This document shows, one piece after another, positions 1 to 64,000 of a stretch of DNA of 64,000 bases; position 1 is the stretch's first letter, and each line of letters opens with the position of its first letter. The notes beneath the pieces are model-generated. The model searched no databases, was not told the DNA's origin, and saw only the letters and a list, made by a program, of their open reading frames with translations. This stretch comes from Streptomyces corallincola. GTDB lineage: Bacteria > Actinomycetota > Actinomycetes > Streptomycetales > Streptomycetaceae. The stretch lies in NCBI RefSeq assembly GCF_019104725.1, contig NZ_JAHRXF010000002.1:124001-188000 (forward strand), given 5' to 3'. A program made the position numbers and the translations under genes.

Positions 1-1371
1 GGCCTCGCCGAGCATCCTGTCCAGCTCGGAGAAGTCGAGCTGCTCACGGTGGACGAAGCCGTCCGGGTCGTCCAGGTCGGTCGCCGTCGGCAGCATGTCC
101 GGGTGGGCCCACAGGCCGTCCCGGCCGTCCACCCCGCGCGCGTCCGTGAGCGACGCCCACAGCCGCGAGGCGTCCCGCAGCCGACGCGGACGCAGCTCCA
201 GGCCGATCAGCGTGGCGAAGGTCTGCTCCGCCGGACCGCCGGAGGCGCGGCGGCGGCGCAGCGTCTCGCGCAGCGCGTCGGCCGACGACAGCCGGGGCTT
301 GGCGGCACTGTGCACCACCGCGTCCACCCAGCCCTCGACCAGCGCGAGCGCCGTCTCCAGGCGGGCCAGCGCCGCCTTCTGCTCGGGCGTGTCCTCGGGC
401 TGGAACATGCCCTGCTGAAGCGCATCCTGGAGCTGCTCGGGGTTCTGCGGGTCGAACTGGCCGACCACGTCCTCCAGCTTGGCGGTGTCCACCTTGATGC
501 CCCGCGCGTAGCCGTCCACCGCGCCGAACAGGTGCGACCGCAGCCACGGCACATGCGTGAAAAGCCGCTGGTGGGCGGCCTCGCGCAGCGCCAGATACAG
601 CCGGACCTCCTCCTGCGGCACCCCGAGGTCCTTGCCGAACGCCTCGACGTTGGCCGGGAGCAGCGCGGCCCGCCCGGCCGGACCCAGCGGCAGCCCGATG
701 TCGGTCGAGCCGACCACCTCGCCCGCCAGCATGCCCACGGCCTGCCCGATCTGGGTGCCGAACATGGCACCGCCCATCGAGCGCATCATGCCGATCAGCG
801 GGCCCGCCATCGCCTGCATCTCCTCCGGCAGGACGTCGCCCATCGCCGCGCCGACCCGCTCGGCGACCGGATCGACCAGCTCCTTCCAGGCGGGCAGGGT
901 CGCCTCGACCCACTCCGCGCGGGACCAGGCCACCGAGGTTCCCGCACCGGACGGCAGGGAGGTGGCGTCGTCCAGCCAGAGGTCGGCCAGCCGGACCGCC
1001 TCCTGCACCCAGGCCCGCTCGGCGCCGCCCACGCTGGCGTCCTTGACGCCGTCCGCGGTGCCCTGGGACACGGTCTGGCGGGCGATCTGCTTGGCCATGT
1101 CCCAGTTCACCGGGCCGCCCTCGTAGGAGAGCATCTGGCCCAGCTGCTGGAACGCCGCGCCCAGGTCCGTGGGGTTCATCGAACCGAACATCGCCGCGAA
1201 CGGGTTGTCGGCGCCGGGGCCGCCCGGCCCGCCCGCCCCCGGCAGTCCGCCGAAGCCGAACGGGTTGGCCGGTCCCTGCCCACCACCGCTCTGCTGGTCC
1301 TTCTTCTTGCCCTCGTCGCCGTCGTCCGGCTCCTCCGGCGGAAGGCCGAATCCGAATGGGGTGTCACTCAC
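1..1371 (-). CDS. DUF2342 zincin-like hydrolase (partial, 3' end outside window)
   Basis: The frame is open from a GTG at 1371 down to base 1, so about 457 residues are visible and the C-terminus lies outside. The first 60 residues are Gly/Pro/Asp/Lys-rich and look disordered, with repeated NPFGFG and DNPFAAMF segments. The body is helical and resembles the actinobacterial DUF2342 family (zinc-dependent metalloprotease, F420-associated superfamily). Near residue 320 it reads VEGWVDAVV. As I recall, F420-associated members carry a His in this helix as a possible metal ligand, and here the position is Trp. Catalytic activity is therefore doubtful. It diverges from the SDR gene at 1564, and the roughly 190 bp between them should hold both promoters. 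The family assignment is from pattern memory; the substrate is unknown. Confidence 0.8.
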   Translation of the reverse strand, partial: MSDTPFGFGLPPEEPDDGDEGKKKDQQSGGGQGPANPFGFGGLPGAGGPGGPGADNPFAAMFGSMNPTDLGAAFQQLGQMLSYEGGPVNWDMAKQIARQTVSQGTADGVKDASVGGAERAWVQEAVRLADLWLDDATSLPSGAGTSVAWSRAEWVEATLPAWKELVDPVAERVGAAMGDVLPEEMQAMAGPLIGMMRSMGGAMFGTQIGQAVGMLAGEVVGSTDIGLPLGPAGRAALLPANVEAFGKDLGVPQEEVRLYLALREAAHQRLFTHVPWLRSHLFGAVDGYARGIKVDTAKLEDVVGQFDPQNPEQLQDALQQGMFQPEDTPEQKAALARLETALALVEGWVDAVVHSAAKPRLSSADALRETLRRRRASGGPAEQTFATLIGLELRPRRLRDASRLWASLTDARGVDGRDGLWAHPDMLPTATDLDDPDGFVHREQLDFSELDRMLGEA

Positions 1372-1563
1372 GGGGTTCCTCGGCTGGTAGGGCCACCGGA
1401 CTCGATCCGGCGGCGCGGCTGCCCGACATCACCACCCAGCGTAGACACCCCGACCCGATCGGGGCTCGGTGCTTCGTCCACGGACGGCCTGCGGCAGGAT
1501 GGATGCTCCTGGTACGGGCGCGTCGTCCGCACCCGTACTGAAGACAACCGCTGGAGACGCCTG

Positions 1564-2718
1564 GTGAGTTCCCCAGATCCGCAGGTTCGCGCAGCGCGAA
1601 ACCCCGAGACCGGTCCCGCGCCCGACCCGCGCGCCCCGGCCGCGCGCACCGGCCCGGCGCCCGCCGTACGCGGTCCCGTCGTGGCGGTCACCGGCGCGGC
1701 CGGCGGGGTGGGCGCCCTGCTCACCGAGCGGCTCGCCGCGTCCGAGGAGATCCGGCAGGTCGTCGCCATCGACGAGCGGCGCGGCGCGTGCGCCGAGGCC
1801 CGCTGGCACATCCTTGACGTCCGTGACCCGGCCATCGCGGACAAGCTGCGCGGCGCCGACGTGGTGGTGCATCTCGCGCTCGACCTCGATCTGGGCAGCG
1901 ACCCGGCGGCCCGTACCGCCTACAACGTGCGCGGCACCCAGACCGTGCTGACCGCCGCCGCCGCTGCCGGGGTGCACCGGGTGGTGCTGTGCACGTCGGC
2001 GATGGTCTACGGGGCGCTGCCCGACAACGAGCTGCCGCTGTCGGAGGACGCCGAGCTGCGCGCCACCGCCGAGGCCACCGGCGTCGGCGACCTGCTGGAG
2101 ATCGAGCGGCTCGCCCGGCGCGCCCCCCGCGCGCATCCGGGGCTGAACGTCACCGTGGTGCGCCCCGCGGTGCTGGTCGGCGGCACCGACACCGCCCTCA
2201 CCCGCTACTTCGAGTCGCCCCGCCTGCTGGTCGTGGCCGGGTCCCGCCCGGCCTGGCAGTTCTGCCACGTCGATGACCTGTGCACGGCGCTGGAGTACGC
2301 GGTGCTGGAGAAGGTGGAGGGGGAACTCGCGGTCGGCTGCGACGGCTGGCTGGAGCAGGAGGAGGTCGAGGAGCTGAGCGGCATCCGCCGGATGGAGCTG
2401 CCCTCCGCGGTGGCGCTCGGCGCGGCGGCCCGGCTGCACCGCATCGGCCTCACCCCGTCCCCGGCGGGCGACCTGGCGTACACGATGTACCCGTGGGTGG
2501 TCAGCGGCAGTCGGCTGCACGACGCCGGGTGGCGTCCGGCGTGGACCAACGAGGACGTGCTCGCGGAACTGCTGGCGGAGGTCTCCGGGCGGCACACGGT
2601 CGCCGGACGGCGGCTGGGCCGGGTGGACGCCACGGCGGCCGGTGCGGCGGGCGCCACGGTGGCCCTGCTGGGCGCGGCGGCCGTGGTGCGCCGGGCCCGC
2701 AAGGCCCGCCGCCGCTGA
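1564..2718 (+). CDS. NAD-dependent epimerase/atypical SDR with C-terminal membrane anchor
   Basis: This encodes 384 residues. GTG 1564 was chosen because a GGAG sits seven bases upstream (1553-1556), whereas the longer open frame upstream runs antisense through the neighbouring gene. Residues 43-50 read TGAAGGVG, the nucleotide-binding loop of an extended SDR, after a roughly 35-residue Pro/Ala-rich leader. The catalytic-region Tyr is at 149 (MVYGALPDN), but there is no Lys four residues later, so this is an atypical SDR rather than a classical YxxxK enzyme. The last 30 residues form one hydrophobic helix followed by RRARKARRR, which suggests anchoring to the inner face of the membrane. The sugar or isoprenoid substrate cannot be told from sequence. 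Confidence 0.85.
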   Translation: MSSPDPQVRAARNPETGPAPDPRAPAARTGPAPAVRGPVVAVTGAAGGVGALLTERLAASEEIRQVVAIDERRGACAEARWHILDVRDPAIADKLRGADVVVHLALDLDLGSDPAARTAYNVRGTQTVLTAAAAAGVHRVVLCTSAMVYGALPDNELPLSEDAELRATAEATGVGDLLEIERLARRAPRAHPGLNVTVVRPAVLVGGTDTALTRYFESPRLLVVAGSRPAWQFCHVDDLCTALEYAVLEKVEGELAVGCDGWLEQEEVEELSGIRRMELPSAVALGAAARLHRIGLTPSPAGDLAYTMYPWVVSGSRLHDAGWRPAWTNEDVLAELLAEVSGRHTVAGRRLGRVDATAAGAAGATVALLGAAAVVRRARKARRR

Positions 2719-2854
2719 CCGGAACGCCCGCTTCCCGAGGCGGGAGGCGCCCGTTGGGCCGTACGGCTGACACGGGATCGGCCAAACGCGGCCGGGCGGG
2801 TGCCCGGCGGACGTCGTATTCCACCTCCTCCGGCGCGTACGGCACCATTGAGGC

Positions 2855-3316
<462 letters not shown>

Positions 3317-3457
3317 CCGGGCGGCCCGCGCACCCGTCCGGCCCACCGCGGCCTCCGGTTGCGTAACCGGCCCCCTGCCGTGAGCGTTGTCTGTGCGAAT
3401 GGTTAATCTGCTGATCAGTCAGTCGCGGACGCTCATGGGGTTGGGAGGTCGGTCGGC

Positions 3458-3631
3458 ATGGCGGCGCTCGCCTGGTTGCTGATCCCGCTGGTGGCGGCGG
3501 TCGGTGCCGCTCTGTGGGGCAGCTGGGCCAACCGGACGCGCAGGGCCCGCAGCGACGGGCCCGAACTCGACGGGTACGCCCGGTTCCGTGAGGCGATGGA
3601 GAAGTCGGACAGTGGAGCGCGCGGCGCCTGA
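3458..3631 (+). CDS. Small single-pass membrane protein (57 aa)
   Basis: An ATG at 3458 preceded by GGGAGG (3443-3448, nine bases away) opens a 57-codon frame ending at TGA 3629-3631. The product starts with a strong hydrophobic helix (WLLIPLVAAVGAALWGSW) and ends in a short basic, then acidic, tail (RARSDGPELDGYARFREAME). This is an N-terminal anchor with a cytoplasmic tail. It has good ribosome-binding-site spacing and sits in a 370-bp gap between moaE and the PDZ-Lon gene on the same strand. I recall similar small proteins in other streptomycetes at this place but cannot assign a function. Confidence 0.72.
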   Translation: MAALAWLLIPLVAAVGAALWGSWANRTRRARSDGPELDGYARFREAMEKSDSGARGA

Positions 3632-3690
3632 GCCGGCCCGCACGGGTGCCCTGACAGTGCGCTGACAGAGGCGTCACGTACTGTCGGTGC

Positions 3691-4785
3691 ATGCCACGCC
3701 GCACCGCGACGATGCTCGCCTCCACCCTGATGCTCATCGCGCTCCTGTGCGCGGGAGTGCTCATCCCCGTGCCGTACTCGGAGATGTCGCCGGGGCCGAC
3801 CGTCAACACGCTCGGGGACCACGGCGGCGAGCCGGTGCTGCAGATCTCCGGGCGCAGGACGTATCCCACCGACGGCCATCTGAACATGACCACGGTCCGG
3901 GTCACCAGCGCCGACTACCGGATGAACCTCGTGGAGGCCGTCTACGGCTGGCTGGCGCACGACGACAAGGTCGTGCCGCACGACACGCTGTACCCGGACG
4001 GCAAGACCGAGCAGCAGTCCACCCAGGAGAACGCCGAGGAGTTCTCGCAGTCCCAGGAGAGCGCCAAGGTCGCCGCCCTGAAGGAACTGCACGTCCCGGT
4101 GAAGTCCTGGGTGATCGTCTCCACGGTCGTCAAGGGCTCCCCGGCCGAGGGGAAGCTGCACGCCGGGGACGTGATCAAGGCCGTGGACGGCAAGGCGGTC
4201 ACGCAGCCCGGTGACGTGGCCAAGCTGGTCACCCGGCACAAGCCCGGCCAGGACGTGGTGTTCACGGTGGTCCCGGCCAAGGACCAGGCCGCCGCCGAGA
4301 AGGCGAACCGGACGGCGACCACCACCCGCGACATCACCGTGCGGACCGCCGCCTCCCACGACGAGGGACCCGAGCGGGCCATCGTCGGCATCTCCGCCGG
4401 GACCGACCACACCTTCCCGTTCAAGATCGACATCAAGCTCGCGGACGTGGGCGGGCCCAGCGCGGGCCTGATGTTCGCGCTCGGCATCTACGACAAGCTG
4501 ACGCCGGGCAGCCTCACCGGCGGCACATTCGTCGCGGGCACCGGCACCATCGACGACAACGGCACGGTCGGGCCCATCGGCGGCATCGAGATGAAGACCG
4601 TCGGCGCCCGCGACAAGGGCGCCCTGTACTTCCTGACGCCCGCCGACAACTGCGCCGCCGCCGCGTCGGACACCCCGAACGGGCTCACCCTCGTCAAGGT
4701 GCGCACCATCGGGGACGCGCTCGGCGCCCTCAAGGACATCCGCGAGGGCCACACCTCCGACCTCCCCAGGTGCGCCAAGAGCTGA
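3691..4785 (+). CDS. PDZ domain-containing S16 (Lon-like) protease, YlbL/SdrC type
   Basis: The 364-residue protein has an N-terminal membrane anchor (about residues 6-27), a PDZ domain at about 125-205 (SWVIVSTVVKGSPAEGKLHAGD) and a Lon-type protease domain at its C-terminus. The catalytic dyad is visible as Ser257 in GGPSAG and Lys302 in GIEMKTVGAR. There is no ATPase domain, so this is the membrane-bound, extracytoplasmic class that cleaves substrates presented through PDZ. ATG 3691 is taken as the start because it directly precedes the anchor. The gene ends just before a strong bidirectional hairpin at 4806-4847. Confidence 0.92.
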   Translation: MPRRTATMLASTLMLIALLCAGVLIPVPYSEMSPGPTVNTLGDHGGEPVLQISGRRTYPTDGHLNMTTVRVTSADYRMNLVEAVYGWLAHDDKVVPHDTLYPDGKTEQQSTQENAEEFSQSQESAKVAALKELHVPVKSWVIVSTVVKGSPAEGKLHAGDVIKAVDGKAVTQPGDVAKLVTRHKPGQDVVFTVVPAKDQAAAEKANRTATTTRDITVRTAASHDEGPERAIVGISAGTDHTFPFKIDIKLADVGGPSAGLMFALGIYDKLTPGSLTGGTFVAGTGTIDDNGTVGPIGGIEMKTVGARDKGALYFLTPADNCAAAASDTPNGLTLVKVRTIGDALGALKDIREGHTSDLPRCAKS

Positions 4786-4805
4786 ACGACGCGCGGCGGT
4801 ACGTA

Positions 4806-4847
4806 CCGAGGGGCGCCCCTTCCAGGACGGAAAGGGGCGCCCCTCGG
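4806..4847. terminator. Bidirectional terminator hairpin
   Basis: A perfect 16-bp inverted repeat (4806-4821 with 4832-4847) with a 10-base loop lies between two convergent genes. It starts ccgaggggcg on the left arm. There is no T-tract on either side, which is usual for Streptomyces hairpin terminators. Confidence 0.8.
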
Positions 4848-4865
4848 CCGTGTCGCTCCGAGCCC

Positions 4866-5408
4866 TCAGTCCTCGAACGTGGCCGCCAGCGCGTCCGCCA
4901 GGCCCGGCACCAGATCCCGGCCGGTGAGCACCTCGGTGGGGGAGTCCTTCTCGCGCAGCCGCACCGCCGCGTCACGGGTGCCGTCGCGCAGCACCGCCAC
5001 CGTCATCCGCACCTCCTGCCGCTCCGGGTGCTCGGCCACCCAGCGGGTCAGCTTCGCGTCGCTGAGCCCCTTGGGGACCTGCGCCTCGGCGGACGGCGGC
5101 AGCATCAGCCGCTCCACGGTGAGCGCGCAGCCCACCACCGCGTCCGGCCAGGCGATGGTGCCGAGGAACTCGTCCAGCGCGCGGTCGGCCGGCACCTCGT
5201 CCTGTTCGATCGGGGTGAGTCCGGCGGACTCGGACTCGGTGTCGAGCCCGAGCTGGGTGGCGAGCGAGGGCTCCTGGGTGCGCAGCCGCGCGGTGTCTAC
5301 CAGGGCGAAGAGTCGTGCGGGCCGGTCCCAGCCGAGCCCCGAGGCGTACTCGTCGATCTCCAGTACGGCGCGGGTCAGCGGGTTTCCTGCCATCGGTGTG
5401 TTGGACAT
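4866..5408 (-). CDS. PPA1309 family conserved actinobacterial protein
   Basis: The 180-residue acidic cytoplasmic protein (MSNTPMAGNPLTRAVLEIDEY) belongs to a family that is conserved but uncharacterised in actinobacteria. ATG 5408 was preferred over GTG 5414 because AGGA lies eight bases before the ATG. No catalytic motif is visible. Conserved-looking segments are GWDRPARLFALVDT and WPDAVVGCALTVERL. It is divergent from the UPF0182 gene, and the 150 bp between them carry both promoters. Role unknown. Confidence 0.85.
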   Translation of the reverse strand: MSNTPMAGNPLTRAVLEIDEYASGLGWDRPARLFALVDTARLRTQEPSLATQLGLDTESESAGLTPIEQDEVPADRALDEFLGTIAWPDAVVGCALTVERLMLPPSAEAQVPKGLSDAKLTRWVAEHPERQEVRMTVAVLRDGTRDAAVRLREKDSPTEVLTGRDLVPGLADALAATFED

Positions 5409-5560
5409 GGTCACAATCCTGCCTCGTTCGCGGCCGGAATCGGGAACCGAGTAAACCGTGAGTAAGTTGGCATAGGTGGGGGCCCGCGATCTCGGGGGGC
5501 CGCCCGAGGTCCGCGAACGCCGGACCTGACGGATCGACAGCGAACTTCGAGGTGCGCACC

Positions 5561-8476
5561 TTGGCTTTCCAGATGCCGGACCGCGGCGGCGGCCCGACGG
5601 GACCGCGGATCAGAGCGGGCCGCCCGTCCCGGCGGGCCCGGACCCTGCTCATGACCCTGGGCGTCCTCGCCGTCCTCGGCATGGCGTTCACCATGTTCGC
5701 GGGGTTCTGGACGGACTGGCTGTGGTACCGCTCGGTGCGGTACTCCTCGGTGTTCACCACCACGCTGTGGACGAAGATCGGGCTGTTCTTCGTCTTCGGC
5801 CTGCTGATGGCCGTCGTCGTGGGGCTCAACGTCTGGCTGGCGCACCGGATGCGTCCCCCGCTGAGCGCCATGTCCCTGGAGCAGCAGAACCTCGACCGCT
5901 ACCGCATGGGCATCGCGCCGTACAAGACGTGGCTGCTGCTCGCGGTGTCCGCCGTCGTGGGGCTGATCGCCGGTGCCTCGGCGGCCGGGCAGTGGCGCAC
6001 CTGGCTGATGTGGGTGAACGCGGTGCCCTTCCACCAGAAGGACCCGCAGTTCCATCTGGACGTCGCCTTCTACGCGTTCGACCTGCCGTGGTACCGGTTC
6101 CTGCTCGGCTTCGGCTTCGCCGCGACCATCCTCGGCCTGATCGCCGCCGCGCTCACGCACTACCTGTACGGCGGACTGCGCGTCACCAGCCCCGGCGCCC
6201 GCGCCACCGCCGCCGCCACCGGCCACCTCTCGGTGCTGCTCGGGGTGTTCGTGGCGCTCAAGGCGGTCGCCTACTGGCTCGACCGGTACGGCCTGGCCGT
6301 GAAGTCCAGCGACTTCCGGGCCACCGACAACTGGACCGGCCTGAGGTACGTGGACGCCAACGCGTATCTGCCCGCCAAGACCATCCTGTTCTGCATCGCG
6401 GTCATCTGCGCGCTGCTGTTCTTCGCCACGCTGTGGCGGCGGACCTGGCAGCTGCCCGTCATCGGCTTCGGCCTGATGGTGCTCTCCGCGATCCTCATCG
6501 GCGGGCTCTACCCCGCCATCGTGCAGAAGTTCCAGGTCCAGCCCAACGAGCAGGCCAAGGAAGCGCCGTACGTCCAGAAGAACCTCAAGGCGACCCGCGA
6601 GGCGTACGGCATCGACGACACCAGGGTCAGCGAGTATCCGGGCACCTCGTCGGCGAAGGACCTCGCCGGGCTGCGCGACAAGGTGGCCGACACCGCCAGC
6701 CTGCGCATCATGGACCCGAACGTCGTCTCCCCGACCTTCCAGCAGCTCCAGCAGATCAGGAACTACTACGGGTTCCCGAACAACCTGGACGTGGACCGCT
6801 ACCGGGTGGACGGCAAGGAGCAGGACACCGTCATCGGCCTGCGTGAGCTGAACCTGGACGGTATCCCGAAGAACAACTGGATCAACGACCACTTCCGTTA
6901 CACGCACGGCTACGGCGCGGTCGCCGCCAAGGGCACCGAGGCCGACGAGGAGGGGCGCCCGGTCTTCACCGAGAAGAACCTCCCCTCGCGCGGCGACCTC
7001 GGCACCTACCAGCAGCAGATCTACTACGGCGAGAAGACCACCACCTACTCCATCGTGGGCGGCCCGCAGAAGGAGGTGGACTACTCCGACGACGAGGGCG
7101 AGAAGACCACCAGCTACACCGGCGGGAGCGGGGTCAACCTCGACAACGCGGTCAACCGGGCCGCCTACGCGGTGGCGTTCAACGAGCCGCAGATCCTGTA
7201 CTCCGGGGCCATCGGCAAGGGCTCGCGCATCCTGTACAACCGCACGCCCAAGGACCGCGTGGAGGCCGTCGCCCCCTGGCTGACCATCGACGGCGACGCC
7301 TACCCGGCGGTGATCGACGGCCGCATCCAGTGGATCGTGGACGCCTACACCACCAGCAACGGCTATCCGTACGCCTCGCGCACCACCCTGGGCGACACCA
7401 CGGCCGACTCGCTGACCGCCGCCAACAACTCCCGTGCGGTGGTGGCCCAGCAGAACCAGGTCAACTACATCCGCAACTCGGTCAAGGCGACCGTGGACGC
7501 CTACACCGGCGCCGTGAAGCTGTACCAGTGGGACAGCGCCGACCCGGTGCTGAAGACCTGGATGAAGGCGTTCCCCGGTACGGTGCAGCCCCGGTCGGAC
7601 ATCTCGACGGCGCTGATGGACCATCTCCGGTACCCGCAGGACCTGTTCAAGGTCCAGCGCGAACTGCTCACCCAGTACCACGTCACCGACGCGCAGACCT
7701 TCCTCAGCGGCAGTGAGGTGTGGCAGGTCCCCGACGACCCGAGCAACGACTCGCGCAGCGCGGTCCCGCCGTACTACCTGAGCATGAAGATGCCCGATCA
7801 GGCACGGCAGGCGTTCTCGCTGACGACCACCTTCACGCCCAACGGCCGGGACAACCTGGGCGCGTTCATGGCCGTGAACTCCGATCCGCGCACCTCGGAC
7901 TACGGCCGGATCAGAATCCTGAAGCTGCCGACCAGTACGACGGTCGCCGGGCCCAAACAGGTGCAGAGCCAGTTCAACTCCGAGCAGGACATCGCCGAGA
8001 CGATCAGCCTCCTCAGCAGAGGCCACTCCAAGGTCGAGTACGGCAACCTGCTCACCGTCCCGCTCGACGGCGGCCTGCTGTACGCGGAACCCGTCTATGT
8101 GCGCGGCGGCGAGCTGAAGTACCCGCTGCTGCGCAAGGTGCTCGTCACCTACGGCGGCCGGACCGCGTTCGAGGACACCCTCGACGAGGCGCTGGACAAG
8201 GTGTTCGGCACGGACGGCTCGCCCCCGCCCCCGGACACCGGCACCACCCCGCCGAGCACCACCGACCCCTCGGTGAAGGCCGCCCTGGACGACGCCCAGA
8301 AGGCCGTGGACGCCGGGAAGGACGCCCTCAAGGCGCCCGACGGCCCGGACTGGGGTGCGTACGCCAAGGCGCAGAAGGACCTGGAGGACGCCCTGAAGCG
8401 GGCCGAGGAGGCCCAGGCGAGGGCGACCGCGAAGCCCGGCGCGGGCTCCGGCGGCTCCGGGGGGAAGAAGAGCTGA
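5561..8476 (+). CDS. UPF0182 (COG1615) large integral membrane protein
   Basis: The product is 971 residues, the usual size for UPF0182. The N-terminal third has about seven hydrophobic helices (for example [18 protein letters not shown]), followed by a large soluble region. The C-terminus is a Gly/Pro/Asp linker, then an Ala/Lys/Glu-rich helical tail that may form a coiled coil. TTG 5561 is favoured: GAGG at 5549-5552 is eight bases upstream, while GTG 5552 overlaps that ribosome-binding site. ATG 5573 is a further alternative. Function is unknown; the family is widespread in actinobacteria and cyanobacteria. The gene is followed within 42 bp by a tRNA gene. Confidence 0.92.
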
Positions 8477-8517
8477 TCACAGCCCTCCCGCGCCGTGGTA
8501 CGGTTGACACACAACGG

Positions 8518-8591
8518 CGCGGGGTGGAGCAGCTCGGTAGCTCGCTGGGCTCATAACCCAGAGGTCGCAGGTTCAAATCCTGTCCCCGCTA
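8518..8591 (+). tRNA. tRNA-fMet (CAT), copy 1
   Basis: A 74-base cloverleaf. The acceptor is CGCGGGG pairing with CCCCGC, with an unpaired C1-U72 end that marks an initiator tRNA. The anticodon stem has three G-C pairs (GGG/CCC) flanking the loop CTCATAA, so the anticodon is CAT. The T arm is GGTTCAAATCC. CCA is not encoded. The sequence is identical to the copy at 10717-10790. Confidence 0.97.
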
Positions 8592-8600
8592 CTACAGTTC

Positions 8601-8632
8601 AAAGGCCCGGATTCTCAGGAATCCGGGCCTTT
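8601..8632 (+). terminator. tRNA-fMet copy 1 terminator
   Basis: A perfect 14-bp stem (8601-8614 with 8619-8632) and a TCAG loop begin nine bases after the tRNA. The right arm ends in CCTTT followed by GTG, giving a short T-run. Confidence 0.85.
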
Positions 8633-8797
8633 GTGGTGTGCGAACCCTTGTGCTGGAAACCGGTACGGCCGTGCCGCCGTGGGGAGTTGGGACCTTCGTG
8701 TTTCACTTGTCTCTCTGTGGGCATGTCGATAAAACGCTGAAGTGACCTCAATGGCTTGGCGTATACCGGGTGTACCCAGGTTACGGGTGGTGCGACG

Positions 8798-10624
8798 ATG
8801 GACGTTATGGGGGACAAGGCAACTCTGTTCACGACAGGGCGATTTGTGCGGCCTTCGGGTGAGGACCCGGTGCGGGACGAGATGGCCGAGACGGGAGAGG
8901 TCGCGGACGAGGTCAGGCTGCGGCTCGCGGCGCGCGCCGGGGACGCCGAGGCGATGAGCGTGCTCGGCGCGATGCTGCTGCGCGCCGGTGACCTGGACGC
9001 GGCCGAACCCCATCTGCGCGCCGCCACCGCGGCCGGTGACCGTGCCGCCGCCAACAACCTGGGTGTCCTGCTGCACCAGCGCGGCCATGTGGACGAGGCC
9101 GCCGGATGGTGGCGGGTCGCCGCCGTCGCCGGGTCCGCGCCCGCCGCGCACGCCCTCGGCCGCCATCACCGCGAGCGCGGCGACGAGCCCGCCGCCGAGT
9201 ACTGGCTGCGCCAGTCCGCCGAACAGGGCCATGTCCTCGGCGCCTACGCCCTCGCCGACCTCCTGGAGCACCGGGGCGACAGCGGCGCCGGGCACTGGAT
9301 GCGGGCCGCCGCCGAGCGCGGCCACCGCGAGGCCGCCTACCGGCTGGCCCGCTCCCTCGACCCCGCCGCCGACGCCGAGGGGACGGCCCGCAGGCCCGCC
9401 GACGGCGCCGCCGAGGAGGCCGAGCAGTGGTACCGGCAGGCCGCCGCGCGCGGTCACCGGCAGGGCGCGCTGCACCTCGGCGCCATCCTGGAGCGGCGCG
9501 GCGAGCTGAAGGAGGCGGGGCGCTGGTATCTGACCTCCGCCAAGGACGGCGAGCCGCGCGCCGCCTGCGCGCTGGGCTTCCTGCTGCGCGACGCCGGGGA
9601 CACCGAGAGCGCCGCCGTCTGGTGGCTCAGAGCCGCCCAGGACGGCGACGGCAACGCCGCCAACGCCCTGGGCGCGCTGTACGCCGAGCGGGGCGAGACG
9701 CAGACCGCCGAGCGCTGGTACCGGGCCGCTCTGGACGCCGGTGACGACAACGGGGCGTACAACCTGGGGCTGCTCTGCGCCGAGCAGGGCCGGACCGCGC
9801 AGGCCGAGCAGTGGTACCGCCGGGCCGCCTACGCCGGGCACCGGGAGGCGGCCAACGCGCTCGCCATCCTGCTGCTGCGGATGGGCGACTCCGGCGGCGC
9901 GCAGCCCTGGTTCTCCAAGGCCGCCGAGGCGGGCAGTGTGGACGCCGCGTTCAACCTGGGCATCCTGCACGCCGGGCGGGACACCGCCGAGGACGCCCGG
10001 CAGGCGCTGCGCTGGTACGAGCGGGCGGCTGCCGCCGGGCACACCGAGGCGGCCCTCCAGGTCGGCATCGCGCGGCTGCGGGAGGGCGACGAGCAGGCGG
10101 CCGAGCGGCATCTGCGGTGCGCGGCGGGCGGCGGCAGCGCGGAGGCCGCGTACCGGCTGGCCACCGTGCTGGACGCGCGCCGTCCGCCGGAGCCCGCGCA
10201 CGAACTGGGCGAGATCGCGCACGAGAAGACCGAGTGCGAGGAGTGGTACGAGCGGGCCGCGACCCAGGGGCACCGGCGTGCCCAGGTGCGCGTCGGCATG
10301 CTGGCCGCCGCGCGCGGCGACGTGGTCGAGGCGGCCCGTTGGTACCGGGAGGCGGCCGAGGCGGGCTCCCGCAACGGCGCCTTCAACCTCGGGCTGCTGC
10401 TGGCGCGTGAGGGCAGCGAGCCGGAGGCGGCGATGTGGTGGAAGCGTGCGGCGGGTGCCGGTCACGGCCGCGCGGCGCTGCGCCTCGCCCTGGTCTGCGC
10501 GCGGCGCGGCGACCTCACGGAGGGCCAGTACTGGGCCGACCGCGCGGTCGCGCTCGGTCCCGCCGAGGTCGCGGAGCGGGCGGGCCGACTGCGGGACGCG
10601 CTGCGCCAGGAACTGTCCGCCTAG
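8798..10624 (+). CDS. Sel1/TPR-like repeat protein
   Basis: This encodes 608 residues. Almost the whole protein consists of degenerate 34-37-residue helical repeats of the form AexWYrrAAeaGhreAAynLGlLLaerG, which is the Sel1-like (SLR) form of the TPR solenoid. At least 13 repeats can be counted from about residue 60 onward. Such solenoids usually scaffold protein complexes. ATG 8798 has GGGTGG eight bases upstream; an upstream in-frame start at 8756 lacks a site, and ATG 8807 is possible. No signal peptide or catalytic domain is seen. The gene lies exactly between the two identical tRNA-fMet genes. Partner proteins are unknown. Confidence 0.88.
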   Translation: MDVMGDKATLFTTGRFVRPSGEDPVRDEMAETGEVADEVRLRLAARAGDAEAMSVLGAMLLRAGDLDAAEPHLRAATAAGDRAAANNLGVLLHQRGHVDEAAGWWRVAAVAGSAPAAHALGRHHRERGDEPAAEYWLRQSAEQGHVLGAYALADLLEHRGDSGAGHWMRAAAERGHREAAYRLARSLDPAADAEGTARRPADGAAEEAEQWYRQAAARGHRQGALHLGAILERRGELKEAGRWYLTSAKDGEPRAACALGFLLRDAGDTESAAVWWLRAAQDGDGNAANALGALYAERGETQTAERWYRAALDAGDDNGAYNLGLLCAEQGRTAQAEQWYRRAAYAGHREAANALAILLLRMGDSGGAQPWFSKAAEAGSVDAAFNLGILHAGRDTAEDARQALRWYERAAAAGHTEAALQVGIARLREGDEQAAERHLRCAAGGGSAEAAYRLATVLDARRPPEPAHELGEIAHEKTECEEWYERAATQGHRRAQVRVGMLAAARGDVVEAARWYREAAEAGSRNGAFNLGLLLAREGSEPEAAMWWKRAAGAGHGRAALRLALVCARRGDLTEGQYWADRAVALGPAEVAERAGRLRDALRQELSA

Positions 10625-10674
10625 CGGACGGTTCCTTCTCCGGCCGACGCCGCCGGAGGCTTCGCGGAATGGAT

Positions 10675-10704
10675 TTGCCTCGCCGCGCTCCTCTCGCGTA
10701 GTGT
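10675..10704 (+). promoter_or_regulatory. Probable promoter of tRNA-fMet copy 2
   Basis: TTGCCT (10675-10680), an 18-base spacer and TAGTGT (10699-10704) resemble a housekeeping sigma-70 promoter and end 12 bases before the mature tRNA. Copy 1 has only a weak TACGGT-like -10 at the matching place. Confidence 0.55.
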
Positions 10705-10716
10705 CGTGTTCACCGA

Positions 10717-10790
10717 CGCGGGGTGGAGCAGCTCGGTAGCTCGCTGGGCTCATAACCCAGAGGTCGCAGGTTCAAATCCTGTCCCCGCTA
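10717..10790 (+). tRNA. tRNA-fMet (CAT), copy 2
   Basis: The 74 bases are identical to copy 1, including the unpaired C1-U72 and the GGG/CCC anticodon stem that define an initiator tRNA. CCA is not encoded. It stands about 2.2 kb from the first copy in the same orientation, with the Sel1/TPR-like gene between. Confidence 0.97.
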
Positions 10791-10797
10791 CTCAAGG

Positions 10798-10836
10798 CCG
10801 AGGGCCGGAATCCGAGAAACGGATTCCGGCCCTCGG
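10798..10836 (+). terminator. tRNA-fMet copy 2 terminator
   Basis: A perfect 17-bp stem (10798-10814 with 10820-10836) with an AGAAA loop starts eight bases after the tRNA. Confidence 0.85.
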
Positions 10837-10885
10837 TGCGTTTGCGGCCGCGCGCACGCAAAAGGCGAGCGCGGAGGGCAACGGA

Positions 10886-10913
10886 AAGAGGGGCCCCGCG
10901 CGGGGCCCCTCTT
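10886..10913. terminator. Palindromic terminator after catR
   Basis: A perfect palindrome with 13-base arms and a 2-base centre (10886-10913) lies 20 bases beyond the catR stop codon. As RNA it would fold into a stem ending in an AAGAG/CTCTT base. It probably ends catR on the minus strand and blocks read-through from the tRNA. Confidence 0.7.
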
Positions 10914-10933
10914 CTGTCATCTCCGGTGCGCGG

Positions 10934-11350
10934 CTAAGCGCCCGCGCAGTTCGGGCACAGGCCCCGGTACGTCACCTCGACCTCGGACACCGTGAAGCCG
11001 AAGCGCTCCGCGTCCGGGAGGTCGGCGAGCGGGTTGCCCGAGGGGTGCACGTCGCGGATCGCGCCGCAGTGGGCGCACACGAGGTGGTGGTGGGGGCGGT
11101 GCGCGTTCGGGTCGTACCGCTTGGCGCGCCGGTCGGTGGCCACTTCCAGCACCTCGCCGAGCGAGACCAGCTCGCCCAGGGTGTTGTAGACGGTGGCCCG
11201 TGAGATCTCGGGCAGCTTGACGACGGCCCGCGCGTGGACCTCGTCGGCGGTCAGGTGTACGTGCTCGCCGTCGAGGACCTCGGCCACGACACGTCGCTGC
11301 GCGGTCATCCGCCATCCGCGTCCGCGCAGCCGTTCCAGAAGGTCGCTCAT
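10934..11350 (-). CDS. catR: Fur/PerR-family peroxide-responsive repressor (CatR-like)
   Basis: The product is 138 residues. An N-terminal winged helix (about 5-80, RGRGWRMTAQRRVVAEVL and SRATVYNTLGEL) is followed by the dimerisation and metal domain. Metal-site signatures are HHHLVCAHCG and the C-terminal CPNC, giving the two CxxC pairs of a structural Zn site. It resembles S. coelicolor CatR, a PerR-type repressor of catalase that is inactivated by peroxide. Here it is divergent from the catalase gene, and a 7-1-7 palindrome lies in the catalase promoter, which supports that role. ATG 11350 starts the conserved family N-terminus. The regulator function is inferred from family and context. 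Confidence 0.9.
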   Translation of the reverse strand: MSDLLERLRGRGWRMTAQRRVVAEVLDGEHVHLTADEVHARAVVKLPEISRATVYNTLGELVSLGEVLEVATDRRAKRYDPNAHRPHHHLVCAHCGAIRDVHPSGNPLADLPDAERFGFTVSEVEVTYRGLCPNCAGA

Positions 11351-11410
11351 GTCCGTCAGGGTAACAGTCCGCGCTCCGGATTCCGAACGGGTGTTGTTTT
11401 GGATCGGCAT

Positions 11411-11438
11411 TTGACTTGGACTAAGTCCAATGTAGGAT
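11411..11438 (+). promoter_or_regulatory. Catalase promoter with 7-1-7 PerR/Fur-type operator
   Basis: TTGACT (11411-11416), 16 bases, TAGGAT (11433-11438) form a promoter for the catalase gene. The spacer is filled by a perfect palindrome, TTGGACTAAGTCCAA, at 11416-11430. The 7-1-7 geometry is that of Fur/PerR boxes, so a bound repressor would directly cover the -35 to -10 region. Confidence 0.8.
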
Positions 11439-11531
11439 CGAGCCTGGCTTTGGTCGAGGAACAGGGACCGGGCCGCTGAACAGACACCGGCCGGTCGTCA
11501 GGGCCGGTGGCAGCAATCGCAGGAGGCACGC

Positions 11532-12983
11532 GTGACGCAGGGACCGCTCACCACGGAGGCCGGGGCACCGGTCGCGGACAACCAGAACAGCGAGACCGCG
11601 GGGACCGGCGGCCCGGTGCTGGTGCAGGACCAGCACCTCCTGGAGAAGCTCGCCCACTTCAACCGCGAGCGCATCCCGGAGCGCGTCGTCCACGCCCGCG
11701 GCGCCGGGGCGTACGGCACCTTCACGGTGACCGCCGACGTCACGCCGTACACGCGGGCCGCGTTCCTCGCCGGGATCGGCAAGGAGACCGAGGTCTTCCT
11801 GCGGTTCTCCACCGTGGCCGGAAACCTGGGCGCCGCCGACGCCGTGCGCGACCCGCGCGGTTTCGCGTTGAAGTTCTACACCGAGGAGGGCAACTACGAC
11901 CTCGTCGGCAACAACACCCCGGTGTTCTTCATCCGGGACGCGATCAAGTTCCCCGACTTCATCCACACCCAGAAGCGCGACCCGTACACGGGCAGCCAGG
12001 AGGCGGACAACGTCTGGGACTTCTGGGGGCTGTCGCCGGAGTCCACGCACCAGGTGACCTGGCTGTTCGGCGACCGGGGCATCCCGGCGTCGTACCGGCA
12101 CATGGACGGCTTCGGCTCGCACACCTACCAGTGGAGCAACGCGGCCGGTGAGGCGTACTGGGTGAAGTACCACTTCAAGACCGACCAGGGCATCCGCACG
12201 CTCACCGCCGGGGAGGCCGAGGTCCTCGCGGGCAAGGACCCCGACTCCCACCAGCGGGACCTGCGCGAGTCCATCGAGCGCGGGGAGTTCCCGAGCTGGA
12301 CCGTGGGCGTGCAGCTGATGCCGGTCGCGGACGCGGCGACGTACCGGTTCAACCCGTTCGACCTGACCAAGGTGTGGCCGCACGCGGACTACCCGGTCGT
12401 CGAGATCGGCCGCCTGGAGCTGAACCGGAACCCGCGCAACGTGTTCGCGGAGGTCGAGCAGTCGGTCTTCTCCCCGGCCCACTTCGTGCCCGGCATCGGC
12501 CCCTCGCCCGACAAGATGCTCCAGGGCCGCCTGTTCGCGTACGGCGACGCCCACCGCTACCGCGTCGGTGTCAACGCCGACCACCTGCCGGTCAACCGCC
12601 CGCACGCCACCGAGGCGCGCACCCACGGCCGGGACGGCTTCCTCTACGACGGCCGCCACGAGGGCGCGAAGAACTACGAGCCCAACAGCTTCGGCGGGCC
12701 CGCCGAGACCGGCCGCGCGCTGTGGGAGCCGGTCGCGGTGTCCGGCGCCACCGGTGCCCACGTCACCCCGGTGCACGCCGAGGACGACGACTTCCGGCAG
12801 GCCGGTGACCTCTACCGGCTGATGCCCGAGGACGCCAGGGAGCGGCTCATCGCCAACCTGGCGGGCTCCCTCGCGGGCGTCTCCCGCGCCGACATCGCCG
12901 AGCGGGCGATCGGCAACTTCCGCGCCGCGGACGAGGACTTCGGCAAGCGGCTGGAGGCCGCGGTACAGGCCCTGCGCGGCTGA
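11532..12983 (+). CDS. katA: Monofunctional haem catalase (clade 3, KatA/CatA type)
   Basis: The 483-residue length fits small-subunit catalases, which dismutate hydrogen peroxide. The active-site His54 ([10 protein letters not shown]), Asn127 (DLVGNN) and proximal haem ligand Tyr337 ([12 protein letters not shown]) are all present. GTG 11532 follows a perfect AGGAGG five bases upstream. There is no signal peptide, so it is cytoplasmic. It is divergent from the CatR-like repressor and carries a palindromic operator in its promoter, so induction by peroxide is expected. A hairpin at 13014-13046 follows the stop. Confidence 0.96.
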
Positions 12984-13013
12984 TCTCCAGCACTGGACCG
13001 CTTGCCGAACGGC

Positions 13014-13046
13014 GATGGACCGGCTCCCCCGGGGGGCCGGTCCATC
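13014..13046 (+). terminator. Catalase terminator hairpin
   Basis: Arms of 16 bases (13014-13029 and 13031-13046) pair with one mismatch about 30 bases after the catalase stop. It also faces the convergent CBS gene. There is no clear T-run. Confidence 0.65.
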
Positions 13047-13085
13047 CGTCTGTCCGGAGGGTCATGCCGGGGGGCCGGGGGTCGC

Positions 13086-13478
13086 TCAGGCCGCCAGGCG
13101 GCCTTCCGTCGGGGCCCAGCAGCGGATGATGTCGCGGACCGAGACGATGCCCGCAGGGGTGCCCCGGTCCAGCACGATCAGATGGCGGAACCCGCCGTGC
13201 GCCATCGCGCGGGCCGCCTCCTGGAGCGACCAGGCCGGGGCCGCGAAGACCACGTTGTTGGTGGTGTGGGCGTGGATGCGCTCCGTGTCCGGGTCCTGCC
13301 CGAGGCCGACGGAGTTCAGGATGTCGCGCTCGGTCAGGATGCCGGGGCCGCCGGCGTCGGGGTCGAGGACCAGGGCCGCGCCCACCCTGCGGGCGGACAT
13401 CAGCGCGGCTGCCTGGCGGAGGGTGTGGTCGGGGCCGAGGGTGAGGACCACGGTGCTCATGGCGTCACGGACGAGCAT
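13086..13478 (-). CDS. Tandem CBS-domain protein
   Basis: The 130-residue protein is made of two CBS motifs: MLVRDAMSTVVLTLGPDHTL to about residue 60 (ILTERDIL), and residues 65-125 (GFRHLIVLDRGTPAGIVSVRDI). Such pairs form a Bateman module that binds adenosyl nucleotides. No fused catalytic domain is present. ATG 13478 has AGGAGG about 12 bases upstream; no other start fits. Stand-alone CBS pairs are numerous in streptomycetes and their partners are mostly unknown. The 263 bp between it and hisN contain several loosely repeated GTACG-type blocks but no recognisable gene. Confidence 0.9.
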   Translation of the reverse strand: MLVRDAMSTVVLTLGPDHTLRQAAALMSARRVGAALVLDPDAGGPGILTERDILNSVGLGQDPDTERIHAHTTNNVVFAAPAWSLQEAARAMAHGGFRHLIVLDRGTPAGIVSVRDIIRCWAPTEGRLAA

Positions 13479-13741
13479 GGGGCGGAGCCACCTCCTGGGA
13501 GAACCCGCGAATCCCGCGCCGCGCACACCGGCCGGGGTTCACAAACGCACAAATGGGGGTGGCTTCAGAGTGGCAGGTAAAGAGCGGGTCAACAAGGGGG
13601 CGCGTGCGGCCGGTCGAGGGCGCGCGCGGCACCCCGCCGACCCACGGCAGCGCCGGTACGAGGCACAGGCGTACGGGTTCCAGCCGTACGAGGTGTCAGC
13701 GGTACGGGGCGTCAGCGATGCGGGGCTCGGCGGCGCGGGTT

Positions 13742-14542
13742 TCAGCGGCGCTGGTTGACGAAGTCCAGCAGCTCGTCATGGAGCAGCCCGTTGGAGGCCG
13801 CCGCGTTGCCGCTGTGCGGACCGGGCCGCCCGTCCAGACCGGTGAAGGTGCCGCCCGCCTCGGTGACGATGACCGCGTTCGCCGCCATGTCCCACAGCGA
13901 CAGCTCCGGCTCCGCGCACAGGTCCACCGCACCCTCGGCGACCAGCATGTACGGCCAGAAGTCGCCGTACGCGCGGGTCCGCCACACCGAGCGGGTCAGG
14001 TCCAAGAAGCCGTTCAGGCGCCCCTGCTCCTCCCAGCCCGACAGCGAGGAGTACGCGAACGAGGCGTCCGCGAGGCGGCCCACGCGGGAGACGTGGATGC
14101 GGGACGCCGAGGTCAGACCGCGTCCGGTGAACGCGCCGTGCCCCTCCGCCGCCCACCAGCGGCGGCCCAGCGCGGGCGCCGAGACCAGGCCCACCACCGG
14201 ACGGAAACCGCCCTCGCCCGCCTCCATCAGCGAGATCAGGGTCGCCCAGACGGGCACCCCGCGCACGTAGTTCTTGGTCCCGTCGATCGGGTCGATCACC
14301 CAGCGGCGTGGGCCGGTGCCCCGCACGCCGTACTCCTCGCCGAGGACCGCGTCGCGCGGGCGGGCCCGCTGGAGATGGCCGCGGATCACCTCCTCGGCCG
14401 CCTTGTCCGCCTCGCTGACCGGGGTCATGTCCGGCTTGGTCTCGACCTTGAGGTCGAGCGCCTTGAAACGGGCCGTGGTCGCGGCGTCGGCCGCGTCGGC
14501 GAGGACATGGGCGAGACGGAGGTCGTCGAGGTAGTCCGGCAT
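13742..14542 (-). CDS. hisN: Histidinol-phosphatase HisN (inositol monophosphatase family)
   Basis: This encodes 266 residues. The metal-binding signatures of the IMPase fold are EE at 69-70, DPIDGTKNY from 84 and LSLWDMAANAVIVTEAGG near the C-terminus. It strongly resembles the S. coelicolor enzyme I remember as a histidinol-phosphate phosphatase (SCO5208), the penultimate step of histidine synthesis. On sequence alone an inositol monophosphatase remains possible. ATG 14542 opens the conserved N-terminus MPDYLDDLRLAHVLADAAD. It is transcribed alone. Confidence 0.88.
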   Translation of the reverse strand: MPDYLDDLRLAHVLADAADAATTARFKALDLKVETKPDMTPVSEADKAAEEVIRGHLQRARPRDAVLGEEYGVRGTGPRRWVIDPIDGTKNYVRGVPVWATLISLMEAGEGGFRPVVGLVSAPALGRRWWAAEGHGAFTGRGLTSASRIHVSRVGRLADASFAYSSLSGWEEQGRLNGFLDLTRSVWRTRAYGDFWPYMLVAEGAVDLCAEPELSLWDMAANAVIVTEAGGTFTGLDGRPGPHSGNAAASNGLLHDELLDFVNQRR

Positions 14543-14742
14543 GTCAGGAACCGTATCGGCCCGGACCATTCCGGGCCACAAGGGGGGCCGGACCGGACGG
14601 GAGACACGGGCGGGGCACCCGGTGCGCGCGGGGCGTCCCGGTACGGACAGGTGCTCCCGCGCGCCGACGCGCACCCTTGACAGTGCTGGTGGGCGCGTCA
14701 AATCTGGGTGCTCAGCCGCTGGCCCCCTCCAGGGAGGCGATG

Positions 14743-15390
14743 ATGCCCGCAGCCAGGGAATCGCTCTTGGACGCCGCCCGCACCGCCCTCGCGCGCCGAC
14801 CCTGGTCCGCGGTGCGCATGGTCGAGGTCGCCGCGTCCGCCGGGGTGTCCCGGCAGACCCTGTACAACGAGTTCGGCGGCAAGGAAGGGCTCGCGCGGGC
14901 GCTGGTGCGCCGGGAGGCCGAGGGCTATCTCGCCGGGATCGACCGGGCGCTGGCCGCGCACACCGACGCGGGCGACCGGCTGACCGCCGCCGCCGAGTGG
15001 ACCGCGTCCGCCGCCCGCGACAACGCGCTGCTGCGGGCCCTGCTCACCGGCTGCTGGAACGAGTGGCTGCCCGGCCCGCCGCCGGTGCCGACGCCCGGCG
15101 AGTTCGTACGGCTCGTCCGGGACCGCGCGGTCACCGCGCTGCTGCCGCCCGCCGCGCCCCCCGAGGACGTCGTCGCCCTCACCCGCGCCTGCGAACTCGC
15201 CGTCCGCGTCGGCCTGTCCTGCGTCTGCGCCCCGCCGGGCGGCGGCGGCACGGGGGACCTCGTACGGCGGACCCTGCGGGGCTGGACCGACCGGGGACCC
15301 GTGGTTCCGGTCCCCGGGGCCGCTCGGACAGGCCCTGGTGGGACTAGTGGGACGACCCCGAGAGCTGGAGGCCGATCACCCCGAGGATGA
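14743..15390 (+). CDS. TetR-family regulator
   Basis: This encodes 215 residues. The N-terminal helix-turn-helix is classical TetR (VEVAASAGVSRQTLYNEFGG, about residues 26-45), followed by a helical ligand domain. ATG 14743 was chosen over the adjacent ATG 14740 because GGGAGG ends five bases before it. The last 18 residues (GGTSGTTPRAGG...) are low complexity and lie over the 3' end of the convergent SMR gene; the two overlap by 47 bp. It may control that exporter through the large dyad at 15686-15737. Confidence 0.87.
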   Translation: MPAARESLLDAARTALARRPWSAVRMVEVAASAGVSRQTLYNEFGGKEGLARALVRREAEGYLAGIDRALAAHTDAGDRLTAAAEWTASAARDNALLRALLTGCWNEWLPGPPPVPTPGEFVRLVRDRAVTALLPPAAPPEDVVALTRACELAVRVGLSCVCAPPGGGGTGDLVRRTLRGWTDRGPVVPVPGAARTGPGGTSGTTPRAGGRSPRG

Positions 15391-15667
15391 CCAGGGTGAT
15401 GGAGAGCAGCTTCAGGGTGGAGACGAGGTCCCCGAGGAAGACCATGCCGTAGATCGCGGTGCCCGCCGCGCCGATCCCGGTCCACACCGCGTACGCCGGG
15501 CCCACGTCGAGCTTCTTCAGCGAGAGGGTCAGCAGACCGAAGCTGCCCAGCGCGAACGCGGCGAACGCGATCGTCGGCCAGAGCCGGGTGAACCCGTGCG
15601 ACAGCTTCAGGCACACGGCGAAACCGGTCTCCAGAATTCCGGCCACTATCACCAGCAGCCACGCCAT
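15344..15667 (-). CDS. SMR-family transporter, Gdx/SugE-like (guanidinium exporter type)
   Basis: The 107-residue protein has four membrane helices. Glu13 in GILETGFAV is the essential coupling residue. The segments SHGFTRLWPT and AYAVWTGIGAAGTA match the Gdx/SugE branch rather than EmrE-type multidrug pumps. Gdx proteins export guanidinium. No guanidine riboswitch can be recognised in the 86 bp upstream; a strong inverted repeat lies there instead, so control is more likely by a DNA-binding repressor. It works as an antiparallel dimer and may pair with itself, since no second SMR gene is adjacent. Confidence 0.9.
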   Translation of the reverse strand: MAWLLVIVAGILETGFAVCLKLSHGFTRLWPTIAFAAFALGSFGLLTLSLKKLDVGPAYAVWTGIGAAGTAIYGMVFLGDLVSTLKLLSITLVILGVIGLQLSGSSH

Positions 15668-15685
15668 GTGCTGTCCTCCCGCGTC

Positions 15686-15737
15686 GGTCCGGCACCGCCG
15701 GTTCGGTGCGATTATGCACTTACCGGCGGTCCGGACC
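15686..15737. promoter_or_regulatory. Nested dyad around the SMR promoter
   Basis: Arms 15686-15702 and 15722-15737 are inverted copies of a GGTCCGG(C)ACCGCCGGT block with a single-base bulge. The centre (15707-15718) holds GTGC-GATTAT-GCAC; on the minus strand this reads CATAAT, a good -10 for the SMR gene. The right arm itself contains the palindrome GGTCCGGACC. This is the layout of a TetR-type operator straddling a promoter. Confidence 0.6.
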
Positions 15738-15753
15738 CGCAAACACGCGGTGA

Positions 15754-16764
15754 TCAGTCGCCTTCCCTGCGGTCCCTGGTGGCGAGCAGCCGACGCAGCG
15801 AGTACAGCCGCGCCGGATCGGCGTGGCCCTCCGCCACCCAGGCGTCCAGCGCGCAGTCCTGCTCGTCGTGGCCGCACGCGCGCGGACAGCCCTCGGTGCC
15901 GGGCACCAGGTCCGGGAAGGCGTTGATCACCCGCGAGGGATCGATGTGCGCCAGCCCGAACGACCGTACGCCCGGCGTGTCCACGACCCACTCGTCCTCG
16001 CCGCTCAGCGGCAGCGCCAGCGCGGAGGTGGTGGTGTGCCGACCGCGCCCGGTCACCGCGTTGACGTGGCCGGTGCTGCGCCGTCGGTCCTGCGGGACGA
16101 GGGCGTTCACCAGGGTGGTCTTGCCGACGCCGGAGTGCCCGACGAACGCGGTGATCCGGCCGCGCAGATGGGCGCGGACCCGCTCCGCCGCGTCCCCGTT
16201 CTCCAGCTCGTCCCGGCTGGTCACCACGTAGGGGATGTCCAGGTCGCCGTAGAGCTCCAGGAGCTTGTCCGGCGGGGCCAGGTCCGACTTGGTCAGCACC
16301 AGCAGCGGCTCCAGACCGCCGTCGTACGCCGCGACCAGGCAGCGGTCGATCAGGCGCGGCCGGGGCTCGGGGTCGGCGAGCGCGGTGACGATGGCGAGCT
16401 GGTCGGCGTTGGCGACGACCACCCGCTCGTACGGGTCGTCGTCGTCGGCGGTGCGGCGCAGCACCGAGGCGCGCGGCTCGATGCGCACGATCCGCGCCAG
16501 GGTGTCCTTCGTGCCGGACAGGTCCCCGACCAGGGCGACCCGGTCGCCCACCACGGCCGCCTTCCGGCCCAGTTCGCGGGCCTTCATCGCGGTGACCGCG
16601 CGCCCGTCCACCAGGCAGGTCAGGCGGCCCCGGTCCACGGTGAGGACCATGCCCTCGGCCGCGTCCTCGTGCTTGGGCCGGATATGGGTGCGCGGCCGGT
16701 TCCCCTTGCGGTTGGGGCGGCTGCGGATGTCGTCCTCGTCGGTGTGCTTGCCGTAGCGGCGCAT
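15754..16764 (-). CDS. rsgA: Ribosome small-subunit-dependent GTPase RsgA
   Basis: This encodes 336 residues. The GTPase motifs are circularly permuted as in RsgA/YjeQ: G4 TKSD at 158-161 precedes G1 GHSGVGKT at 209-216 and G3 DTPG at 262. An N-terminal OB fold (about 38-100) and a C-terminal zinc site (Cys292, Cys296, His298, Cys303) complete the family pattern. RsgA acts in late 30S maturation. ATG 16764 is in frame and 16 bases after the aroA stop, so the two genes form an aroA-rsgA operon. The first 30 residues are basic (RSRPNRKGNRPRTHIRPK), as often seen in actinobacterial RsgA. Confidence 0.95.
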   Translation of the reverse strand: MRRYGKHTDEDDIRSRPNRKGNRPRTHIRPKHEDAAEGMVLTVDRGRLTCLVDGRAVTAMKARELGRKAAVVGDRVALVGDLSGTKDTLARIVRIEPRASVLRRTADDDDPYERVVVANADQLAIVTALADPEPRPRLIDRCLVAAYDGGLEPLLVLTKSDLAPPDKLLELYGDLDIPYVVTSRDELENGDAAERVRAHLRGRITAFVGHSGVGKTTLVNALVPQDRRRSTGHVNAVTGRGRHTTTSALALPLSGEDEWVVDTPGVRSFGLAHIDPSRVINAFPDLVPGTEGCPRACGHDEQDCALDAWVAEGHADPARLYSLRRLLATRDRREGD

Positions 16765-16780
16765 GATCCCGGTCCGCCCG

Positions 16781-18097
16781 TCAGTTCCCGAGCATCCCGG
16801 TCCACAGATCGGGGAAGTCCGGCAGGGTCTTTGCCGTCGTCCCCACGTTCTCGATCTCCACGCCCGCGACCGCCAGGCCGATGATCGCACCGGCGGTGGC
16901 CATGCGGTGGTCGTCGTAGGTGTGGAAGACCCCGCCGTGCAGCGGACGCGGCCGGATGTGCAGGCCGTCGGCGGTCTCGGTGACGTCGCCGCCCAGCTCG
17001 TTGATCTCCTTGGTGAGCGCGGCCAGCCGGTCCGTCTCGTGCAGCCGCAGATGGGCCACCCCGCGCAGCGTCGAGGGGGAGTCGGCGAGCGCCGCCACCG
17101 CCGCGATGCCCGGCGTCAGCTCACCCACGTCACCGAGGTCCACGTCGATGCCGTGGACGCGTCCGGTGCCGGTGAACGACAGCCCGGCGTCGGTGAGTTC
17201 GCAGGCGCCGCCCATCTCGGTGAAGATCTCCCGCAGCCGGTCGCCCGGCTGCGTGGTGCGGGCCGGCCAGTCCGGGACCAGCACCTTGCCGCCCGTGACC
17301 AGCGCCGCCGCGAGGAACGGCTGCGCGTTGGACAGGTCGGGCTCGACGGTCAGGTCCCGGCCGAGCAGCGCGCCCGGCGTCACCCGCCACACGTTCGGCT
17401 CGCCGCCCGACTCCGGGGTGTCCACCTGGGCGCCGACCGCGCGCAGCATGTCCACGGTCATCCGGATGTGCGGCAGCGACGGCAGGGTCGCACCGGTGTG
17501 CCGGACCTCGACACCCTGGTTGAAGCGGGGCGCGGAGAGCAGCAGCGCCGAGACGAACTGCGAGGACGCGGACGCGTCGATCGACACCGGGCCGCCGTCC
17601 AGCGCCCCGACGCCGTGCACGGTGAGCGGCAGCGCGCCCCGGTCCTCGTCGTCGATCCGGGCACCGAGCACGCGCAGCGCGTCGATCACGCCGTGCAGCG
17701 GACGCTCGTACGAACGCGGGTCGCCGTCGAAGCGGACGGGGCCGTTCGCCAGCGCGGCCACCGGCGGCAGGAAGCGCATCACCGTGCCCGCGTTGCCGAC
17801 GTCCACCGTGGCCGGGCCGCGCAGCCCGTCGGGCAGCACCCGCCACGCCTCGCCCGAGCCGTCCGGGCCGACGCCCTCCTCGATCTCCACGCCCATCGCG
17901 CGCAGCGCGCCCGCCATCAGCAGCGTGTCCCGCGAGCGCAGCGGGCGGCGCAGCCAGCCCGGCTCGGAGGCGAGCGCCGCCAGCACCAGGGCACGGTTGG
18001 TGACGGACTTGGACCCCGGCACGTGGACCGTGGCGTCCACGGCCCCGCTCGCGTGCGGGGCGGGCCAGAGGGCGGGGGGAGCGGTGTTCGGGGCCAT
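16781..18097 (-). CDS. aroA: 3-phosphoshikimate 1-carboxyvinyltransferase (EPSP synthase)
   Basis: The 438-residue enzyme makes EPSP in the shikimate pathway. The first domain carries [18 protein letters not shown], with Lys30 as the substrate-binding Lys, and the later [14 protein letters not shown] is the second family signature. [12 protein letters not shown] is the third. ATG 18097 precedes a short Pro/Ala-rich leader. It is followed by rsgA after 16 bases. Confidence 0.96.
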
Positions 18098-18109
18098 GAG
18101 GCCACTTTA

Positions 18110-18275
18110 TAGGGGGCTCTACAAGGGAAGGGCGGGCGTCGCGGCTGCGGGGCGGTGGTTACGGGGTGGGGGTGCGGGGTGTGGGGCCGGGGTGGTGGCT
18201 GCGGGGGCGGTGGATACGGGGTGCGATGGATACGAGGTGCGGGCCGGGGCTTGCGGCCGCGGGGGGGGGGCGTGG
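18110..18275. other. G-rich low-complexity intergenic segment
   Basis: Between aroA and the M50-like gene the plus strand is dominated by GGGG and GGTGG blocks with near-repeats of GGTGGxTACGGGGTG and GGATACG, ending in a run of about nine G (near 18261). On the minus strand it forms the aroA leader. No ORF, hairpin or box stands out; G-quadruplex potential is the only visible property. Confidence 0.5.
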
Positions 18276-18284
18276 CCGCAAGGC

Positions 18285-19010
18285 TCACACCTCCAGCAGC
18301 CAGCGCCCGCCGCCGATCAGGGAGCACAGGGACACCGCGTGGAACAGGAACAGCCAGAGGGCGGGCGGTACGTGGGTCAGGCGGGCGAGCTGGTCCGCGT
18401 CGGAGTCCCCGGCGCCCCCACGGCGCCGCTTGGCCTGGAGTTCGAAGGGCGGACGCACCCCGCCCAGCAGCAGGAACCACACCACCGCGTACGCGAACGC
18501 CGCCTGCACCTGGGGCCCCGCCAGCCAGGACACCAGCAGGAACGCGCCGCCCGCCAGCACCACGGTGAGCACGCCGTACGCGTTGCGGATCATCACCAGC
18601 ATCGCCACCAGCAGCGCGGTCGCCGCCCAGAGCAGCAGCGTGATCCGGCCCGCCGCCAGCAGCGCCGCCCCGCCGAGACCGAGCAGCGAGGGCGCGGTGT
18701 ACCCGGCGGCGGCCGTGAGGATCATGCCGATGCCGTGCGGCTTGCCCCGGCTGACCGTCAGTCCACTGGTGTCGGAGTGCAGCCGTATCCCGGTCAGCCG
18801 CCGTCCGGTGAGCAGCGCCGTCAGCCCGTGCCCGCCCTCGTGCGCGATCGTGATCGCGTTCCGCGACACCCGCCACACCGGATGCGGCACCACCACGACC
18901 AGCGCCGCGACCAGCGTGGCCACGACCACCCACAGGTCCGGATCGGGCTGCAGCCCGGTGAGCCGGTCCCAGAGATCGGTCGGCGAGGAGACGGCCATGC
19001 TGCTGTCCAT
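18285..19010 (-). CDS. M50B-like membrane metallopeptidase
   Basis: This encodes 241 residues. The zinc motif HEGGH (His57, Glu58, His61) follows the first membrane helix, and further hydrophobic segments give about six membrane spans. These are marks of the M50B family of intramembrane or membrane-associated zinc peptidases. A third ligand is not obvious. ATG 19010 has GGGAG about 11 bases upstream; ATG 18998 is an alternative. It may be co-transcribed with aroA-rsgA, though 187 bp separate them. Substrate unknown. Confidence 0.87.
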   Translation of the reverse strand: MDSSMAVSSPTDLWDRLTGLQPDPDLWVVVATLVAALVVVVPHPVWRVSRNAITIAHEGGHGLTALLTGRRLTGIRLHSDTSGLTVSRGKPHGIGMILTAAAGYTAPSLLGLGGAALLAAGRITLLLWAATALLVAMLVMIRNAYGVLTVVLAGGAFLLVSWLAGPQVQAAFAYAVVWFLLLGGVRPPFELQAKRRRGGAGDSDADQLARLTHVPPALWLFLFHAVSLCSLIGGGRWLLEV

Positions 19011-19295
19011 GTCGGTCGGTGGCTCCCTGTCCTGTCCCGGCCGGGGTCCCCGCCCCGGCCCGCGTCTCCGTCCCACGCTCCGCGCCCGCGCATCCGTCCC
19101 GGCACGGCACGGTGGCACGCGTGTGCGGACGCTATCTGAGACGCGGGGGCGGGGGGAATCGTTCCTGGTCGGAACCGCCGTTCCGAAGGGAGGCTCCGTC
19201 CCGAGCCGCCGAGGAACCCGCGCTTGGGTTCCAGCCCGGACCTCGCCGTACGCTGGCCCTGCGGCAACTGGTGTGGCGGAGTGGAGGTGGGCCGG

Positions 19296-20111
19296 GTGTG
19301 CGGGCGGTATGCGGCCAGTCGGGGGGTCGGGGAGTTGGCCGGGGTTTTCGGGGTTGAGCGGTGGGAGCCCGAGGAGGCGCTCGCGCCCGATTACAACGTG
19401 GCGCCGACCAAAGAGGTGTACGCCGTCCTCGACCGCCCGCTGAAGGACAGCGCGGACCCGCGCCCTGTGCGTCAACTGCGCAGGCTGAAGTGGGGACTTG
19501 TGCCGTCGTGGGCCAAGACGCCCGAGGGGGCGGCGCGGATGATCAACGCGCGGGCCGAGACGGTGCACGAGAAGCCGTCGTACCGCCGGGCGTTCGCCGC
19601 GCGGCGCTGCGTTCTGCCCGCCGACGGGTACTACGAGTGGGTCACCGGGACGCAGGAGCGGGAGCTGGAGGTGGAGGGGCGCAAGAAGCGTCCCCGGAAG
19701 CAGCCGTACTTCGTACTGCCCGCCGACGGCTCGGTGTTCGCGATGGCGGGGCTGTACGAGTTCTGGCGGGACCGGACACTGCCCGACGACCATCCGTCGG
19801 CCTGGTGGGCGACCTGCTCGGTGATCACCACCGAGGCCGAGGACACCCCGTTGGCCGTGGCGCCCGCCGAAGGGCCCCGCTCGCTGGCCGACATCCACCC
19901 CCGCATGCCCCTGATGCTCACCCCGGACCGCTGGGACGACTGGCTCGACCCCCGCCACACCGACCCCGGCGCGCTCAGGGAACTCCTCGCCCCGCCGCCC
20001 ACCGGCCTGATGCGCGCCTACCCGGTCTCCACCGCCGTCAGCAACGTCCGCAACGAGGGCCCCGAGCTGTTGAAGGAGCTGGAGGGACCCGAAGAGGGCA
20101 CCCTGTTCTGA
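19296..20111 (+). CDS. SOS response-associated peptidase (SRAP; HMCES/YedK)
   Basis: This encodes 271 residues. The start decides the chemistry: GTG 19296, with GGAGG eight bases upstream, makes Cys the second residue (MCGRY), and Met removal exposes Cys2, which forms the thiazolidine link to abasic DNA. The other catalytic residues, Asn84 (MINARAET), Glu114 (GYYEW) and His201 (IHPRMP), are in place. SRAP proteins shield abasic sites in single-stranded DNA. A longer in-frame ORF from 19224 would bury Cys2 and is rejected. A hydrolase gene follows after 36 bp on the same strand. Confidence 0.93.
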   Translation: MCGRYAASRGVGELAGVFGVERWEPEEALAPDYNVAPTKEVYAVLDRPLKDSADPRPVRQLRRLKWGLVPSWAKTPEGAARMINARAETVHEKPSYRRAFAARRCVLPADGYYEWVTGTQERELEVEGRKKRPRKQPYFVLPADGSVFAMAGLYEFWRDRTLPDDHPSAWWATCSVITTEAEDTPLAVAPAEGPRSLADIHPRMPLMLTPDRWDDWLDPRHTDPGALRELLAPPPTGLMRAYPVSTAVSNVRNEGPELLKELEGPEEGTLF

Positions 20112-20147
20112 GCGGTCCGGGGCCGTCGTCCCGTCTACGGTGTTCCG

Positions 20148-20789
20148 GTGACCCCTCTCCCTCCCACCGAGACCGTCGAGACCCCCGCCGGTACCGCCCG
20201 CGTCACCTGGCACCGGGCCCCCGCCGCCCGGCTGGTGCTCGCGCTGAGTCACGGGGCGGGGGGTGGCATCGAGGCGCGCGATCTCGACGTGATCGCCCGC
20301 GTCCTGCCCGCGCACGGGGTCACCGTCGCCCTCGTCGAGCAGCCCTGGCGGGTCGCCGGGAAGAAGGTCGCGCCCGCGCCGAAGACGCTGGACGTGGGGT
20401 GGCGCGGGGTGTGGCCGGTGCTTGCCGGGCGCGGGTTGCCGGTGGTGTCCGGCGGGCGGAGTGCCGGAGCCCGTGTCGCCTGCCGTACCGCCACCGAGCT
20501 GGGCGCGCACGCCGTGCTCGCGCTGAGCTTCCCGCTGCACCCGCCGGGCCGCCCGGAGAAGTCCCGCGCGGCCGAACTCCTGGGCGTGGAACGGCCCGTA
20601 CTCGTCGTACAGGGCGCCAACGACCCGTTCGGGCGGCCCGGGGAGTTCCCCGAGGGTGACTTCCGCCTCGTCCCCGTCCCCGACGCCGATCACGGGTTCG
20701 CCGTGGGGAAGCGGGCGGCGACCGGGCAGGAACGCGCGCTGGAGATCGTCGCGGAGGCCGTCGCCGGGTGGGCCGTGTCGCTCGGGTGA
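20148..20789 (+). CDS. Alpha/beta hydrolase family protein
   Basis: The 213-residue protein carries a plausible triad: Ser105 in GGRSAGAR, Asp159 in QGANDPFG and His182 in PDADHGF. An oxyanion-type SHGAGGG lies at residues 34-40. This is the small alpha/beta hydrolase group related to KANL3/Tex30 and dienelactone hydrolases. GTG 20148 starts 36 bases after the SRAP gene, so the two are probably one transcript. There is no signal peptide. Substrate unknown. Confidence 0.87.
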   Translation: MTPLPPTETVETPAGTARVTWHRAPAARLVLALSHGAGGGIEARDLDVIARVLPAHGVTVALVEQPWRVAGKKVAPAPKTLDVGWRGVWPVLAGRGLPVVSGGRSAGARVACRTATELGAHAVLALSFPLHPPGRPEKSRAAELLGVERPVLVVQGANDPFGRPGEFPEGDFRLVPVPDADHGFAVGKRAATGQERALEIVAEAVAGWAVSLG

Positions 20790-20894
20790 CGGTGACGCTC
20801 GGACGGCGGTGACGCTCACATGGCTGCCCCGCCCCACCGTGCTGCCCGCCCCACCGTGTCGCCGCCCAGCCCACCGTGTCGCCCCCGTCGCGCC

Positions 20895-20921
20895 GGGAAT
20901 GCCGGGCCGCCGGGCGCTGTT
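20895..20921 (+). promoter_or_regulatory. Sigma-R-type promoter (sigRp2)
   Basis: GGGAAT at 20895-20900, exactly 18 bases, then GTT at 20919-20921. This matches the sigma-R consensus GGGAAT-N18-GTT. Transcripts from here would include the upstream in-frame start at 20981, allowing the extended sigma-R' form. Confidence 0.88.
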
Positions 20922-20980
20922 GTGCGGGACGTACGTGCCGAACCTAGGCACCCGCGAACCGAGGAGAGGAAGCCCGCCGC

Positions 20981-21199
20981 ATGGGTCCGACCATCTGCCC
21001 GACCGCAGCCCGTGAGCGCACGGGTGGCGAGGCGCTGCGCGCGGCGGCGCCCGAGGTCCGCGGTGACCGCGCTGACCTGGAGTGGACGGTGCTGCACGCG
21101 GCCCGGACCGCTCCCGTTCGAGCGGCGGCGGACACCGGTCGTGTTCTATCCTCCGAAACGAGCGGGACCGGATTCGGCCCCGTCGTGGAGCGCGAGGAG
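20981..21199 (+). other. sigR: In-frame N-terminal extension encoding sigma-R' isoform
   Basis: From ATG 20981, preceded by GAGGAGAGGAAG, the sigR frame is open with 73 extra codons before GTG 21200. In S. coelicolor a sigma-R-dependent transcript yields an unstable N-terminally extended sigma-R'. I recall its extension as 55 residues, so this one would be longer unless an internal start is used. The extension is rich in Ala, Arg, Glu and Thr and has no known domain. Confidence 0.6.
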
Positions 21200-21898
21200 G
21201 TGGGTCCGGTCACTGGGACCGACGCGGGGACCGACAACGGCCAGGCGGAGCTGCCCGAGGGCCGGAACGAGGGTACGGAGAACAAGGCCACGGAGACCGC
21301 CACCGAGCGCAGCGCGCGCTTCGAACGCGACGCACTCGAATTCCTCGACCAGATGTACTCGGCGGCGCTGCGCATGACGCGCAACCCGGCCGACGCCGAG
21401 GACCTGGTGCAGGAGACCTACGCCAAGGCGTACGCGTCCTTCCACCAGTTCCGCGAGGGCACCAACCTCAAGGCGTGGCTGTACCGCATCCTCACCAACA
21501 CCTTCATCAACTCGTACCGCAAGAAGCAGCGCGAACCCCAGCGCAGCGCGGCCGAGGAGATCGAGGACTGGCAGCTCGCGCGGGCCGAGTCGCACATGTC
21601 CACCGGGCTGCGCTCGGCGGAGTCGCAGGCGCTGGACCACCTGCCCGACTCGGACGTGAAGTCGGCGCTGCAGGCGATCCCGGAGGAGTTCCGCATCGCC
21701 GTGTATCTCGCGGACGTAGAGGGCTTTGCGTACAAGGAGATCGCGGACATCATGGGGACACCCATCGGTACGGTGATGTCCCGGCTGCACCGGGGCCGCC
21801 GTCAGCTGCGCGGCATGCTGGAGGACTACGCGCGCGAGCGCGGCCTGGTCCCCGCGGGCGCCGGAGAGTCGGACGAAGCGAAAGGCTCGGGCTCATGA
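21200..21898 (+). CDS. sigR: Thiol-oxidative-stress ECF sigma factor SigR
   Basis: The main form is 232 residues from GTG 21200, which has GGAG nine bases upstream. After a roughly 35-residue charged leader come region 2 ([33 protein letters not shown]) and region 4 ([39 protein letters not shown]). It directs transcription of thioredoxin and mycothiol genes when RsrA is oxidised. The stop overlaps the rsrA start (ATGA), which couples translation of the pair. A sigma-R-type promoter lies 280 bp upstream, giving positive feedback; a constitutive promoter would be expected between. Confidence 0.95.
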
Positions 21899-22197
21899 GC
21901 TGCGGAGAGCCGCACGAGACGGACTGCAGTGAGGTCCTGGACCACCTGTACGAGTTCCTCGACAGCGAAGTGCCGGTCGGCGACCGGGACAAGTTCCAGC
22001 ACCACTTCGAGGAATGCTCCCCGTGCCTGGAGAAGTACGGCCTGGAGCAGGCTGTGAAGAAGCTGGTCAAGCGGTGCTGCGGCCATGACGACGTGCCCTC
22101 CGATCTGCGCGCCAAGGTCATGGGCCGGATCGACCTGATCCGCTCCGGGCAGACCGTCCCCGAGCACGACGTGACGACGGCCTCGCCGGAGGGCTGA
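21895..22197 (+). CDS. rsrA: Zinc-binding redox anti-sigma factor RsrA
   Basis: This encodes 100 residues. The ZAS signature HFEECSPC supplies His37, Cys41 and Cys44, and Cys3, Cys11, Cys61 and Cys62 occupy the positions known from S. coelicolor RsrA. It binds SigR when reduced and Zn-loaded, and releases it on disulfide formation (Cys11 with Cys44 or Cys41). The ATG at 21895 overlaps the sigR stop by four bases, keeping stoichiometry tight. The acidic C-terminal tail is family-typical. Confidence 0.97.
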
Positions 22198-22395
22198 GCC
22201 CCCGGTGCCCCCCGGGCCCTCCCTGCGGCCCCGCCCGCCGCAGGGCCGGGGACCCCGGCCAATCCCCGGAGACCGCCCGCCCGCCGCACGGCCGGGGTTT
22301 CACCCGAATGTGCTAATTCCCCCCGCGCGCGCTCCCGCCGCCCCCACCCCCCGTCCTAGGCTCCGAGCCGGTCGGGCAGGGGCGGGGAGGGCGGT

Positions 22396-23700
22396 ATGGA
22401 GGCGGTGCCGGGGAGAGCGCGGGCCCTGGTGGTCCTGGCCGCCGTGCCGGTCGCGCTCTGCGTCGTGCGGCTGCCCGGCACCCGTACCCCGTGGTGGGCG
22501 CTGGCCCTGCTCGCCGCCGTGTACGCGGCCGGTGAGCGCGGCCTCGGCGCCCGGTTCGGCGGCACCTTCCACCCCGTCCTGCTGGCCGCCGCGTTCCTGC
22601 TCCCCCCGCCCGCCGCCGCCCTCGTCCCGCTCCCGGCCGCGCTGCTCGCCCCCGCCGGGGAGCGGACCGCACCGGTGCGCCGCGTCTGGCGGGCGCTGCG
22701 GCTCGCGCTCGCGGTGGGCGCCGCCTCGCTGACGCACTGGGCGCTGGGCGGCCGGGACGCCGTCGTCGGCCCCGACTTCCCGTACGCCCTGCTGCCCGCT
22801 GCCGCCGCCGTCCCGGCGTTCTGCCTCGCCCTCACCCTGCTCGACGGCGCGATGCGCGTCGCCGCCGAACGGCTGCCGCCGCGCCGGGCCTGGCGCGGGC
22901 TGTTCACCCGCTCGCTCGCCCCGGTCGCCGTGCACGCCCTCGCCGGGCTGATGACGGCCGTCCTGTGGCGCAGTCCCTACGGCCCGCTCTCCGCGCTCCT
23001 CGTGCTGCTGCCGATGGGCGTCTCCTGCTGGGCCTTCGCGCAGTACGACCGCGAACGCGCCGCGCACCGGGCCACCATCCGCGCGCTGGTGCGGGCCGTG
23101 GACATCAAGGACCGCTACACACGCGGCCACGGCGAACGCGTCGGCCGTGCCTCGGTGCTGATCGCCCGTGAACTCGGCCTGGACGACGGGCGGGTGGAGA
23201 CACTGCGGCTCGCCGGGATTCTGCACGACATCGGCAAGCTCGGAGTGCCCACCCGGCTGCTCCGCAAGGACGGCCCGCTCACCCCGGAGGAGCGCCGGAT
23301 CATCGAACTGCACCCCGAGTACGGGCACGAGATGGTGCGCGGCATCTCCTTCCTCGGGGACGCCCGCGCGGCGATCCTGCACCATCACGAACGCCTCGAC
23401 GGCAGTGGCTACCCGTACGGTCTCGCGGGCGAGCAGATCCCCGAGTGCGCGCGGCTGGTCGCGGTCGCCGACGCCTTCGACGCGATGACCTCCACCCGCT
23501 CCTACAGCCGGGGGCGCCCGGTGGAGGCGGCGGTCACCGAACTCCAGCGGTGCGCGGGCACCCACTTCGACCCCCGGATGGTCACCGCGCTGGCCCGCGC
23601 CCTCGCCCGGCACGGCTGGAACCCGGCGGTCACCGCCGACGAGCCCCCGCTGCCCGCACCCCGGCCCCCGTCCCGCGACCCGAGCGGGGCGCACCGGTGA
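22396..23700 (+). CDS. Membrane HD-GYP-type phosphohydrolase
   Basis: The 434-residue protein has five or six membrane helices in residues 10-210, then an HD-GYP domain. Key motifs are HD at 277-278 (LHDIGKLGVP), HPEYGHEMV near 306 and HHHERLDGSGYP at 329-340. The GYP triplet is intact, so cyclic-di-GMP or related cyclic-dinucleotide hydrolysis is plausible. GTGA overlap joins it to the next gene, which has a second, degenerate HD domain. The C-terminal 25 residues are Pro-rich. No GGDEF or EAL gene is adjacent, so the signal molecule is inferred from the family only. Confidence 0.88.
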   Translation: MEAVPGRARALVVLAAVPVALCVVRLPGTRTPWWALALLAAVYAAGERGLGARFGGTFHPVLLAAAFLLPPPAAALVPLPAALLAPAGERTAPVRRVWRALRLALAVGAASLTHWALGGRDAVVGPDFPYALLPAAAAVPAFCLALTLLDGAMRVAAERLPPRRAWRGLFTRSLAPVAVHALAGLMTAVLWRSPYGPLSALLVLLPMGVSCWAFAQYDRERAAHRATIRALVRAVDIKDRYTRGHGERVGRASVLIARELGLDDGRVETLRLAGILHDIGKLGVPTRLLRKDGPLTPEERRIIELHPEYGHEMVRGISFLGDARAAILHHHERLDGSGYPYGLAGEQIPECARLVAVADAFDAMTSTRSYSRGRPVEAAVTELQRCAGTHFDPRMVTALARALARHGWNPAVTADEPPLPAPRPPSRDPSGAHR

Positions 23701-25049
23701 GGGGGCCGGCCCCCCGTCCGGACCGCGCCGCGCACGCCCGCCCGCACCGGCGGCACCCCGCGCGCCGCCCCCGGCCACGCCGGTACTCCACGCGCCGCCC
23801 GCACCGGGACCCCGCCGCCCGTCCCGCCGTGCACCCCCGCCTCGTCCACCTGGCCGCCGCCCTCGTCGCCGTCGGCTGTCTCGCGGGCACCCTGTGGGGC
23901 GGGCTGGTGGAGCGTGAAGTGGCCCTGGCGTTCGGGGCGTTCGTGGTCCTCGGCGAGCTGACACGCTGGAGCGGGGAGCCGGGACACCGGGCCGCTCCGC
24001 TGGGCACCGCCGGGTCGCTGGCGTACGCGCTGGTCGCCGCCGACGCGGGGCGCCCGCTGCACCACGGCCCGGCGCAGGCGGTCACCGTGGTGCTGGCCGC
24101 CTCGCTGCTCGGGGGACTGCCCCAGGTCCGGCGCGGGGGGACCCCGGTGCTCGACCATCTGGCCCGCCGGGTGCTCACCGTGGGGTTCGCCGCCGCCTGC
24201 TGCCAGCCGCTGCGCGCACGGGGCGTACCGGAGGCCTGGAGCGGGACCGCGCAGGCGCTGCTGATCGTCGTGCTCCTGGCGCTCACCGCGCTGTGCGACG
24301 CCCTGCTCGCCGCCGCGCTGGCCCGCGCCCGCCGCCCGTTCGGTGCCGCGCTCCGCGAGGAGCTGCGCGCGCTGCGCGGGATCGGCGCCGCCGTCGGCGC
24401 GACCGGCGCGGTCACCGCACCGGCGGTCGCGGTCGCCGGACTGTGGGCGCTGCCGGTGTTCTGCGTGCCGCTGCTGCTCGCCCAGACGTCCCTGCGGCGG
24501 CACGAGGCGGTCCGCGCCACCTACCGGCAGACCATCGCCTCGCTGGCCCGCGCCACCGAGACGGCCGGCTGCACCCCGGCCGGGCACGCCCGCCGGGTCG
24601 CCGCGCTCAGTGTCGAGGTGGGCCGGGACCTGGGCCTCACCGGCAAGGACCTGACCGTCCTGGAGTACGCGGCGCTGATGCACGACATCGGACAGCTCAG
24701 CCTCGTCGATCCGGTCCCGGGCGGTGCCACCGCCGTGCTGCCCCCGGCCGAGCAGCGCCGTATCGCCCTGCTCGGGGGCGCCGTCGTACGGCAGACCGGG
24801 GTGGACGCGCGGGTCGCCGCCGTGGTCGAGCGGCAGGCCGACCCCGCCGACGGGCAGCCGCTCGCCGCCCGCATCGTACGGACGGTGAACGCCTACGAGG
24901 AGACCGCCCGCCGGGCCGGTCCGGGCGGGCCGCTGAGCGCGCTGGAGGAACTCCGCCTGACCGGGGCGGCGGCGTACGCCCCGGAGGTGGTCGCGGCGCT
25001 GGCCCGCGTGCTGTCCCGAGGGGGTCTGAGTCTGCCCGCTCCGGGGTAA
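23697..25049 (+). CDS. Membrane protein with degenerate HD domain
   Basis: GTG 23697 overlaps the previous stop (GTGA), giving 450 residues; a GTG near 23829 would trim an unusual Arg/Pro-rich leader and is an alternative. Several hydrophobic helices occupy about residues 45-270. The C-terminal domain resembles its neighbour (TPAGHARRVAALSVEVGRDLGL, then MHDIGQLSL), so the HD pair is kept. Where HHExxDGxGYP should be it has VVERQADPADGQPL, so the GYP loop and flanking His residues are missing. It is probably catalytically dead or altered and may act as a partner of the upstream enzyme. Confidence 0.83.
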   Translation: MRGPAPRPDRAAHARPHRRHPARRPRPRRYSTRRPHRDPAARPAVHPRLVHLAAALVAVGCLAGTLWGGLVEREVALAFGAFVVLGELTRWSGEPGHRAAPLGTAGSLAYALVAADAGRPLHHGPAQAVTVVLAASLLGGLPQVRRGGTPVLDHLARRVLTVGFAAACCQPLRARGVPEAWSGTAQALLIVVLLALTALCDALLAAALARARRPFGAALREELRALRGIGAAVGATGAVTAPAVAVAGLWALPVFCVPLLLAQTSLRRHEAVRATYRQTIASLARATETAGCTPAGHARRVAALSVEVGRDLGLTGKDLTVLEYAALMHDIGQLSLVDPVPGGATAVLPPAEQRRIALLGGAVVRQTGVDARVAAVVERQADPADGQPLAARIVRTVNAYEETARRAGPGGPLSALEELRLTGAAAYAPEVVAALARVLSRGGLSLPAPG

Positions 25050-25161
25050 CCCACGGGTAATGAGCGCCCTTCCCGCCGTCCGTGGTTGGATGCGAGGGAA
25101 GAGGGTGTCCGGGGGCATCGAGCCAGCCCACGAGCGGAAACGGAACTGGCAGGCGGGAATC

Positions 25162-26142
25162 GTGAGGATCTTCGGCAAGGGACGGCACCGGCCCTCCGCC
25201 TCCTGGCGGCAGGCCACCGACCGGGCGTTCACGCTCATCGGCGACGGCCGGTACGAGGACGCGGGTGAGCTGCTGACACGGGCGGCCGACCTGGAACCCT
25301 GGCTCGCCGAGTCCTGGTTCAACCTCGCCCTGCTGCACAAGTTCCGGCACGACTGGGAGCAGGCCCGCGCCGCCGGACTGCGCGCGGTGGCCCTGCTGGA
25401 CCGGGAGACCGGCGCCCCCGACTGGTGGAACGTGGGCATCGCCGCGACCGCGCTCCAGGACTGGCCGCTGGCCCGCCGCGCCTGGCAGGCGTACGGCCTG
25501 AAGGTGCCCGGCGGGGCGACCGCCGCCGGGGAACCCCTCGGCATGGATCTGGGCAGCGCGGCCGTACGTCTCTCCCCGGAGGGCGAGGCCGAGGTGGTGT
25601 GGGGACGCAGGCTGGACCCCGCCCGCATGGAGGTGCTGTCGATCCCGCTGCCGTCCTCCGGGCGCCGCTGGGGCGAGGTCGTGCTGCACGACGGTGTCCC
25701 GCACGGCGAGCGCACCACCTCCGACGGGCACGCCTTCCCGGTGTTCGACGAGATCGAGCTGTGGGCGCCCTCCCCGGTGCCGACCTGGGTGGTGCTGCTG
25801 GAGGCGGCCACCGAGGCGGACCGGGACGCGCTGGAACAGCTCGCCGCCGACGCCGGGTTCGCCGCCGAGGACTGGTCGTCCTCGGTGCGGCTGCTGTGCC
25901 GGATGTGCTCGGAGTCGCGGATGCCGTCCGACGAGGGCGACGGCGAGCACCTGGACCCGCACGACCACAGCGAGCCCGGCCACCCCGGCCCGCTCGGCCA
26001 CCGCACCGACGGACGGCTGTGGGTGCCGGAGCGCGAGTGCGGGGTGGCCGCGCCGCCGTCCCTGGTGCGCGGGCTGCTGGACGGCTGGGTCGCCGACAGC
26101 CCCGACTCCCGCGACTGGCGGGACCTCGAAGAGGTCTGCTGA
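25162..26142 (+). CDS. TPR-containing protein
   Basis: This encodes 326 residues from GTG 25162 (VRIFGKGRHRPSASWRQATD). GGGA at 25154-25157 is close, and ATG 25060 upstream would add 34 non-conserved residues. Two TPR-like repeats lie at about residues 15-105 (GRYEDAGELLTRAADLEPWLAESWFNLALLHK). A beta-rich C-terminal half follows, with one Cys pair (LLCRMCSES) and an acidic His-containing linker (DEGDGEHLDPHDHSEPGH). The C-terminal domain was not recognised. It lies between the HD pair and def on the same strand. Confidence 0.8.
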   Translation: MRIFGKGRHRPSASWRQATDRAFTLIGDGRYEDAGELLTRAADLEPWLAESWFNLALLHKFRHDWEQARAAGLRAVALLDRETGAPDWWNVGIAATALQDWPLARRAWQAYGLKVPGGATAAGEPLGMDLGSAAVRLSPEGEAEVVWGRRLDPARMEVLSIPLPSSGRRWGEVVLHDGVPHGERTTSDGHAFPVFDEIELWAPSPVPTWVVLLEAATEADRDALEQLAADAGFAAEDWSSSVRLLCRMCSESRMPSDEGDGEHLDPHDHSEPGHPGPLGHRTDGRLWVPERECGVAAPPSLVRGLLDGWVADSPDSRDWRDLEEVC

Positions 26143-26254
26143 GCCGGTGCCGCTGCCGGGGACCGTGCCCGGCGCGGGCCGTCGGCCCCGTACCCTGTAG
26201 CAGCAGTCCCAGCAGTCTCCCCCCTCATCTTGTGCAGGAAGGCGTACGTCGGTC

Positions 26255-26905
26255 ATGGCGCAGCAGGACACCGATCAGCAGCACGCGGGCGTGCTCCCCG
26301 TGGACGGCGAGGGCTACGTCGTCGATACGGAGGACTGCGAGGGCCGCGAGCAGGCGTGGCGCGAGCGCGGCACCTCCCGGCCGGTCACGGTCGTGGGCAA
26401 CCCCGTGCTGCACACGGAGTGCCGGGACGTCACCGAGTTCGGCCCCGAGCTGGAGCAGCTGGTCGCGGACATGTTCGCCAGCCAGCGCACCGCCGAGGGC
26501 GTGGGTCTGGCCGCCAACCAGATCGGCGTGGACCTGAAGGTCTTCGTCTACGACTGCCAGGACGACGAGGGCACCCGGCACGTCGGCGTGGTCTGTAACC
26601 CCCGGCCGGTCGAGCTGGCCGCCGACCGCCGCCGCCTGGACGACAGCAACGAGGGCTGCCTGTCGGTCCCCGGCGCGTACGCGGCGCTCGCGCGCCCCGA
26701 CTACGCCGAGATCACCGGCCAGGACGAGAAGGGCAACTCGGTCAGGGTGCGGGGCACCGGCTACTTCTCGCGCTGCCTCCAGCACGAGACCGACCACCTC
26801 TACGGCCACCTCTACATCGACCGCCTCTCCAAGCGCGACCGCAAGGACGCGCTGCGGCAGATGGCCGAGAACGAACCGCGCTACCCGGTGGTCGCCAACG
26901 ACTGA
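26255..26905 (+). CDS. def: Peptide deformylase
   Basis: The 216-residue enzyme removes formyl from nascent N-termini. All three signatures are intact: [10 protein letters not shown] at 82-91, EGCLSVPG at 133-140 (metal ligand Cys135) and QHETDH at 176-181 (two His ligands and the catalytic Glu). About 35 extra N-terminal residues precede the usual deformylase start, as in other streptomycete paralogues. The gene ends 37 bases before a 17-bp hairpin. It maps near, but is not co-transcribed with, the initiator tRNA genes. Confidence 0.95.
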
Positions 26906-26941
26906 CCTCTCCAGGCCGGGACACCGGCCGTCCGAACTGCG

Positions 26942-26978
26942 CCGACGCCCGGCCGGGATCATCCCGGCCGGGCGTCGG
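26942..26978. terminator. def terminator hairpin
   Basis: A perfect 17-bp inverted repeat (26942-26958 with 26962-26978) with a 3-base loop. It separates def from the terpene pair and is followed by GGTCGTTCCC. Confidence 0.75.
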
Positions 26979-27148
26979 TCGTTCCCGTGGTGCTCCGGGA
27001 CCGGACATCCGGGGGTAGTGAATGGAGCAAATCCGTTCCCAGAACGGTCAGTTGTAGTGCTGAATGGGAAGCGCGGGGATACACGACGGCGCACGCCCGG
27101 CTCCACACCGAGGGGTGTGCGCCGCAGGCGGCTGAGAGGGGACTGTTC

Positions 27149-28231
27149 GTGCACGCTTTCTCACACGGCACCACAACGCCGACGGCGGTCGCGGTACCGC
27201 CGTCCCTCGCCCTCCCGTTGATCGAGGACGCCTTTCCCCGGCAGCTCCACCCGTATTGGCCGAAGCTCCAGGAGAAGACCCGCCAGTGGCTCCTGGAAAA
27301 GCGGCTGATGACGCCGGAGAAGGTGCGGGAATATGCCGACAGCCTGTGCTACACGGACCTCATGGCGGGCTACTACCTCGGTGCCCCCGACGAGGTCCTC
27401 CAGGCCATAGCGGACTACAGCGCGTGGTTCTTCGTCTGGGACGACCGTCACGACCGCGACATCGTGCACGGCCGCCCCGCCGACTGGTCGCTGCTGCGCC
27501 GACGCCTGCACGCGGCACTCGACGCGCCCCGGCACCACCTGCACCACCAGGACCCACTGGTCGCCGGGTTCGCGGACAGCGTGCTGCGCCTGGACTCCTT
27601 CCTCCCGGTCACCTGGAACGAGCGTTTCGCCCGCCATTTCCACGAGGTCATCGAGGCGTACGACCGTGAATTCCACAACCGGGTCACCGGTACCGTCCCC
27701 ACGGTCGCGGAATATCTCGCGCTCCGGCGGCTCACCTTCGCCCACTGGATATGGACGGATCTCCTGGAGCCGAGCGCCGGATGCGAACTCCCGGAATCCG
27801 TGCGGAAGAATCCCGCTTTCCGCCGGGCGGCGCTGCTGAGCCAGGAATTCGCCGCCTGGTACAACGACCTCTGTTCCCTGCCCAAGGAAATAGCGGGCGA
27901 CGAGGTCCACAATCTCGGCATCAGTCTCATCACCCATGAGGGGCTGACCCTCGAAGAAGCGGTGCGTGAAGTACGGCGCCGGGTCGAGGAATGCGTCACC
28001 GAATTCCTGGTGGCCGAACGGGACGCCCTCGCGTTCGCCGCGTCGCTCGCCGACGGCACCCCGCGCGGCGACGGACTCGCCGCCGCCGTCCGCGCCTGCG
28101 TCGGCAACATGCGCAACTGGTTCAGCTCCGTCTACTGGTTCCACCACGAGTCCGGCCGCTACATGGTGGACACCTGGGACGACCGCTCCACACCCCCGTA
28201 CGTCAACAACGAAGCAGCAGGTGAGAAATGA
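27149..28231 (+). CDS. Epi-isozizaene synthase
   Basis: This class I sesquiterpene cyclase of 360 residues converts farnesyl diphosphate to (+)-epi-isozizaene. The Mg-binding DDRHD is at residues 98-102 and the NSE motif NDLCSLPKE at about 239-247. The protein is nearly collinear with the S. coelicolor enzyme as I remember it, one residue shorter near the N-terminus. GTG 27149 follows GAGAGGGG with good spacing. Its stop overlaps the start of the P450 gene (ATGA), so synthase and oxidase are co-translated. The 170 bp upstream hold a 15-bp palindrome at 27033-27047. Confidence 0.96.
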
Positions 28232-29598
28232 CCGTCGAGTCAGTGCAGCCCGCGACGTCCGGGGCGCCGGAGCCGCGCGACCCGCTCCCGGCCGGTGGCG
28301 CCGTCCCGGTGCTCGGCCACGGCCTGAAACTGGTGCGCGACCCGCTCGCGTACATGGCCGCGCTGCGCGACCACGGCGAGGTGGTGCGCCTGAGGCTCGG
28401 ACCCAAGACGGTGTACGCCGTCACCACGCCGGAGCTGACCGGCGCACTCGCGCTGAACCCCAACTTCACCGTCGCGGGCCCCCTGTGGGAGTCCCTGGAG
28501 GGGCTGCTCGGCAAGGAGGGCGTCGCCACCGCCAACGGCCCCCGCCACCGCCGCCAGCGCCGCACCATCCAGCCCGCGTTCCGGCTGGACGCGATACCCG
28601 GCTACGGCTCGGTCATGGAGGAGGAGGCGCACGCGCTCACCGAGCGCTGGCAGCCCGGCCGCACGATCGAGGCGACCTCGGAGGCGTTCCGCACCGCCGT
28701 GCGCATCGCCGCCCGCTGTCTGCTGCGCGGCGACTTCATGGACGAGCGCGCCGAACGCCTCAGCAACGACCTCACCGTCGTCTTCGGCGGTATGTACCGG
28801 CGCATGGTCGTTCCCCTCGGACCGCTGTACCGGCTGCCCTTCCCGGCAAACCGGGAATTCAACCGGGCATTGGCCGATCTGCATCTGCTGGTGGACGAGA
28901 TCATCGCCGAGCGCCGGGCGAGCGGTCAAAAGCCGGACGATTTGCTGACGGCATTGCTGGAGGCGAAGGACGACAATGGCGACCCCATCGGGGAACAGGA
29001 GATCCACGACCAAGTCGTCGCCATCCTCACCCCCGGCAGCGAAACCGTCGCCTCCACGATCATGTGGCTGCTGCACATCCTCGCCACCCACCCGGAACAG
29101 GCCGAGAAGGTACGCGCCGAAGTCGAATCCGTGACCGGCGGCCGACCCGTCCGATTCGAGGACGTACGCTCCCTCACGCACACCAACAACGTCATCGTCG
29201 AGACCATGCGGCTGTACCCCGCGGTATGGATACTGACGCGCCGCGCGACCGCCGACACCGACCTCGGCGGCTATCGCATTCCGGCCGGTGCCGACATCAT
29301 CCACAGCCCCTACGCCGTCCAGCGCGACCCCCGCTCCTACGACGCCCACCTCGACTTCGACCCCGACCGCTGGCTGCCCGAGCGGGCCAGAGAGGTGCCC
29401 CGGCACGCGATGAGCCCGTTCAGCGTCGGCAACCGCAAGTGCCCCAGCGACCACTTCTCGATGGCGCTGCTCAGCCTGATCGTCGCCGCTGTCTCCGCGG
29501 AGTACCGCTTCGAACCGGTCCCCGGCTCCGACCCGGCCACCCGGGTCGGCATCACGCTGCGCCCGCAGCGGCTGCTGGTACGGCCCGTGGCCTGGTGA
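28228..29598 (+). CDS. cyp170A: Cytochrome P450 CYP170A (epi-isozizaene oxidase)
   Basis: This encodes 456 residues. The haem-binding loop FSVGNRKC puts the axial Cys at 405, and the I-helix has [12 protein letters not shown] in place of the usual AGxDT. The ExxR is in [13 protein letters not shown]170A1 oxidises epi-isozizaene in two steps to albaflavenone. An acidic DDNGD at residues 248-252 corresponds to the DDxxD that has been linked to a second, farnesene-synthase activity in CYP170A1. No ferredoxin or reductase is adjacent. Four-base overlap with the synthase. Confidence 0.95.
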
Positions 29599-29619
29599 AC
29601 CGGGCGTACCGGCGCGCGG

Positions 29620-30438
29620 TCAGGCGGCCTCCGGGCCCCGGAACGCGCGCCGGTACGCCTGCGGTGTGGTGCCGAGGGCGCGGGTGAACTGGTGGCGCAG
29701 CGCGGCCCCGGTGCCGAACCCGGTGCGCACCGCGACGGCGTCCGTCGTCTCGTCCGTGCCCTCCAGCAACTCCTGCGCCAGCAGCACCCGTTGCCGCAGA
29801 ATCCAGCGGTACGGCGTGGTCCCCGTCTCCTGCTGGAAGCGGCGGGCGAAGGTGCGCGGCGCCATGTGCGCGCGGGCGGCGAGCCGGTCCACCGTGATCT
29901 CCTCGTGCAGATGCTCCTGGAGCCACACCAGGACCTCGCCGACGGTGTCGCAGGGCCCGGTGGGCAGCGGGCGCTCGATGAACTGCGCCTGTCCGCCGTC
30001 CCGGTGCGGCGGCACCACCATCCGCCGGGCGATCTTCGCCGCCACCTCGGGCCCCTGCTCCTTGCGCACGATGTGCAGACAGGCGTCGATCCCGGCCGCC
30101 GTCCCCGCCGAGGTGAACACCGGGTCCTCGTCGGCGTAGAGCACATCGGGCTCGACGGTCAGCCGGGGGAACCGGCGGGCCAGACTCTCCGCGTGGCGCC
30201 AGTGCACGGCGGCCCGGCGCCCGTCCAGCAGCCCGGCCGCCGCCAGCACGAACACCCCCGAGCAGACGCTGAGCACCCGTGTGCCGCGCGCCACCGCCCG
30301 GCGCAGCGCGTCGAGCAGTTCCCCGGGGTACTCCCGCTCCGCGAAGGTCTCGCCCGCCGGGACCGCGATCAGGTCGGCCTCCTCCAGCCGGTCCAGACCG
30401 TGCGGGGTGCTGAGGGTGAACCCGGCGTTGGTGTATCG
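29620..30438 (-). pseudogene. nrdS: 5'-truncated DJ-1/AraC (GlxA-type) regulator, probable nrdS remnant
   Basis: The frame from about 30438 encodes the middle of a DJ-1/PfpI-like domain (TNAGFTLSTPHGLDRLEEAD, then LSVCSGVFVLAAAGLLDG) and a complete AraC helix-turn-helix domain (VDRLAARAHMAPRTFARRFQ and FGTGAALRHQFTRALG). The normal first 60 or so residues are absent. The reading frame stays open up to about 30615, but upstream of GTG 30294 it contains no ATG, GTG or TTG. GTG 30294 has no ribosome-binding site and would split the DJ-1 fold. In S. coelicolor the third gene of nrdABS encodes an AraC-like protein, so this is most likely nrdS after a 5' deletion. A shortened but active regulator cannot be excluded. 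Confidence 0.7.
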
Positions 30439-30464
30439 ACCGCGAACTCCGCGCGGCCGAGCGG

Positions 30465-30493
30465 TCCGGCGCCCCGGAACCCGGGGCGCCGGA
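30465..30493 (-). terminator. Hairpin after nrdB
   Basis: A perfect 13-bp stem (30465-30477 with 30481-30493) with a 3-base loop starts 46 bases after the nrdB stop. It lies just before the point where nrdS homology begins, so it would reduce transcription into the remnant. Confidence 0.7.
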
Positions 30494-30538
30494 GCGCGGG
30501 ACCCGGATGGATCCCGGCGTTTCGAAGGCGTGGGAGAC

Positions 30539-31564
30539 TCAGAAGTCCTCGTCCAGGTCCACGGTGCCCTCCACCGCGACCTGATACGCCGACGGACGGC
30601 GCTCGAAGAAGTTGGTCAGCTCCTGCACACCCTGCAACTCCATGAAGGAGAACGGGTTCTCCGAGCCGTAGACGGGGGCGAAACCCAGCCGGGCGAGACG
30701 CTGGTCGGCGACGCACTCCAGGTACTGCCGCATCGAGTCGGTGTTCATGCCCGGCAGGCCGTCGCCGCACAGGTCCCGCGCGAACTGGAGTTCCGCCTCC
30801 ACGGCCTCCCGGAGCATGCCGGTGACCTCGCGGCCCAGCTCCTCGTCGAAGAGGTCCGGCTCCTCCTTGCGGACGGTGTCCACCACGTCGAACGCGAACG
30901 ACATGTGCATCGTCTCGTCCCGGAACACCCAGTTGGTGCCGGTCGCCAGACCGTGCAGCAGACCCCGGCTGCGGAACCAGTAGACGTAGGCGAAGGCGCC
31001 GTAGAAGAACAGGCCCTCGATGCACGCGGCGAAGCAGATCAGGTTCAGCAGGAACTTCCGGCGGTCGGCCCGGGACTCCAGCTGGTCCAGCCGGTCCACC
31101 GAGTCCATCCAGCGGAAGCAGAACTCCGCCTTCTCCCGGATGGACGGGATGTTCTCCACGGCCGCGAACGCGGCGGCGCGGTCCTCCGGGTCGGGCAGAT
31201 AGGTGTCGAGCAGCGTCAGATAGAACTGGACGTGCACGGCCTCCTCGAACAGCTGCCGGGACAGGTACAGCCGCGCCTCGGGCGAGTTGATGTGCTTGTA
31301 CAGCGTCAGCACCAGATTGTTGGCGACGATCGAGTCACCGGTGGCGAAGAACGCCACCAGCCGCCCGATCATGTGCTGTTCGGCCGGGGTCAGCTTCGCC
31401 AGGTCGGCCACGTCGGAGTGCAGGTCCACCTCCTCCACGGTCCAGGTGTTCTTGATCGCGTCCCGGTAGCGGTCGTAGAAGTCCGGGTAGCGCATCGGAC
31501 GCAGGGTCAGCTCGAAGCCGGGGTCGAGCAGGTTCGTGTTACGGGCGGCAGACTGTGCTGACAT
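30539..31564 (-). CDS. nrdB: Class Ia ribonucleotide reductase small subunit NrdB
   Basis: This encodes 341 residues. The diiron carboxylate scaffold is visible as FATGDSIVANN, SRQLFEEAVHVQFY and FRDETMHMSFAFDVV. The radical and iron region CFAACIEGLFFYGAFAYVYWF is conserved. ATG 31564 overlaps the nrdA stop by one base (TGATG), so the subunits are coupled. The C-terminal tail VEGTVDLDEDF should bind NrdA. The operon carries NrdR boxes and a B12 riboswitch upstream of nrdA. Confidence 0.96.
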   Translation of the reverse strand: MSAQSAARNTNLLDPGFELTLRPMRYPDFYDRYRDAIKNTWTVEEVDLHSDVADLAKLTPAEQHMIGRLVAFFATGDSIVANNLVLTLYKHINSPEARLYLSRQLFEEAVHVQFYLTLLDTYLPDPEDRAAAFAAVENIPSIREKAEFCFRWMDSVDRLDQLESRADRRKFLLNLICFAACIEGLFFYGAFAYVYWFRSRGLLHGLATGTNWVFRDETMHMSFAFDVVDTVRKEEPDLFDEELGREVTGMLREAVEAELQFARDLCGDGLPGMNTDSMRQYLECVADQRLARLGFAPVYGSENPFSFMELQGVQELTNFFERRPSAYQVAVEGTVDLDEDF

Positions 31565-33948
31565 CACTGACAGGCCTCGCAGGACTCGGGGTTCTCCAGG
31601 GAGCAGGCGACCGCGTCGGGGTCGGCGGCCTGCTGGGCGGGGATCGGGACCTCCGCCGGTGCCTGCGCGCGGGCGGCGCGGGCGATGCGCGTCGCCGGGC
31701 GCGAGCGCAGGTAGTACGTCGTCTTCAGCCCCGACTTCCAGGCGTACGCGTACATCGAGGAGAGCTTGCCGATGGTCGGCGTCTCCAGGAACAGGTTCAG
31801 CGACTGGGCCTGGTCCAGATACGGGGTGCGGGCCGCCGCCATGTCGATCAGACCGCGCTGCGGGATCTCCCACGCCGTGCGGTACAGCGCCCGCACCTCC
31901 GCCGGAATCCACGCGAAGTCCTGCACCGAGCCGCTCGACTCGCGCAGCGCCTCACGGGTCCGCGCGTCCCAGACGCCCAGCTCCTTCAGGTCGTTCACCA
32001 GATACGAGTTGACCTGGAGGAACTCGCCCGACAGCGTCTCGCGCTTGAACAGGTTGGACACCTGCGGCTCGATGCACTCGTAGACCCCCGCGATGGACGC
32101 GATGGTCGCGGTCGGCGCGATCGCCAGCAGCAGCGAGTTGCGCAGGCCCACCGACGCGATCCGCGCGCGCAGCGCCGCCCACCGCTCCGGCCAGACCGGT
32201 TCCACGTCGTAGTGGTCGGGGTGCAGCACCCCGCGCGCGGTCCGCGTCTTCTCCCAGGCGGGCAGCGTGCCGTGCCGCTCGGCCAGGTCGGCGGACGCCT
32301 CGTAGGCGGCCAGCATGATCCGCTCGGAGATCCGGGTGGAGAGCGCCTTCGCCTCCGCCGAGTCGAACGGCAGCCGCAGCTTGAAGAACACGTCCTGCAA
32401 CCCCATCGCGCCCAGGCCCACCGGACGCCACTTGGCGTTGGAGCGGCCCGCCTGCTCGGTCGGGTAGAAGTTGATGTCCACCACGCGGTCCAGGAACGTC
32501 ACGGCCGTGCGGACCGTCTCGTCCAGCCGCGCCCAGTCGATGTCCCCGTCCGCCACGAAGGCACCCAGGTTGACCGAGCCGAGGTTGCACACCGCCGTCT
32601 CGCCGTCGTCGGTGACCTCAAGGATCTCCGTGCACAGGTTGGAGGAGTGCACCACGTGGCCCGGCTCCGCCGTCTGGTTGGCGGTGCGGTTGGCCGCGTC
32701 CTTGAAGGTCATCCAGCCGTTGCCGGTCTGCGCCAGGGTGCGCATCATCCGGCCGTACAGCTCACGCGCCGGGATGGTCCGCCGGGCCAGCCCCGCCGCC
32801 TCCGCCCTCGCGTAGGCGGCGGTGAACTCCTCGCCCCACAGGTCCACCAGCTCGGGCACGTCCGACGGGGAGAACAGCGACCACGGCTCGTCCGCGTTCA
32901 CCCGGCGCATGAACTCGTCCGGAATCCAGTGCGCCAGGTTCAGGTTGTGGGTGCGCCGGGCGTCCTCACCGGTGTTGTCCCGCAGCTCCAGGAACTCCTC
33001 GATGTCGGAGTGCCAGGTCTCCAGGTACACCGCCGCCGCGCCCTTGCGCCGCCCGCCCTGGTTCACCGCGGCCACCGACGCGTCCAGCGTCTTCAGGAAC
33101 GGCACGATGCCGTTGGAGTGCCCGTTGGTGCCCCGGATCAGCGAACCGCGCGAACGGATCCGGCTGTACGACAGCCCGATGCCACCGGCGTGCTTGGAGA
33201 GCCGGGCGACCTGGTGGTAGCGGTCGTAGAGCGAGTCGAGTTCGTCCAGCGGGGAGTCCAGCAGATAGCAGGACGACATCTGGGGGTGCCGGGTGCCGGA
33301 GTTGAACAGGGTGGGGGAGGACGGCAGGTAGTCCAGGCGGCTCATCAGGCGGTACAGCGCGGCCACTTCGTCCAGCGCGCGGACCGAGTCGTCCTCCGCG
33401 AGCCCGGCGGCGACCCGGAGCAGGAAGTGCTGCGGGGTCTCGATCACCTTGCGGGTGAGGGGGTGGCGCAGCAGGTAGCGGCTGTGCAGGGTGCGCAGCC
33501 CGAAGTAGCCGAAGCGGTCGTCGGCGGTGGGGTCGGTCAGCGCGTCCAGCCGGGCCGCGTGCAGCGCCACGAAGTCCGCGGTGCGGTCCGCGATCAGGCC
33601 CTCGCGGTGCCCGGTCGCCACCGACCCGGTGAAGGAGGTGACGCCCTGGGAGGCGGCCTCCGCGCGGATGCCGAGGGTGAGCAGCCGGGCGGCGAGCCGG
33701 GAGTACGCCGGGTCCTCGGAGATCAGTCCGGCGGCGGCCTCGGTGGCCAGGTCGCGCAGCTCCGCCTCGTCGGCCCGCGCCGACCGGCCGCGCAGCGCGG
33801 CGGCGGCCACCCGGCCGGGGTCGGCGTCGGGGAGGTCCGCGGTCAGACCGGTCAGGGTCCGCAGCAGCGCGGCTCCGGGTCCGTCGGCCTCCACCGGGGC
33901 GTCGGTCACCTGGACGGCTGAAGCCGGATCGGCTGGCGCGATGGTCAC
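31564..33948 (-). CDS. nrdA: Class Ia ribonucleotide reductase large subunit NrdA
   Basis: The 794-residue catalytic subunit reduces ribonucleoside diphosphates. Active-site cysteines are visible in QMSSCYLLDS and SSNLCTEILEV, and the C-terminal shuttle pair is CEAC, four residues from the end. NLNLAHWIPDEF and APTATIASIAGVYE are family signatures. GTG 33948 follows GGGAGAG at suitable distance; longer in-frame starts run into the riboswitch region. The N-terminal 90 residues show no clear ATP-cone motif (I looked for the VxKR pattern). It is co-transcribed with nrdB. Confidence 0.95.
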   Translation of the reverse strand: MTIAPADPASAVQVTDAPVEADGPGAALLRTLTGLTADLPDADPGRVAAAALRGRSARADEAELRDLATEAAAGLISEDPAYSRLAARLLTLGIRAEAASQGVTSFTGSVATGHREGLIADRTADFVALHAARLDALTDPTADDRFGYFGLRTLHSRYLLRHPLTRKVIETPQHFLLRVAAGLAEDDSVRALDEVAALYRLMSRLDYLPSSPTLFNSGTRHPQMSSCYLLDSPLDELDSLYDRYHQVARLSKHAGGIGLSYSRIRSRGSLIRGTNGHSNGIVPFLKTLDASVAAVNQGGRRKGAAAVYLETWHSDIEEFLELRDNTGEDARRTHNLNLAHWIPDEFMRRVNADEPWSLFSPSDVPELVDLWGEEFTAAYARAEAAGLARRTIPARELYGRMMRTLAQTGNGWMTFKDAANRTANQTAEPGHVVHSSNLCTEILEVTDDGETAVCNLGSVNLGAFVADGDIDWARLDETVRTAVTFLDRVVDINFYPTEQAGRSNAKWRPVGLGAMGLQDVFFKLRLPFDSAEAKALSTRISERIMLAAYEASADLAERHGTLPAWEKTRTARGVLHPDHYDVEPVWPERWAALRARIASVGLRNSLLLAIAPTATIASIAGVYECIEPQVSNLFKRETLSGEFLQVNSYLVNDLKELGVWDARTREALRESSGSVQDFAWIPAEVRALYRTAWEIPQRGLIDMAAARTPYLDQAQSLNLFLETPTIGKLSSMYAYAWKSGLKTTYYLRSRPATRIARAARAQAPAEVPIPAQQAADPDAVACSLENPESCEACQ

Positions 33949-34082
33949 TGGGGCTCTCCCTCGCTCGGCACGGGGCCTCAAAGCGGACAGGGGGGAGCAC
34001 GGGCGCGCGGCGCCGCGTCCACCGGCCCATTCCACGAGGCCCGGACGTCTGAAGCGCGCCCGTGCCAGGACGGCGGGGCGCA

Positions 34083-34185
34083 CGCTGCCGACAGGTTTTC
34101 GGACTGGACGGGCGTGCCGCGGCACGCGAGTTCACCGTTGCGGGACAGTTCCGGATTCACACCGGATTCCCCTGCGGCGACAGCG
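34083..34185 (-). ncRNA. Cobalamin (B12) riboswitch of nrdAB
   Basis: On the minus strand the leader reads GGGGAATCCGGTGTGAATCC, then a GTCCCGCAACGGTGA core and AGTCCGAAAACCTGTCGGC, which are the conserved B12-aptamer blocks in the right order. CGCTG (34185-34181) pairs with CAGCG (34087-34083) as the closing stem. About 135 bases separate the aptamer from the nrdA start. In Streptomyces B12 represses class Ia nrdAB through such a riboswitch because the class II enzyme uses B12. Confidence 0.92.
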
Positions 34186-34191
34186 AGGACG

Positions 34192-34238
34192 AGCATACAT
34201 CTAGTGCCGGGGCGTGGTGTCACCCCCAGATGTTGTGT
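34192..34238 (-). promoter_or_regulatory. Tandem NrdR boxes upstream of the nrdAB leader
   Basis: Two 16-base elements, ACACAACATCTGGGGG (34238-34223) and GCACTAGATGTATGCT (34207-34192), resemble the NrdR consensus acaCwAtATaTwGtgt. They are spaced exactly 31 bases, or three helical turns, as is usual for paired NrdR boxes. The second is the more divergent at its outer ends. The nrdAB promoter should overlap them. Confidence 0.8.
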
Positions 34239-34284
34239 CTGCCGTGTGTCGCCGTGCCGGTGAGCGGCGGGGCCGGTCATGACG

Positions 34285-34318
34285 GAGGGCCGCCGGGACA
34301 GGTGTCCCGGCGGCCCTC
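34285..34318. terminator. Hairpin after mctP
   Basis: A perfect 15-bp stem (34285-34299 with 34304-34318) and a 4-base loop stand 13 bases after the mctP stop codon. It separates that operon from the nrdAB promoter region. Confidence 0.78.
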
Positions 34319-34331
34319 GCGGCGCGGTGGT

Positions 34332-35942
34332 TCAGTGCCCAGCGCCCGACGCGGCGGATGGCAGATCCGCCTGTACGCCCCGGTCGCCCGCGTCCACCGT
34401 GTAGTCCTCCGGGCTGGTCTCGTCCACCCCGTCCGGCGCCTTCAGGGCCCGCAGCACGACCGTGAGTACCACCGTCACGACGACGTTCAGCACGAACGCC
34501 GTCAGACCGATGTAGCCGATCTCACCGATGCCCGGGATCTCCTTCGCCGAGCCGCCGAAGTGCTTCTGCGTCGGCGAGGCCACCCCGTACGCGGCGAGCG
34601 TGCCGTAGACCATGCCGACCGCCCAGCCCGCCAGCAGCGCCCAGCGGTGGAACCAGCGGGTGAACAGACCGCCGACCAGTGCCGGGAAGGTCTGGAGAAT
34701 CCAGATGCCGCCCAGCAGCTGGAAGTTGATGGCGACCGTCTTGTCCATCGTCAGGACGAAGACCAGCGCGCCCACCTTCACCAGCAGGGACACGATCTTG
34801 GAGACCCGCGTCTCCTGCGCCGGTGTGGCGTCCGGGCGGATGAAGTCCCGGTAGATGTTGCGGGTGAACAGGTTGGCCGCCGCGATCGACATGATCGCCG
34901 CCGGGACCAGCGCGCCGATCCCGATCGCCGCGAACGCCACCCCCGCGAACCACGAGGGGAACATGTCCTCGAACAACTGCGGGATCGCCAGCTGCCCGTT
35001 GGTCACCTTCACCCCGGCCGCGATCGCCATGAACCCGAGCAGCGCCAGCAGGCCCAGCATCAGCGAGTACAGCGGCAGGATCGTGGTGTTGCGCCGGATC
35101 ACCTCACGGCTGCGGGAGGACAGCGTCGCGGTGATCGAGTGCGGATACATGAACAGCGCCAGCGCCGAGCCGAGGGCCAGCGTGGCGTACGTCCACTGCC
35201 CCGCGGGCGCCGGTACGACCGAACCGACGCCGGTGCTCGCGTACTTCTCGCCCGCCGCCGCGAAGATGTGCCCGAACCCGCCCAGCTTGATCGGGATGTA
35301 GATGATCGCCACCGCGATCACGATGTAGATCAGCGTGTCCTTCACGAACGCGATCAGCGCGGGCGCCCGCAGCCCCGACGAGTAGGTGTACGCGGCCAGC
35401 ACACCGAACGCGATCAGCAGCGGCAGGTCCTTCACGAACCAGTTGGTGCTCTCGCCGCCGCCCACGCCCATCACGTCCAGCACGGCCTGGATGCCGACCA
35501 GTTGGAGCGCGATGTACGGCATGGTGGCGAGGATGCCGGTGAGCGCCACCGCCAGCGACAGCCCCCTGGACCCGAACCGCCCGCGCACGAAGTCCGACGT
35601 GGTGACGTACCCGTGCCGGTGCGAGACCGACCAGAGCCGGGGCAGGAAGGTGAAGATCAGCGGGTACACCAGGATCGTGTACGGCACCGCGAAGAACCCG
35701 GACGCGCCCGCCGCGTAGATCGCCGCCGGGACGGCCACGAAGGTGTAGGCGGTGTACAGGTCGCCACCGAGCAGGAACCACGTGATCCAGGTGCCGAACG
35801 ACCGGCCGCCCAGCCCCCATTCGTCGAGGGTGTGCTCGGTCTCGGCCCGGCGCCAGCGCGCGGCGAGGAAGCCCATGACCGTGACGGCCACGAAGAAGAA
35901 GATGAAGACGCCGAGCGCGACGCCGTTGACGCCGTCCTTCAT
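34332..35942 (-). CDS. mctP: Monocarboxylate uptake permease (SSS family, MctP/ActP-like)
   Basis: The 536-residue protein has about 13 membrane helices and the sodium:solute symporter signature region (GLGGRSFGTWITWFLLGGDL early, and SIAAANLFTRNIYRDFI later). It resembles MctP, which takes up lactate, pyruvate or acetate. ATG 35942 overlaps the stop of the DUF3311 gene by four bases, and that small partner typically accompanies this permease class. The C-terminal 45 residues are hydrophilic and acidic. Substrate is inferred from the family. Confidence 0.9.
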   Translation of the reverse strand: MKDGVNGVALGVFIFFFVAVTVMGFLAARWRRAETEHTLDEWGLGGRSFGTWITWFLLGGDLYTAYTFVAVPAAIYAAGASGFFAVPYTILVYPLIFTFLPRLWSVSHRHGYVTTSDFVRGRFGSRGLSLAVALTGILATMPYIALQLVGIQAVLDVMGVGGGESTNWFVKDLPLLIAFGVLAAYTYSSGLRAPALIAFVKDTLIYIVIAVAIIYIPIKLGGFGHIFAAAGEKYASTGVGSVVPAPAGQWTYATLALGSALALFMYPHSITATLSSRSREVIRRNTTILPLYSLMLGLLALLGFMAIAAGVKVTNGQLAIPQLFEDMFPSWFAGVAFAAIGIGALVPAAIMSIAAANLFTRNIYRDFIRPDATPAQETRVSKIVSLLVKVGALVFVLTMDKTVAINFQLLGGIWILQTFPALVGGLFTRWFHRWALLAGWAVGMVYGTLAAYGVASPTQKHFGGSAKEIPGIGEIGYIGLTAFVLNVVVTVVLTVVLRALKAPDGVDETSPEDYTVDAGDRGVQADLPSAASGAGH

Positions 35943-36205
35943 CGCGCCGCCCCCTTGCCGTCCGCGCCCCCGCGACCCGCCCGGTCCCGCTTCCACAGCT
36001 TGTACGCGAGCATCGTGAGCGCCGTCGAGATCAGCACCCAGAGCATCTGGTACCAGTAGAAGAACGGGATGCCGATGAACGTCGGGTCGGTCTTGGCGTA
36101 CGAACCCACCCACAGCATCGCCACGAACGGCGCGAGCAGGCACACGCCGATGACGACCCGCACCGGTGTCACCACCGGCGGTCTCACTTCAGGTGTTTCG
36201 GACAT
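35939..36205 (-). CDS. DUF3311 small membrane protein, permease partner
   Basis: The 88-residue protein has two membrane helices (VRVVIGVCLLAPFVAMLWVG and FFYWYQMLWVLISTALTMLA) and a basic C-terminus. The FxWYQxxWV core is typical of DUF3311 proteins that precede SSS permeases, comparable to the YhdT/DUF485-type accessory subunits. Stop and start overlap (ATGA) with mctP. It is probably needed for assembly or stability of the permease, by analogy only. Confidence 0.88.
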   Translation of the reverse strand: MSETPEVRPPVVTPVRVVIGVCLLAPFVAMLWVGSYAKTDPTFIGIPFFYWYQMLWVLISTALTMLAYKLWKRDRAGRGGADGKGAAR

Positions 36206-36383
36206 GCCACGGCTCCGTCCCCTCGTTGATCACCTGTGTGACGTGCGGGCAATCTAGTGACGGGGCGGCGGCGGGGGAAGACCCCGCTCACATCTCGGCC
36301 GGTCGATCTGGCGTTTGAGGTGTGACGAAGCCGTGCAGGTGACGGCGGTGGAGCGTCCCGGCGGGCGGGTCCCGGCGGGGCGC

Positions 36384-38127
<1,744 letters not shown>

Positions 38128-38178
38128 GCTGGGTCCGCCGTTCTGAGAGGTCGGTGGAGGGGCCGGTGAAGAGGCTAG

Positions 38179-38190
38179 TGGTTTAGACCA
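38179..38190. promoter_or_regulatory. dre site upstream of nagB (proximal)
   Basis: TGGTTTAGACCA matches the dre core at 11 of 12 positions and lies 52 bases upstream of the nagB start, where a bound repressor would block the promoter. Confidence 0.87.
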
Positions 38191-38326
38191 ATCTAGCAGA
38201 GCGGTCCCCGTCGGCCCAGGGGAGAACGGGGTCCGGGCCCCTGTTCCCGGCCCGCGGTGCCCCCGCCGGGACCCCTTCTCGCCGGGCGCCCGGGACGCGT
38301 ACCGCCGGGCGCATGGACAGGCCGCG

Positions 38327-38338
38327 TGGTCTAGTCCA
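38327..38338. promoter_or_regulatory. dre site, distal to nagB
   Basis: TGGTCTAGTCCA is the same sequence as the site before dasR. It lies 200 bases from the nagB start and 277 bases before the kinase gene on the other strand. I recall two dre sites at nagB in S. coelicolor, which fits. The rest of the 38191-38614 gap shows no gene. Confidence 0.82.
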
Positions 38339-38614
38339 GAATGCACGAGGACGCTCTGTTCGAGGTGTCGAACGGGTGTCCCGTACGCAGGACCGAACAG
38401 CTTCCGTCCTCCCCGCACAGGAGGGCGGACCGAGGAGACCCGCGGCTCTCTGCCCTGACTGCCCCGACTCCTCGGCCTTCGGCCGACGGGGCCGCACACC
38501 CCGTGGCCGATGATGCTCCGGGCTGCGGTGCCGGGAGGGCTGAGGGTCCCTCCCAGGCGCCGCGGCCCGCGGGTGTTTTTTCCGGCCTCCGGAGACCCCC
38601 GGTACGCTCGGACC

Positions 38615-40090
38615 GTGCCCTCCATGAACGAACTCGTACGCCAGCACACCGCTCTCGGTGACTCCGACCTGGAGTGGCTGCACCTGCTGGTCTCGGAGTG
38701 GCAGCTGCTCTCCGACCTCTCCTTCGCCGACCTCGTGCTGTGGGTGCCGACCAGCGACGGCGCCCGGTACGTCTCGGTGGCGCAGATGCGCCCCAACACC
38801 GGGCCCACCTCCTACCAGGACGACATGGTCGGCCACCTCGTCCCGCGCGGGCGCCGCCCCATGCTGGACGCGGCCCTGGACGAGGGGCGCATCGTGCGCG
38901 AGGGCGACCCGGAGTGGCGCGAGGAGGTCCCGGTCCGCGTCGAGTCGATCCCGGTGCGCCGCGAGGGCCGGGTGCTCGGTGTGATCGCCCGCAACACCAA
39001 CCTGCTCACCGTGCGCACCCCGAGCCGTCTGGAGCTGACCTACCTCCAGAGCGCCTCCGACCTCGCGCAGATGATCGCTGCCGGATCGTTTCCCTTCCCG
39101 GAGCAGCAGGTGGACATGGACGCCTCGCCGCGCGTCGGCGACGGTCTGATCCGGCTGGACGCGGACGGCATCGTCCAGTACGCCTCACCGAACGCGCTCT
39201 CCGCGTACCACCGGCTGGGGCTCGCCGCCGACCTGCTCGGCCAGGAACTCGGCCAGACCACCGCCGAACTCGCCCCGACGCGGGGCCCGGTGGACGAGGC
39301 GCTGGCCAAGGCGGCGAGCGGCTGGGCGCCCCGCGAGTTCGAGATCGAGGCCAGCGACGGCGTCATCCAGTTCCGTGCCATCCCGCTCAAACCCAAGGGC
39401 ACCCGCATCGGTTCACTCGTGCTCTGCCGGGACGTCACCGAACTGCGCCGCCGCGAGCGCGAGTTGATCACCAAGGACGCGACCATCCGGGAGATCCACC
39501 ACCGGGTGAAGAACAACCTCCAGACGGTGGCGGCCCTGTTGCGGCTCCAGGCCCGGCGCATCGAGTCCGAACGCGGGCGGGAGGCACTGGAGGAGGCGGT
39601 CCGCCGGGTCGGCTCGATCGCCATCGTCCATGAGACGCTGTCCCAGAACCTGGACGAGCGGGTGGAGTTCGACGACATCGCGGACCGGGTGCTGGCGATG
39701 GTCGCGGAGATCTCGCCGGGCAAGGTGACCGGCCGTCGCACCGGGCGCTTCGGGATACTCGACGCCGAGATCGCCACCCCGCTGTCGATGGTGCTCACCG
39801 AGATCCTGCAGAACGCGCTGGAACACGGCTTCCGGCAGGGCGACACCGGCACCGTCGAGGTCTCGGCGGTACGCGGCGGCACCACCAAGGAGGCCCGGCT
39901 GCTGGTCACCGTGCAGGACGACGGCGTCGGCCTGCCCGAGGGGTTCGACCCGCACCGCTCGGGCAACCTCGGCCTGCAGATCGTACGGACCCTGGTGGAG
40001 GGCGAGTTGGGCGGCACCTTCGACATGGTCCCGGCGCCGGGGCACGGGACGCGGGTGATCCTGGACCTTCCGGTACCGGCGCAGAAGTAG
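38615..40090 (+). CDS. pdtaS: PdtaS-like soluble sensor histidine kinase
   Basis: This encodes 491 residues: an N-terminal GAF-like domain (to about 150), a PAS domain (about 170-285), then a HisKA_2 dimerisation region with the phospho-acceptor in EIHHRVKNNLQTVAALL, and an HATPase domain (LTEILQNALEHGF, DDGVGLPEGF). No membrane helix. It matches PdtaS, which phosphorylates an ANTAR antiterminator (PdtaR); that partner is not in the window. GTG 38615 sits about six bases after a TACGCT -10-like element, so the mRNA may be leaderless; ATG 38624 is the alternative. Confidence 0.92.
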   Translation: MPSMNELVRQHTALGDSDLEWLHLLVSEWQLLSDLSFADLVLWVPTSDGARYVSVAQMRPNTGPTSYQDDMVGHLVPRGRRPMLDAALDEGRIVREGDPEWREEVPVRVESIPVRREGRVLGVIARNTNLLTVRTPSRLELTYLQSASDLAQMIAAGSFPFPEQQVDMDASPRVGDGLIRLDADGIVQYASPNALSAYHRLGLAADLLGQELGQTTAELAPTRGPVDEALAKAASGWAPREFEIEASDGVIQFRAIPLKPKGTRIGSLVLCRDVTELRRRERELITKDATIREIHHRVKNNLQTVAALLRLQARRIESERGREALEEAVRRVGSIAIVHETLSQNLDERVEFDDIADRVLAMVAEISPGKVTGRRTGRFGILDAEIATPLSMVLTEILQNALEHGFRQGDTGTVEVSAVRGGTTKEARLLVTVQDDGVGLPEGFDPHRSGNLGLQIVRTLVEGELGGTFDMVPAPGHGTRVILDLPVPAQK

Positions 40091-40148
40091 CGCGACCGGC
40101 TTGTCCGGCAGGGGAGTCGCCGGTTCCGGACCAGCCGTCCCGGACAGC

Positions 40149-40177
40149 AAAAAGCCCCGGACCATGAGGTCCGAGGC
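40149..40177 (-). terminator. Rho-independent terminator of wblE
   Basis: On the minus strand AGCCTCGGACC, loop TCAT, GGTCCGGGGCT is followed by TTTTTG. This 11-bp stem with one mismatch and a U5 tract is the most canonical terminator in the window. It also faces the end of pdtaS. Confidence 0.88.
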
Positions 40178-40303
40178 TCGTGCTCGCTGCTGCTCTGCTC
40201 ACGCTAAGCGCATCGGGGGTACTGCGCGCTGCGGCTCGGGGGCGGGAGATGCGTACGCGCTGTACGCGCCGCCAAGCTCAGGCTGTCGGCAGGGTGGGAG
40301 TTG

Positions 40304-40561
40304 TCAGGCGGAGGCCTGACGAGCCCGGTTGCGGGCGGCGCGGCGCTTCATGGCGCGACGCTCGTCCTCGCTGAGACCACCCCAGACGCCGGAGTCCTGA
40401 CCGGACTCGAGCGCCCACTGCAGACACTGCTCCATCACCGGGCAGCGACGGCAGACGGCCTTGGCTTCCTCGATCTGCAGCAGCGCGGGACCGGTGTTGC
40501 CGATGGGGAAGAAGAGCTCGGGGTCTTCCTCGCGGCAAACGGCGTTGTGACGCCAGTCCAT
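40304..40561 (-). CDS. wblE: WhiB-family Fe-S transcription factor WblE
   Basis: The 85-residue protein has the four Fe-S cysteines at 9, 37, 40 and 46 (KAVCRRCPVMEQC), the GVWGG turn near 59-63 and a basic C-terminal tail (RRAMKRRAARNRAR). ATG 40561 has GGAGAGG about nine bases upstream; an ATG at 40588 would place that site inside the gene. Wbl proteins bind the primary sigma factor region 4. The position next to pdtaS and sequence suggest WblE. A canonical terminator lies at 40149-40177. Confidence 0.95.
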   Translation of the reverse strand: MDWRHNAVCREEDPELFFPIGNTGPALLQIEEAKAVCRRCPVMEQCLQWALESGQDSGVWGGLSEDERRAMKRRAARNRARQASA

Positions 40562-40882
40562 GGCTGCTACCTCTCCTTGGTATTTCACGTACGGTGCTTG
40601 TGAATGTGAACGCTTTCACGAATCCCTCAACAAGTGAAGGGCCGATCACCGAGGCTTCCCACGGTGAGGTCCTGAGTTCGAAGAGGGGTTCCGGTGGTCT
40701 ACGGGAGCCGATGTCGCGGGCCGTCCCGACCGCCACGTAGAGACTCGCAAACCTCAGCGGCGGATACAACCCCTTCTGGAAGATTTTTTTTGATTCCTCG
40801 GTGTCAACTGGCTCACAGCCGTACTTCCAGAGGGTGGAGTGTGGCCTAAACGTTCGAGTGAAAGGACTTTCGGTCGTTCCGC
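40562..40882 (-). promoter_or_regulatory. wblE upstream region
   Basis: This 321-bp gap holds no convincing gene. On the minus strand it has TTGACA (40807-40802) with an AATCTT-like element about 16 bases later next to a run of eight A, a possible promoter. An inverted repeat GTGAA-CGCT-TTCAC lies at 40606-40619 near the start codon. A/T content is clearly higher than around it. Confidence 0.5.
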
Positions 40883-41851
40883 TCACACAATCACACGCAG
40901 TGCGCGGCGTACGCCTGTGAACGTCACGCTCGTTCGCAGCCCCAGGTGGTCGCCGTCCATCTGAAGGGGCAGCGGCGCCTTCGAATGCAAGGTGAACCGG
41001 TCCAGGTCGTGCAGGGCCGCGGCATGCCTGCCGTGGGGTCCCCGCTCGGGGGACGAACCGAGCAATTGCACCGCGTACCGGGCGACCGAGGTGGTCGAGA
41101 GGCGGCTGAGACCGAGTACGTCGAGTCCGGCGTCGAACGTGGCCCTGGGGGAGGTGTACATCGGGCGATTGCCGAGATACGTCCACGGCGAGGTGTTCGA
41201 CACTATGGCGACCACGAGTTCGGACAGCGGTTCCGCGTCCGGGCGTTCCAGTGTGATCGTCCCGTGCCGCCGGTGCTGCTCGCCGAGGAATTGCCGGACC
41301 ACCTGACGCACGTACAGCGCGTGGGTGGATTTCCTGCCCAACTCCCGCTGCTGCTCGACCCGGCCCACCACACCCGCGTCGAATCCCAGTCCGGCGTTGA
41401 AGGTGAACCAGCGGTCCGGCACCGCCTCGTCCTCGGTGCCCGGCGTGCCCGAGGCCAGCCCGAGCCCGACGACCCGCTCCCGGCGCTCGCGCAGCGCGTC
41501 CAGCAGCGCGCCGGTCGCCTCGACCGGGTCGTTGGGGAGCCCGAGGGCCCGCGCGAAGACGTTGGTGGAACCGCCGGGCACCACCGCGAGCCCCGGCAGC
41601 CGGTCCGGGTCGGGGCCGTCGTGCAGCAGTCCGTTGACCACCTCGTTGACGGTGCCGTCGCCGCCGAGCGCCACGACCAGCTCGACGTCGTCGCTCTCGG
41701 CCGCCTGCCGACCGAGGTCGCGGGCGTGACCCCGGTACTCCGTGGCCACCACGTCCAGCTTCATCTCGCTGGCGAGCGCGTGGATCAGGACGTCGCGTCT
41801 GCGTGCGCTGGTGGTGGTTGCCGCCGGGTTGACCACGAGAAGTGCACGCAT
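40883..41851 (-). CDS. Diacylglycerol-kinase-family lipid kinase (YegS/DgkB-like)
   Basis: This encodes 322 residues. The nucleotide-binding GGDGT is at 63-67, with NPAAT at the N-terminus and PGGSTNVFARALG at about 92-104 completing the DAGK catalytic fold. The C-terminal beta domain contains FNAGLGFDAGVV and QMDGD. It should phosphorylate a lipid such as diacylglycerol or a polyprenol-like substrate at the membrane. ATG 41851 starts directly at the first beta strand. It lies upstream of wblE on the same strand but is separated by 320 bp. Confidence 0.92.
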   Translation of the reverse strand: MRALLVVNPAATTTSARRRDVLIHALASEMKLDVVATEYRGHARDLGRQAAESDDVELVVALGGDGTVNEVVNGLLHDGPDPDRLPGLAVVPGGSTNVFARALGLPNDPVEATGALLDALRERRERVVGLGLASGTPGTEDEAVPDRWFTFNAGLGFDAGVVGRVEQQRELGRKSTHALYVRQVVRQFLGEQHRRHGTITLERPDAEPLSELVVAIVSNTSPWTYLGNRPMYTSPRATFDAGLDVLGLSRLSTTSVARYAVQLLGSSPERGPHGRHAAALHDLDRFTLHSKAPLPLQMDGDHLGLRTSVTFTGVRRALRVIV

Positions 41852-41999
41852 GCAGGGCAGCGTACCTACTGGGAAGTACCCGGCCCAGACCGAGGTGTGG
41901 ATCGGGTAAGAGGAGAGGGCGTGAGTCCGGACACGCGGGGGCCGTGAGCCCGGACACGCCCCGGCCCCGGCGCGTACGGCACGGGGCTACGCTTCCGGG

Positions 42000-42476
42000 G
42001 TGAGCAGTGAGCAGAACACCACCCCGGAGCGGAACACCCCCGCGGTCGGCGGCACCGCCGAGCAGGGGGCGCCGAACGGACCCCGCCCGCGCCGTCTGAC
42101 GTACGCCGCCGCACTGGCCGCGCTGGAGGGCGCCGGGCTGGTCGTCGGCGGCGGGTGGACGCTGGTCCTCGGCCTCACCGGAAACCCCGACGGCCGCCAG
42201 CAGGCCCTCACCCTGGGCGTCACCCTGATCGTGCTGGCCCTGCTCCCGCTGCTCGCCGCGCGCGGACTGCTGCTGCGCCGGAGCTGGAGCCGGGGCCCGG
42301 CCGTCATCACCCAGCTCATGGCCCTGCCGGTCGCCTACAACCTGCTCCAGGCCGAGAGCATGGCGATCCCGGTCGGCATCGTGCTGGCCGTCGTCGCCAT
42401 CGCCTCGCTGGTCCTGCTGGTGAACCCGGCGACGACCCGCGCCCTGGGCATCAGGACGCCGGGCCGCACGGAGTAG
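42000..42476 (+). CDS. Small integral membrane protein
   Basis: The 158-residue protein starts at GTG 42000, has a polar Asn/Pro-rich N-terminus (to about 30) and four hydrophobic helices. No family motif is visible. It is convergent with sigH and stands 148 bp from the lipid kinase gene, from which it diverges. Function unknown; similar proteins are common in streptomycetes. Confidence 0.78.
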   Translation: MSSEQNTTPERNTPAVGGTAEQGAPNGPRPRRLTYAAALAALEGAGLVVGGGWTLVLGLTGNPDGRQQALTLGVTLIVLALLPLLAARGLLLRRSWSRGPAVITQLMALPVAYNLLQAESMAIPVGIVLAVVAIASLVLLVNPATTRALGIRTPGRTE

Positions 42477-42513
42477 CCCCCGCCGTCCGGGAGGGCCGTC
42501 CGCGCCGGGTCGC

Positions 42514-43602
42514 CTACTCCTCGACGAGCAGCCGTTCCCGCAGCTGGGCCAGGGTGCGGGCCAGCAGCCGGGAGACGTGCATCTGCGAGATGCCGACCTC
42601 CTGCGCGATCTGCGACTGGGTCATGTTCCCGAAGAACCGCAGCAGCAGGATGCGCTTCTCGCGCGGCGGCAGATCCTCCAGCAGCGGCTTCAGGGACTCG
42701 CGGTACTCGACGCCCTCCAGCGCCTCGTCCTCCGCGCCCAGGGTGTCCGCGACCGCCGGTGACTCGTCGTCGGTGTCGGGCACGTCCAGGGAGAGCGTGG
42801 AGTAGGCGTTGGCGGACTCCAGGCCCTCCAGCACCTCCTCCTCGGAGATGGCGAGCTTCTCGGCCAGTTCGTGCACGGTCGGGGAACGGCCGTGCAGCTG
42901 CGACAGCTCCGCGGTCGCCGTGGTCAGCGCGAGCCGCAGCTCCTGGAGCCGACGCGGCACCCGCACCGCCCAGCCCTTGTCCCGGAAGTGCCGCTTGATC
43001 TCACCGACCACGGTCGGGGTGGCGTAGGTGGAGAACTCCACCCCGCGCTCCGGGTCGAAGCGGTCCACCGACTTGATGAGACCGATGGTGGCGACCTGGG
43101 TGAGGTCGTCCAGCGGCTCGCCCCGGTTGCGGAACCGGCGCGCCAGGTGCTCGACCAGCGGCAGATGCATCCGCACCAGCCGGTTGCGCAGCTCCGCGTA
43201 CTCGGGGCTGCCGTCCTTGAGCGTGCGCAGCTCGACGAAGAGCGCACGCGCGCCACTGCGGTCCTGCGGGTCGTGCCGCCCGGCCCGCACCGGCTCGGCG
43301 CCCGCGTCCTTCTCGGCGTACCGCTCGTGCTCGCTCATCGTCCCGCCCGTAGCCCTTCCCCCGGCCCTCGCCCGCGCGCCGGGCGCGGAACCGGCCCCGT
43401 CGCGCTCCGCGGAGGGTGTGCTCCGCACGGTGCCGTCGCCGCCCCCGGCGGCGTCCTGCTCCGGGTGCGGTCTGGCCTGCTCGGGGATGGCCTCGACGCC
43501 TTCCGGCACCCGCCGTGCGTCGTCGGCCGAGCCGCCGTCCCCCGTCCGCAGCTCGCGTGTGCCGCGCTCTTCGTCCCGCACCGGACCGTCCCCGTTCCTC
43601 AC
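42514..43602 (-). CDS. sigH: SigB/SigF-family stress sigma factor SigH
   Basis: GTG 43602 overlaps the prsH stop (GTGA) and gives 362 residues. The first 88 are charged and low complexity, then ATG 43338 begins the conserved body (MSEHERYAEKD; 274 residues). The body has region 2 (VEHLARRFRNRGEPLDDLTQ, GEIKRHFRDKGWAVRVPRR), region 3 and region 4 (NMTQSQIAQEVGISQMHVSR). S. coelicolor SigH also exists as long and short forms, so both starts are likely used. It belongs to the osmotic-stress and differentiation sigma-B-like group and is controlled by the anti-sigma factor encoded just upstream. Confidence 0.93.
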   Translation of the reverse strand: MRNGDGPVRDEERGTRELRTGDGGSADDARRVPEGVEAIPEQARPHPEQDAAGGGDGTVRSTPSAERDGAGSAPGARARAGGRATGGTMSEHERYAEKDAGAEPVRAGRHDPQDRSGARALFVELRTLKDGSPEYAELRNRLVRMHLPLVEHLARRFRNRGEPLDDLTQVATIGLIKSVDRFDPERGVEFSTYATPTVVGEIKRHFRDKGWAVRVPRRLQELRLALTTATAELSQLHGRSPTVHELAEKLAISEEEVLEGLESANAYSTLSLDVPDTDDESPAVADTLGAEDEALEGVEYRESLKPLLEDLPPREKRILLLRFFGNMTQSQIAQEVGISQMHVSRLLARTLAQLRERLLVEE

Positions 43603-44012
43603 GCCGGACCGGGGCCGGCGCCGCGCTGTTTGTAGAGGCTGATGGACACCGTCCGGTCCTCGTCCACGGCGGACGACACCTTGCCCGCGAGCGCCGAGAG
43701 CACCGTCCAGGCGAAGGTGTCGCGGGAGGGCGCGTGGCCGTCGGTGGTCGGCGCGGCCACGGTGACCTCGAGGGAGTCGTCCACCAGCCGGAAGACGCAG
43801 CTCAGCACCGAGCCGGGCACGGCCTGCTGGAGGAGGATCGCGCACGCCTCGTCCACGGCGATACGGAGATCCTCGATCTCGTCCAGGGTGAAGTCCAAAC
43901 GAGCCGCGAGACCGGCCGTGGCCGTACGCAGCACCGACAGGTAGGCACCCGCGGCAGGCAGCCGGACTTCCACGAAGTCCTGGGTCGCGGGCTCGCCAGC
44001 GATCTGGGACAC
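43599..44012 (-). CDS. prsH: Anti-sigma factor kinase-like PrsH/UshX (RsbW family)
   Basis: The 137-residue HATPase fold of the RsbW/SpoIIAB type has IAVDEACAILLQQA as its N box. GTG 44012 is chosen because GGAGG ends five bases upstream; GTG 44018 is also in frame. It binds and inhibits SigH until an anti-anti-sigma factor sequesters it. Translation is coupled to sigH by a four-base overlap. The sequence matches the S. coelicolor sigH neighbour I remember as UshX/PrsH. Confidence 0.93.
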   Translation of the reverse strand: MSQIAGEPATQDFVEVRLPAAGAYLSVLRTATAGLAARLDFTLDEIEDLRIAVDEACAILLQQAVPGSVLSCVFRLVDDSLEVTVAAPTTDGHAPSRDTFAWTVLSALAGKVSSAVDEDRTVSISLYKQRGAGPGPA

Positions 44013-44398
44013 CCTCACCTCCAAGGTGGTACAGGCTTTACGGGGCCGAGGGTCGCCCCCCGGAGTAACGCACACGTGCTTCCGCGGTGACGCTATCGCG
44101 CTGCGAACGGTCTTGTCCTCGGGACCCCGACCCTGGCGTCACTCACAGTAAAGCTCCGGACACGCTCCGTGTCTAGGGGGTCGGCGCTCCCAAATGGGAA
44201 GTACGTGCGCCGGGTTGACGTACCCGGACCCCGGACGCCCGAACCTTCCCGGCGGCGCCCCGGCGGCGGCGCGCTGCCCCCGCAGGTGCAGTGTCACACG
44301 AGCAGGGGGTCGCGCACACGTGTGCGGCACCGGCGGGACGGCCCCGTGGGCGCCGGGCCGTCCCGGTCGTCGGACCGGGCCGTCCCGCCGGTGCCGGG
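44013..44398 (-). promoter_or_regulatory. prsH-sigH upstream region
   Basis: No gene is visible in this 386-bp gap. It contains the perfect palindrome GACACG-CTC-CGTGTC (44159-44173) and CTTTACTG on the minus strand just after it. These may belong to the operon promoter. I cannot identify a specific sigma-factor consensus. Confidence 0.45.
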
Positions 44399-44659
44399 TC
44401 AGGCCAGGACGTGGTCCACGAAGCACCACCGCCAGTTCTCGCCGGGCTCGTGGGTGCGCATCACGGGGTGCCCGGTGGACTCGAAGTGCTCCGTCGCGTG
44501 CCGTCCCGGCGAGGAGTCGCAGCAGCCGACATGGCCGCAGGACAGGCAGATCCGGAGCTGCACCGGGTGCGTGCCCCGCGCGAGGCACTCCGGGCAGGTC
44601 TCGCTCAGCGGTATGGGCTCCGGGTGCGGCAATGCCTCGACGTGCGTGCACTGTTTCAT
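44399..44659 (-). CDS. UBP-type zinc-finger protein
   Basis: The 86-residue protein is a single zf-UBP domain. Zinc ligands are in TCPECLARGTHPVQLRICLSCGHVGCCDSSPGRHATEHF, and GHPVMRT and WRWCFVD close the fold. In eukaryotes this domain reads ubiquitin C-termini; bacterial stand-alone copies are usually small proteins near transporters. It is divergent from the antiporter gene with 60 bp between. Role unknown. Confidence 0.88.
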   Translation of the reverse strand: MKQCTHVEALPHPEPIPLSETCPECLARGTHPVQLRICLSCGHVGCCDSSPGRHATEHFESTGHPVMRTHEPGENWRWCFVDHVLA

Positions 44660-44719
44660 GATGGCCAGATTACGACGGGTGTGCGGGTGGCCGCGCGAAA
44701 ACGAGGGTGGGCGAGAAGT

Positions 44720-46312
44720 ATGGACGTGATGCCGCTGCTGTTGCTGGTGGCGGGCAGTGCGGCGGTCGCGGCGGCGGCCCGGCGCGGCCCGGTTCCGGCA
44801 CCGCTGCTGCTGGTCGCGGTGGGCCTGGCCGTCTCCTACGTCCCCGGCGTGCCCGACTACACCCTCGACCCCGAGGTCGTCCTGCCGCTGCTGCTGCCCC
44901 CGCTGCTCTACACGTCCGCGAGCGACAGCTCGTACCTCGGGCTGCGCGCCCAGGTCAGGCCGGTGGCGCTGCTCTCCGTCGGGTACGTGCTGTTCGCCAC
45001 CTTCGTCGTCGGCTGGGTCGCGTACCGGCTGGTCCCCGGACTGCCGCTGACCGCCGCGCTGGTGCTCGGCGCGGTCGTCGCGCCGCCGGACGCGGTCGCC
45101 GCCACCGCGGTCGCCCGCCGGGTCGGGCTGCCGTCCCGGATCACCACCATCCTCCAGGGCGAGTCCCTGATGAACGACGCCACCGCGATCACCGCGTACA
45201 AGGTGGCCCTCGCGGCGGCCGTCGGTGAGGGCGCCACCTGGGCGGGCGGCATCCTGGAGTTCGTGATCGCCGCCGTAGGCGGTGTCGGGGTCGGCCTGGT
45301 GCTCATGGCGCCCCTGCACTGGCTCCGCACCCACCTGCGGGAACCACTGATCCAGAACACCCTCTCCCTGCTGATCCCGTTCGCCGCCTACGCCATCGCG
45401 GAGCAGGTGCACGCCTCCGGTGTGCTCGCGGTGGTCGTCGTCGCGCTCTACCTCGGGCATCGCGCCTGGGAGGTCGATTTCGCCACCCGTCTCCAGGAGG
45501 ACGCGGTGTGGAAGATGGTCGCCTTCGTCCTGGAGTCGGCGGTCTTCGCGCTGATCGGCCTCCAACTGCCGGTCGTGCTCAAGGGAATCGTGGAGTACGC
45601 GGGCGGGCGGGCCGCCTGGTACGCCGTCGCGCTGTTCGCCGCCGTGGTCGTCACCCGGTTCGTCTGGGTCTACCCGGCCACCTTCCTGCCCCGGCTGCTG
45701 TCGGCGCGGGTGCGGCGGCGCGAGCAGAACCCGACCTGGCGGGGCGCGATGGTCACCTCGTGGGCCGGGATGCGGGGCGTGGTCTCGCTCGCCATCGCCT
45801 TCTCCATCCCGGCCACCGTGCACGGCGCCCCCTTCCCGGAGCGCAACCTGATCCTGTTCCTGACGTTCACCACCGTCATCGGCACCCTGGTCGTGCAGGG
45901 GCTGAGCCTGCCCCCGATGATCCGGCTGCTGCGCTTCCCCGGCCGGGACCGGCAGGCCGAGACGCTCGCGGAGGCCAACGCCCAGGCGCAGGCGTCGCTG
46001 GCCGCCGAGACCCGCCTCGACGAACTCCTCACCGACGAGCGCAACGCGCTGCCCCCGCCGCTCGCCGACCGGCTCCGCCGGGCCCTGGAGCGCCGCCGCA
46101 ACGCCGTCTGGGAACGGCTCGGCCAGGCCAACCCGGTCACCGGCGAATCCGTGGACGACACCTACAGCCGACTGTCCCGCGAGATGATCGGCGCCGAACG
46201 CGCGGTCTTCGTCCGGCTGCGGGACGGGCGCTTCATCGACGACGAGATGCTGCGGGCGCTGCTGCGGAGACTGGACCTGGAGGAGGCGGCGATCTACCGC
46301 GAGGCGGGGTAG
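44720..46312 (+). CDS. Na+/H+ antiporter (CPA1, NhaP-like)
   Basis: This encodes 530 residues with about 12 membrane helices. The ion-binding region is visible as VVAPPDAVAATAVARRVGLP and GESLMNDATAITAYKVAL, and TSWAGMRGVVSLAIAF is typical CPA1. The cytoplasmic C-terminal 115 residues are helical and charged (AEANAQAQASLAAETRLDEL), likely regulatory. ATG 44720 is used. Its last 19 bases overlap the convergent PLP-enzyme gene. Confidence 0.92.
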   Translation: MDVMPLLLLVAGSAAVAAAARRGPVPAPLLLVAVGLAVSYVPGVPDYTLDPEVVLPLLLPPLLYTSASDSSYLGLRAQVRPVALLSVGYVLFATFVVGWVAYRLVPGLPLTAALVLGAVVAPPDAVAATAVARRVGLPSRITTILQGESLMNDATAITAYKVALAAAVGEGATWAGGILEFVIAAVGGVGVGLVLMAPLHWLRTHLREPLIQNTLSLLIPFAAYAIAEQVHASGVLAVVVVALYLGHRAWEVDFATRLQEDAVWKMVAFVLESAVFALIGLQLPVVLKGIVEYAGGRAAWYAVALFAAVVVTRFVWVYPATFLPRLLSARVRRREQNPTWRGAMVTSWAGMRGVVSLAIAFSIPATVHGAPFPERNLILFLTFTTVIGTLVVQGLSLPPMIRLLRFPGRDRQAETLAEANAQAQASLAAETRLDELLTDERNALPPPLADRLRRALERRRNAVWERLGQANPVTGESVDDTYSRLSREMIGAERAVFVRLRDGRFIDDEMLRALLRRLDLEEAAIYREAG

Positions 46313-47301
46313 AGCGCCTGCGGGCGCCCTTCGTCCGGGAACGGGCGCCCGGTGATCACCGCCGCGACCGACGACCCGCGCGGGAACGCCCCTTCGGCGG
46401 CCAGGGCGACCAGTCCCCACAGCAGCTTGGCGACATAGAGGCGTTCCACACCGAACCCGTGCCGCTGCTCGAAGTCCCTTGCGAACGCGTCCAGTTCGGG
46501 TGTCGTGCGGGCGTAACCCCCGCAGTGGAAACGGTCGTCGAGGGACCACGTGCCGGTGCGGGCGCCGAACGCGCGCTCCTGGAGGGCCCGCACCTCGCCG
46601 CCGAGGAATCCGCCCTTCAACACCGGTACGCCCAGCGCCCGTTGCCCCGCGTCGAGTCCCGCGGCGAGGCCCGCGAGGGTGCCGCCGGTGCCGCAGGCGA
46701 CGGCCACCGTGTCGGCGGCGCCCCGCAGTTCGGCGCCGAGGGCACGGCAGCCGCGTACCGCCGCGGTGTTGCTGCCGCCCTCCGGGACGACGTACGCGTC
46801 CTCCGCGTCCGCCGCGCGCAGCAGCGCCGCCAGGATCTCCGGCTCGTGCTTGCGCCGGTACGCCGCCCGGTCCGCGAAGTGCAGCCGCATGCCGTCGGCC
46901 GCGCACCGGGCCAGCGACGGGTTCAGCGGGCGCCGGGCCAGTTCGTCGCCGCGCACCACGCCCACGGTGCCGAAGCCCAGCAGGCGGCCCGCCGCCGCCG
47001 TCGCCCGCAGATGGCTGGAGTACGCCCCGCCGAACGTGACCAGCGGGCGGCCCCCCGCCGCTACCAGGTTCGGCACCAGCTTGCGCCACTTGTTGCCGAT
47101 CAGCTCCGGGTGGATCAGATCGTCCCGCTTGAGCAGCAGCCGTACGCCGTACCGCTCGAACCGGTCGTCCCGGACGGGGACCAGGGGGGAGGGGAGCCGG
47201 GGTGTGACGGTCAGAGGGTCGCCGGGGTGGACACCGGGGTCGGTGCCGGACGGGTCTCCGGGATTCGTCGCGGGCTGCTTCCCGGGATCGGCGCTGGTCA
47301 C
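46294..47301 (-). CDS. PLP-dependent ACC deaminase/D-cysteine desulfhydrase family enzyme
   Basis: This encodes 335 residues from GTG 47301, with a Pro/Gly/Asp-rich leader of about 35 residues. The fold-type II PLP core is clear: LIGNKWRKL with the PLP Lys, FGGAYSSHLRATAAAGR, PEGGSNTAAVRG and CGTGGTLAGLAAG. This fits 1-aminocyclopropane-1-carboxylate deaminase or D-cysteine desulfhydrase. The residues that separate the two activities cannot be judged with confidence here. It overlaps the antiporter 3' end by 19 bp, tail to tail. Confidence 0.88.
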   Translation of the reverse strand: MTSADPGKQPATNPGDPSGTDPGVHPGDPLTVTPRLPSPLVPVRDDRFERYGVRLLLKRDDLIHPELIGNKWRKLVPNLVAAGGRPLVTFGGAYSSHLRATAAAGRLLGFGTVGVVRGDELARRPLNPSLARCAADGMRLHFADRAAYRRKHEPEILAALLRAADAEDAYVVPEGGSNTAAVRGCRALGAELRGAADTVAVACGTGGTLAGLAAGLDAGQRALGVPVLKGGFLGGEVRALQERAFGARTGTWSLDDRFHCGGYARTTPELDAFARDFEQRHGFGVERLYVAKLLWGLVALAAEGAFPRGSSVAAVITGRPFPDEGRPQALYPASR

Positions 47302-47371
47302 GTCCCCATTGTTCCGGGCCGCCCGGCGGGCCCGCGCGCCGGGGCGGGCGGGGGAGTGGCGGTGGCCGGGG

Positions 47372-47965
47372 TCAGTCCTTGAGGCGCTCCTCGATCCGGC
47401 CGCGCAGCCAGGACATGGTGAAGCCGCGCGGATCGATCTTGCCCGGCTGCCACTCCAGATGGCCGATGACCGAGCGTTCGGTCCAGCCGTGATGGCGGCA
47501 GATCGCGGCCGAGGCCCGCACGATGGTCTCCAACTGGGCCTTCGGCCAGGGGTCTTCGCCGTCACCGAGGTTCTCGCACTCGAAGCCGTAGAAGTGCGGG
47601 TTGCCGTCGGTGTTCGCCTCGTTGTCGGGCGGCAGGCGCTTCTCCGCGATCACCGCGCGCAGTACGTCGTCGTCACCGAGCCCGGCGTGGTTGGCGCGGC
47701 CGTGGCCGACGAGGTGCAGTGTGCCGTCCTTGGTGATCACGCCGTGGCAGAGCGGGCCCGGCAGATCGGGGCGGCCGTCGCGGCAGAGCCGTACGGTCGC
47801 CGCGCTGCCCGTGGTCGCCGTGTGGTGGATCATCACGCCGTTCACGGGCCCCCAGGGCCCCTTGTGGTCGCGGTTGTGGTGCCGCCAGTCGCCTTCCTCC
47901 ACGACGCGGACACCCTCGGCCCGCAGTGCGGCCAGGAACGCGCTCGCGGACATGGGTGTGGCCAC
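47372..47965 (-). CDS. N-acetylmuramoyl-L-alanine amidase (Amidase_2 type)
   Basis: The 197-residue protein has the T7-lysozyme-like fold. Zinc-site residues are in VMIHHTATTG and IGHLEWQPGKIDP. GTG 47965 is preceded by AAGGAGG five bases away. No signal peptide is apparent, so the protein may act on recycled muropeptides or be exported by another route. No cell-wall-binding domain. It is divergent from eshA. Confidence 0.87.
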   Translation of the reverse strand: MATPMSASAFLAALRAEGVRVVEEGDWRHHNRDHKGPWGPVNGVMIHHTATTGSAATVRLCRDGRPDLPGPLCHGVITKDGTLHLVGHGRANHAGLGDDDVLRAVIAEKRLPPDNEANTDGNPHFYGFECENLGDGEDPWPKAQLETIVRASAAICRHHGWTERSVIGHLEWQPGKIDPRGFTMSWLRGRIEERLKD

Positions 47966-48272
47966 GGCGGCCTCCTTCGGGTCGTGCCGCGGAGCCGCCC
48001 GTCGCGGCCCCGTCGTACCGGTGGTGCTCCTGTTGCGCGGGCTTGTCCCGCTGCTTCTCCAACGAGCGTTCGGGGCCCCGGCGTTCACTTGGGGGGCGAA
48101 CCGGTCCGAAACGGCGCCGGGCGGGCCGCGATCCCCCTTTCTGCCCAGTAGTGCGATGATCCATTCCCCCTCTTTCGGGTAATGGCGTGCGCACGGTGCG
48201 TGATGGAAAGCTCGGGTGCGAGACCGGTGTGCGACTCGGCACCGGCCACATACATCGAGAGGGATTCTTTCT
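47966..48272. promoter_or_regulatory. Divergent region between amidase and eshA
   Basis: This 307-bp gap contains both promoters. The eshA-proximal part is A/T-richer (TACATCGAGAGGGATTCTTT) and supplies GAGGG as a ribosome-binding site about 11 bases before ATG 48273. I see no clear operator repeat or terminator. Confidence 0.45.
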
Positions 48273-49679
48273 ATGTCGGTAGGCGAAGAGGTCCGCACGG
48301 AACAGGGGAAGCCGCAGCAGTCCCTCGGCACCGCGGCTGCGCGGAACCTGGCCACCACCACCAAGTCCGTCCCGCAGATGCAGGAGATCACCTCCCGCTG
48401 GCTGCTGCGCTCCCTCCCCTGGGTGGACGTGCAGGGCGGCACGTACCGGGTGAACCGGCGGCTGACGTTCGCGGTCGGGGACGGCCGCATCACGTTCGTC
48501 AAGACCGGCGACCAGGTCGAGGTCATCCCCGCCGAACTGGGCGAACTCCCCGCGCTGCGCTCGTACGAAGACCTGGAGACGCTCTCCGAACTGGCCCGCC
48601 GCTGCCGCCGCCGGGACTACGCGCCGGGCGAGGTGGTCGCCTCCTTCGGCAGCCGTACGGAAGAGGTGCACCTGCTGGCCCACGGCCGCGTCGAGAAGGT
48701 CGGCACCGGCCCGTACGGCGACGACGCGGTGCTCGAAGTGCTCGGTGACGGCTCCTACTTCGGTGAGCAGGCCCTGCTCGACCCGGAGGCCATCTGGGAG
48801 TACACCGCCCGCGCCGACACCGCGTGCACGATGCTGACCCTGAGCCGTCAGGACTTCGAACAGGTCGCCGAGCGCTCCGATTCGCTGCGCGAGCACCTGG
48901 AGGAGCTGCGCACGCTGCCCGACCAGGACACCAACAAGTACGGCGAGAAGGCCGTCGAGCTGGCGTCCGGCCACAGCGGCGAGGCCGACATCCCGCACAC
49001 CTTCGTGGACTACGACGCCCGTCCCCGCGAGTACGAACTGAGCATCGCCCAGACCGTGCTGCGCATCCACTCCCGTGTGGCCGACCTCTACAACCAGCCG
49101 ATGAACCAGACCGAGCAGCAGCTGCGGCTCACGGTCGAGGCGCTGAAGGAGCGCCAGGAACACGAGCTGGTCAACAACCGGGACTTCGGCCTGCTGCACA
49201 ACTGCGAGTACGACCAGCGCCTCCAGCCGCACGACGGGGTGCCCAGCCCGGACGACCTGGACGAACTCCTCAGCCGTCGGCGCGGCACCAAGTTCTTCCT
49301 GGCCCACCCGCGCGCCATCGCGGCCTTCGGGCGCGAGCTGAACAAGCGCGGACTGAACCCGGAGACCATCGACCTCGGCGGCAACCGCATCCCGACCTGG
49401 CGCGGGGTGCCGTTGTACCCGTGCAACAAGATCCCGGTCACCCCGGAGCGCACCACCTCGATCATCGCCATGCGTACCGGCGAGGCCGAGCAGGGTGTGA
49501 TCGGCCTGCGCCAGTCCGGCATCCCGGACGAGATCGAGCCGAGCCTGTCGGTGCGGTTCATGGGCATCAACGAGCAGGCGATCATCAAGTACCTCGTGAC
49601 GGCGTACTACTCGGCGGCCGTCCTCGTCCCCGACGCCCTCGGCGTCCTGGAGAACGTCGAGATCGGCCGGTGGCGGTGA
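48273..49679 (+). CDS. eshA: EshA: family 2B encapsulin shell protein with cyclic-nucleotide-binding domain
   Basis: This encodes 468 residues. After an N-terminal arm and first shell segment (to about 90) comes a cNMP-binding domain (about 92-205) with the phosphate-binding cassette [11 protein letters not shown] followed by an Arg-containing YTARADT. The remainder ([51 protein letters not shown], and the end [19 protein letters not shown]) is the HK97-like encapsulin core. EshA was first described in S. griseus as a growth-linked protein forming large particles. Family 2B shells enclose terpenoid enzymes. The next gene on the strand encodes a polyprenyl synthase, the probable cargo. Confidence 0.93.
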
Positions 49680-49703
49680 CGCCGGTCCACCGCACCGGTA
49701 CGT

Positions 49704-49769
49704 TCCCGCCCTCCGGGGCGGGAGCGCACCGGGGGTACGTGTCCCGCGGGTCCGGGGCGACCCGCGGGA
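49704..49769 (+). promoter_or_regulatory. Two hairpins between shell and cargo genes
   Basis: Stem 1 is a perfect 8-bp repeat (49704-49711 with 49716-49723). Stem 2 is a perfect 11-bp repeat (49742-49752 with 49759-49769). Neither is followed by a T-tract, and the cargo ribosome-binding site lies about 15 bases after stem 2. They could lower cargo expression relative to the shell by partial termination, or stabilise the shell mRNA 3' end. Confidence 0.55.
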
Positions 49770-49797
49770 TCGGGGAGGGTCAGGGGGAGGGATGCGC

Positions 49798-51009
49798 ATG
49801 GCCGAGTTCATGACGGAGACCACGAAGTCCCCGGCGGGTGTCGGTGAACAGCGCGGCCCGCGACCGGGCGGGGACCCGGCGGACGCCGGGCGGCCGCACG
49901 GGCGGCTCGACGGGCCTCCCGACGCGCGGCTCGACGGTCTTCTCGACGCGTCTCCCGACGCGCGGCTCGAAGGCCATGAGGCGGCCGTCCTCCTGGAGCG
50001 CACCCGCGACCGGGTGGACCCCGAACTCCGCGCGGCGCTGGGCACGTTGCCGACCGCCATGCGCCGCGTGTCGCTCTACCACTTCGGCTGGCAGCACACG
50101 GACGGCAGCCCGGCCACCGGCAACGCGGGCAAGGCGATCCGGCCCGCGCTGGTCCTCGCGGCGGCCGCCGCGCTCGGCGGTACGGCGGCCGGTACGGCGG
50201 CGGTCCGTGCCGCAGCCGCGGTCGAACTGATCCACAACTTCACGCTGTTGCACGACGACGTGATGGACCGCGACACCGCGCGCCGCCACCGCCCCACGGC
50301 CTGGACGGTGTTCGGGGTGCCCGACGCGATCCTCGCCGGGGACGCCATGCAGGCGCTCGCGCTCCGGCTGCTGGCCGAGGACCCGCACCCCGCCGCCGCG
50401 CGGGCCGCCGCCCGGCTGGCGCACTGCGTCGTGGAACTCTGCGAGGGCCAGCACACCGACACCGCGCTGGAGAGCCGCCCGCCGCACGAGGTGACGCTCG
50501 CCGAGGTGCTCACGATGGCCGAGGCCAAGACCGGCGCGCTGCTCGGCTGCGCCTGCGCACTCGGCGCGCTGTACGCGGGCGCCGACGACGACGCGGTGGC
50601 CGCGATGGACGGGTTCGGGCGGCAGGCCGGGCTCGCCTTCCAGCTCATCGACGACGTGATCGGCATATGGGGCGACCCGCGCCGCACCGGCAAACCCGCC
50701 GGTGCCGACCTCGCGGTCCGCAAGAAGTCCCTGCCGGTCGTCGCCGCCCTCACCTCCGGCACCCCGGCGGCGGCCGAACTCGCCGCGCTCTACAGCCGCC
50801 CGCACCTCCCCGACGCGGGCGGCGACGACGGCGGGATCGCGCGCATCACCCTCGCCGTCGAGCGGGCGGGCGGCCGGGACTGGGCCCAGGCCGAGGCGGC
50901 GGACCGGATGGCACGGGCCATGCAGGAACTGACCCGTGCCGTACCCGTGCCGGAGGCGGCGGGCGGGCTGCTGTCCCTGGCGGAGTTCGTCACCCGCCGC
51001 TCCAGCTGA
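49798..51009 (+). CDS. Polyprenyl diphosphate synthase, probable encapsulin cargo
   Basis: This encodes 403 residues. ATG 49798 has GGGAGG at suitable distance; ATG 49792 is too close to it. Residues 1-60 are Gly/Pro/Asp/Arg-rich and probably disordered, with three related boxes: RLDG at 36 and 44 and RLEG at 56. From about 62 the isoprenoid synthase fold follows: GKAIRPALVLAAAA, first Asp-rich motif LLHDDVMDRD, and second motif LIDDVIGIWGD with Gly in the fifth place. It should elongate FPP or GGPP-type chains. Position directly after eshA and the long disordered N-terminus fit a cargo-loading domain. Product chain length cannot be deduced. Confidence 0.9.
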   Translation: MAEFMTETTKSPAGVGEQRGPRPGGDPADAGRPHGRLDGPPDARLDGLLDASPDARLEGHEAAVLLERTRDRVDPELRAALGTLPTAMRRVSLYHFGWQHTDGSPATGNAGKAIRPALVLAAAAALGGTAAGTAAVRAAAAVELIHNFTLLHDDVMDRDTARRHRPTAWTVFGVPDAILAGDAMQALALRLLAEDPHPAAARAAARLAHCVVELCEGQHTDTALESRPPHEVTLAEVLTMAEAKTGALLGCACALGALYAGADDDAVAAMDGFGRQAGLAFQLIDDVIGIWGDPRRTGKPAGADLAVRKKSLPVVAALTSGTPAAAELAALYSRPHLPDAGGDDGGIARITLAVERAGGRDWAQAEAADRMARAMQELTRAVPVPEAAGGLLSLAEFVTRRSS

Positions 51010-51157
51010 CCCACCCGGCCCTTCCCGGCCCGGACCCCGGAGCCCCCGGGTCCGCGCGGCCCCTGACCCCGCGCGGCCCCGGTGGCCCCGGTCACACTCC
51101 GGCCCCGCGCACCCCCACTGCGCGCGGGGCCGGTTCCAGCGGCTCTACGGTGGCCGT

Positions 51158-51490
51158 ATGCCGAAACTCCCCCCGATCCTCCACCTCACCGAGCGGGCCC
51201 ACTGGGAAGCGGCCCGCGCGGCGGGCTCGTACGAACGCTCCACGCGGGGTCGCACGCTCGCGGAGGAGGGCTTCATCCACTTCTCCACCCGCGACCAGCT
51301 CCCGCGCGTGGCCGCCTTCCTCTACGGCGCCGACGGCCCGCACGACCTCGTGGTCCTGGTGGTGGACCCCAATGTCCTGACGGCACCGCTGAAATGGGAG
51401 GTCATGCCCCCGCACGGCGAGGAGTTCCCGCACCTGTACGGCCCGCTGCCGGTGTCGGCGGTGGTGGCCGTGGAGGAGTGGGAACGCTGA
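51158..51490 (+). CDS. DUF952 family protein
   Basis: The 110-residue protein matches DUF952: ILHLTERAHWEAARAAGSY, FIHFSTRDQLPRVAAFLY and FPHLYGPLPVSAVVAVEEW. The family has a fold related to glutathione-dependent or ADP-ribose-type small enzymes, but no activity is established that I know of. ATG 51158 lies ten bases after a CTACGG-like element, so a very short leader is possible. It is convergent with the VOC gene. Confidence 0.88.
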   Translation: MPKLPPILHLTERAHWEAARAAGSYERSTRGRTLAEEGFIHFSTRDQLPRVAAFLYGADGPHDLVVLVVDPNVLTAPLKWEVMPPHGEEFPHLYGPLPVSAVVAVEEWER

Positions 51491-51518
51491 GCCGAGCTGC
51501 GGAGGCGGGGAACCCGGC

Positions 51519-51938
51519 TCAGTCGGCGGACGGCCGCTGAAGGAACCGCAGCATGTTCCCGGCCGGGTCCCGGAACGCGCAGTCCCGCACGCCGTACGGC
51601 TGGTCGGTGGGCTCCTGGAGCACGTCCCCACCTGCCTCGCGGACCCGCGCGTACAGCGCGTCGCAGTCGGCGGTGGTGAAGATGACGCCCCGCAGCAGCC
51701 CCTTGGCGAGCAGCTCCGCGACGGCCCGCTTGTCGGCGGGGGAGATGTCGGGGCTCGCGCCCGGCGGCTCCAGCACGATCTCCACGTCCGGCTGGAGCGG
51801 CGACCCCACGGTCACCCACCGCATCCCCTCGAAGCCCACGTCGTCGCGGACCTCCATACCGAGCACGTCACAGTAGAAGTGCAGCGCCTTGTCGTGGTCG
51901 TCCACGGCGATGAAACACTGCTTGAGTCTCAGGTCCAT
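51519..51938 (-). CDS. VOC (glyoxalase/bleomycin-resistance) superfamily protein
   Basis: This encodes 139 residues with two beta-alpha-beta-beta-beta repeats: RLKQCFIAVDDHDKALHFYCDVLGMEV and GVIFTTADCDALYARVREAGG, ending RDPAGNMLRFLQR. The C-terminal Glu metal ligand usual in glyoxalases is not evident, so it may be a binding protein. The AraC-family gene ends nine bases upstream on the same strand; AraC-VOC operons of this kind are common in streptomycetes, so the regulator probably controls this gene. Confidence 0.87.
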   Translation of the reverse strand: MDLRLKQCFIAVDDHDKALHFYCDVLGMEVRDDVGFEGMRWVTVGSPLQPDVEIVLEPPGASPDISPADKRAVAELLAKGLLRGVIFTTADCDALYARVREAGGDVLQEPTDQPYGVRDCAFRDPAGNMLRFLQRPSAD

Positions 51939-51947
51939 GCGTCCACG

Positions 51948-52352
51948 CTAGGTGGTGAGCCTTCTGCGGGGCCTGGTCAGTGACCGTGCCACGCAGGGCG
52001 GAATCACGGCGCTCTCCTCGTGCGGAGCCGCGCGGTAGGCGCTCGGCGTCCGCCCCACCAACTCCGTGAACCGCGAGCTGAACGACCCCAGCGACGTGCA
52101 CCCCACTGCGAAGCACACCTCGGTCACGCTCATCCCCCCGCCCCGCAGCAACGCCTTCGCGCGTTCCACCCGCCGCGTCATCAGATACGCGTACGGCGTC
52201 TCCCCGTAGGCCGCGCGGAAACTCCGCTGGAAATGCCCCACCGACATGTGCGCCCCGCGCGCCAGCTCCGCCATGTCCAACGCCTCGGCGAACTCCCGGT
52301 CCATCCGGTCCCGGGCCCGCCTGAGCCGCCGCAGATCGTCCAGTTCCACCAC
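51948..52352 (-). CDS. AraC-family regulator (stand-alone DNA-binding domain)
   Basis: This encodes 134 residues from GTG 52352 (GTG 52349 equally possible). Two helix-turn-helix motifs are clear: MAELARGAHMSVGHFQRSFR and VTEVCFAVGCTSLGSFSSRF. There is no ligand domain, so it resembles MarA/SoxS-sized regulators. A longer GTG at 52385 is in frame but lies inside the sodN terminator stem, which argues against it. No ribosome-binding site precedes 52352, and CAGGCT six bases upstream suggests a leaderless mRNA. It is followed by the VOC gene. Confidence 0.82.
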   Translation of the reverse strand: MVELDDLRRLRRARDRMDREFAEALDMAELARGAHMSVGHFQRSFRAAYGETPYAYLMTRRVERAKALLRGGGMSVTEVCFAVGCTSLGSFSSRFTELVGRTPSAYRAAPHEESAVIPPCVARSLTRPRRRLTT

Positions 52353-52371
52353 CTCAGCCTGACACAGGGCG

Positions 52372-52433
52372 GGAAAAGACCGCACCCGGCCCGCGAACCC
52401 GCCCGAACGCGGCGGTGTGCGGACCGGGTGCGG
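52372..52433 (-). terminator. sodN terminator
   Basis: Arms 52419-52433 and 52380-52394 pair over 15 bp with one mismatch; on the minus strand the stem is followed by TCTTTTCCC. It ends the sodN transcript about 100 bases after the stop codon. Confidence 0.8.
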
Positions 52434-52478
52434 CCGGAAATCCTCGGCGACCTCGGCCGGAAGGGTGCCCCGGAGGGG
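52372..52478 (-). ncRNA. Candidate s-SodF-type sRNA from the sodN 3' UTR
   Basis: In S. coelicolor the sodN 3' UTR is processed to s-SodF, a roughly 90-nt RNA that blocks sodF (FeSOD) mRNA. Here the 3' UTR between the sodN stop and its terminator is about 107 nt, the right size. Complementarity to sodF could not be tested because sodF is not in the window. Confidence 0.4.
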
Positions 52479-52874
52479 TCAGGCCTTCTTGGTCTCCCAG
52501 AAGATCTTGTCGATCTGGGCGATGTAGTCCAGCGCCTTCTGGCCCGTCGCCGGGTCGGTGGACGCCTTGGCGGCCGAGAGGGCCTTCAGGGTGTCGTTGA
52601 CGAGCTGGTGCAGCTCGGGGTACTTCTCGAAGTGCGGAGCCTTGAAGTAGTCACTCCAGAGCACGGACACGTGGTGCTTGGCCAGCTCCGCGCGCTGCTC
52701 CTTGATGACCGTGGCGCGCGCCTGGTAGTGCGCGTCGTCATTGCCGGCCATCTTCTCCTGGACGGCCTTCACGGACTCCGCCTCGATGCGGGCCTGGGCC
52801 GGGTCGTACACGCCGCAGGGCAGGTCGCAGTGGGCGCTGACCTGGACCTTGGGGGCAAACAGGCGGGAAAGCAT
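52479..52874 (-). CDS. sodN: Nickel superoxide dismutase SodN
   Basis: The precursor is 131 residues. A 14-residue leader (MLSRLFAPKVQVSA) precedes the nickel hook HCDLPCGVYD; after cleavage His15, Cys16 and Cys20 become His1, Cys2 and Cys6, the Ni ligands. The rest is the four-helix bundle of NiSOD. ATG 52874 has GGAATGC upstream with only a weak ribosome-binding site. The maturation protease gene sodX is divergent, 144 bp away. Transcription ends in a hairpin with a T-tract at 52372-52433. Confidence 0.97.
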   Translation of the reverse strand: MLSRLFAPKVQVSAHCDLPCGVYDPAQARIEAESVKAVQEKMAGNDDAHYQARATVIKEQRAELAKHHVSVLWSDYFKAPHFEKYPELHQLVNDTLKALSAAKASTDPATGQKALDYIAQIDKIFWETKKA

Positions 52875-53018
52875 GGAGCATTCCTTCCTCGTGATCGTCT
52901 TCTCAGGTGCGACATTACTCCCTGAGAGGCGTGTTTTCCTGGGTGCCCCCTTGGGCCCGGGACGAAAGTCCGGGGTCAGACTGGGACTGGTGGAGCAACG
53001 GACCGGGGAGGTGCCGGA

Positions 53019-53480
53019 ATGCCGGAGCTGTCGCGGGAGACGGAGCGGGACCGAGGGCCGGAGGCGGGCCGGGGCGGGGGCGGGGCGCCGCCGTTCGGTC
53101 TTGCCGAGGTGACCGGCCCGTCGATGGTGCCCACCCTGCGCCACGGCGACCGCCTGCTGCTGCGGTACGGAGCCGCGATCAGGCCGGGTGACGTCGTCGT
53201 CCTGCGCCACCCCTTCCAGCAGGACCTGCTGGTCGTCAAACGTGCCGTGGAGCGGCGCGAGGGCGGCTGGTGGGTGCTCGGGGACAACCCGTACGCCGGG
53301 GGCGACAGCACCGACTACGGGGTGGTGCCCGAGGACCTCGTCCTCGGGCGGGCCTGGCTGCGCTACCGGCCGCTCGGCGCCGACCGGCGCTCCCCGTTCG
53401 GGGTGGCCCGCTGGGCGCTCTCCGCCGCGCGCCCGCTGCTCTCCGGCCGCTCGGCCTCCAGACGTTTGCGGGCCCGGTAG
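53019..53480 (+). CDS. sodX: NiSOD maturation protease SodX (signal-peptidase-like)
   Basis: The 153-residue protein belongs to the S26 fold. Catalytic Ser35 (TGPSMVPTL) and Lys74 (LVVKRAVERR) are present, and GDNPYAGGDSTDYG is the family's C-terminal block. There is no membrane anchor, unlike classical signal peptidases, which fits cytoplasmic trimming of the SodN leader. The last 118 bp overlap the convergent CGNR gene. The Arg-rich tail (RSASRRLRAR) falls in that overlap and may be dispensable. Confidence 0.92.
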   Translation: MPELSRETERDRGPEAGRGGGGAPPFGLAEVTGPSMVPTLRHGDRLLLRYGAAIRPGDVVVLRHPFQQDLLVVKRAVERREGGWWVLGDNPYAGGDSTDYGVVPEDLVLGRAWLRYRPLGADRRSPFGVARWALSAARPLLSGRSASRRLRAR

Positions 53481-54013
53481 GCGGCCACGTTGGCACGGGT
53501 CGCGCAGCGGTCCGAGCAGTAGCGCCGGGAGCGGTTGGTGGACGTGTCGAGGTAGGCGTTGCGGCACGGCGCGGCCTGGCACAGCCCGAGCCGGTCCACG
53601 CCGAACTCCGTGAGGTGGAAGGCGAGCCCCATCGCGGCGATGGCGGCGAACCCGGCGGTGGCGTTGGACGGGTGGTCGGCCAGGTGCATGTGCCACAGCG
53701 GGCGGCCGTCGTCGTCGCGGTGGTCGTGCCCGGAGATCTGCGGGCTGACCGGGAACTCCAGCAGCAGCGAGTTGAGCAGGTCCACCGCGAGCGTCTCGTC
53801 GCCCCCGTCGGCCGCCTCGAAGACCGACCGCAGACGCGCCCGCACCGACCGGAACCGGGTCACGTCGGCGTCCGTCGCGCGCCGCGCGGCCGAGGAGTTG
53901 GCGCCGAACAGGTCGCGGACCGCCTCGACCGAGGTCAGCACGTCCTTGCCCCGGACCGGCTCCTCGCTGTTGACGAGACGTACGGCGTAATCCGAGTAAT
54001 AGGCGAGTTCCAC
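53363..54013 (-). CDS. ABATE/CGNR zinc-finger regulator
   Basis: This encodes 216 residues. The N-terminal ABATE domain (LAYYSDYAVRLVNSEEP) is followed by a CGNR-type zinc finger (LCQAAPCRNAYLDTSTNRSR, then YCSDRCATRANVAAYRARKR), with four Cys ligands. Such proteins act as stress-linked transcription regulators. GTG 54013 follows AAGGA six to seven bases upstream. The C-terminal 35 residues past the finger are Ser/Glu/Arg-rich and encoded over the sodX 3' end. Confidence 0.87.
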   Translation of the reverse strand: MELAYYSDYAVRLVNSEEPVRGKDVLTSVEAVRDLFGANSSAARRATDADVTRFRSVRARLRSVFEAADGGDETLAVDLLNSLLLEFPVSPQISGHDHRDDDGRPLWHMHLADHPSNATAGFAAIAAMGLAFHLTEFGVDRLGLCQAAPCRNAYLDTSTNRSRRYCSDRCATRANVAAYRARKRLEAERPESSGRAAESAQRATPNGERRSAPSGR

Positions 54014-54117
54014 TTATAGTCCTTACGGTGGTGCTCTAGGGTCGGTCCGCGCGGTCGGGTAACAGCCGGTCGTGGTTCAAGGGTATTACGTGGCTGCTGC
54101 GGAGAACGGGGTCTTTC

Positions 54118-54885
54118 ATGAGCGACGGCGTCGGCGTCACCGGTACGGACTGGGCGGCCTGGCAGCGGAGCTGGGACCGGCAGCAGGAGTGGTACATGCC
54201 CGACCGGGAGGACCGGTTCCGGATCATGCTGGACATGGTGGAGGCCCTCGCCGGTCCCGCGCCCCGCGTCCTCGACCTCGCCTGCGGCACCGGCACCGTC
54301 ACCGCCCGGCTCCTCGACCGCTTCCCCGGTGCCGTCAGCACCGGCGTCGATCTCGACCCGGCCCTGCTGGCCATCGCCCGCGGCACCTTCGACGGCGACG
54401 ACCGGGTCACCCTCGTCACCGCCGACCTCAAGGACCCCGGCTGGACCGGCCTGCTGCCGTACGACGCGTACGACTGCGTGCTCACCGCGACCGCGCTGCA
54501 CTGGCTGCGCAGCGAACCGCTCGCCGTGCTCTACCGGCAGCTCGCCCAACTGGTGCGCGACGGCGGGGTGTTCATGAACGCCGATCACATGATCGACGAG
54601 GCCACGCCCCGGATCAACGCCGCCGAGCGTGCCCAGCGGCACGCCCGGATGGACCTGGCACGGAAGCGGGGCGCCCTCGACTGGGCCGACTGGTGGGCGC
54701 TCGCCGCCGCCGACCCGGTCCTCGCCGGACCGACCGCCCGCCGCTTCGAGATCTACGGCGAGCACGCCGACGGCGACATGCCCTCCGCCGCCCGGCACGC
54801 CGAGATCCTGCGCGCCGCCGGGTTCGCGGAGGCCCGGCCGGTCTGGTGCTCGCCGTCCGACACGCTGCTCCTCGCCGTCAAGTAG
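54118..54885 (+). CDS. Class I SAM-dependent methyltransferase
   Basis: The 255-residue protein has motif I at VLDLACGTGTVTARLLDRFP and an acidic motif II (GVDLDPALLAIARG), then YDCVLTATALHWL as the post-motif strand. No substrate-specific domain is apparent; small-molecule methylation is likely. It is divergent from the CGNR regulator with 104 bp between. A 17-bp bidirectional hairpin follows the stop. Confidence 0.9.
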   Translation: MSDGVGVTGTDWAAWQRSWDRQQEWYMPDREDRFRIMLDMVEALAGPAPRVLDLACGTGTVTARLLDRFPGAVSTGVDLDPALLAIARGTFDGDDRVTLVTADLKDPGWTGLLPYDAYDCVLTATALHWLRSEPLAVLYRQLAQLVRDGGVFMNADHMIDEATPRINAAERAQRHARMDLARKRGALDWADWWALAAADPVLAGPTARRFEIYGEHADGDMPSAARHAEILRAAGFAEARPVWCSPSDTLLLAVK

Positions 54886-54902
54886 CCCACCGGGCACACG
54901 GA

Positions 54903-54940
54903 ACGAGGGGCGGTACGGGACATCCCGTACCGCCCCTCGT
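54903..54940. terminator. Bidirectional terminator hairpin
   Basis: A perfect 17-bp inverted repeat (54903-54919 with 54924-54940) with an ACAT loop between the methyltransferase gene and the convergent ABC operon. Confidence 0.83.
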
Positions 54941-54968
54941 CCGAGAACCGTCGCTCACGCCCCGACGG

Positions 54969-55772
54969 TCAGAGCACCTTGGACAGGAACGACTGGGTCC
55001 GCTCGTGCCGCGGATTGGTGAGCACCTCGCGCGGGTGGCCGGACTCGACGACCACGCCGTCGTCCATGAAGACCAGGCTGTCGCCGACCTCGCGGGCGAA
55101 GCCCATCTCGTGCGTGACGACGACCATCGTCATGCCCGACTCGGCCAGGTCCCGCATGACGTCCAGGACGTCACCGACCAGCTCCGGGTCGAGCGCCGAG
55201 GTCGGCTCGTCGAACAGCATCAGCTTGGGGTCCATCGCCAGCGCGCGGGCGATGGCCACCCGCTGCTGCTGGCCGCCGGAGAGCTGCGAGGGGTAGTTCC
55301 CGGCCTTGTCGGCCAGCCCCACCCGCTCCAGCAACTGCGTCGCCCGCTCGCGGGCCTGCGCCCGGCTGACGCCCTTGACCTGCACCGGAGCCTCGATGAC
55401 GTTCTCGACGGCCGTCATGTGCGGGAACAGGTTGAAGCGCTGGAACACCATGCCGATGTCCCGCCGCTTCAGCGCGACCTCGCTGTCCTTCAGCTCGTAC
55501 AGCCGGTCGCCCTTCTGGCGGTAGCCGACCAGCTCGCCGTCCACCCACAGGCGCCCGGCGTTGATCTTCTCCAGGTGGTTGATGCACCGCAGGAAGGTGG
55601 ACTTGCCGGAGCCGGACGGGCCGATCAGGCAGAACACCTCGCCGGGCCGGACCTCCAGGTCGATGCCCTTGAGGACCTCCACCGGACCGAAGGACTTGTG
55701 CACGCCCTCCGCCCGGACCATCGGCACGTCCCGCTTCCGCGCGGTCTCCGTGGTGCTGGGCTGCTCGCTCAT
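54969..55772 (-). CDS. Polar amino-acid ABC importer, ATP-binding subunit
   Basis: The 267-residue ATPase has Walker [10 protein letters not shown], signature LSGGQQQR and Walker [14 protein letters not shown]. It belongs to the GlnQ/GluA-like PAAT group. ATG 55772 overlaps the permease stop by four bases. It is the last gene of a binding-protein/permease/ATPase operon that reads from 57676 down to 54969 and ends at the hairpin at 54903-54940. Confidence 0.94.
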
Positions 55773-56701
55773 GCCGTGACCTTCCTGCTGGAGAAGGTCG
55801 TCAGATGCGCCCTGACCTTCTGCCACGGGGTCGGCGGCAGGCTCCGGCTGGAGCCGCGGGCGTAGTACCGCTCGACGTAATACTGGCCCACGCTCAGCAC
55901 CGAGGTCATGATCAGGTACCAGGCGGCGGCGAGGAAGTACATCTCCACCGGGGCACCGGAGTTCTGCCCGATGTCCTGGGCGTAGCGGAACAGTTCGGGG
56001 TACTGGACGACCGACACCAGGGAGGTCGTCTTCAGCATGTTGATGACCTCGTTGCCGGTGGGCGGCACGATCACCCGCATGGCCTGCGGGATGACGATCC
56101 GGCGCAGCGTCTTCCCGTGGCTCATGCCGAGCGCGTGCGCGGCCTCCGTCTGGCCCTCGTCCACCGCGAGCAGACCGGCGCGGCAGATCTCCGCCATGTA
56201 CGCGGCCTCGTTGAGACCCAGGCCGAGCAGCGCCGTCAGGAGCGGGGTCATGAAGTCCGACCACTCGTCCTTGTAGAGTGGCCCGAGGTTGATGTACTGG
56301 AAGACCAGGCCCAGGTTGAACCAGACGACGAGCTGGACCAGGACCGGGGTGCCCCGGAAGAACCAGATGTAGAACCAGGCGATCGAGGAGGTCACCGGGT
56401 TCTTCGACAGCCGCATCACCGCGAGGACGATGCCGCCCACGATGCCGATCACCATCGACAGGACCGTCAGCAGCAGGGTCTTGCCGACGCCGGTGAGGAT
56501 GCGGTGGTCGAAGAAGTAGTCCGGTACGGCACCCCAGTTGATCTTGCCCTGGCTGAACGCGTACACGATCGCGGCGAGCAGGGCGAGGGCGACCACGGCG
56601 GACACGTACCGCCCGTAGTGCCGTACCGGAATGGCCTTGACGGCCTCCGGACCGGCCGGGGGAGTGCCCGGCGTCCCGGCCGCCTTGTCGGTGTCAGTCA
56701 C
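55769..56701 (-). CDS. Polar amino-acid ABC importer, permease subunit
   Basis: This encodes 310 residues. After a roughly 30-residue cytoplasmic leader there are about five membrane helices and the EAA-type loop [20 protein letters not shown]. The HisMQ-like sequence [20 protein letters not shown] contacts the ATPase. Only one permease gene is present, so it probably works as a homodimer. GTG 56701 begins 30 bases after the binding-protein stop. Confidence 0.93.
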
Positions 56702-56731
56702 AGATACCGCCTCTCGTGGCCGTCGCGCGGA

Positions 56732-57676
56732 TCACTTGCCGCCGTTGACCACGGAGCTCTGGACGGCGCCGTCCTGGGCGCCCCACTTCTTCAGGATCTT
56801 CGCGTACTCGCCGTTCTTGATCACGGCGTTCATCGCGGCCTGGACCGCGTCCCGCAACTGGGTGTCGTCCTTGGCGACCGCGATGCCGTACGGCGCGGCC
56901 TCGACCTGGTCGCCGACGATCTGGAAGTCCTTGCCGCCGCCGGAGGTCTTGACCGCCCAGGCGGCCACCGGGAAGTCGGAGGACGCCGCGTTCACGCCGC
57001 CGGAGCGGAGCCGGGTCTGGGACTGCTGGTCGTCGTCGAACGCCTCGATGGCGAGCTTCTTGCCCGCCGGACACTTCTTGGCCTCGGCCTTGGCCAGGTC
57101 CTGCGAGACGGTGCCGCGCTCGACGGCGATCTTCTTGCCGCACAGGTCGCTCCAGGACGTGATGCCCTGGGTGTCGCCCTTGCGCGTGTAGATCGAGACG
57201 CCCGCGGTGAGGTAGTCCACGAAGTCCACGCCCTCGCCGACCTTCTTGCCGGTGTCCGGGTCCACGCCGTCCTGGCGGTTCTTGTTGTCCGTCATGGCCG
57301 ACATGGCGATGTCGTAGCGGCCGGAGCGCAGGCCGGTGAGGAGCGAGTCGAAGGTGCCGTTCTCGAAGGTGAGCTTCACGCCGAGCTGCTTGCCCAGGGC
57401 GGCGGCGAGGTCCGGGTCCAGGCCGACGATCTTGCCGGAGGCGTCCTTGAACTCCACCGGGGCGTACGCGATGTCCGAGCCGACCATGATCTCGCCCTTG
57501 TCGCGGATCTCCTTCGGCAGCTTCGACGCGAGCGGCGCGCTGTCGGCCGTGGCGGAACCGGAGTCCTTCTTGGTCTGGTCACCGCAGCCCGTGAGCAGCA
57601 GGGCGCCCGCGACCGCGACGGCACCCACCGCGGCGATCCGGGAGCGGGCGGTCGAACGGGTGAGGCTTGCGGTCAT
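56732..57676 (-). CDS. Amino-acid ABC importer, substrate-binding lipoprotein
   Basis: The 314-residue precursor has a lipoprotein signal with lipobox LLTGC, so Cys31 is lipidated. The mature part is an SBP_bac_3 protein (EIMVGSDIAYAPVEFKDA, GLRSGRYDIAMSAMTDN, VERGTVSQDLA). The binding-site Arg and Asp pattern fits amino-acid ligands, but specificity is uncertain. It leads the three-gene operon. ATG 57676. Confidence 0.94.
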   Translation of the reverse strand: MTASLTRSTARSRIAAVGAVAVAGALLLTGCGDQTKKDSGSATADSAPLASKLPKEIRDKGEIMVGSDIAYAPVEFKDASGKIVGLDPDLAAALGKQLGVKLTFENGTFDSLLTGLRSGRYDIAMSAMTDNKNRQDGVDPDTGKKVGEGVDFVDYLTAGVSIYTRKGDTQGITSWSDLCGKKIAVERGTVSQDLAKAEAKKCPAGKKLAIEAFDDDQQSQTRLRSGGVNAASSDFPVAAWAVKTSGGGKDFQIVGDQVEAAPYGIAVAKDDTQLRDAVQAAMNAVIKNGEYAKILKKWGAQDGAVQSSVVNGGK

Positions 57677-58182
57677 CGTGGTCCTCCGGCGGATGGGTGG
57701 CGGTGCCGACGGGCAGTGGGAAACACACACCTTCGGGTGGTCCCGACCTCGTGGGTTTACGGCATCTTGCCATTCGGACGGCGCGGTCCAGGGGGCCTGC
57801 GATATCAAAATCGCATAACAGGTGGCCTGCTCCGGCTCCGCCGCGCGACGCGCCCGACCTCCGCCGCACGAGCCGCCGGACCCCCTCCCCGCGACCCTCG
57901 GGCCTCCTCCCCGCGACCTGCCCGAAGTCACCGCGTCAGCCCGGCGTCATCGGAGTGTGGCGTTCTGGTAGCCCGATGTGACCTTGCGCCCATTCGACTC
58001 GTCGTGAACGCCGTCCGTCCGGTAAGAAGGTTCTTCACACCCCTCATCCGGGGCTCAGGGCGCGTGTGCGGCGCGCCCGTCGCGTCCGGCCCGTCGTATC
58101 AACCGGGCCGCCCGCGGTGCCCGCCCACCCCTCACCAGGAGTGGTCAACCCTCAAACCATGCATACCTAAGGGGTACACACA
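57677..58182. promoter_or_regulatory. Divergent region, ABC operon and malic enzyme
   Basis: This 506-bp gap has no supported gene. It holds an inverted repeat TGCGAT-ATCAAA-ATCGCA (57798-57815), unusually A/T-rich for this genome and about 125 bp from the binding-protein start, which may be an operator. The malic enzyme side carries AAGGGG (58169-58174) eight bases before GTG 58183. Confidence 0.5.
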
Positions 58183-59403
<1,221 letters not shown>

Positions 59404-59432
59404 GGCCGGGCGCGTGTGAGCGCGGTACGAGC

Positions 59433-59468
59433 CGAAGGGGTCCCGTCCGGGAGGGCGGGGCCCCTTCG
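59433..59468 (+). terminator. Malic enzyme terminator hairpin
   Basis: Arms 59433-59444 and 59457-59468 (CGAAGGGGTCCC and its complement, one mismatch) lie 30 bases after the stop codon. There is no T-run. Confidence 0.65.
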
Positions 59469-59482
59469 ACGTACGGGCGGCA

Positions 59483-59556
59483 GGTGCCGTACGTGCCGTG
59501 CGTGCCGTGCCTGCCGGGAGTGCGTGCCGTGCGTGCCGTGCCGTGCCGTGCCGTGC
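59483..59556. repeat. GTGCC/CGTGC simple-sequence repeat tract
   Basis: About 74 bases are built almost only from GTGCC, GTGCCGT and GTGCGT units, including four consecutive GTGCC units from 59536. It is intergenic and would be prone to slippage. Confidence 0.8.
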
Positions 59557-59688
59557 GGGGCGGGGCGTTCGGCCGGGTGCGGACCCGTGGGGTACGTCTC
59601 TTAGGGGCGCGGCCCGTTCGCGGCAAGAGGGTGTGTCTCACAGGTGCGCCTGGTTCCGTCCGCCGGAGCGCGCCCCTAGGGTCGAGCC

Positions 59689-60654
59689 ATGTTCGCCGTC
59701 TACGCCGCCCGAATCGACCGCGACCAGCCGCTCACCGGACTGGAGTCGGGGGAGCGCCCCGCTCCCGAGGCCCGCCCCGGCTGGAGCACCGTCGAGGTCC
59801 GTGCCGCCTCCCTCAACCACCACGACCTCTGGTCCCTGCGGGGTGTCGGCCTGCCGGAGGAGCGGCTGCCGATGATCCTCGGCTGTGACGCCGCCGGGAT
59901 CGACGCGGACGGCAACGAGGTCGTCCTGCACTCCGTCATCGGCCAGAGCGGGCACGGTGTCGGCCCGCGCGAGCCGCGCTCCATCCTCACCGAGCGCTAT
60001 CCGGGCACCTTCGCCGAGCGGGTCGCCGTGCCGACCTGGAACATCCTGCCCAAGCCGAAGGAACTGTCCTTCGCCGAGGCCGCCTGTCTGCCGACGGCCT
60101 GGCTGACCGCGTACCGGATGCTGTTCACCAACGCCGGGGTACGGCCCGGGGATTCGGTCCTGGTGCAGGGTGCGGGCGGCGGGGTCGCCACGGCCGCGAT
60201 CGTGCTCGGCAAGGCGGCGGGGCTGCGGGTCTTCGCCACCAGCCGGGACGAGGCGAAGCGGAAGCGGGCGGTGGAACTCGGCGCGGTGGAGGCCGTGGAG
60301 CCCGGTGCCCGGCTGCCGCAGCGGGTGGACGCCGTCATCGAGACGGTCGGCGCGGCCACCTGGTCCCACTCGGTGAAGTCGCTGCGGCCCGGCGGCACCC
60401 TCGTCATCTCCGGTGCCACCAGCGGGGACCGGCCCTCGCACGCCGAACTGACCCGGATCTTCTTCCTGGAGCTGAAGATCGTCGGCTCCACGATGGGCAC
60501 CAAGGACGAACTGGAGGACCTGCTCTCCTTCTGCGCCGTCACCGGTGTACGGCCCGTCATCGACGAGGAGCTGCCCCTGGACCGGGCCCGCGAGGGCTTC
60601 GAACGCCTGGCGTCCGGTGAGCAGTTCGGGAAGATCGTGCTCACCACGTCCTGA
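59689..60654 (+). CDS. Zinc-binding/quinone oxidoreductase-type MDR dehydrogenase
   Basis: The 321-residue MDR protein has LNHHDLWSLRG, the GCDAAGID catalytic-domain strand and the Rossmann loop VLVQGAGGGVATAAIVLGKA (about residues 158-177). The structural zinc Cys cluster is missing and the catalytic Cys pattern is incomplete. A zinc-free NADPH quinone-oxidoreductase-like enzyme is therefore more likely than an alcohol dehydrogenase. ATG 59689. A duplicated operator and the HTH gene follow on the same strand. Confidence 0.88.
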   Translation: MFAVYAARIDRDQPLTGLESGERPAPEARPGWSTVEVRAASLNHHDLWSLRGVGLPEERLPMILGCDAAGIDADGNEVVLHSVIGQSGHGVGPREPRSILTERYPGTFAERVAVPTWNILPKPKELSFAEAACLPTAWLTAYRMLFTNAGVRPGDSVLVQGAGGGVATAAIVLGKAAGLRVFATSRDEAKRKRAVELGAVEAVEPGARLPQRVDAVIETVGAATWSHSVKSLRPGGTLVISGATSGDRPSHAELTRIFFLELKIVGSTMGTKDELEDLLSFCAVTGVRPVIDEELPLDRAREGFERLASGEQFGKIVLTTS

Positions 60655-60667
60655 GCGGGACGGCATG

Positions 60668-60710
60668 TCAACCCACGTTGACGGCGACGGTTTGTCAATG
60701 TACGTTGACA
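60668..60710. promoter_or_regulatory. Duplicated inverted-repeat operator
   Basis: Two TCAA(C/T)-N4-GTTGA elements stand at 60668-60681 and 60695-60708. The second extends to a perfect TGTCAA-N6-TTGACA at 60693-60710. Their centres are 27 bp apart. They lie directly before the HTH gene start at 60713, so autoregulation is likely. Confidence 0.72.
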
Positions 60711-60712
60711 CC

Positions 60713-60922
60713 ATGACCGAGGCAACGGATCTCGCCCAGCGTGCCGGTGACCGTGACCCCCGTGTCGGGCTGCGTGCCGTCGCCGCGCTCCGCAAGCTGC
60801 TGGAGCAGCTGGAGGCGGTACAGGTGCGCGGCGCGCGCGATCAGGGGTGGTCGTGGCAGGAGATCGCCGCGGAACTGGGCGTCAGCAGGCAGGCCGTGCA
60901 CAAGAAGTACGGGAGGCAGTGA
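60713..60922 (+). CDS. Small helix-turn-helix protein
   Basis: The 69-residue protein has a helical N-terminus (LRAVAALRKLLEQLEAVQVR) and a C-terminal HTH (WSWQEIAAELGVSRQAVHKK). Its stop overlaps the next ATG by one base (TGATG), so it is coupled to the Clp-N gene. Two palindromes sit just upstream. No wing or ligand domain is visible. The start at 60713 lies only two bases after the second palindrome, so a bound repressor would also cover the translation start region. A likely autorepressor. Confidence 0.87.
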   Translation: MTEATDLAQRAGDRDPRVGLRAVAALRKLLEQLEAVQVRGARDQGWSWQEIAAELGVSRQAVHKKYGRQ

Positions 60923-61485
60923 TGTTCGAACGCTTCACCAGGGACGCTCGCTACGTCGTACGGGGCGCCGTCGAGCACGCGGAGCGCGAGGGAACGCGGT
61001 CGATCACCGCCGAACACCTCCTCCTCGCCCTGCTCGACCGCCGGGCGAGCCGCGCCTCCTTCGCGCTGGGCGCTCTCGGCGTCCGGGGCCGCGAGGACTC
61101 CGTGCGCGAGGCGCTGGCACACTCCCGGCGCCGCGCGGGGCTCTCCCGTGCCGAGGCCGACGCGCTCGCCGGACTGGGCATCGACATCACCGAGATCGTC
61201 TCGCGCGTCGAGGAGACGCACGGCACCGGCGCCCTCTCCGGCGAGAAACGCTCCACCACCGGGTGGTCGGGACGGCGCCCCTTCGACCCGAGCGCCAAGG
61301 AGACACTCCAGGGCGCCCTCCGCACCGCCGTCCTCCACCAGGACCGGCACATCGGGGACGAACACCTGCTCCTCGCCCTCACCGTCCGCCCCGGCGTCCC
61401 CGCCGAGGTCCTGGCCGACCACGGCGTCACACACGAGTCCCTGCTCCGGGTCCTCTACGGAGAGGGCTCGGCACAGGCGGGCTGA
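60922..61485 (+). CDS. Clp N-terminal-domain protein without ATPase
   Basis: The 187-residue protein has two Clp_N repeats: residues 1-75 (FERFTRDARYVVRGAVEHAE, ITAEHLLLALLDR) and about 118-180 (AKETLQGALRTAVLHQDRHI, EHLLLALTVRPG). AAA+ modules are absent. Such free-standing domains can act as adaptors or decoys for ClpC-type unfoldases. It is translationally coupled to the HTH protein and probably forms its operon partner. ATG 60922 is preceded by GGGAGG. Confidence 0.88.
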   Translation: MFERFTRDARYVVRGAVEHAEREGTRSITAEHLLLALLDRRASRASFALGALGVRGREDSVREALAHSRRRAGLSRAEADALAGLGIDITEIVSRVEETHGTGALSGEKRSTTGWSGRRPFDPSAKETLQGALRTAVLHQDRHIGDEHLLLALTVRPGVPAEVLADHGVTHESLLRVLYGEGSAQAG

Positions 61486-61558
61486 GCGGCGCCTGCCGGT
61501 GGGTGGGTGGAGGTGGCGGTGGGAGACGCCGACGGGCGTGGCGGGGCCGAAGCCTCCG

Positions 61559-62128
61559 TCAGAGAGCCTTCGCCTTCGCCTTGGCCCTCTCCTCCGCCTT
61601 CGCCGCCTGCCTGCGCCGCGCGGCGGCCTCCCGCTTGCGGCGCGCCGTGGCGAGGGCGCCCGCGACGGCGGTCCGCGTCGCGCGGAGGGGCAGCGAGACC
61701 AGCAACAGCACGAACGCGAACAGGGAGAGGGAGGCCGCGCCGACCGTGGCGTACTTGTCCACGGCGGTGTACCGGTCGTCGCCGGTGCGGGTCACCGGGA
61801 AGCCCTTGCCGACCTCGGGGTGCGGATTGCCGTCGGTGACGGCGTGCGGGTCGGTCAGGGTGCCGTCGTCGGAACGGTAGCTGCCCTTGCACAGCCACGA
61901 GGGGGAGTCGGACGGACCGTCCTCGGTGCAGGGGGCGGTGACCGTGAAGGTGCCGCGCTGCCCCACCGTGCCCAGGGACCGCAACAGTCCGGAGACGCCC
62001 AAGACCAACGCGGCCAGCAGACACGCGATCCACACGGCGCGGCCGATCCTTCCCCAGACGCGCCGGGCGCGTGAGCGGGGCGGTGGTGTGTACGCGCGGG
62101 GCCCGGCGTTCCGGTCGTGCCCTCGCAT
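61559..62128 (-). CDS. Two-helix membrane protein of unknown function
   Basis: The 189-residue protein has a basic N-terminus, a membrane helix at about residues 30-52 (AVWIACLLAALVLGVSGLL), an exported loop of about 80 residues with one Cys pair (APCTEDGPSDSPSWLCKG), a second helix (SLSLFAFVLLLVSLPL), and a very Lys/Arg/Ala-rich cytoplasmic tail (EERAKAKAKAL). ATG 62128. The family was not recognised. It is convergent with the Clp-N gene. The 257 bp upstream (62129-62385) hold no gene I can support. Confidence 0.75.
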   Translation of the reverse strand: MRGHDRNAGPRAYTPPPRSRARRVWGRIGRAVWIACLLAALVLGVSGLLRSLGTVGQRGTFTVTAPCTEDGPSDSPSWLCKGSYRSDDGTLTDPHAVTDGNPHPEVGKGFPVTRTGDDRYTAVDKYATVGAASLSLFAFVLLLVSLPLRATRTAVAGALATARRKREAAARRRQAAKAEERAKAKAKAL

Positions 62129-62385
62129 CCGGTTTCGCCTGCGCTTGCGTGTGGGTTTGGGCGGGCGGTGGGGCGGGGCCACACGGTCCTCCGGTGAGGT
62201 GCCCGCCGGACAGACCGTGCGGGGGCGCGGACATCGCGCCCCCCATCTGTACACCCTGAGGGGCCGTGGGCGATATCCCGCCGGGAGCGGAGCACACCGG
62301 CCGGTGGCCGAGACCCGCTCGCGCACAGCGTCCCGGCCCCTCACCGGGGCACCGCCCCTCGCTACGGCGCCTCTCCTCATCTCCC

Positions 62386-63438
62386 TTACGGGCGCCGCGC
62401 GTTCAGCAGGGCGCCGATTCTGGCCGCTGCTTCCGACAGGGCGTCGCGCGCCGTGGTGAGCTGCTCGGGGGTGACACCGTGGTCGCGGGCCGCGTCGCGG
62501 ATGTCGTCCCGGAAGCGGTCCAGCAGGCGGTCCAGGTCGCGGACCGGGTCGCCGCTGCCCTCCGCGTGCGCCCACTCGGGGGCGTACTCCGCCGGGAAGT
62601 CGTCCTTGGTGGTGGAGAAGACCGGGCCCCCGGCAGGGTAGGCGTCCGGTGCCTTCGGGGGGCGCCCGGTGCTCCGGTCCTTGCCGAACTCCTTCCCGAA
62701 GTCCCCGAACTCCTTGGCCAGTTCGGCCAGGCCCTCGCGGACGCCGGTCGGCCAGTCGCCCCGGCTGAAGTGGGTCTGGACGCGGTCCTGCACCCGGCGG
62801 GCGACGCGCTGCATCTCCTCCTGGGCCTGCGCCCGCGCCCGTGCCTGCGCCTCCTGGGCCTGGTTGCGGGCGCGCTGTGCCTCCTCGCGGGCGCGGCGGC
62901 TCTCGTCCTTGGCGCGGCGGGCCTGCTCCTTCCACTCCTGCCGGACCCGGCGCATCTCCTCCTTGGTCGCGCGCCACGCCTCCCGGTCGTCCGGGGTGCC
63001 GGACTCGCCGCCGGTGCCCGCCTCCGTGCCGGTGCCACCCGTGGTGTCCCGGTGGGCTCCGGAGGTCGCCGCGCGCACCTCGCGCCGCAGATCACCGGCC
63101 GCGCCGCGCACGTCCGCCCGGATCTCGGCGGCGAGTTCGGCCACCGACTCCCGGATCTCCAGCTCCAGATCGGCCAGTTCACCGCTGCGGTCCGCCAACT
63201 CGGCCCGGCCCGCGTCCGTGATGGCGTACACCTTCCGGCCGCCCTCGGTGGTGTGCGTGACCAGGCCCTCGGCCTCCAGCTTGGCGAGCCTGGGGTACAC
63301 CGTGCCCGCCGAGGGGGCGTAGAGGCCCTGGAAGCGCTCCTCCAGCAGCCGGATCACCTCGTAGCCGTGACGCGGGGCCTCGTCGAGCAGCTTGAGCAGG
63401 TAGAGGCGGAGGCGGCCGTGGGCGAAGACGGGAGGCAT
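62386..63438 (-). CDS. PadR-family regulator with long coiled-coil extension
   Basis: The 350-residue protein begins with a PadR winged helix (about 1-85: FAHGRLRLYLLKLLDEAPRH, GTVYPRLAKLEAEGLV). Then come about 260 residues rich in Arg, Glu, Ala and Gln (WKEQARRAKDESRRAREEAQ) that should form a long coiled coil, and a helical C-terminus. PadR proteins are normally 110-200 residues, so the extension is unusual. ATG 63438 lies one base after the stop of the DUF4097 gene, so they form an operon. It probably regulates a membrane or envelope stress gene. Confidence 0.87.
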   Translation of the reverse strand: MPPVFAHGRLRLYLLKLLDEAPRHGYEVIRLLEERFQGLYAPSAGTVYPRLAKLEAEGLVTHTTEGGRKVYAITDAGRAELADRSGELADLELEIRESVAELAAEIRADVRGAAGDLRREVRAATSGAHRDTTGGTGTEAGTGGESGTPDDREAWRATKEEMRRVRQEWKEQARRAKDESRRAREEAQRARNQAQEAQARARAQAQEEMQRVARRVQDRVQTHFSRGDWPTGVREGLAELAKEFGDFGKEFGKDRSTGRPPKAPDAYPAGGPVFSTTKDDFPAEYAPEWAHAEGSGDPVRDLDRLLDRFRDDIRDAARDHGVTPEQLTTARDALSEAAARIGALLNARRP

Positions 63439-63439
63439 G

Positions 63440-64000
63440 TCAGAGCACCTTCTTGTCGGTGGAGCCGTCGGCCGGGGCGTCCGCGGAGCCCGGACCGGAA
63501 ACGGAATTGTCCCCCGGACCGGCGACCGGCGGCCCGCTCTCCTGCCCGCCGTCGCCGTCGCCGTCCCGGCCGTTGACCGTGTCGCCGTCGCCGTGGCCGA
63601 AACCGCCGTCGCCGTCCTCGTCCTCGCCCGGCGGGCGGCGCAGCAGGGCGATCGAGCCGGAGACCGTCGTGGCCCGCAGTCTGCCGTTGCCCGCACCGAG
63701 GCGGCCGGTGATCTTGTGGGCGCCCCACTGGCCGTGCACCCGAAGGTCCTCGAAGGCGCTGGAGACCGTGCCGCTCGCGGTGTTGGCCTCGACCTCCGCG
63801 TCCGCCGGGTGCGGCAGCCGGATCGCTATCTCCCCGGAGACGCTGGTCAGCCGCACATCGGTCGGCCCGTCCGGGTCCAGGTCGATGATCATCGAGCCGC
63901 TCACGGTGTCCGCCCGCACGGCCGACCCGGCACCCTCCACCACCGTCAGGTCACCGGAGACCGAGTTGAACCGCAGGTCCCCCGTGACGGCCTGCGCCTC
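63440..64000 (-). CDS. DUF4097/adhesin-like beta-strand protein (partial, 5' end outside window)
   Basis: The frame is open to the right window edge, with 186 codons visible. The sequence shows beta-helix-like repeats of the form V(S/T)GxxxV, such as FNSVSGDLTVVEG, ADTVSGSMIIDLD, TSVSGEIAIRLP and TTVSGSIALLRR. These are typical of DUF4097. A Gly/Asp-rich stretch (DEDGDGGFGHGDGDTVN) follows towards the C-terminus. Stop codon and PadR start are one base apart. DUF4097-PadR pairs are common in actinobacteria, and the start must lie beyond 64000. Confidence 0.88.
   Translation of the reverse strand, partial: EAQAVTGDLRFNSVSGDLTVVEGAGSAVRADTVSGSMIIDLDPDGPTDVRLTSVSGEIAIRLPHPADAEVEANTASGTVSSAFEDLRVHGQWGAHKITGRLGAGNGRLRATTVSGSIALLRRPPGEDEDGDGGFGHGDGDTVNGRDGDGDGGQESGPPVAGPGDNSVSGPGSADAPADGSTDKKVL

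What the first reader, a model, noticed from the sequence alone, without database searches (positions are those of the whole stretch)
48273..51009. Probable protein nanocompartment: family 2B encapsulin (EshA) with a polyprenyl diphosphate synthase cargo
Seen: EshA-like shell gene with a cyclic-nucleotide-binding domain, followed on the same strand by an isoprenoid synthase whose first 60 residues are low-complexity and carry RLDG/RLEG boxes at residues 36, 44 and 56. Known: family 2B encapsulins have such an insertion and enclose terpenoid enzymes through disordered N-termini, as reported for 2-methylisoborneol synthase. Inferred: the boxes are the shell-binding tags and cAMP-like ligands gate the compartment. 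The synthase product and purpose of enclosure are open. No dedicated downstream cyclase is adjacent; the epi-isozizaene pair lies 19 kb away.
Basis: partly seen in the sequence, partly recalled or inferred. Interest (0 to 1): 0.85.

Follow-up and report, generated by a model that had tools for sequence, protein, structure and literature searches.

The report
EshB protein shell with isoprenoid synthase
A gene for a virus-like shell protein lies directly before a gene for an isoprenoid-building enzyme that is predicted to be packed inside the shell; this is a known type of bacterial compartment, and the triple "RLDG" motif proposed as the packing tag occurs in none of the relatives compared, so it is unlikely to be the tag.

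Summary
In detail: a Family 2B encapsulin shell gene (48273-49679) is followed by a prenyl diphosphate synthase (PT; best start 49798) with RLDG/RLDG/RLEG at residues 36, 44, 56. Both pass NCBI's curated shell and PT-cargo models, so the pairing is a known kind, most likely eshB type rather than eshA (inferred). The tag inference fails: three RL[DE]G boxes occur in 1 of 120 homologues (the window itself) and 1 of 122 loci; they sit in a DNA tandem repeat, and the third lies in the first predicted helix of the enzyme. The cAMP-like gate is also weak: tryptophan stands where the phosphate-binding arginine is expected in 110/110 close and 93/109 other shells, and the literature reports no cyclic-nucleotide binding. 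Better docking candidates, untested: the PT's extreme N-terminus (MxEFMTET-like, 69/102 loci) and the shell's luminal loop GNRIPT (102/102 in the long-tail clade). In three genomes the PT is largely or wholly gone while the shell is intact, so the shell may not depend on this cargo.

The parts
48273..49679 (+). Family 2B encapsulin shell protein (most likely EshB type), 468 aa
   Evidence: PF19307 + PF00027; NF041163 767.4 bits over cut-off 400; PDB 9bhu/9bix/9bje
48612..48875 (+). cyclic-nucleotide-binding-like domain inserted in the shell (residues 114-201)
   Evidence: PF00027, 62.7 bits
48795..48797 (+). Trp175 codon, where the phosphate-binding arginine of cAMP/cGMP-binding domains is expected
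   Evidence: W in 110/110 close and 93/109 other Family 2B shells; ungapped register to recalled CRP/PKA motifs; the HMMER alignment puts the arginine of one kinase in a one-residue insertion beside it
49275..49286 (+). diagnostic motif 1, RRRG (residues 335-338), like Sl-Enc2 (RRRK), unlike Sl-Enc1 (TVWK)
   Evidence: alignment; motif defined in PMC12407261
49380..49397 (+). luminal A-domain loop GNRIPT (residues 370-375), candidate docking site
   Evidence: 102/102 in the long-tail clade, 1/8 sister, 0/12 other; luminal position from PMC12407261
49798..51009 (+). prenyl diphosphate synthase, predicted cargo, 403 aa
   Evidence: PF00348; NF041169 482.6 bits over cut-off 450
49798..49821 (+). 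N-terminal box MAEFMTET, candidate tag
   Evidence: recognisable in 69 of 102 clade loci, 50 at the called start and 19 at an in-frame internal start; [ED] at position 3 in 40 of 51 uncut non-redundant tails against 10.5% of 1131 neighbouring genes
49822..49953 (+). disordered linker of the synthase
   Evidence: pLDDT <50 over residues 1-50, first helix from 53
49898..49973 (+). DNA tandem repeat that encodes the three RL[DE]G boxes (49903-49914, 49927-49938, 49963-49974)
50254..50268 (+). first aspartate-rich motif DDVMD
   Evidence: sequence; D153, D154, D157 invariant in 46 sequences
50650..50664 (+). second aspartate-rich motif DDVIG
   Evidence: sequence; D285, D286 invariant in 46 sequences
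48157..48183 (+). conserved upstream element TGATCCATTCCC-CTCTTTCGGGTAAT, promoter-like
   Evidence: footprint over 69 thinned of 81 loci; place

Best explanation
This locus encodes a Family 2B encapsulin shell protein, most likely of the EshB type, and, directly downstream on the same strand, a prenyl diphosphate synthase that is its likely cargo. Inferred mechanism: the shell protein assembles into a closed particle (its motif 1 is like Sl-Enc2, not like Sl-Enc1, which cannot form shells alone), and the synthase is held on the luminal side through its N-terminus, most likely through the extreme N-terminal peptide MAEFMTET with the disordered stretch as a tether; the luminal loop GNRIPT is the best candidate docking site. 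The RLDG boxes are a lineage-private repeat expansion of the linker, and the last one is part of the first predicted helix of the enzyme. The enzyme has both aspartate-rich motifs and probably makes a C15-C20 (most likely C20) diphosphate, which would leave the shell through its pores. The cyclic-nucleotide-like domain probably binds some other small ligand, because the expected phosphate-binding arginine is missing. Shown: gene identities by family models, adjacency, motif distributions, predicted disorder. Not shown: assembly, encapsulation, docking, product, ligand.
For: Curated family models over cut-off for both genes. PT downstream on the same strand in 105 of 110 close loci (window and duplicate genomes included). 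Solved 2B shells match over nearly the whole length (9bhu, residues 8-467). Tail lengths: 100 of 102 loci of the EshB clade >15 residues, 7 of 8 sister Streptomyces loci 7-10, 11 of 12 distant loci 7-14. RL[DE]G x3 in 1/120 homologues and 1/122 loci. AlphaFold2: residues 1-50 disordered, first helix 53-81 contains RLEG 56-59. GNRIPT 102/102 in the long-tail clade, 1/8 and 0/12 outside. N-box: in 51 non-redundant tails whose start was not moved, [ED] at position 3 in 40 and T at position 6 in 30, against 10.5% and 7.5% of 1131 neighbouring genes.
Against: The N-box is not under stronger protein-level constraint than the start of the catalytic domain (pN/pS 0.70 against 0.44, 2346 pairs); 33 of 102 clade loci lack it, the near relatives L083, L007, L008 among them, and in 19 of the 69 that have it the script's own start lies further upstream. 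A short-tail PT (L152) has a GNRIPT shell, and L070 has GNRIPT with an 8-residue tail, so loop and tail are not strictly linked; both may simply mark one clade. PTs not next to shells can have tails as well: 11 of 20 have 14-53 residues, 9 have 0-12. In three genomes the PT is largely or wholly gone while the shell is intact (L025/L095, L089, L029), and no PT over the cargo cut-off was found elsewhere in the genomes behind L089, L095 and L029 (the last is a metagenome-assembled genome), so the shell may have another role. No experiment on this pair was found in the papers seen.
Confidence: 0.68

Rival explanations
1. One reading: the RLDG/RLEG boxes are the shell-binding tags and a cAMP-like ligand gates the compartment.
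For: Three near-identical boxes, two of them in the disordered tail, not explained by composition (0 of 20,000 shuffles). The PF00027 domain is present.
Against: Triple box absent from relatives (1/120, 1/122); third box in a predicted helix of the enzyme; repeat visible at DNA level; long tail absent from PTs in 18 of 20 sister and distant loci; no arginine at the cassette position, Trp instead; reported absence of cyclic-nucleotide binding (PMC12407261, its ref 35).
Confidence: 0.04
2. The synthase is loaded by its folded catalytic domain or by the last conserved residues before the first helix, as relatives with ~9-residue tails would need; the long tail is a neutral or regulatory addition of the EshB clade.
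For: Shell-adjacent PTs with 7-14 residue tails in 18 of 20 sister and distant loci; clade tails range from 8 to 239 residues; short-tail L152 and L070 with GNRIPT shells.
Against: N-box and a mid-tail ERR[GS]PIGTQ-like box persist in otherwise divergent tails (12-mer log-likelihood 280 against at most 155 in 15 shuffles, 53 linkers), although common descent alone could contribute.
Confidence: 0.3
3. The shell has a function or a main cargo of its own and the synthase is a dispensable or facultative partner.
For: PT largely or wholly gone with intact shell in three genomes. A passage of PMC6428758 states that eshA is not required for 2-methylisoborneol synthesis.
Against: PT downstream in 105 of 110 close loci; no GPTGLGT-tagged terpene cyclase was found in the own genome, which is 90% complete.
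Confidence: 0.15
4. Shell and synthase are merely neighbours in a conserved core region.
For: Other neighbours are conserved at the locus too (76 and 73 of 81 loci for two upstream families).
Against: Shell-PT pairs recur in other actinobacterial families (L175, L177, L179-L185, L189, L198, L122/L268), NCBI has a cargo model for such PTs, and PMC8346489 counts 900 PT operons (passage).
Confidence: 0.05

Closest known systems
Family 2B encapsulin with polyprenyl transferase cargo (Andreas & Giessen 2021, PMC8346489, passages; NCBIfam NF041163 + NF041169)
   Same: Shell with inserted cyclic-nucleotide-binding-like domain, adjacent PT, disordered PT N-terminus
   Different: That survey reports no conserved tag motif in PTs; here N-box, mid-box and luminal loop are named as candidates, and long tails appear as a trait of one Streptomyces clade
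eshB, SCO5249 of Streptomyces coelicolor (PMC3878966, passages)
   Same: [quoted passage not shown] sigma gene and epi-isozizaene pair nearby (SCO numbers of these recalled)
   Different: Orthology inferred from synteny and family, not tested against the SCO5249 sequence
EshA with 2-methylisoborneol synthase (PDB 9bhu 'Nucleotide-binding protein'; that 9bhu is this system is recalled)
   Same: 2B shell; motif 1 RRRG and a DLGG-type luminal loop
   Different: Cargo there is a terpene cyclase; the GPTGLGT motif seen in cyclases of other 2B loci has no counterpart in this synthase
Two-component 2B encapsulin of S. lydicus (PMC12407261; 9bje Enc1, 9bix Enc2)
   Same: 2B fold; window motif 1 resembles Enc2
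   Different: One shell found in this genome; no native cargo known for that system
Putative polyprenyl synthetase, PDB 3nf2
   Same: PT fold with DD-x-x-D and DD-x-x-G motifs; nearest solved relative (243.5 bits)
   Different: Aligns only from residue 62 of the window PT on; no tail in the match

Membership tests
Family 2B encapsulin shell | HK97/SrpI-like shell domain | tested here: met
   PF19307 454 bits; NF041163 767.4 bits, cut-off 400
Family 2B encapsulin shell | cyclic-nucleotide-binding-like domain inserted in the E-loop | tested here: met
   PF00027 at residues 114-201, before the SrpI-like match at 217-466; a 2A shell (8t6r) matches on both sides of it, residues 12-62 and 228-467
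Family 2B encapsulin shell | self-assembly into an icosahedral shell | not testable with these tools
   Motif 1 RRRG resembles Sl-Enc2 (PMC12407261); no assembly data
Family 2 encapsulin cargo, polyprenyl transferase (NF041169) | curated model score | tested here: met
   482.6 bits, cut-off 450; the next PT of the own genome scores 400
Family 2 encapsulin cargo, polyprenyl transferase (NF041169) | encoded next to a Family 2B shell | tested here: met
   118 nt downstream; 105 of 110 close loci alike
Family 2 encapsulin cargo, polyprenyl transferase (NF041169) | disordered N-terminal region of 50-100 residues (PMC8346489) | tested here: met
   pLDDT <50 for residues 1-50; but not general among shell-adjacent PTs
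Family 2 encapsulin cargo, polyprenyl transferase (NF041169) | physically inside the shell | not testable with these tools
   needs co-purification or cryo-EM
   three boxes in 1/120 homologues and 1/122 loci, any RL[DE]G in 5/120 and 4/122, the window counted in each
GPTGLGT cargo motif of 2B terpene cyclases | GPTGLGT in the cargo or in a terpene cyclase of the own genome | tested here: not met
   absent from the PT; the in-frame hits in the own genome are not terpene cyclases
functional cyclic-nucleotide-binding domain | phosphate-binding arginine of the cassette | tested here: not met
   Trp175, no Arg in residues 171-179; W in 110/110 and 93/109 shells; register by recalled motifs
IdsB geranylgeranyl diphosphate synthase (NF045549) | curated model score | tested here: not met
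   354.8 bits, cut-off 475

The most novel reading that the evidence does not exclude
In one Streptomyces clade the shell and its synthase evolved a private docking pair: the luminal loop GNRIPT of the shell and the N-terminal MxEFMTET peptide of the synthase on a fast-expanding disordered tether. This was added to an ancestral loading mode that needs only about nine N-terminal residues, while the former cyclic-nucleotide pocket, with tryptophan in place of its arginine, reads a different ligand such as an isoprenoid diphosphate.
Probability: 0.17. Interest if true: 0.62.

Novelty: new member of a known kind. Interest (0 to 1): 0.4.

Why it matters
How Family 2B shells recruit prenyl transferases is open: the 2021 survey saw no conserved tag. 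The comparison removes one candidate (RLDG), suggests that long tails are a derived trait of one clade, and gives two small, testable candidates (N-terminal peptide, GNRIPT loop) plus natural controls: short-tail synthases beside related shells, and shells whose synthase is gone. It also argues against cyclic nucleotides as the gate.

Tried and rejected
Trans-cargo idea: that an unlinked terpene cyclase of the own genome carries the GPTGLGT motif and uses this shell. Rejected: of six pattern matches none lies in a terpene cyclase frame (the reversed-pattern control gave 4 matches). The two-domain cyclase on C79 scores 1136 bits with the cargo cyclase model NF041168, below its cut-off of 1200, and its match stops at model position 714 of 735. 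The genome is 90% complete, so a missing gene cannot be excluded.

N-box as a proven tag: not accepted, because pN/pS is higher than in the catalytic domain and a third of the clade loci lack it. My first count (52 and 41 of 63) was biased, because 12 of the 63 tails had been cut at an internal box; the uncut 51 give 40 and 30.

Tail as a diagnostic of cargo: rejected; 11 of 20 PTs away from shells have tails of 14 or more (for 18 of these 20 the fetched stretch was scanned for a shell, for L285 and L286 it was not).

GNRIPT-tail co-variation as proof of docking: not accepted; one clade shift and exceptions (L152, L070).

EshA label: replaced by EshB type, an inference from synteny.

Rows dropped: one search found 155 loci with a shell followed by a PT; L089 and L253 had no anchor; one search skipped 9 more whose anchor was misplaced (L003, L004, L012, L081, L082, L085, L093, L109, L168); 144 remained, 122 after identical downstream stretches were merged. 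L235 counts as long-tailed (84) by the start caller, though a nearer in-frame GTG would give about 10. Starts are called by script, so single tail lengths can be off. The match lists are capped, and one search lists 120 of 6900 homologues.
Full report
What is there. The window holds a 468-residue shell gene (48273-49679, +) and, 118 nt further on the same strand, a prenyl diphosphate synthase ending at 51009. Pfam finds the SrpI-like HK97 domain and an inserted cyclic-nucleotide-binding-like domain in the first and polyprenyl_synt in the second. NCBI's curated models name both: family 2B shell (767.4 bits, cut-off 400) and family 2 cargo polyprenyl transferase (482.6, cut-off 450). About 91 of the 120 homologues listed for the synthase (of 6900) already carry that cargo name in NCBI. 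So the pairing is a known kind. The synthase start is best placed at 49798 (MAEFMTET): the database copy and most homologues start there and the start caller agrees, though that took 49792.

Genome and name. A protein search of the own genome finds one 2B shell (6.39 Mb, 90% complete); three model matches are counted there, of which one is listed, over the cut-off. The genome is almost certainly a Streptomyces: the 80 nearest loci bear Streptomyces titles apart from one Kitasatospora and two 'Actinobacteria bacterium'. A passage of PMC3878966 names SCO5249 of S. coelicolor eshB, a paralogue of eshA (SCO7699), and reports the eshB promoter to be up-regulated in development. The window region also carries a SigB/F/G sigma gene (42517-43845), a lipid kinase-like gene, ribonucleotide reductase and the epi-isozizaene/albaflavenone pair, and several neighbours are conserved across 81 loci. 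With recalled SCO numbering this matches the SCO5222-SCO5250 region, hence 'EshB type' (inferred).

The RLDG boxes. Three RL[DE]G boxes occur in 1 of 120 homologues, the window protein itself; 4 have one and 115 none. Among 122 distinct shell-PT loci 1 (the window) has three, 3 have one, 118 none. They are not expected from composition (0 of 20,000 shuffles), but the DNA under them is a tandem repeat with 24- and 36-nt spacing. AlphaFold2 with an alignment of 46 sequences gives pLDDT below 50 for residues 1-50 and a first helix at 53-81, so the third box (56-59) is part of the fold; it aligns with the conserved PLDGQEA of relatives (consensus). The boxes are thus a private expansion, not a conserved tag.

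The tail. 155 loci had a shell followed by a PT on one strand; 11 were dropped for anchor problems and 122 distinct ones kept. In the 102 loci whose shells are at least 82% identical to the window's, tails run from 8 to 239 residues by the script's starts. Of 8 sister Streptomyces loci (72-77%) 7 have 7-10 residues and one 84 (start doubtful); of 12 distant loci 11 have 7-14 and one 22. The shell tree puts the 102 in one group (SH-aLRT 99, rooted on the distant loci) and needs 5 changes of the tail label (quick tree with long-branch warnings). The survey of 2021, of which I saw passages only, describes 50-100 residue N-termini and no conserved tag in PTs; the long tail looks like a derived trait of this clade. 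Of 20 PTs that are not beside the shell 11 have tails of 14-53 residues and 9 of 0-12, so a tail by itself is no mark of cargo.

What is conserved in the tail. An N-terminal box of the type M[ATG][ED]F[M]TET, taken loosely, is recognisable in 69 of 102 clade loci, 50 at the called start and 19 at an in-frame start further in. In 51 non-redundant tails whose start was not moved [ED] stands at position 3 in 40 and T at position 6 in 30, against 10.5% and 7.5% of 1131 neighbouring genes. Against it, pN/pS of the box is 0.70, that of the first 40 catalytic residues 0.44 (2346 pairs). A second, mid-tail box like ERR[GS]PIGTQ scores 280 against at most 155 in 15 shuffles (53 linkers), and is degenerate in the window. 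Shared descent explains part of both.

The shell side. PMC12407261 (introduction, section 2.1, first part of the discussion and of the references, and passages) places diagnostic motif 2 on the luminal side and proposes it for cargo loading. In the window this loop ends GNRIPT (49380-49397). It is GNRIPT in 102 of 102 clade shells, 1 of 8 sister and 0 of 12 distant shells. The exception L152 has a short tail, and L070 keeps GNRIPT with an 8-residue tail, so the link is a lead only. Motif 1 is RRRG, like Sl-Enc2; Sl-Enc1, which has TVWK, cannot form shells alone.

The inserted domain. Across 219 distinct full-length shells the position that aligns with the phosphate-binding arginine of cAMP/cGMP domains is Trp in 110 of 110 close and 93 of 109 other shells. 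The register is ungapped and uses recalled CRP and PKA motifs; HMMER's alignment to a protein kinase places that arginine in a one-residue insertion next to it. Either way no arginine stands in residues 171-179. The 2025 paper states, citing its reference 35, that the domain does not bind cyclic nucleotides. A gate by some other ligand stays possible.

Cargo dependence. PT follows the shell in 105 of 110 close loci. Of the five others, L017 is cut by the contig end; L025 and L095 are the same sequence with most of the PT gone; L089 has another internal deletion; L029 has no PT. L040 and L013 have a PT split into two pieces. The genomes behind L089, L095 and L029 hold no other PT over the cargo cut-off (L029 is from a metagenome-assembled genome). 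The shells there are full length. Either these are recent losses, or assembly faults, or the shell does something without this synthase.

Enzyme. Both aspartate-rich motifs are present, with aspartates invariant in 46 sequences. Phe at the fifth place before DDVMD and no insertion in it suggest a C15-C20, most likely C20, product by recalled chain-length rules; the IdsB model is below its cut-off. No terpene cyclase is adjacent; the own genome has three further PTs and four terpene-cyclase domains in three frames. The two-domain cyclase among them is close to, but below the cut-off of, the cargo cyclase model and lacks GPTGLGT.

Verdict. Literature searches in an open-access library listed no paper on PT cargo tags in Family 2B beyond the survey, as far as titles and the passages seen tell; subscription papers and preprints are mostly not held, so this is no proof of absence.

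Noticed in passing
window 48157-48183: A 27-nt element (TGATCCATTCCC-CTCTTTCGGGTAAT) about 90 nt upstream of the shell start is conserved over 69 thinned loci; its end looks like a SigB-family -10 box (recalled consensus; one G of it is variable), and a SigB/F/G sigma gene (TIGR02980, 316 bits, cut-off 234) lies about 4.3 kb away.
   Followed up: partly
L025/L095, L089, L029: The synthase is largely or wholly gone next to a full-length shell in three genomes.
   Followed up: partly
L042: The synthase tail holds several copies of a TPPLHGPAPRPE-like repeat, giving a tail of about 191-239 residues; tails of this clade can expand by repeats.
   Followed up: no
L018, L022, L028, L031, L101, L104, L105, L110: A group of loci starts the synthase at a GTG that appears to overlap the shell stop codon (MTSA[VTI]RR...), without the N-terminal box.
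   Followed up: no
L181, L182, L184: Loci outside the genus with two shells, a short-tailed PT and a terpene-cyclase-like frame with GPTGLGT, on one strand.
   Followed up: partly
G000:C20:33949-34962 (L258): A second PT of the own genome scores 400 bits with the cargo model, below cut-off, and has no shell in the 11 kb fetched around it.
   Followed up: partly
G000:C79 (L281): A two-domain, probably geosmin-synthase-like cyclase scores 1136 bits with the 2B cargo cyclase model (cut-off 1200), without GPTGLGT.
   Followed up: partly
window 26987-29598: Epi-isozizaene synthase and albaflavenone monooxygenase, both over their NCBIfam cut-offs.
   Followed up: yes
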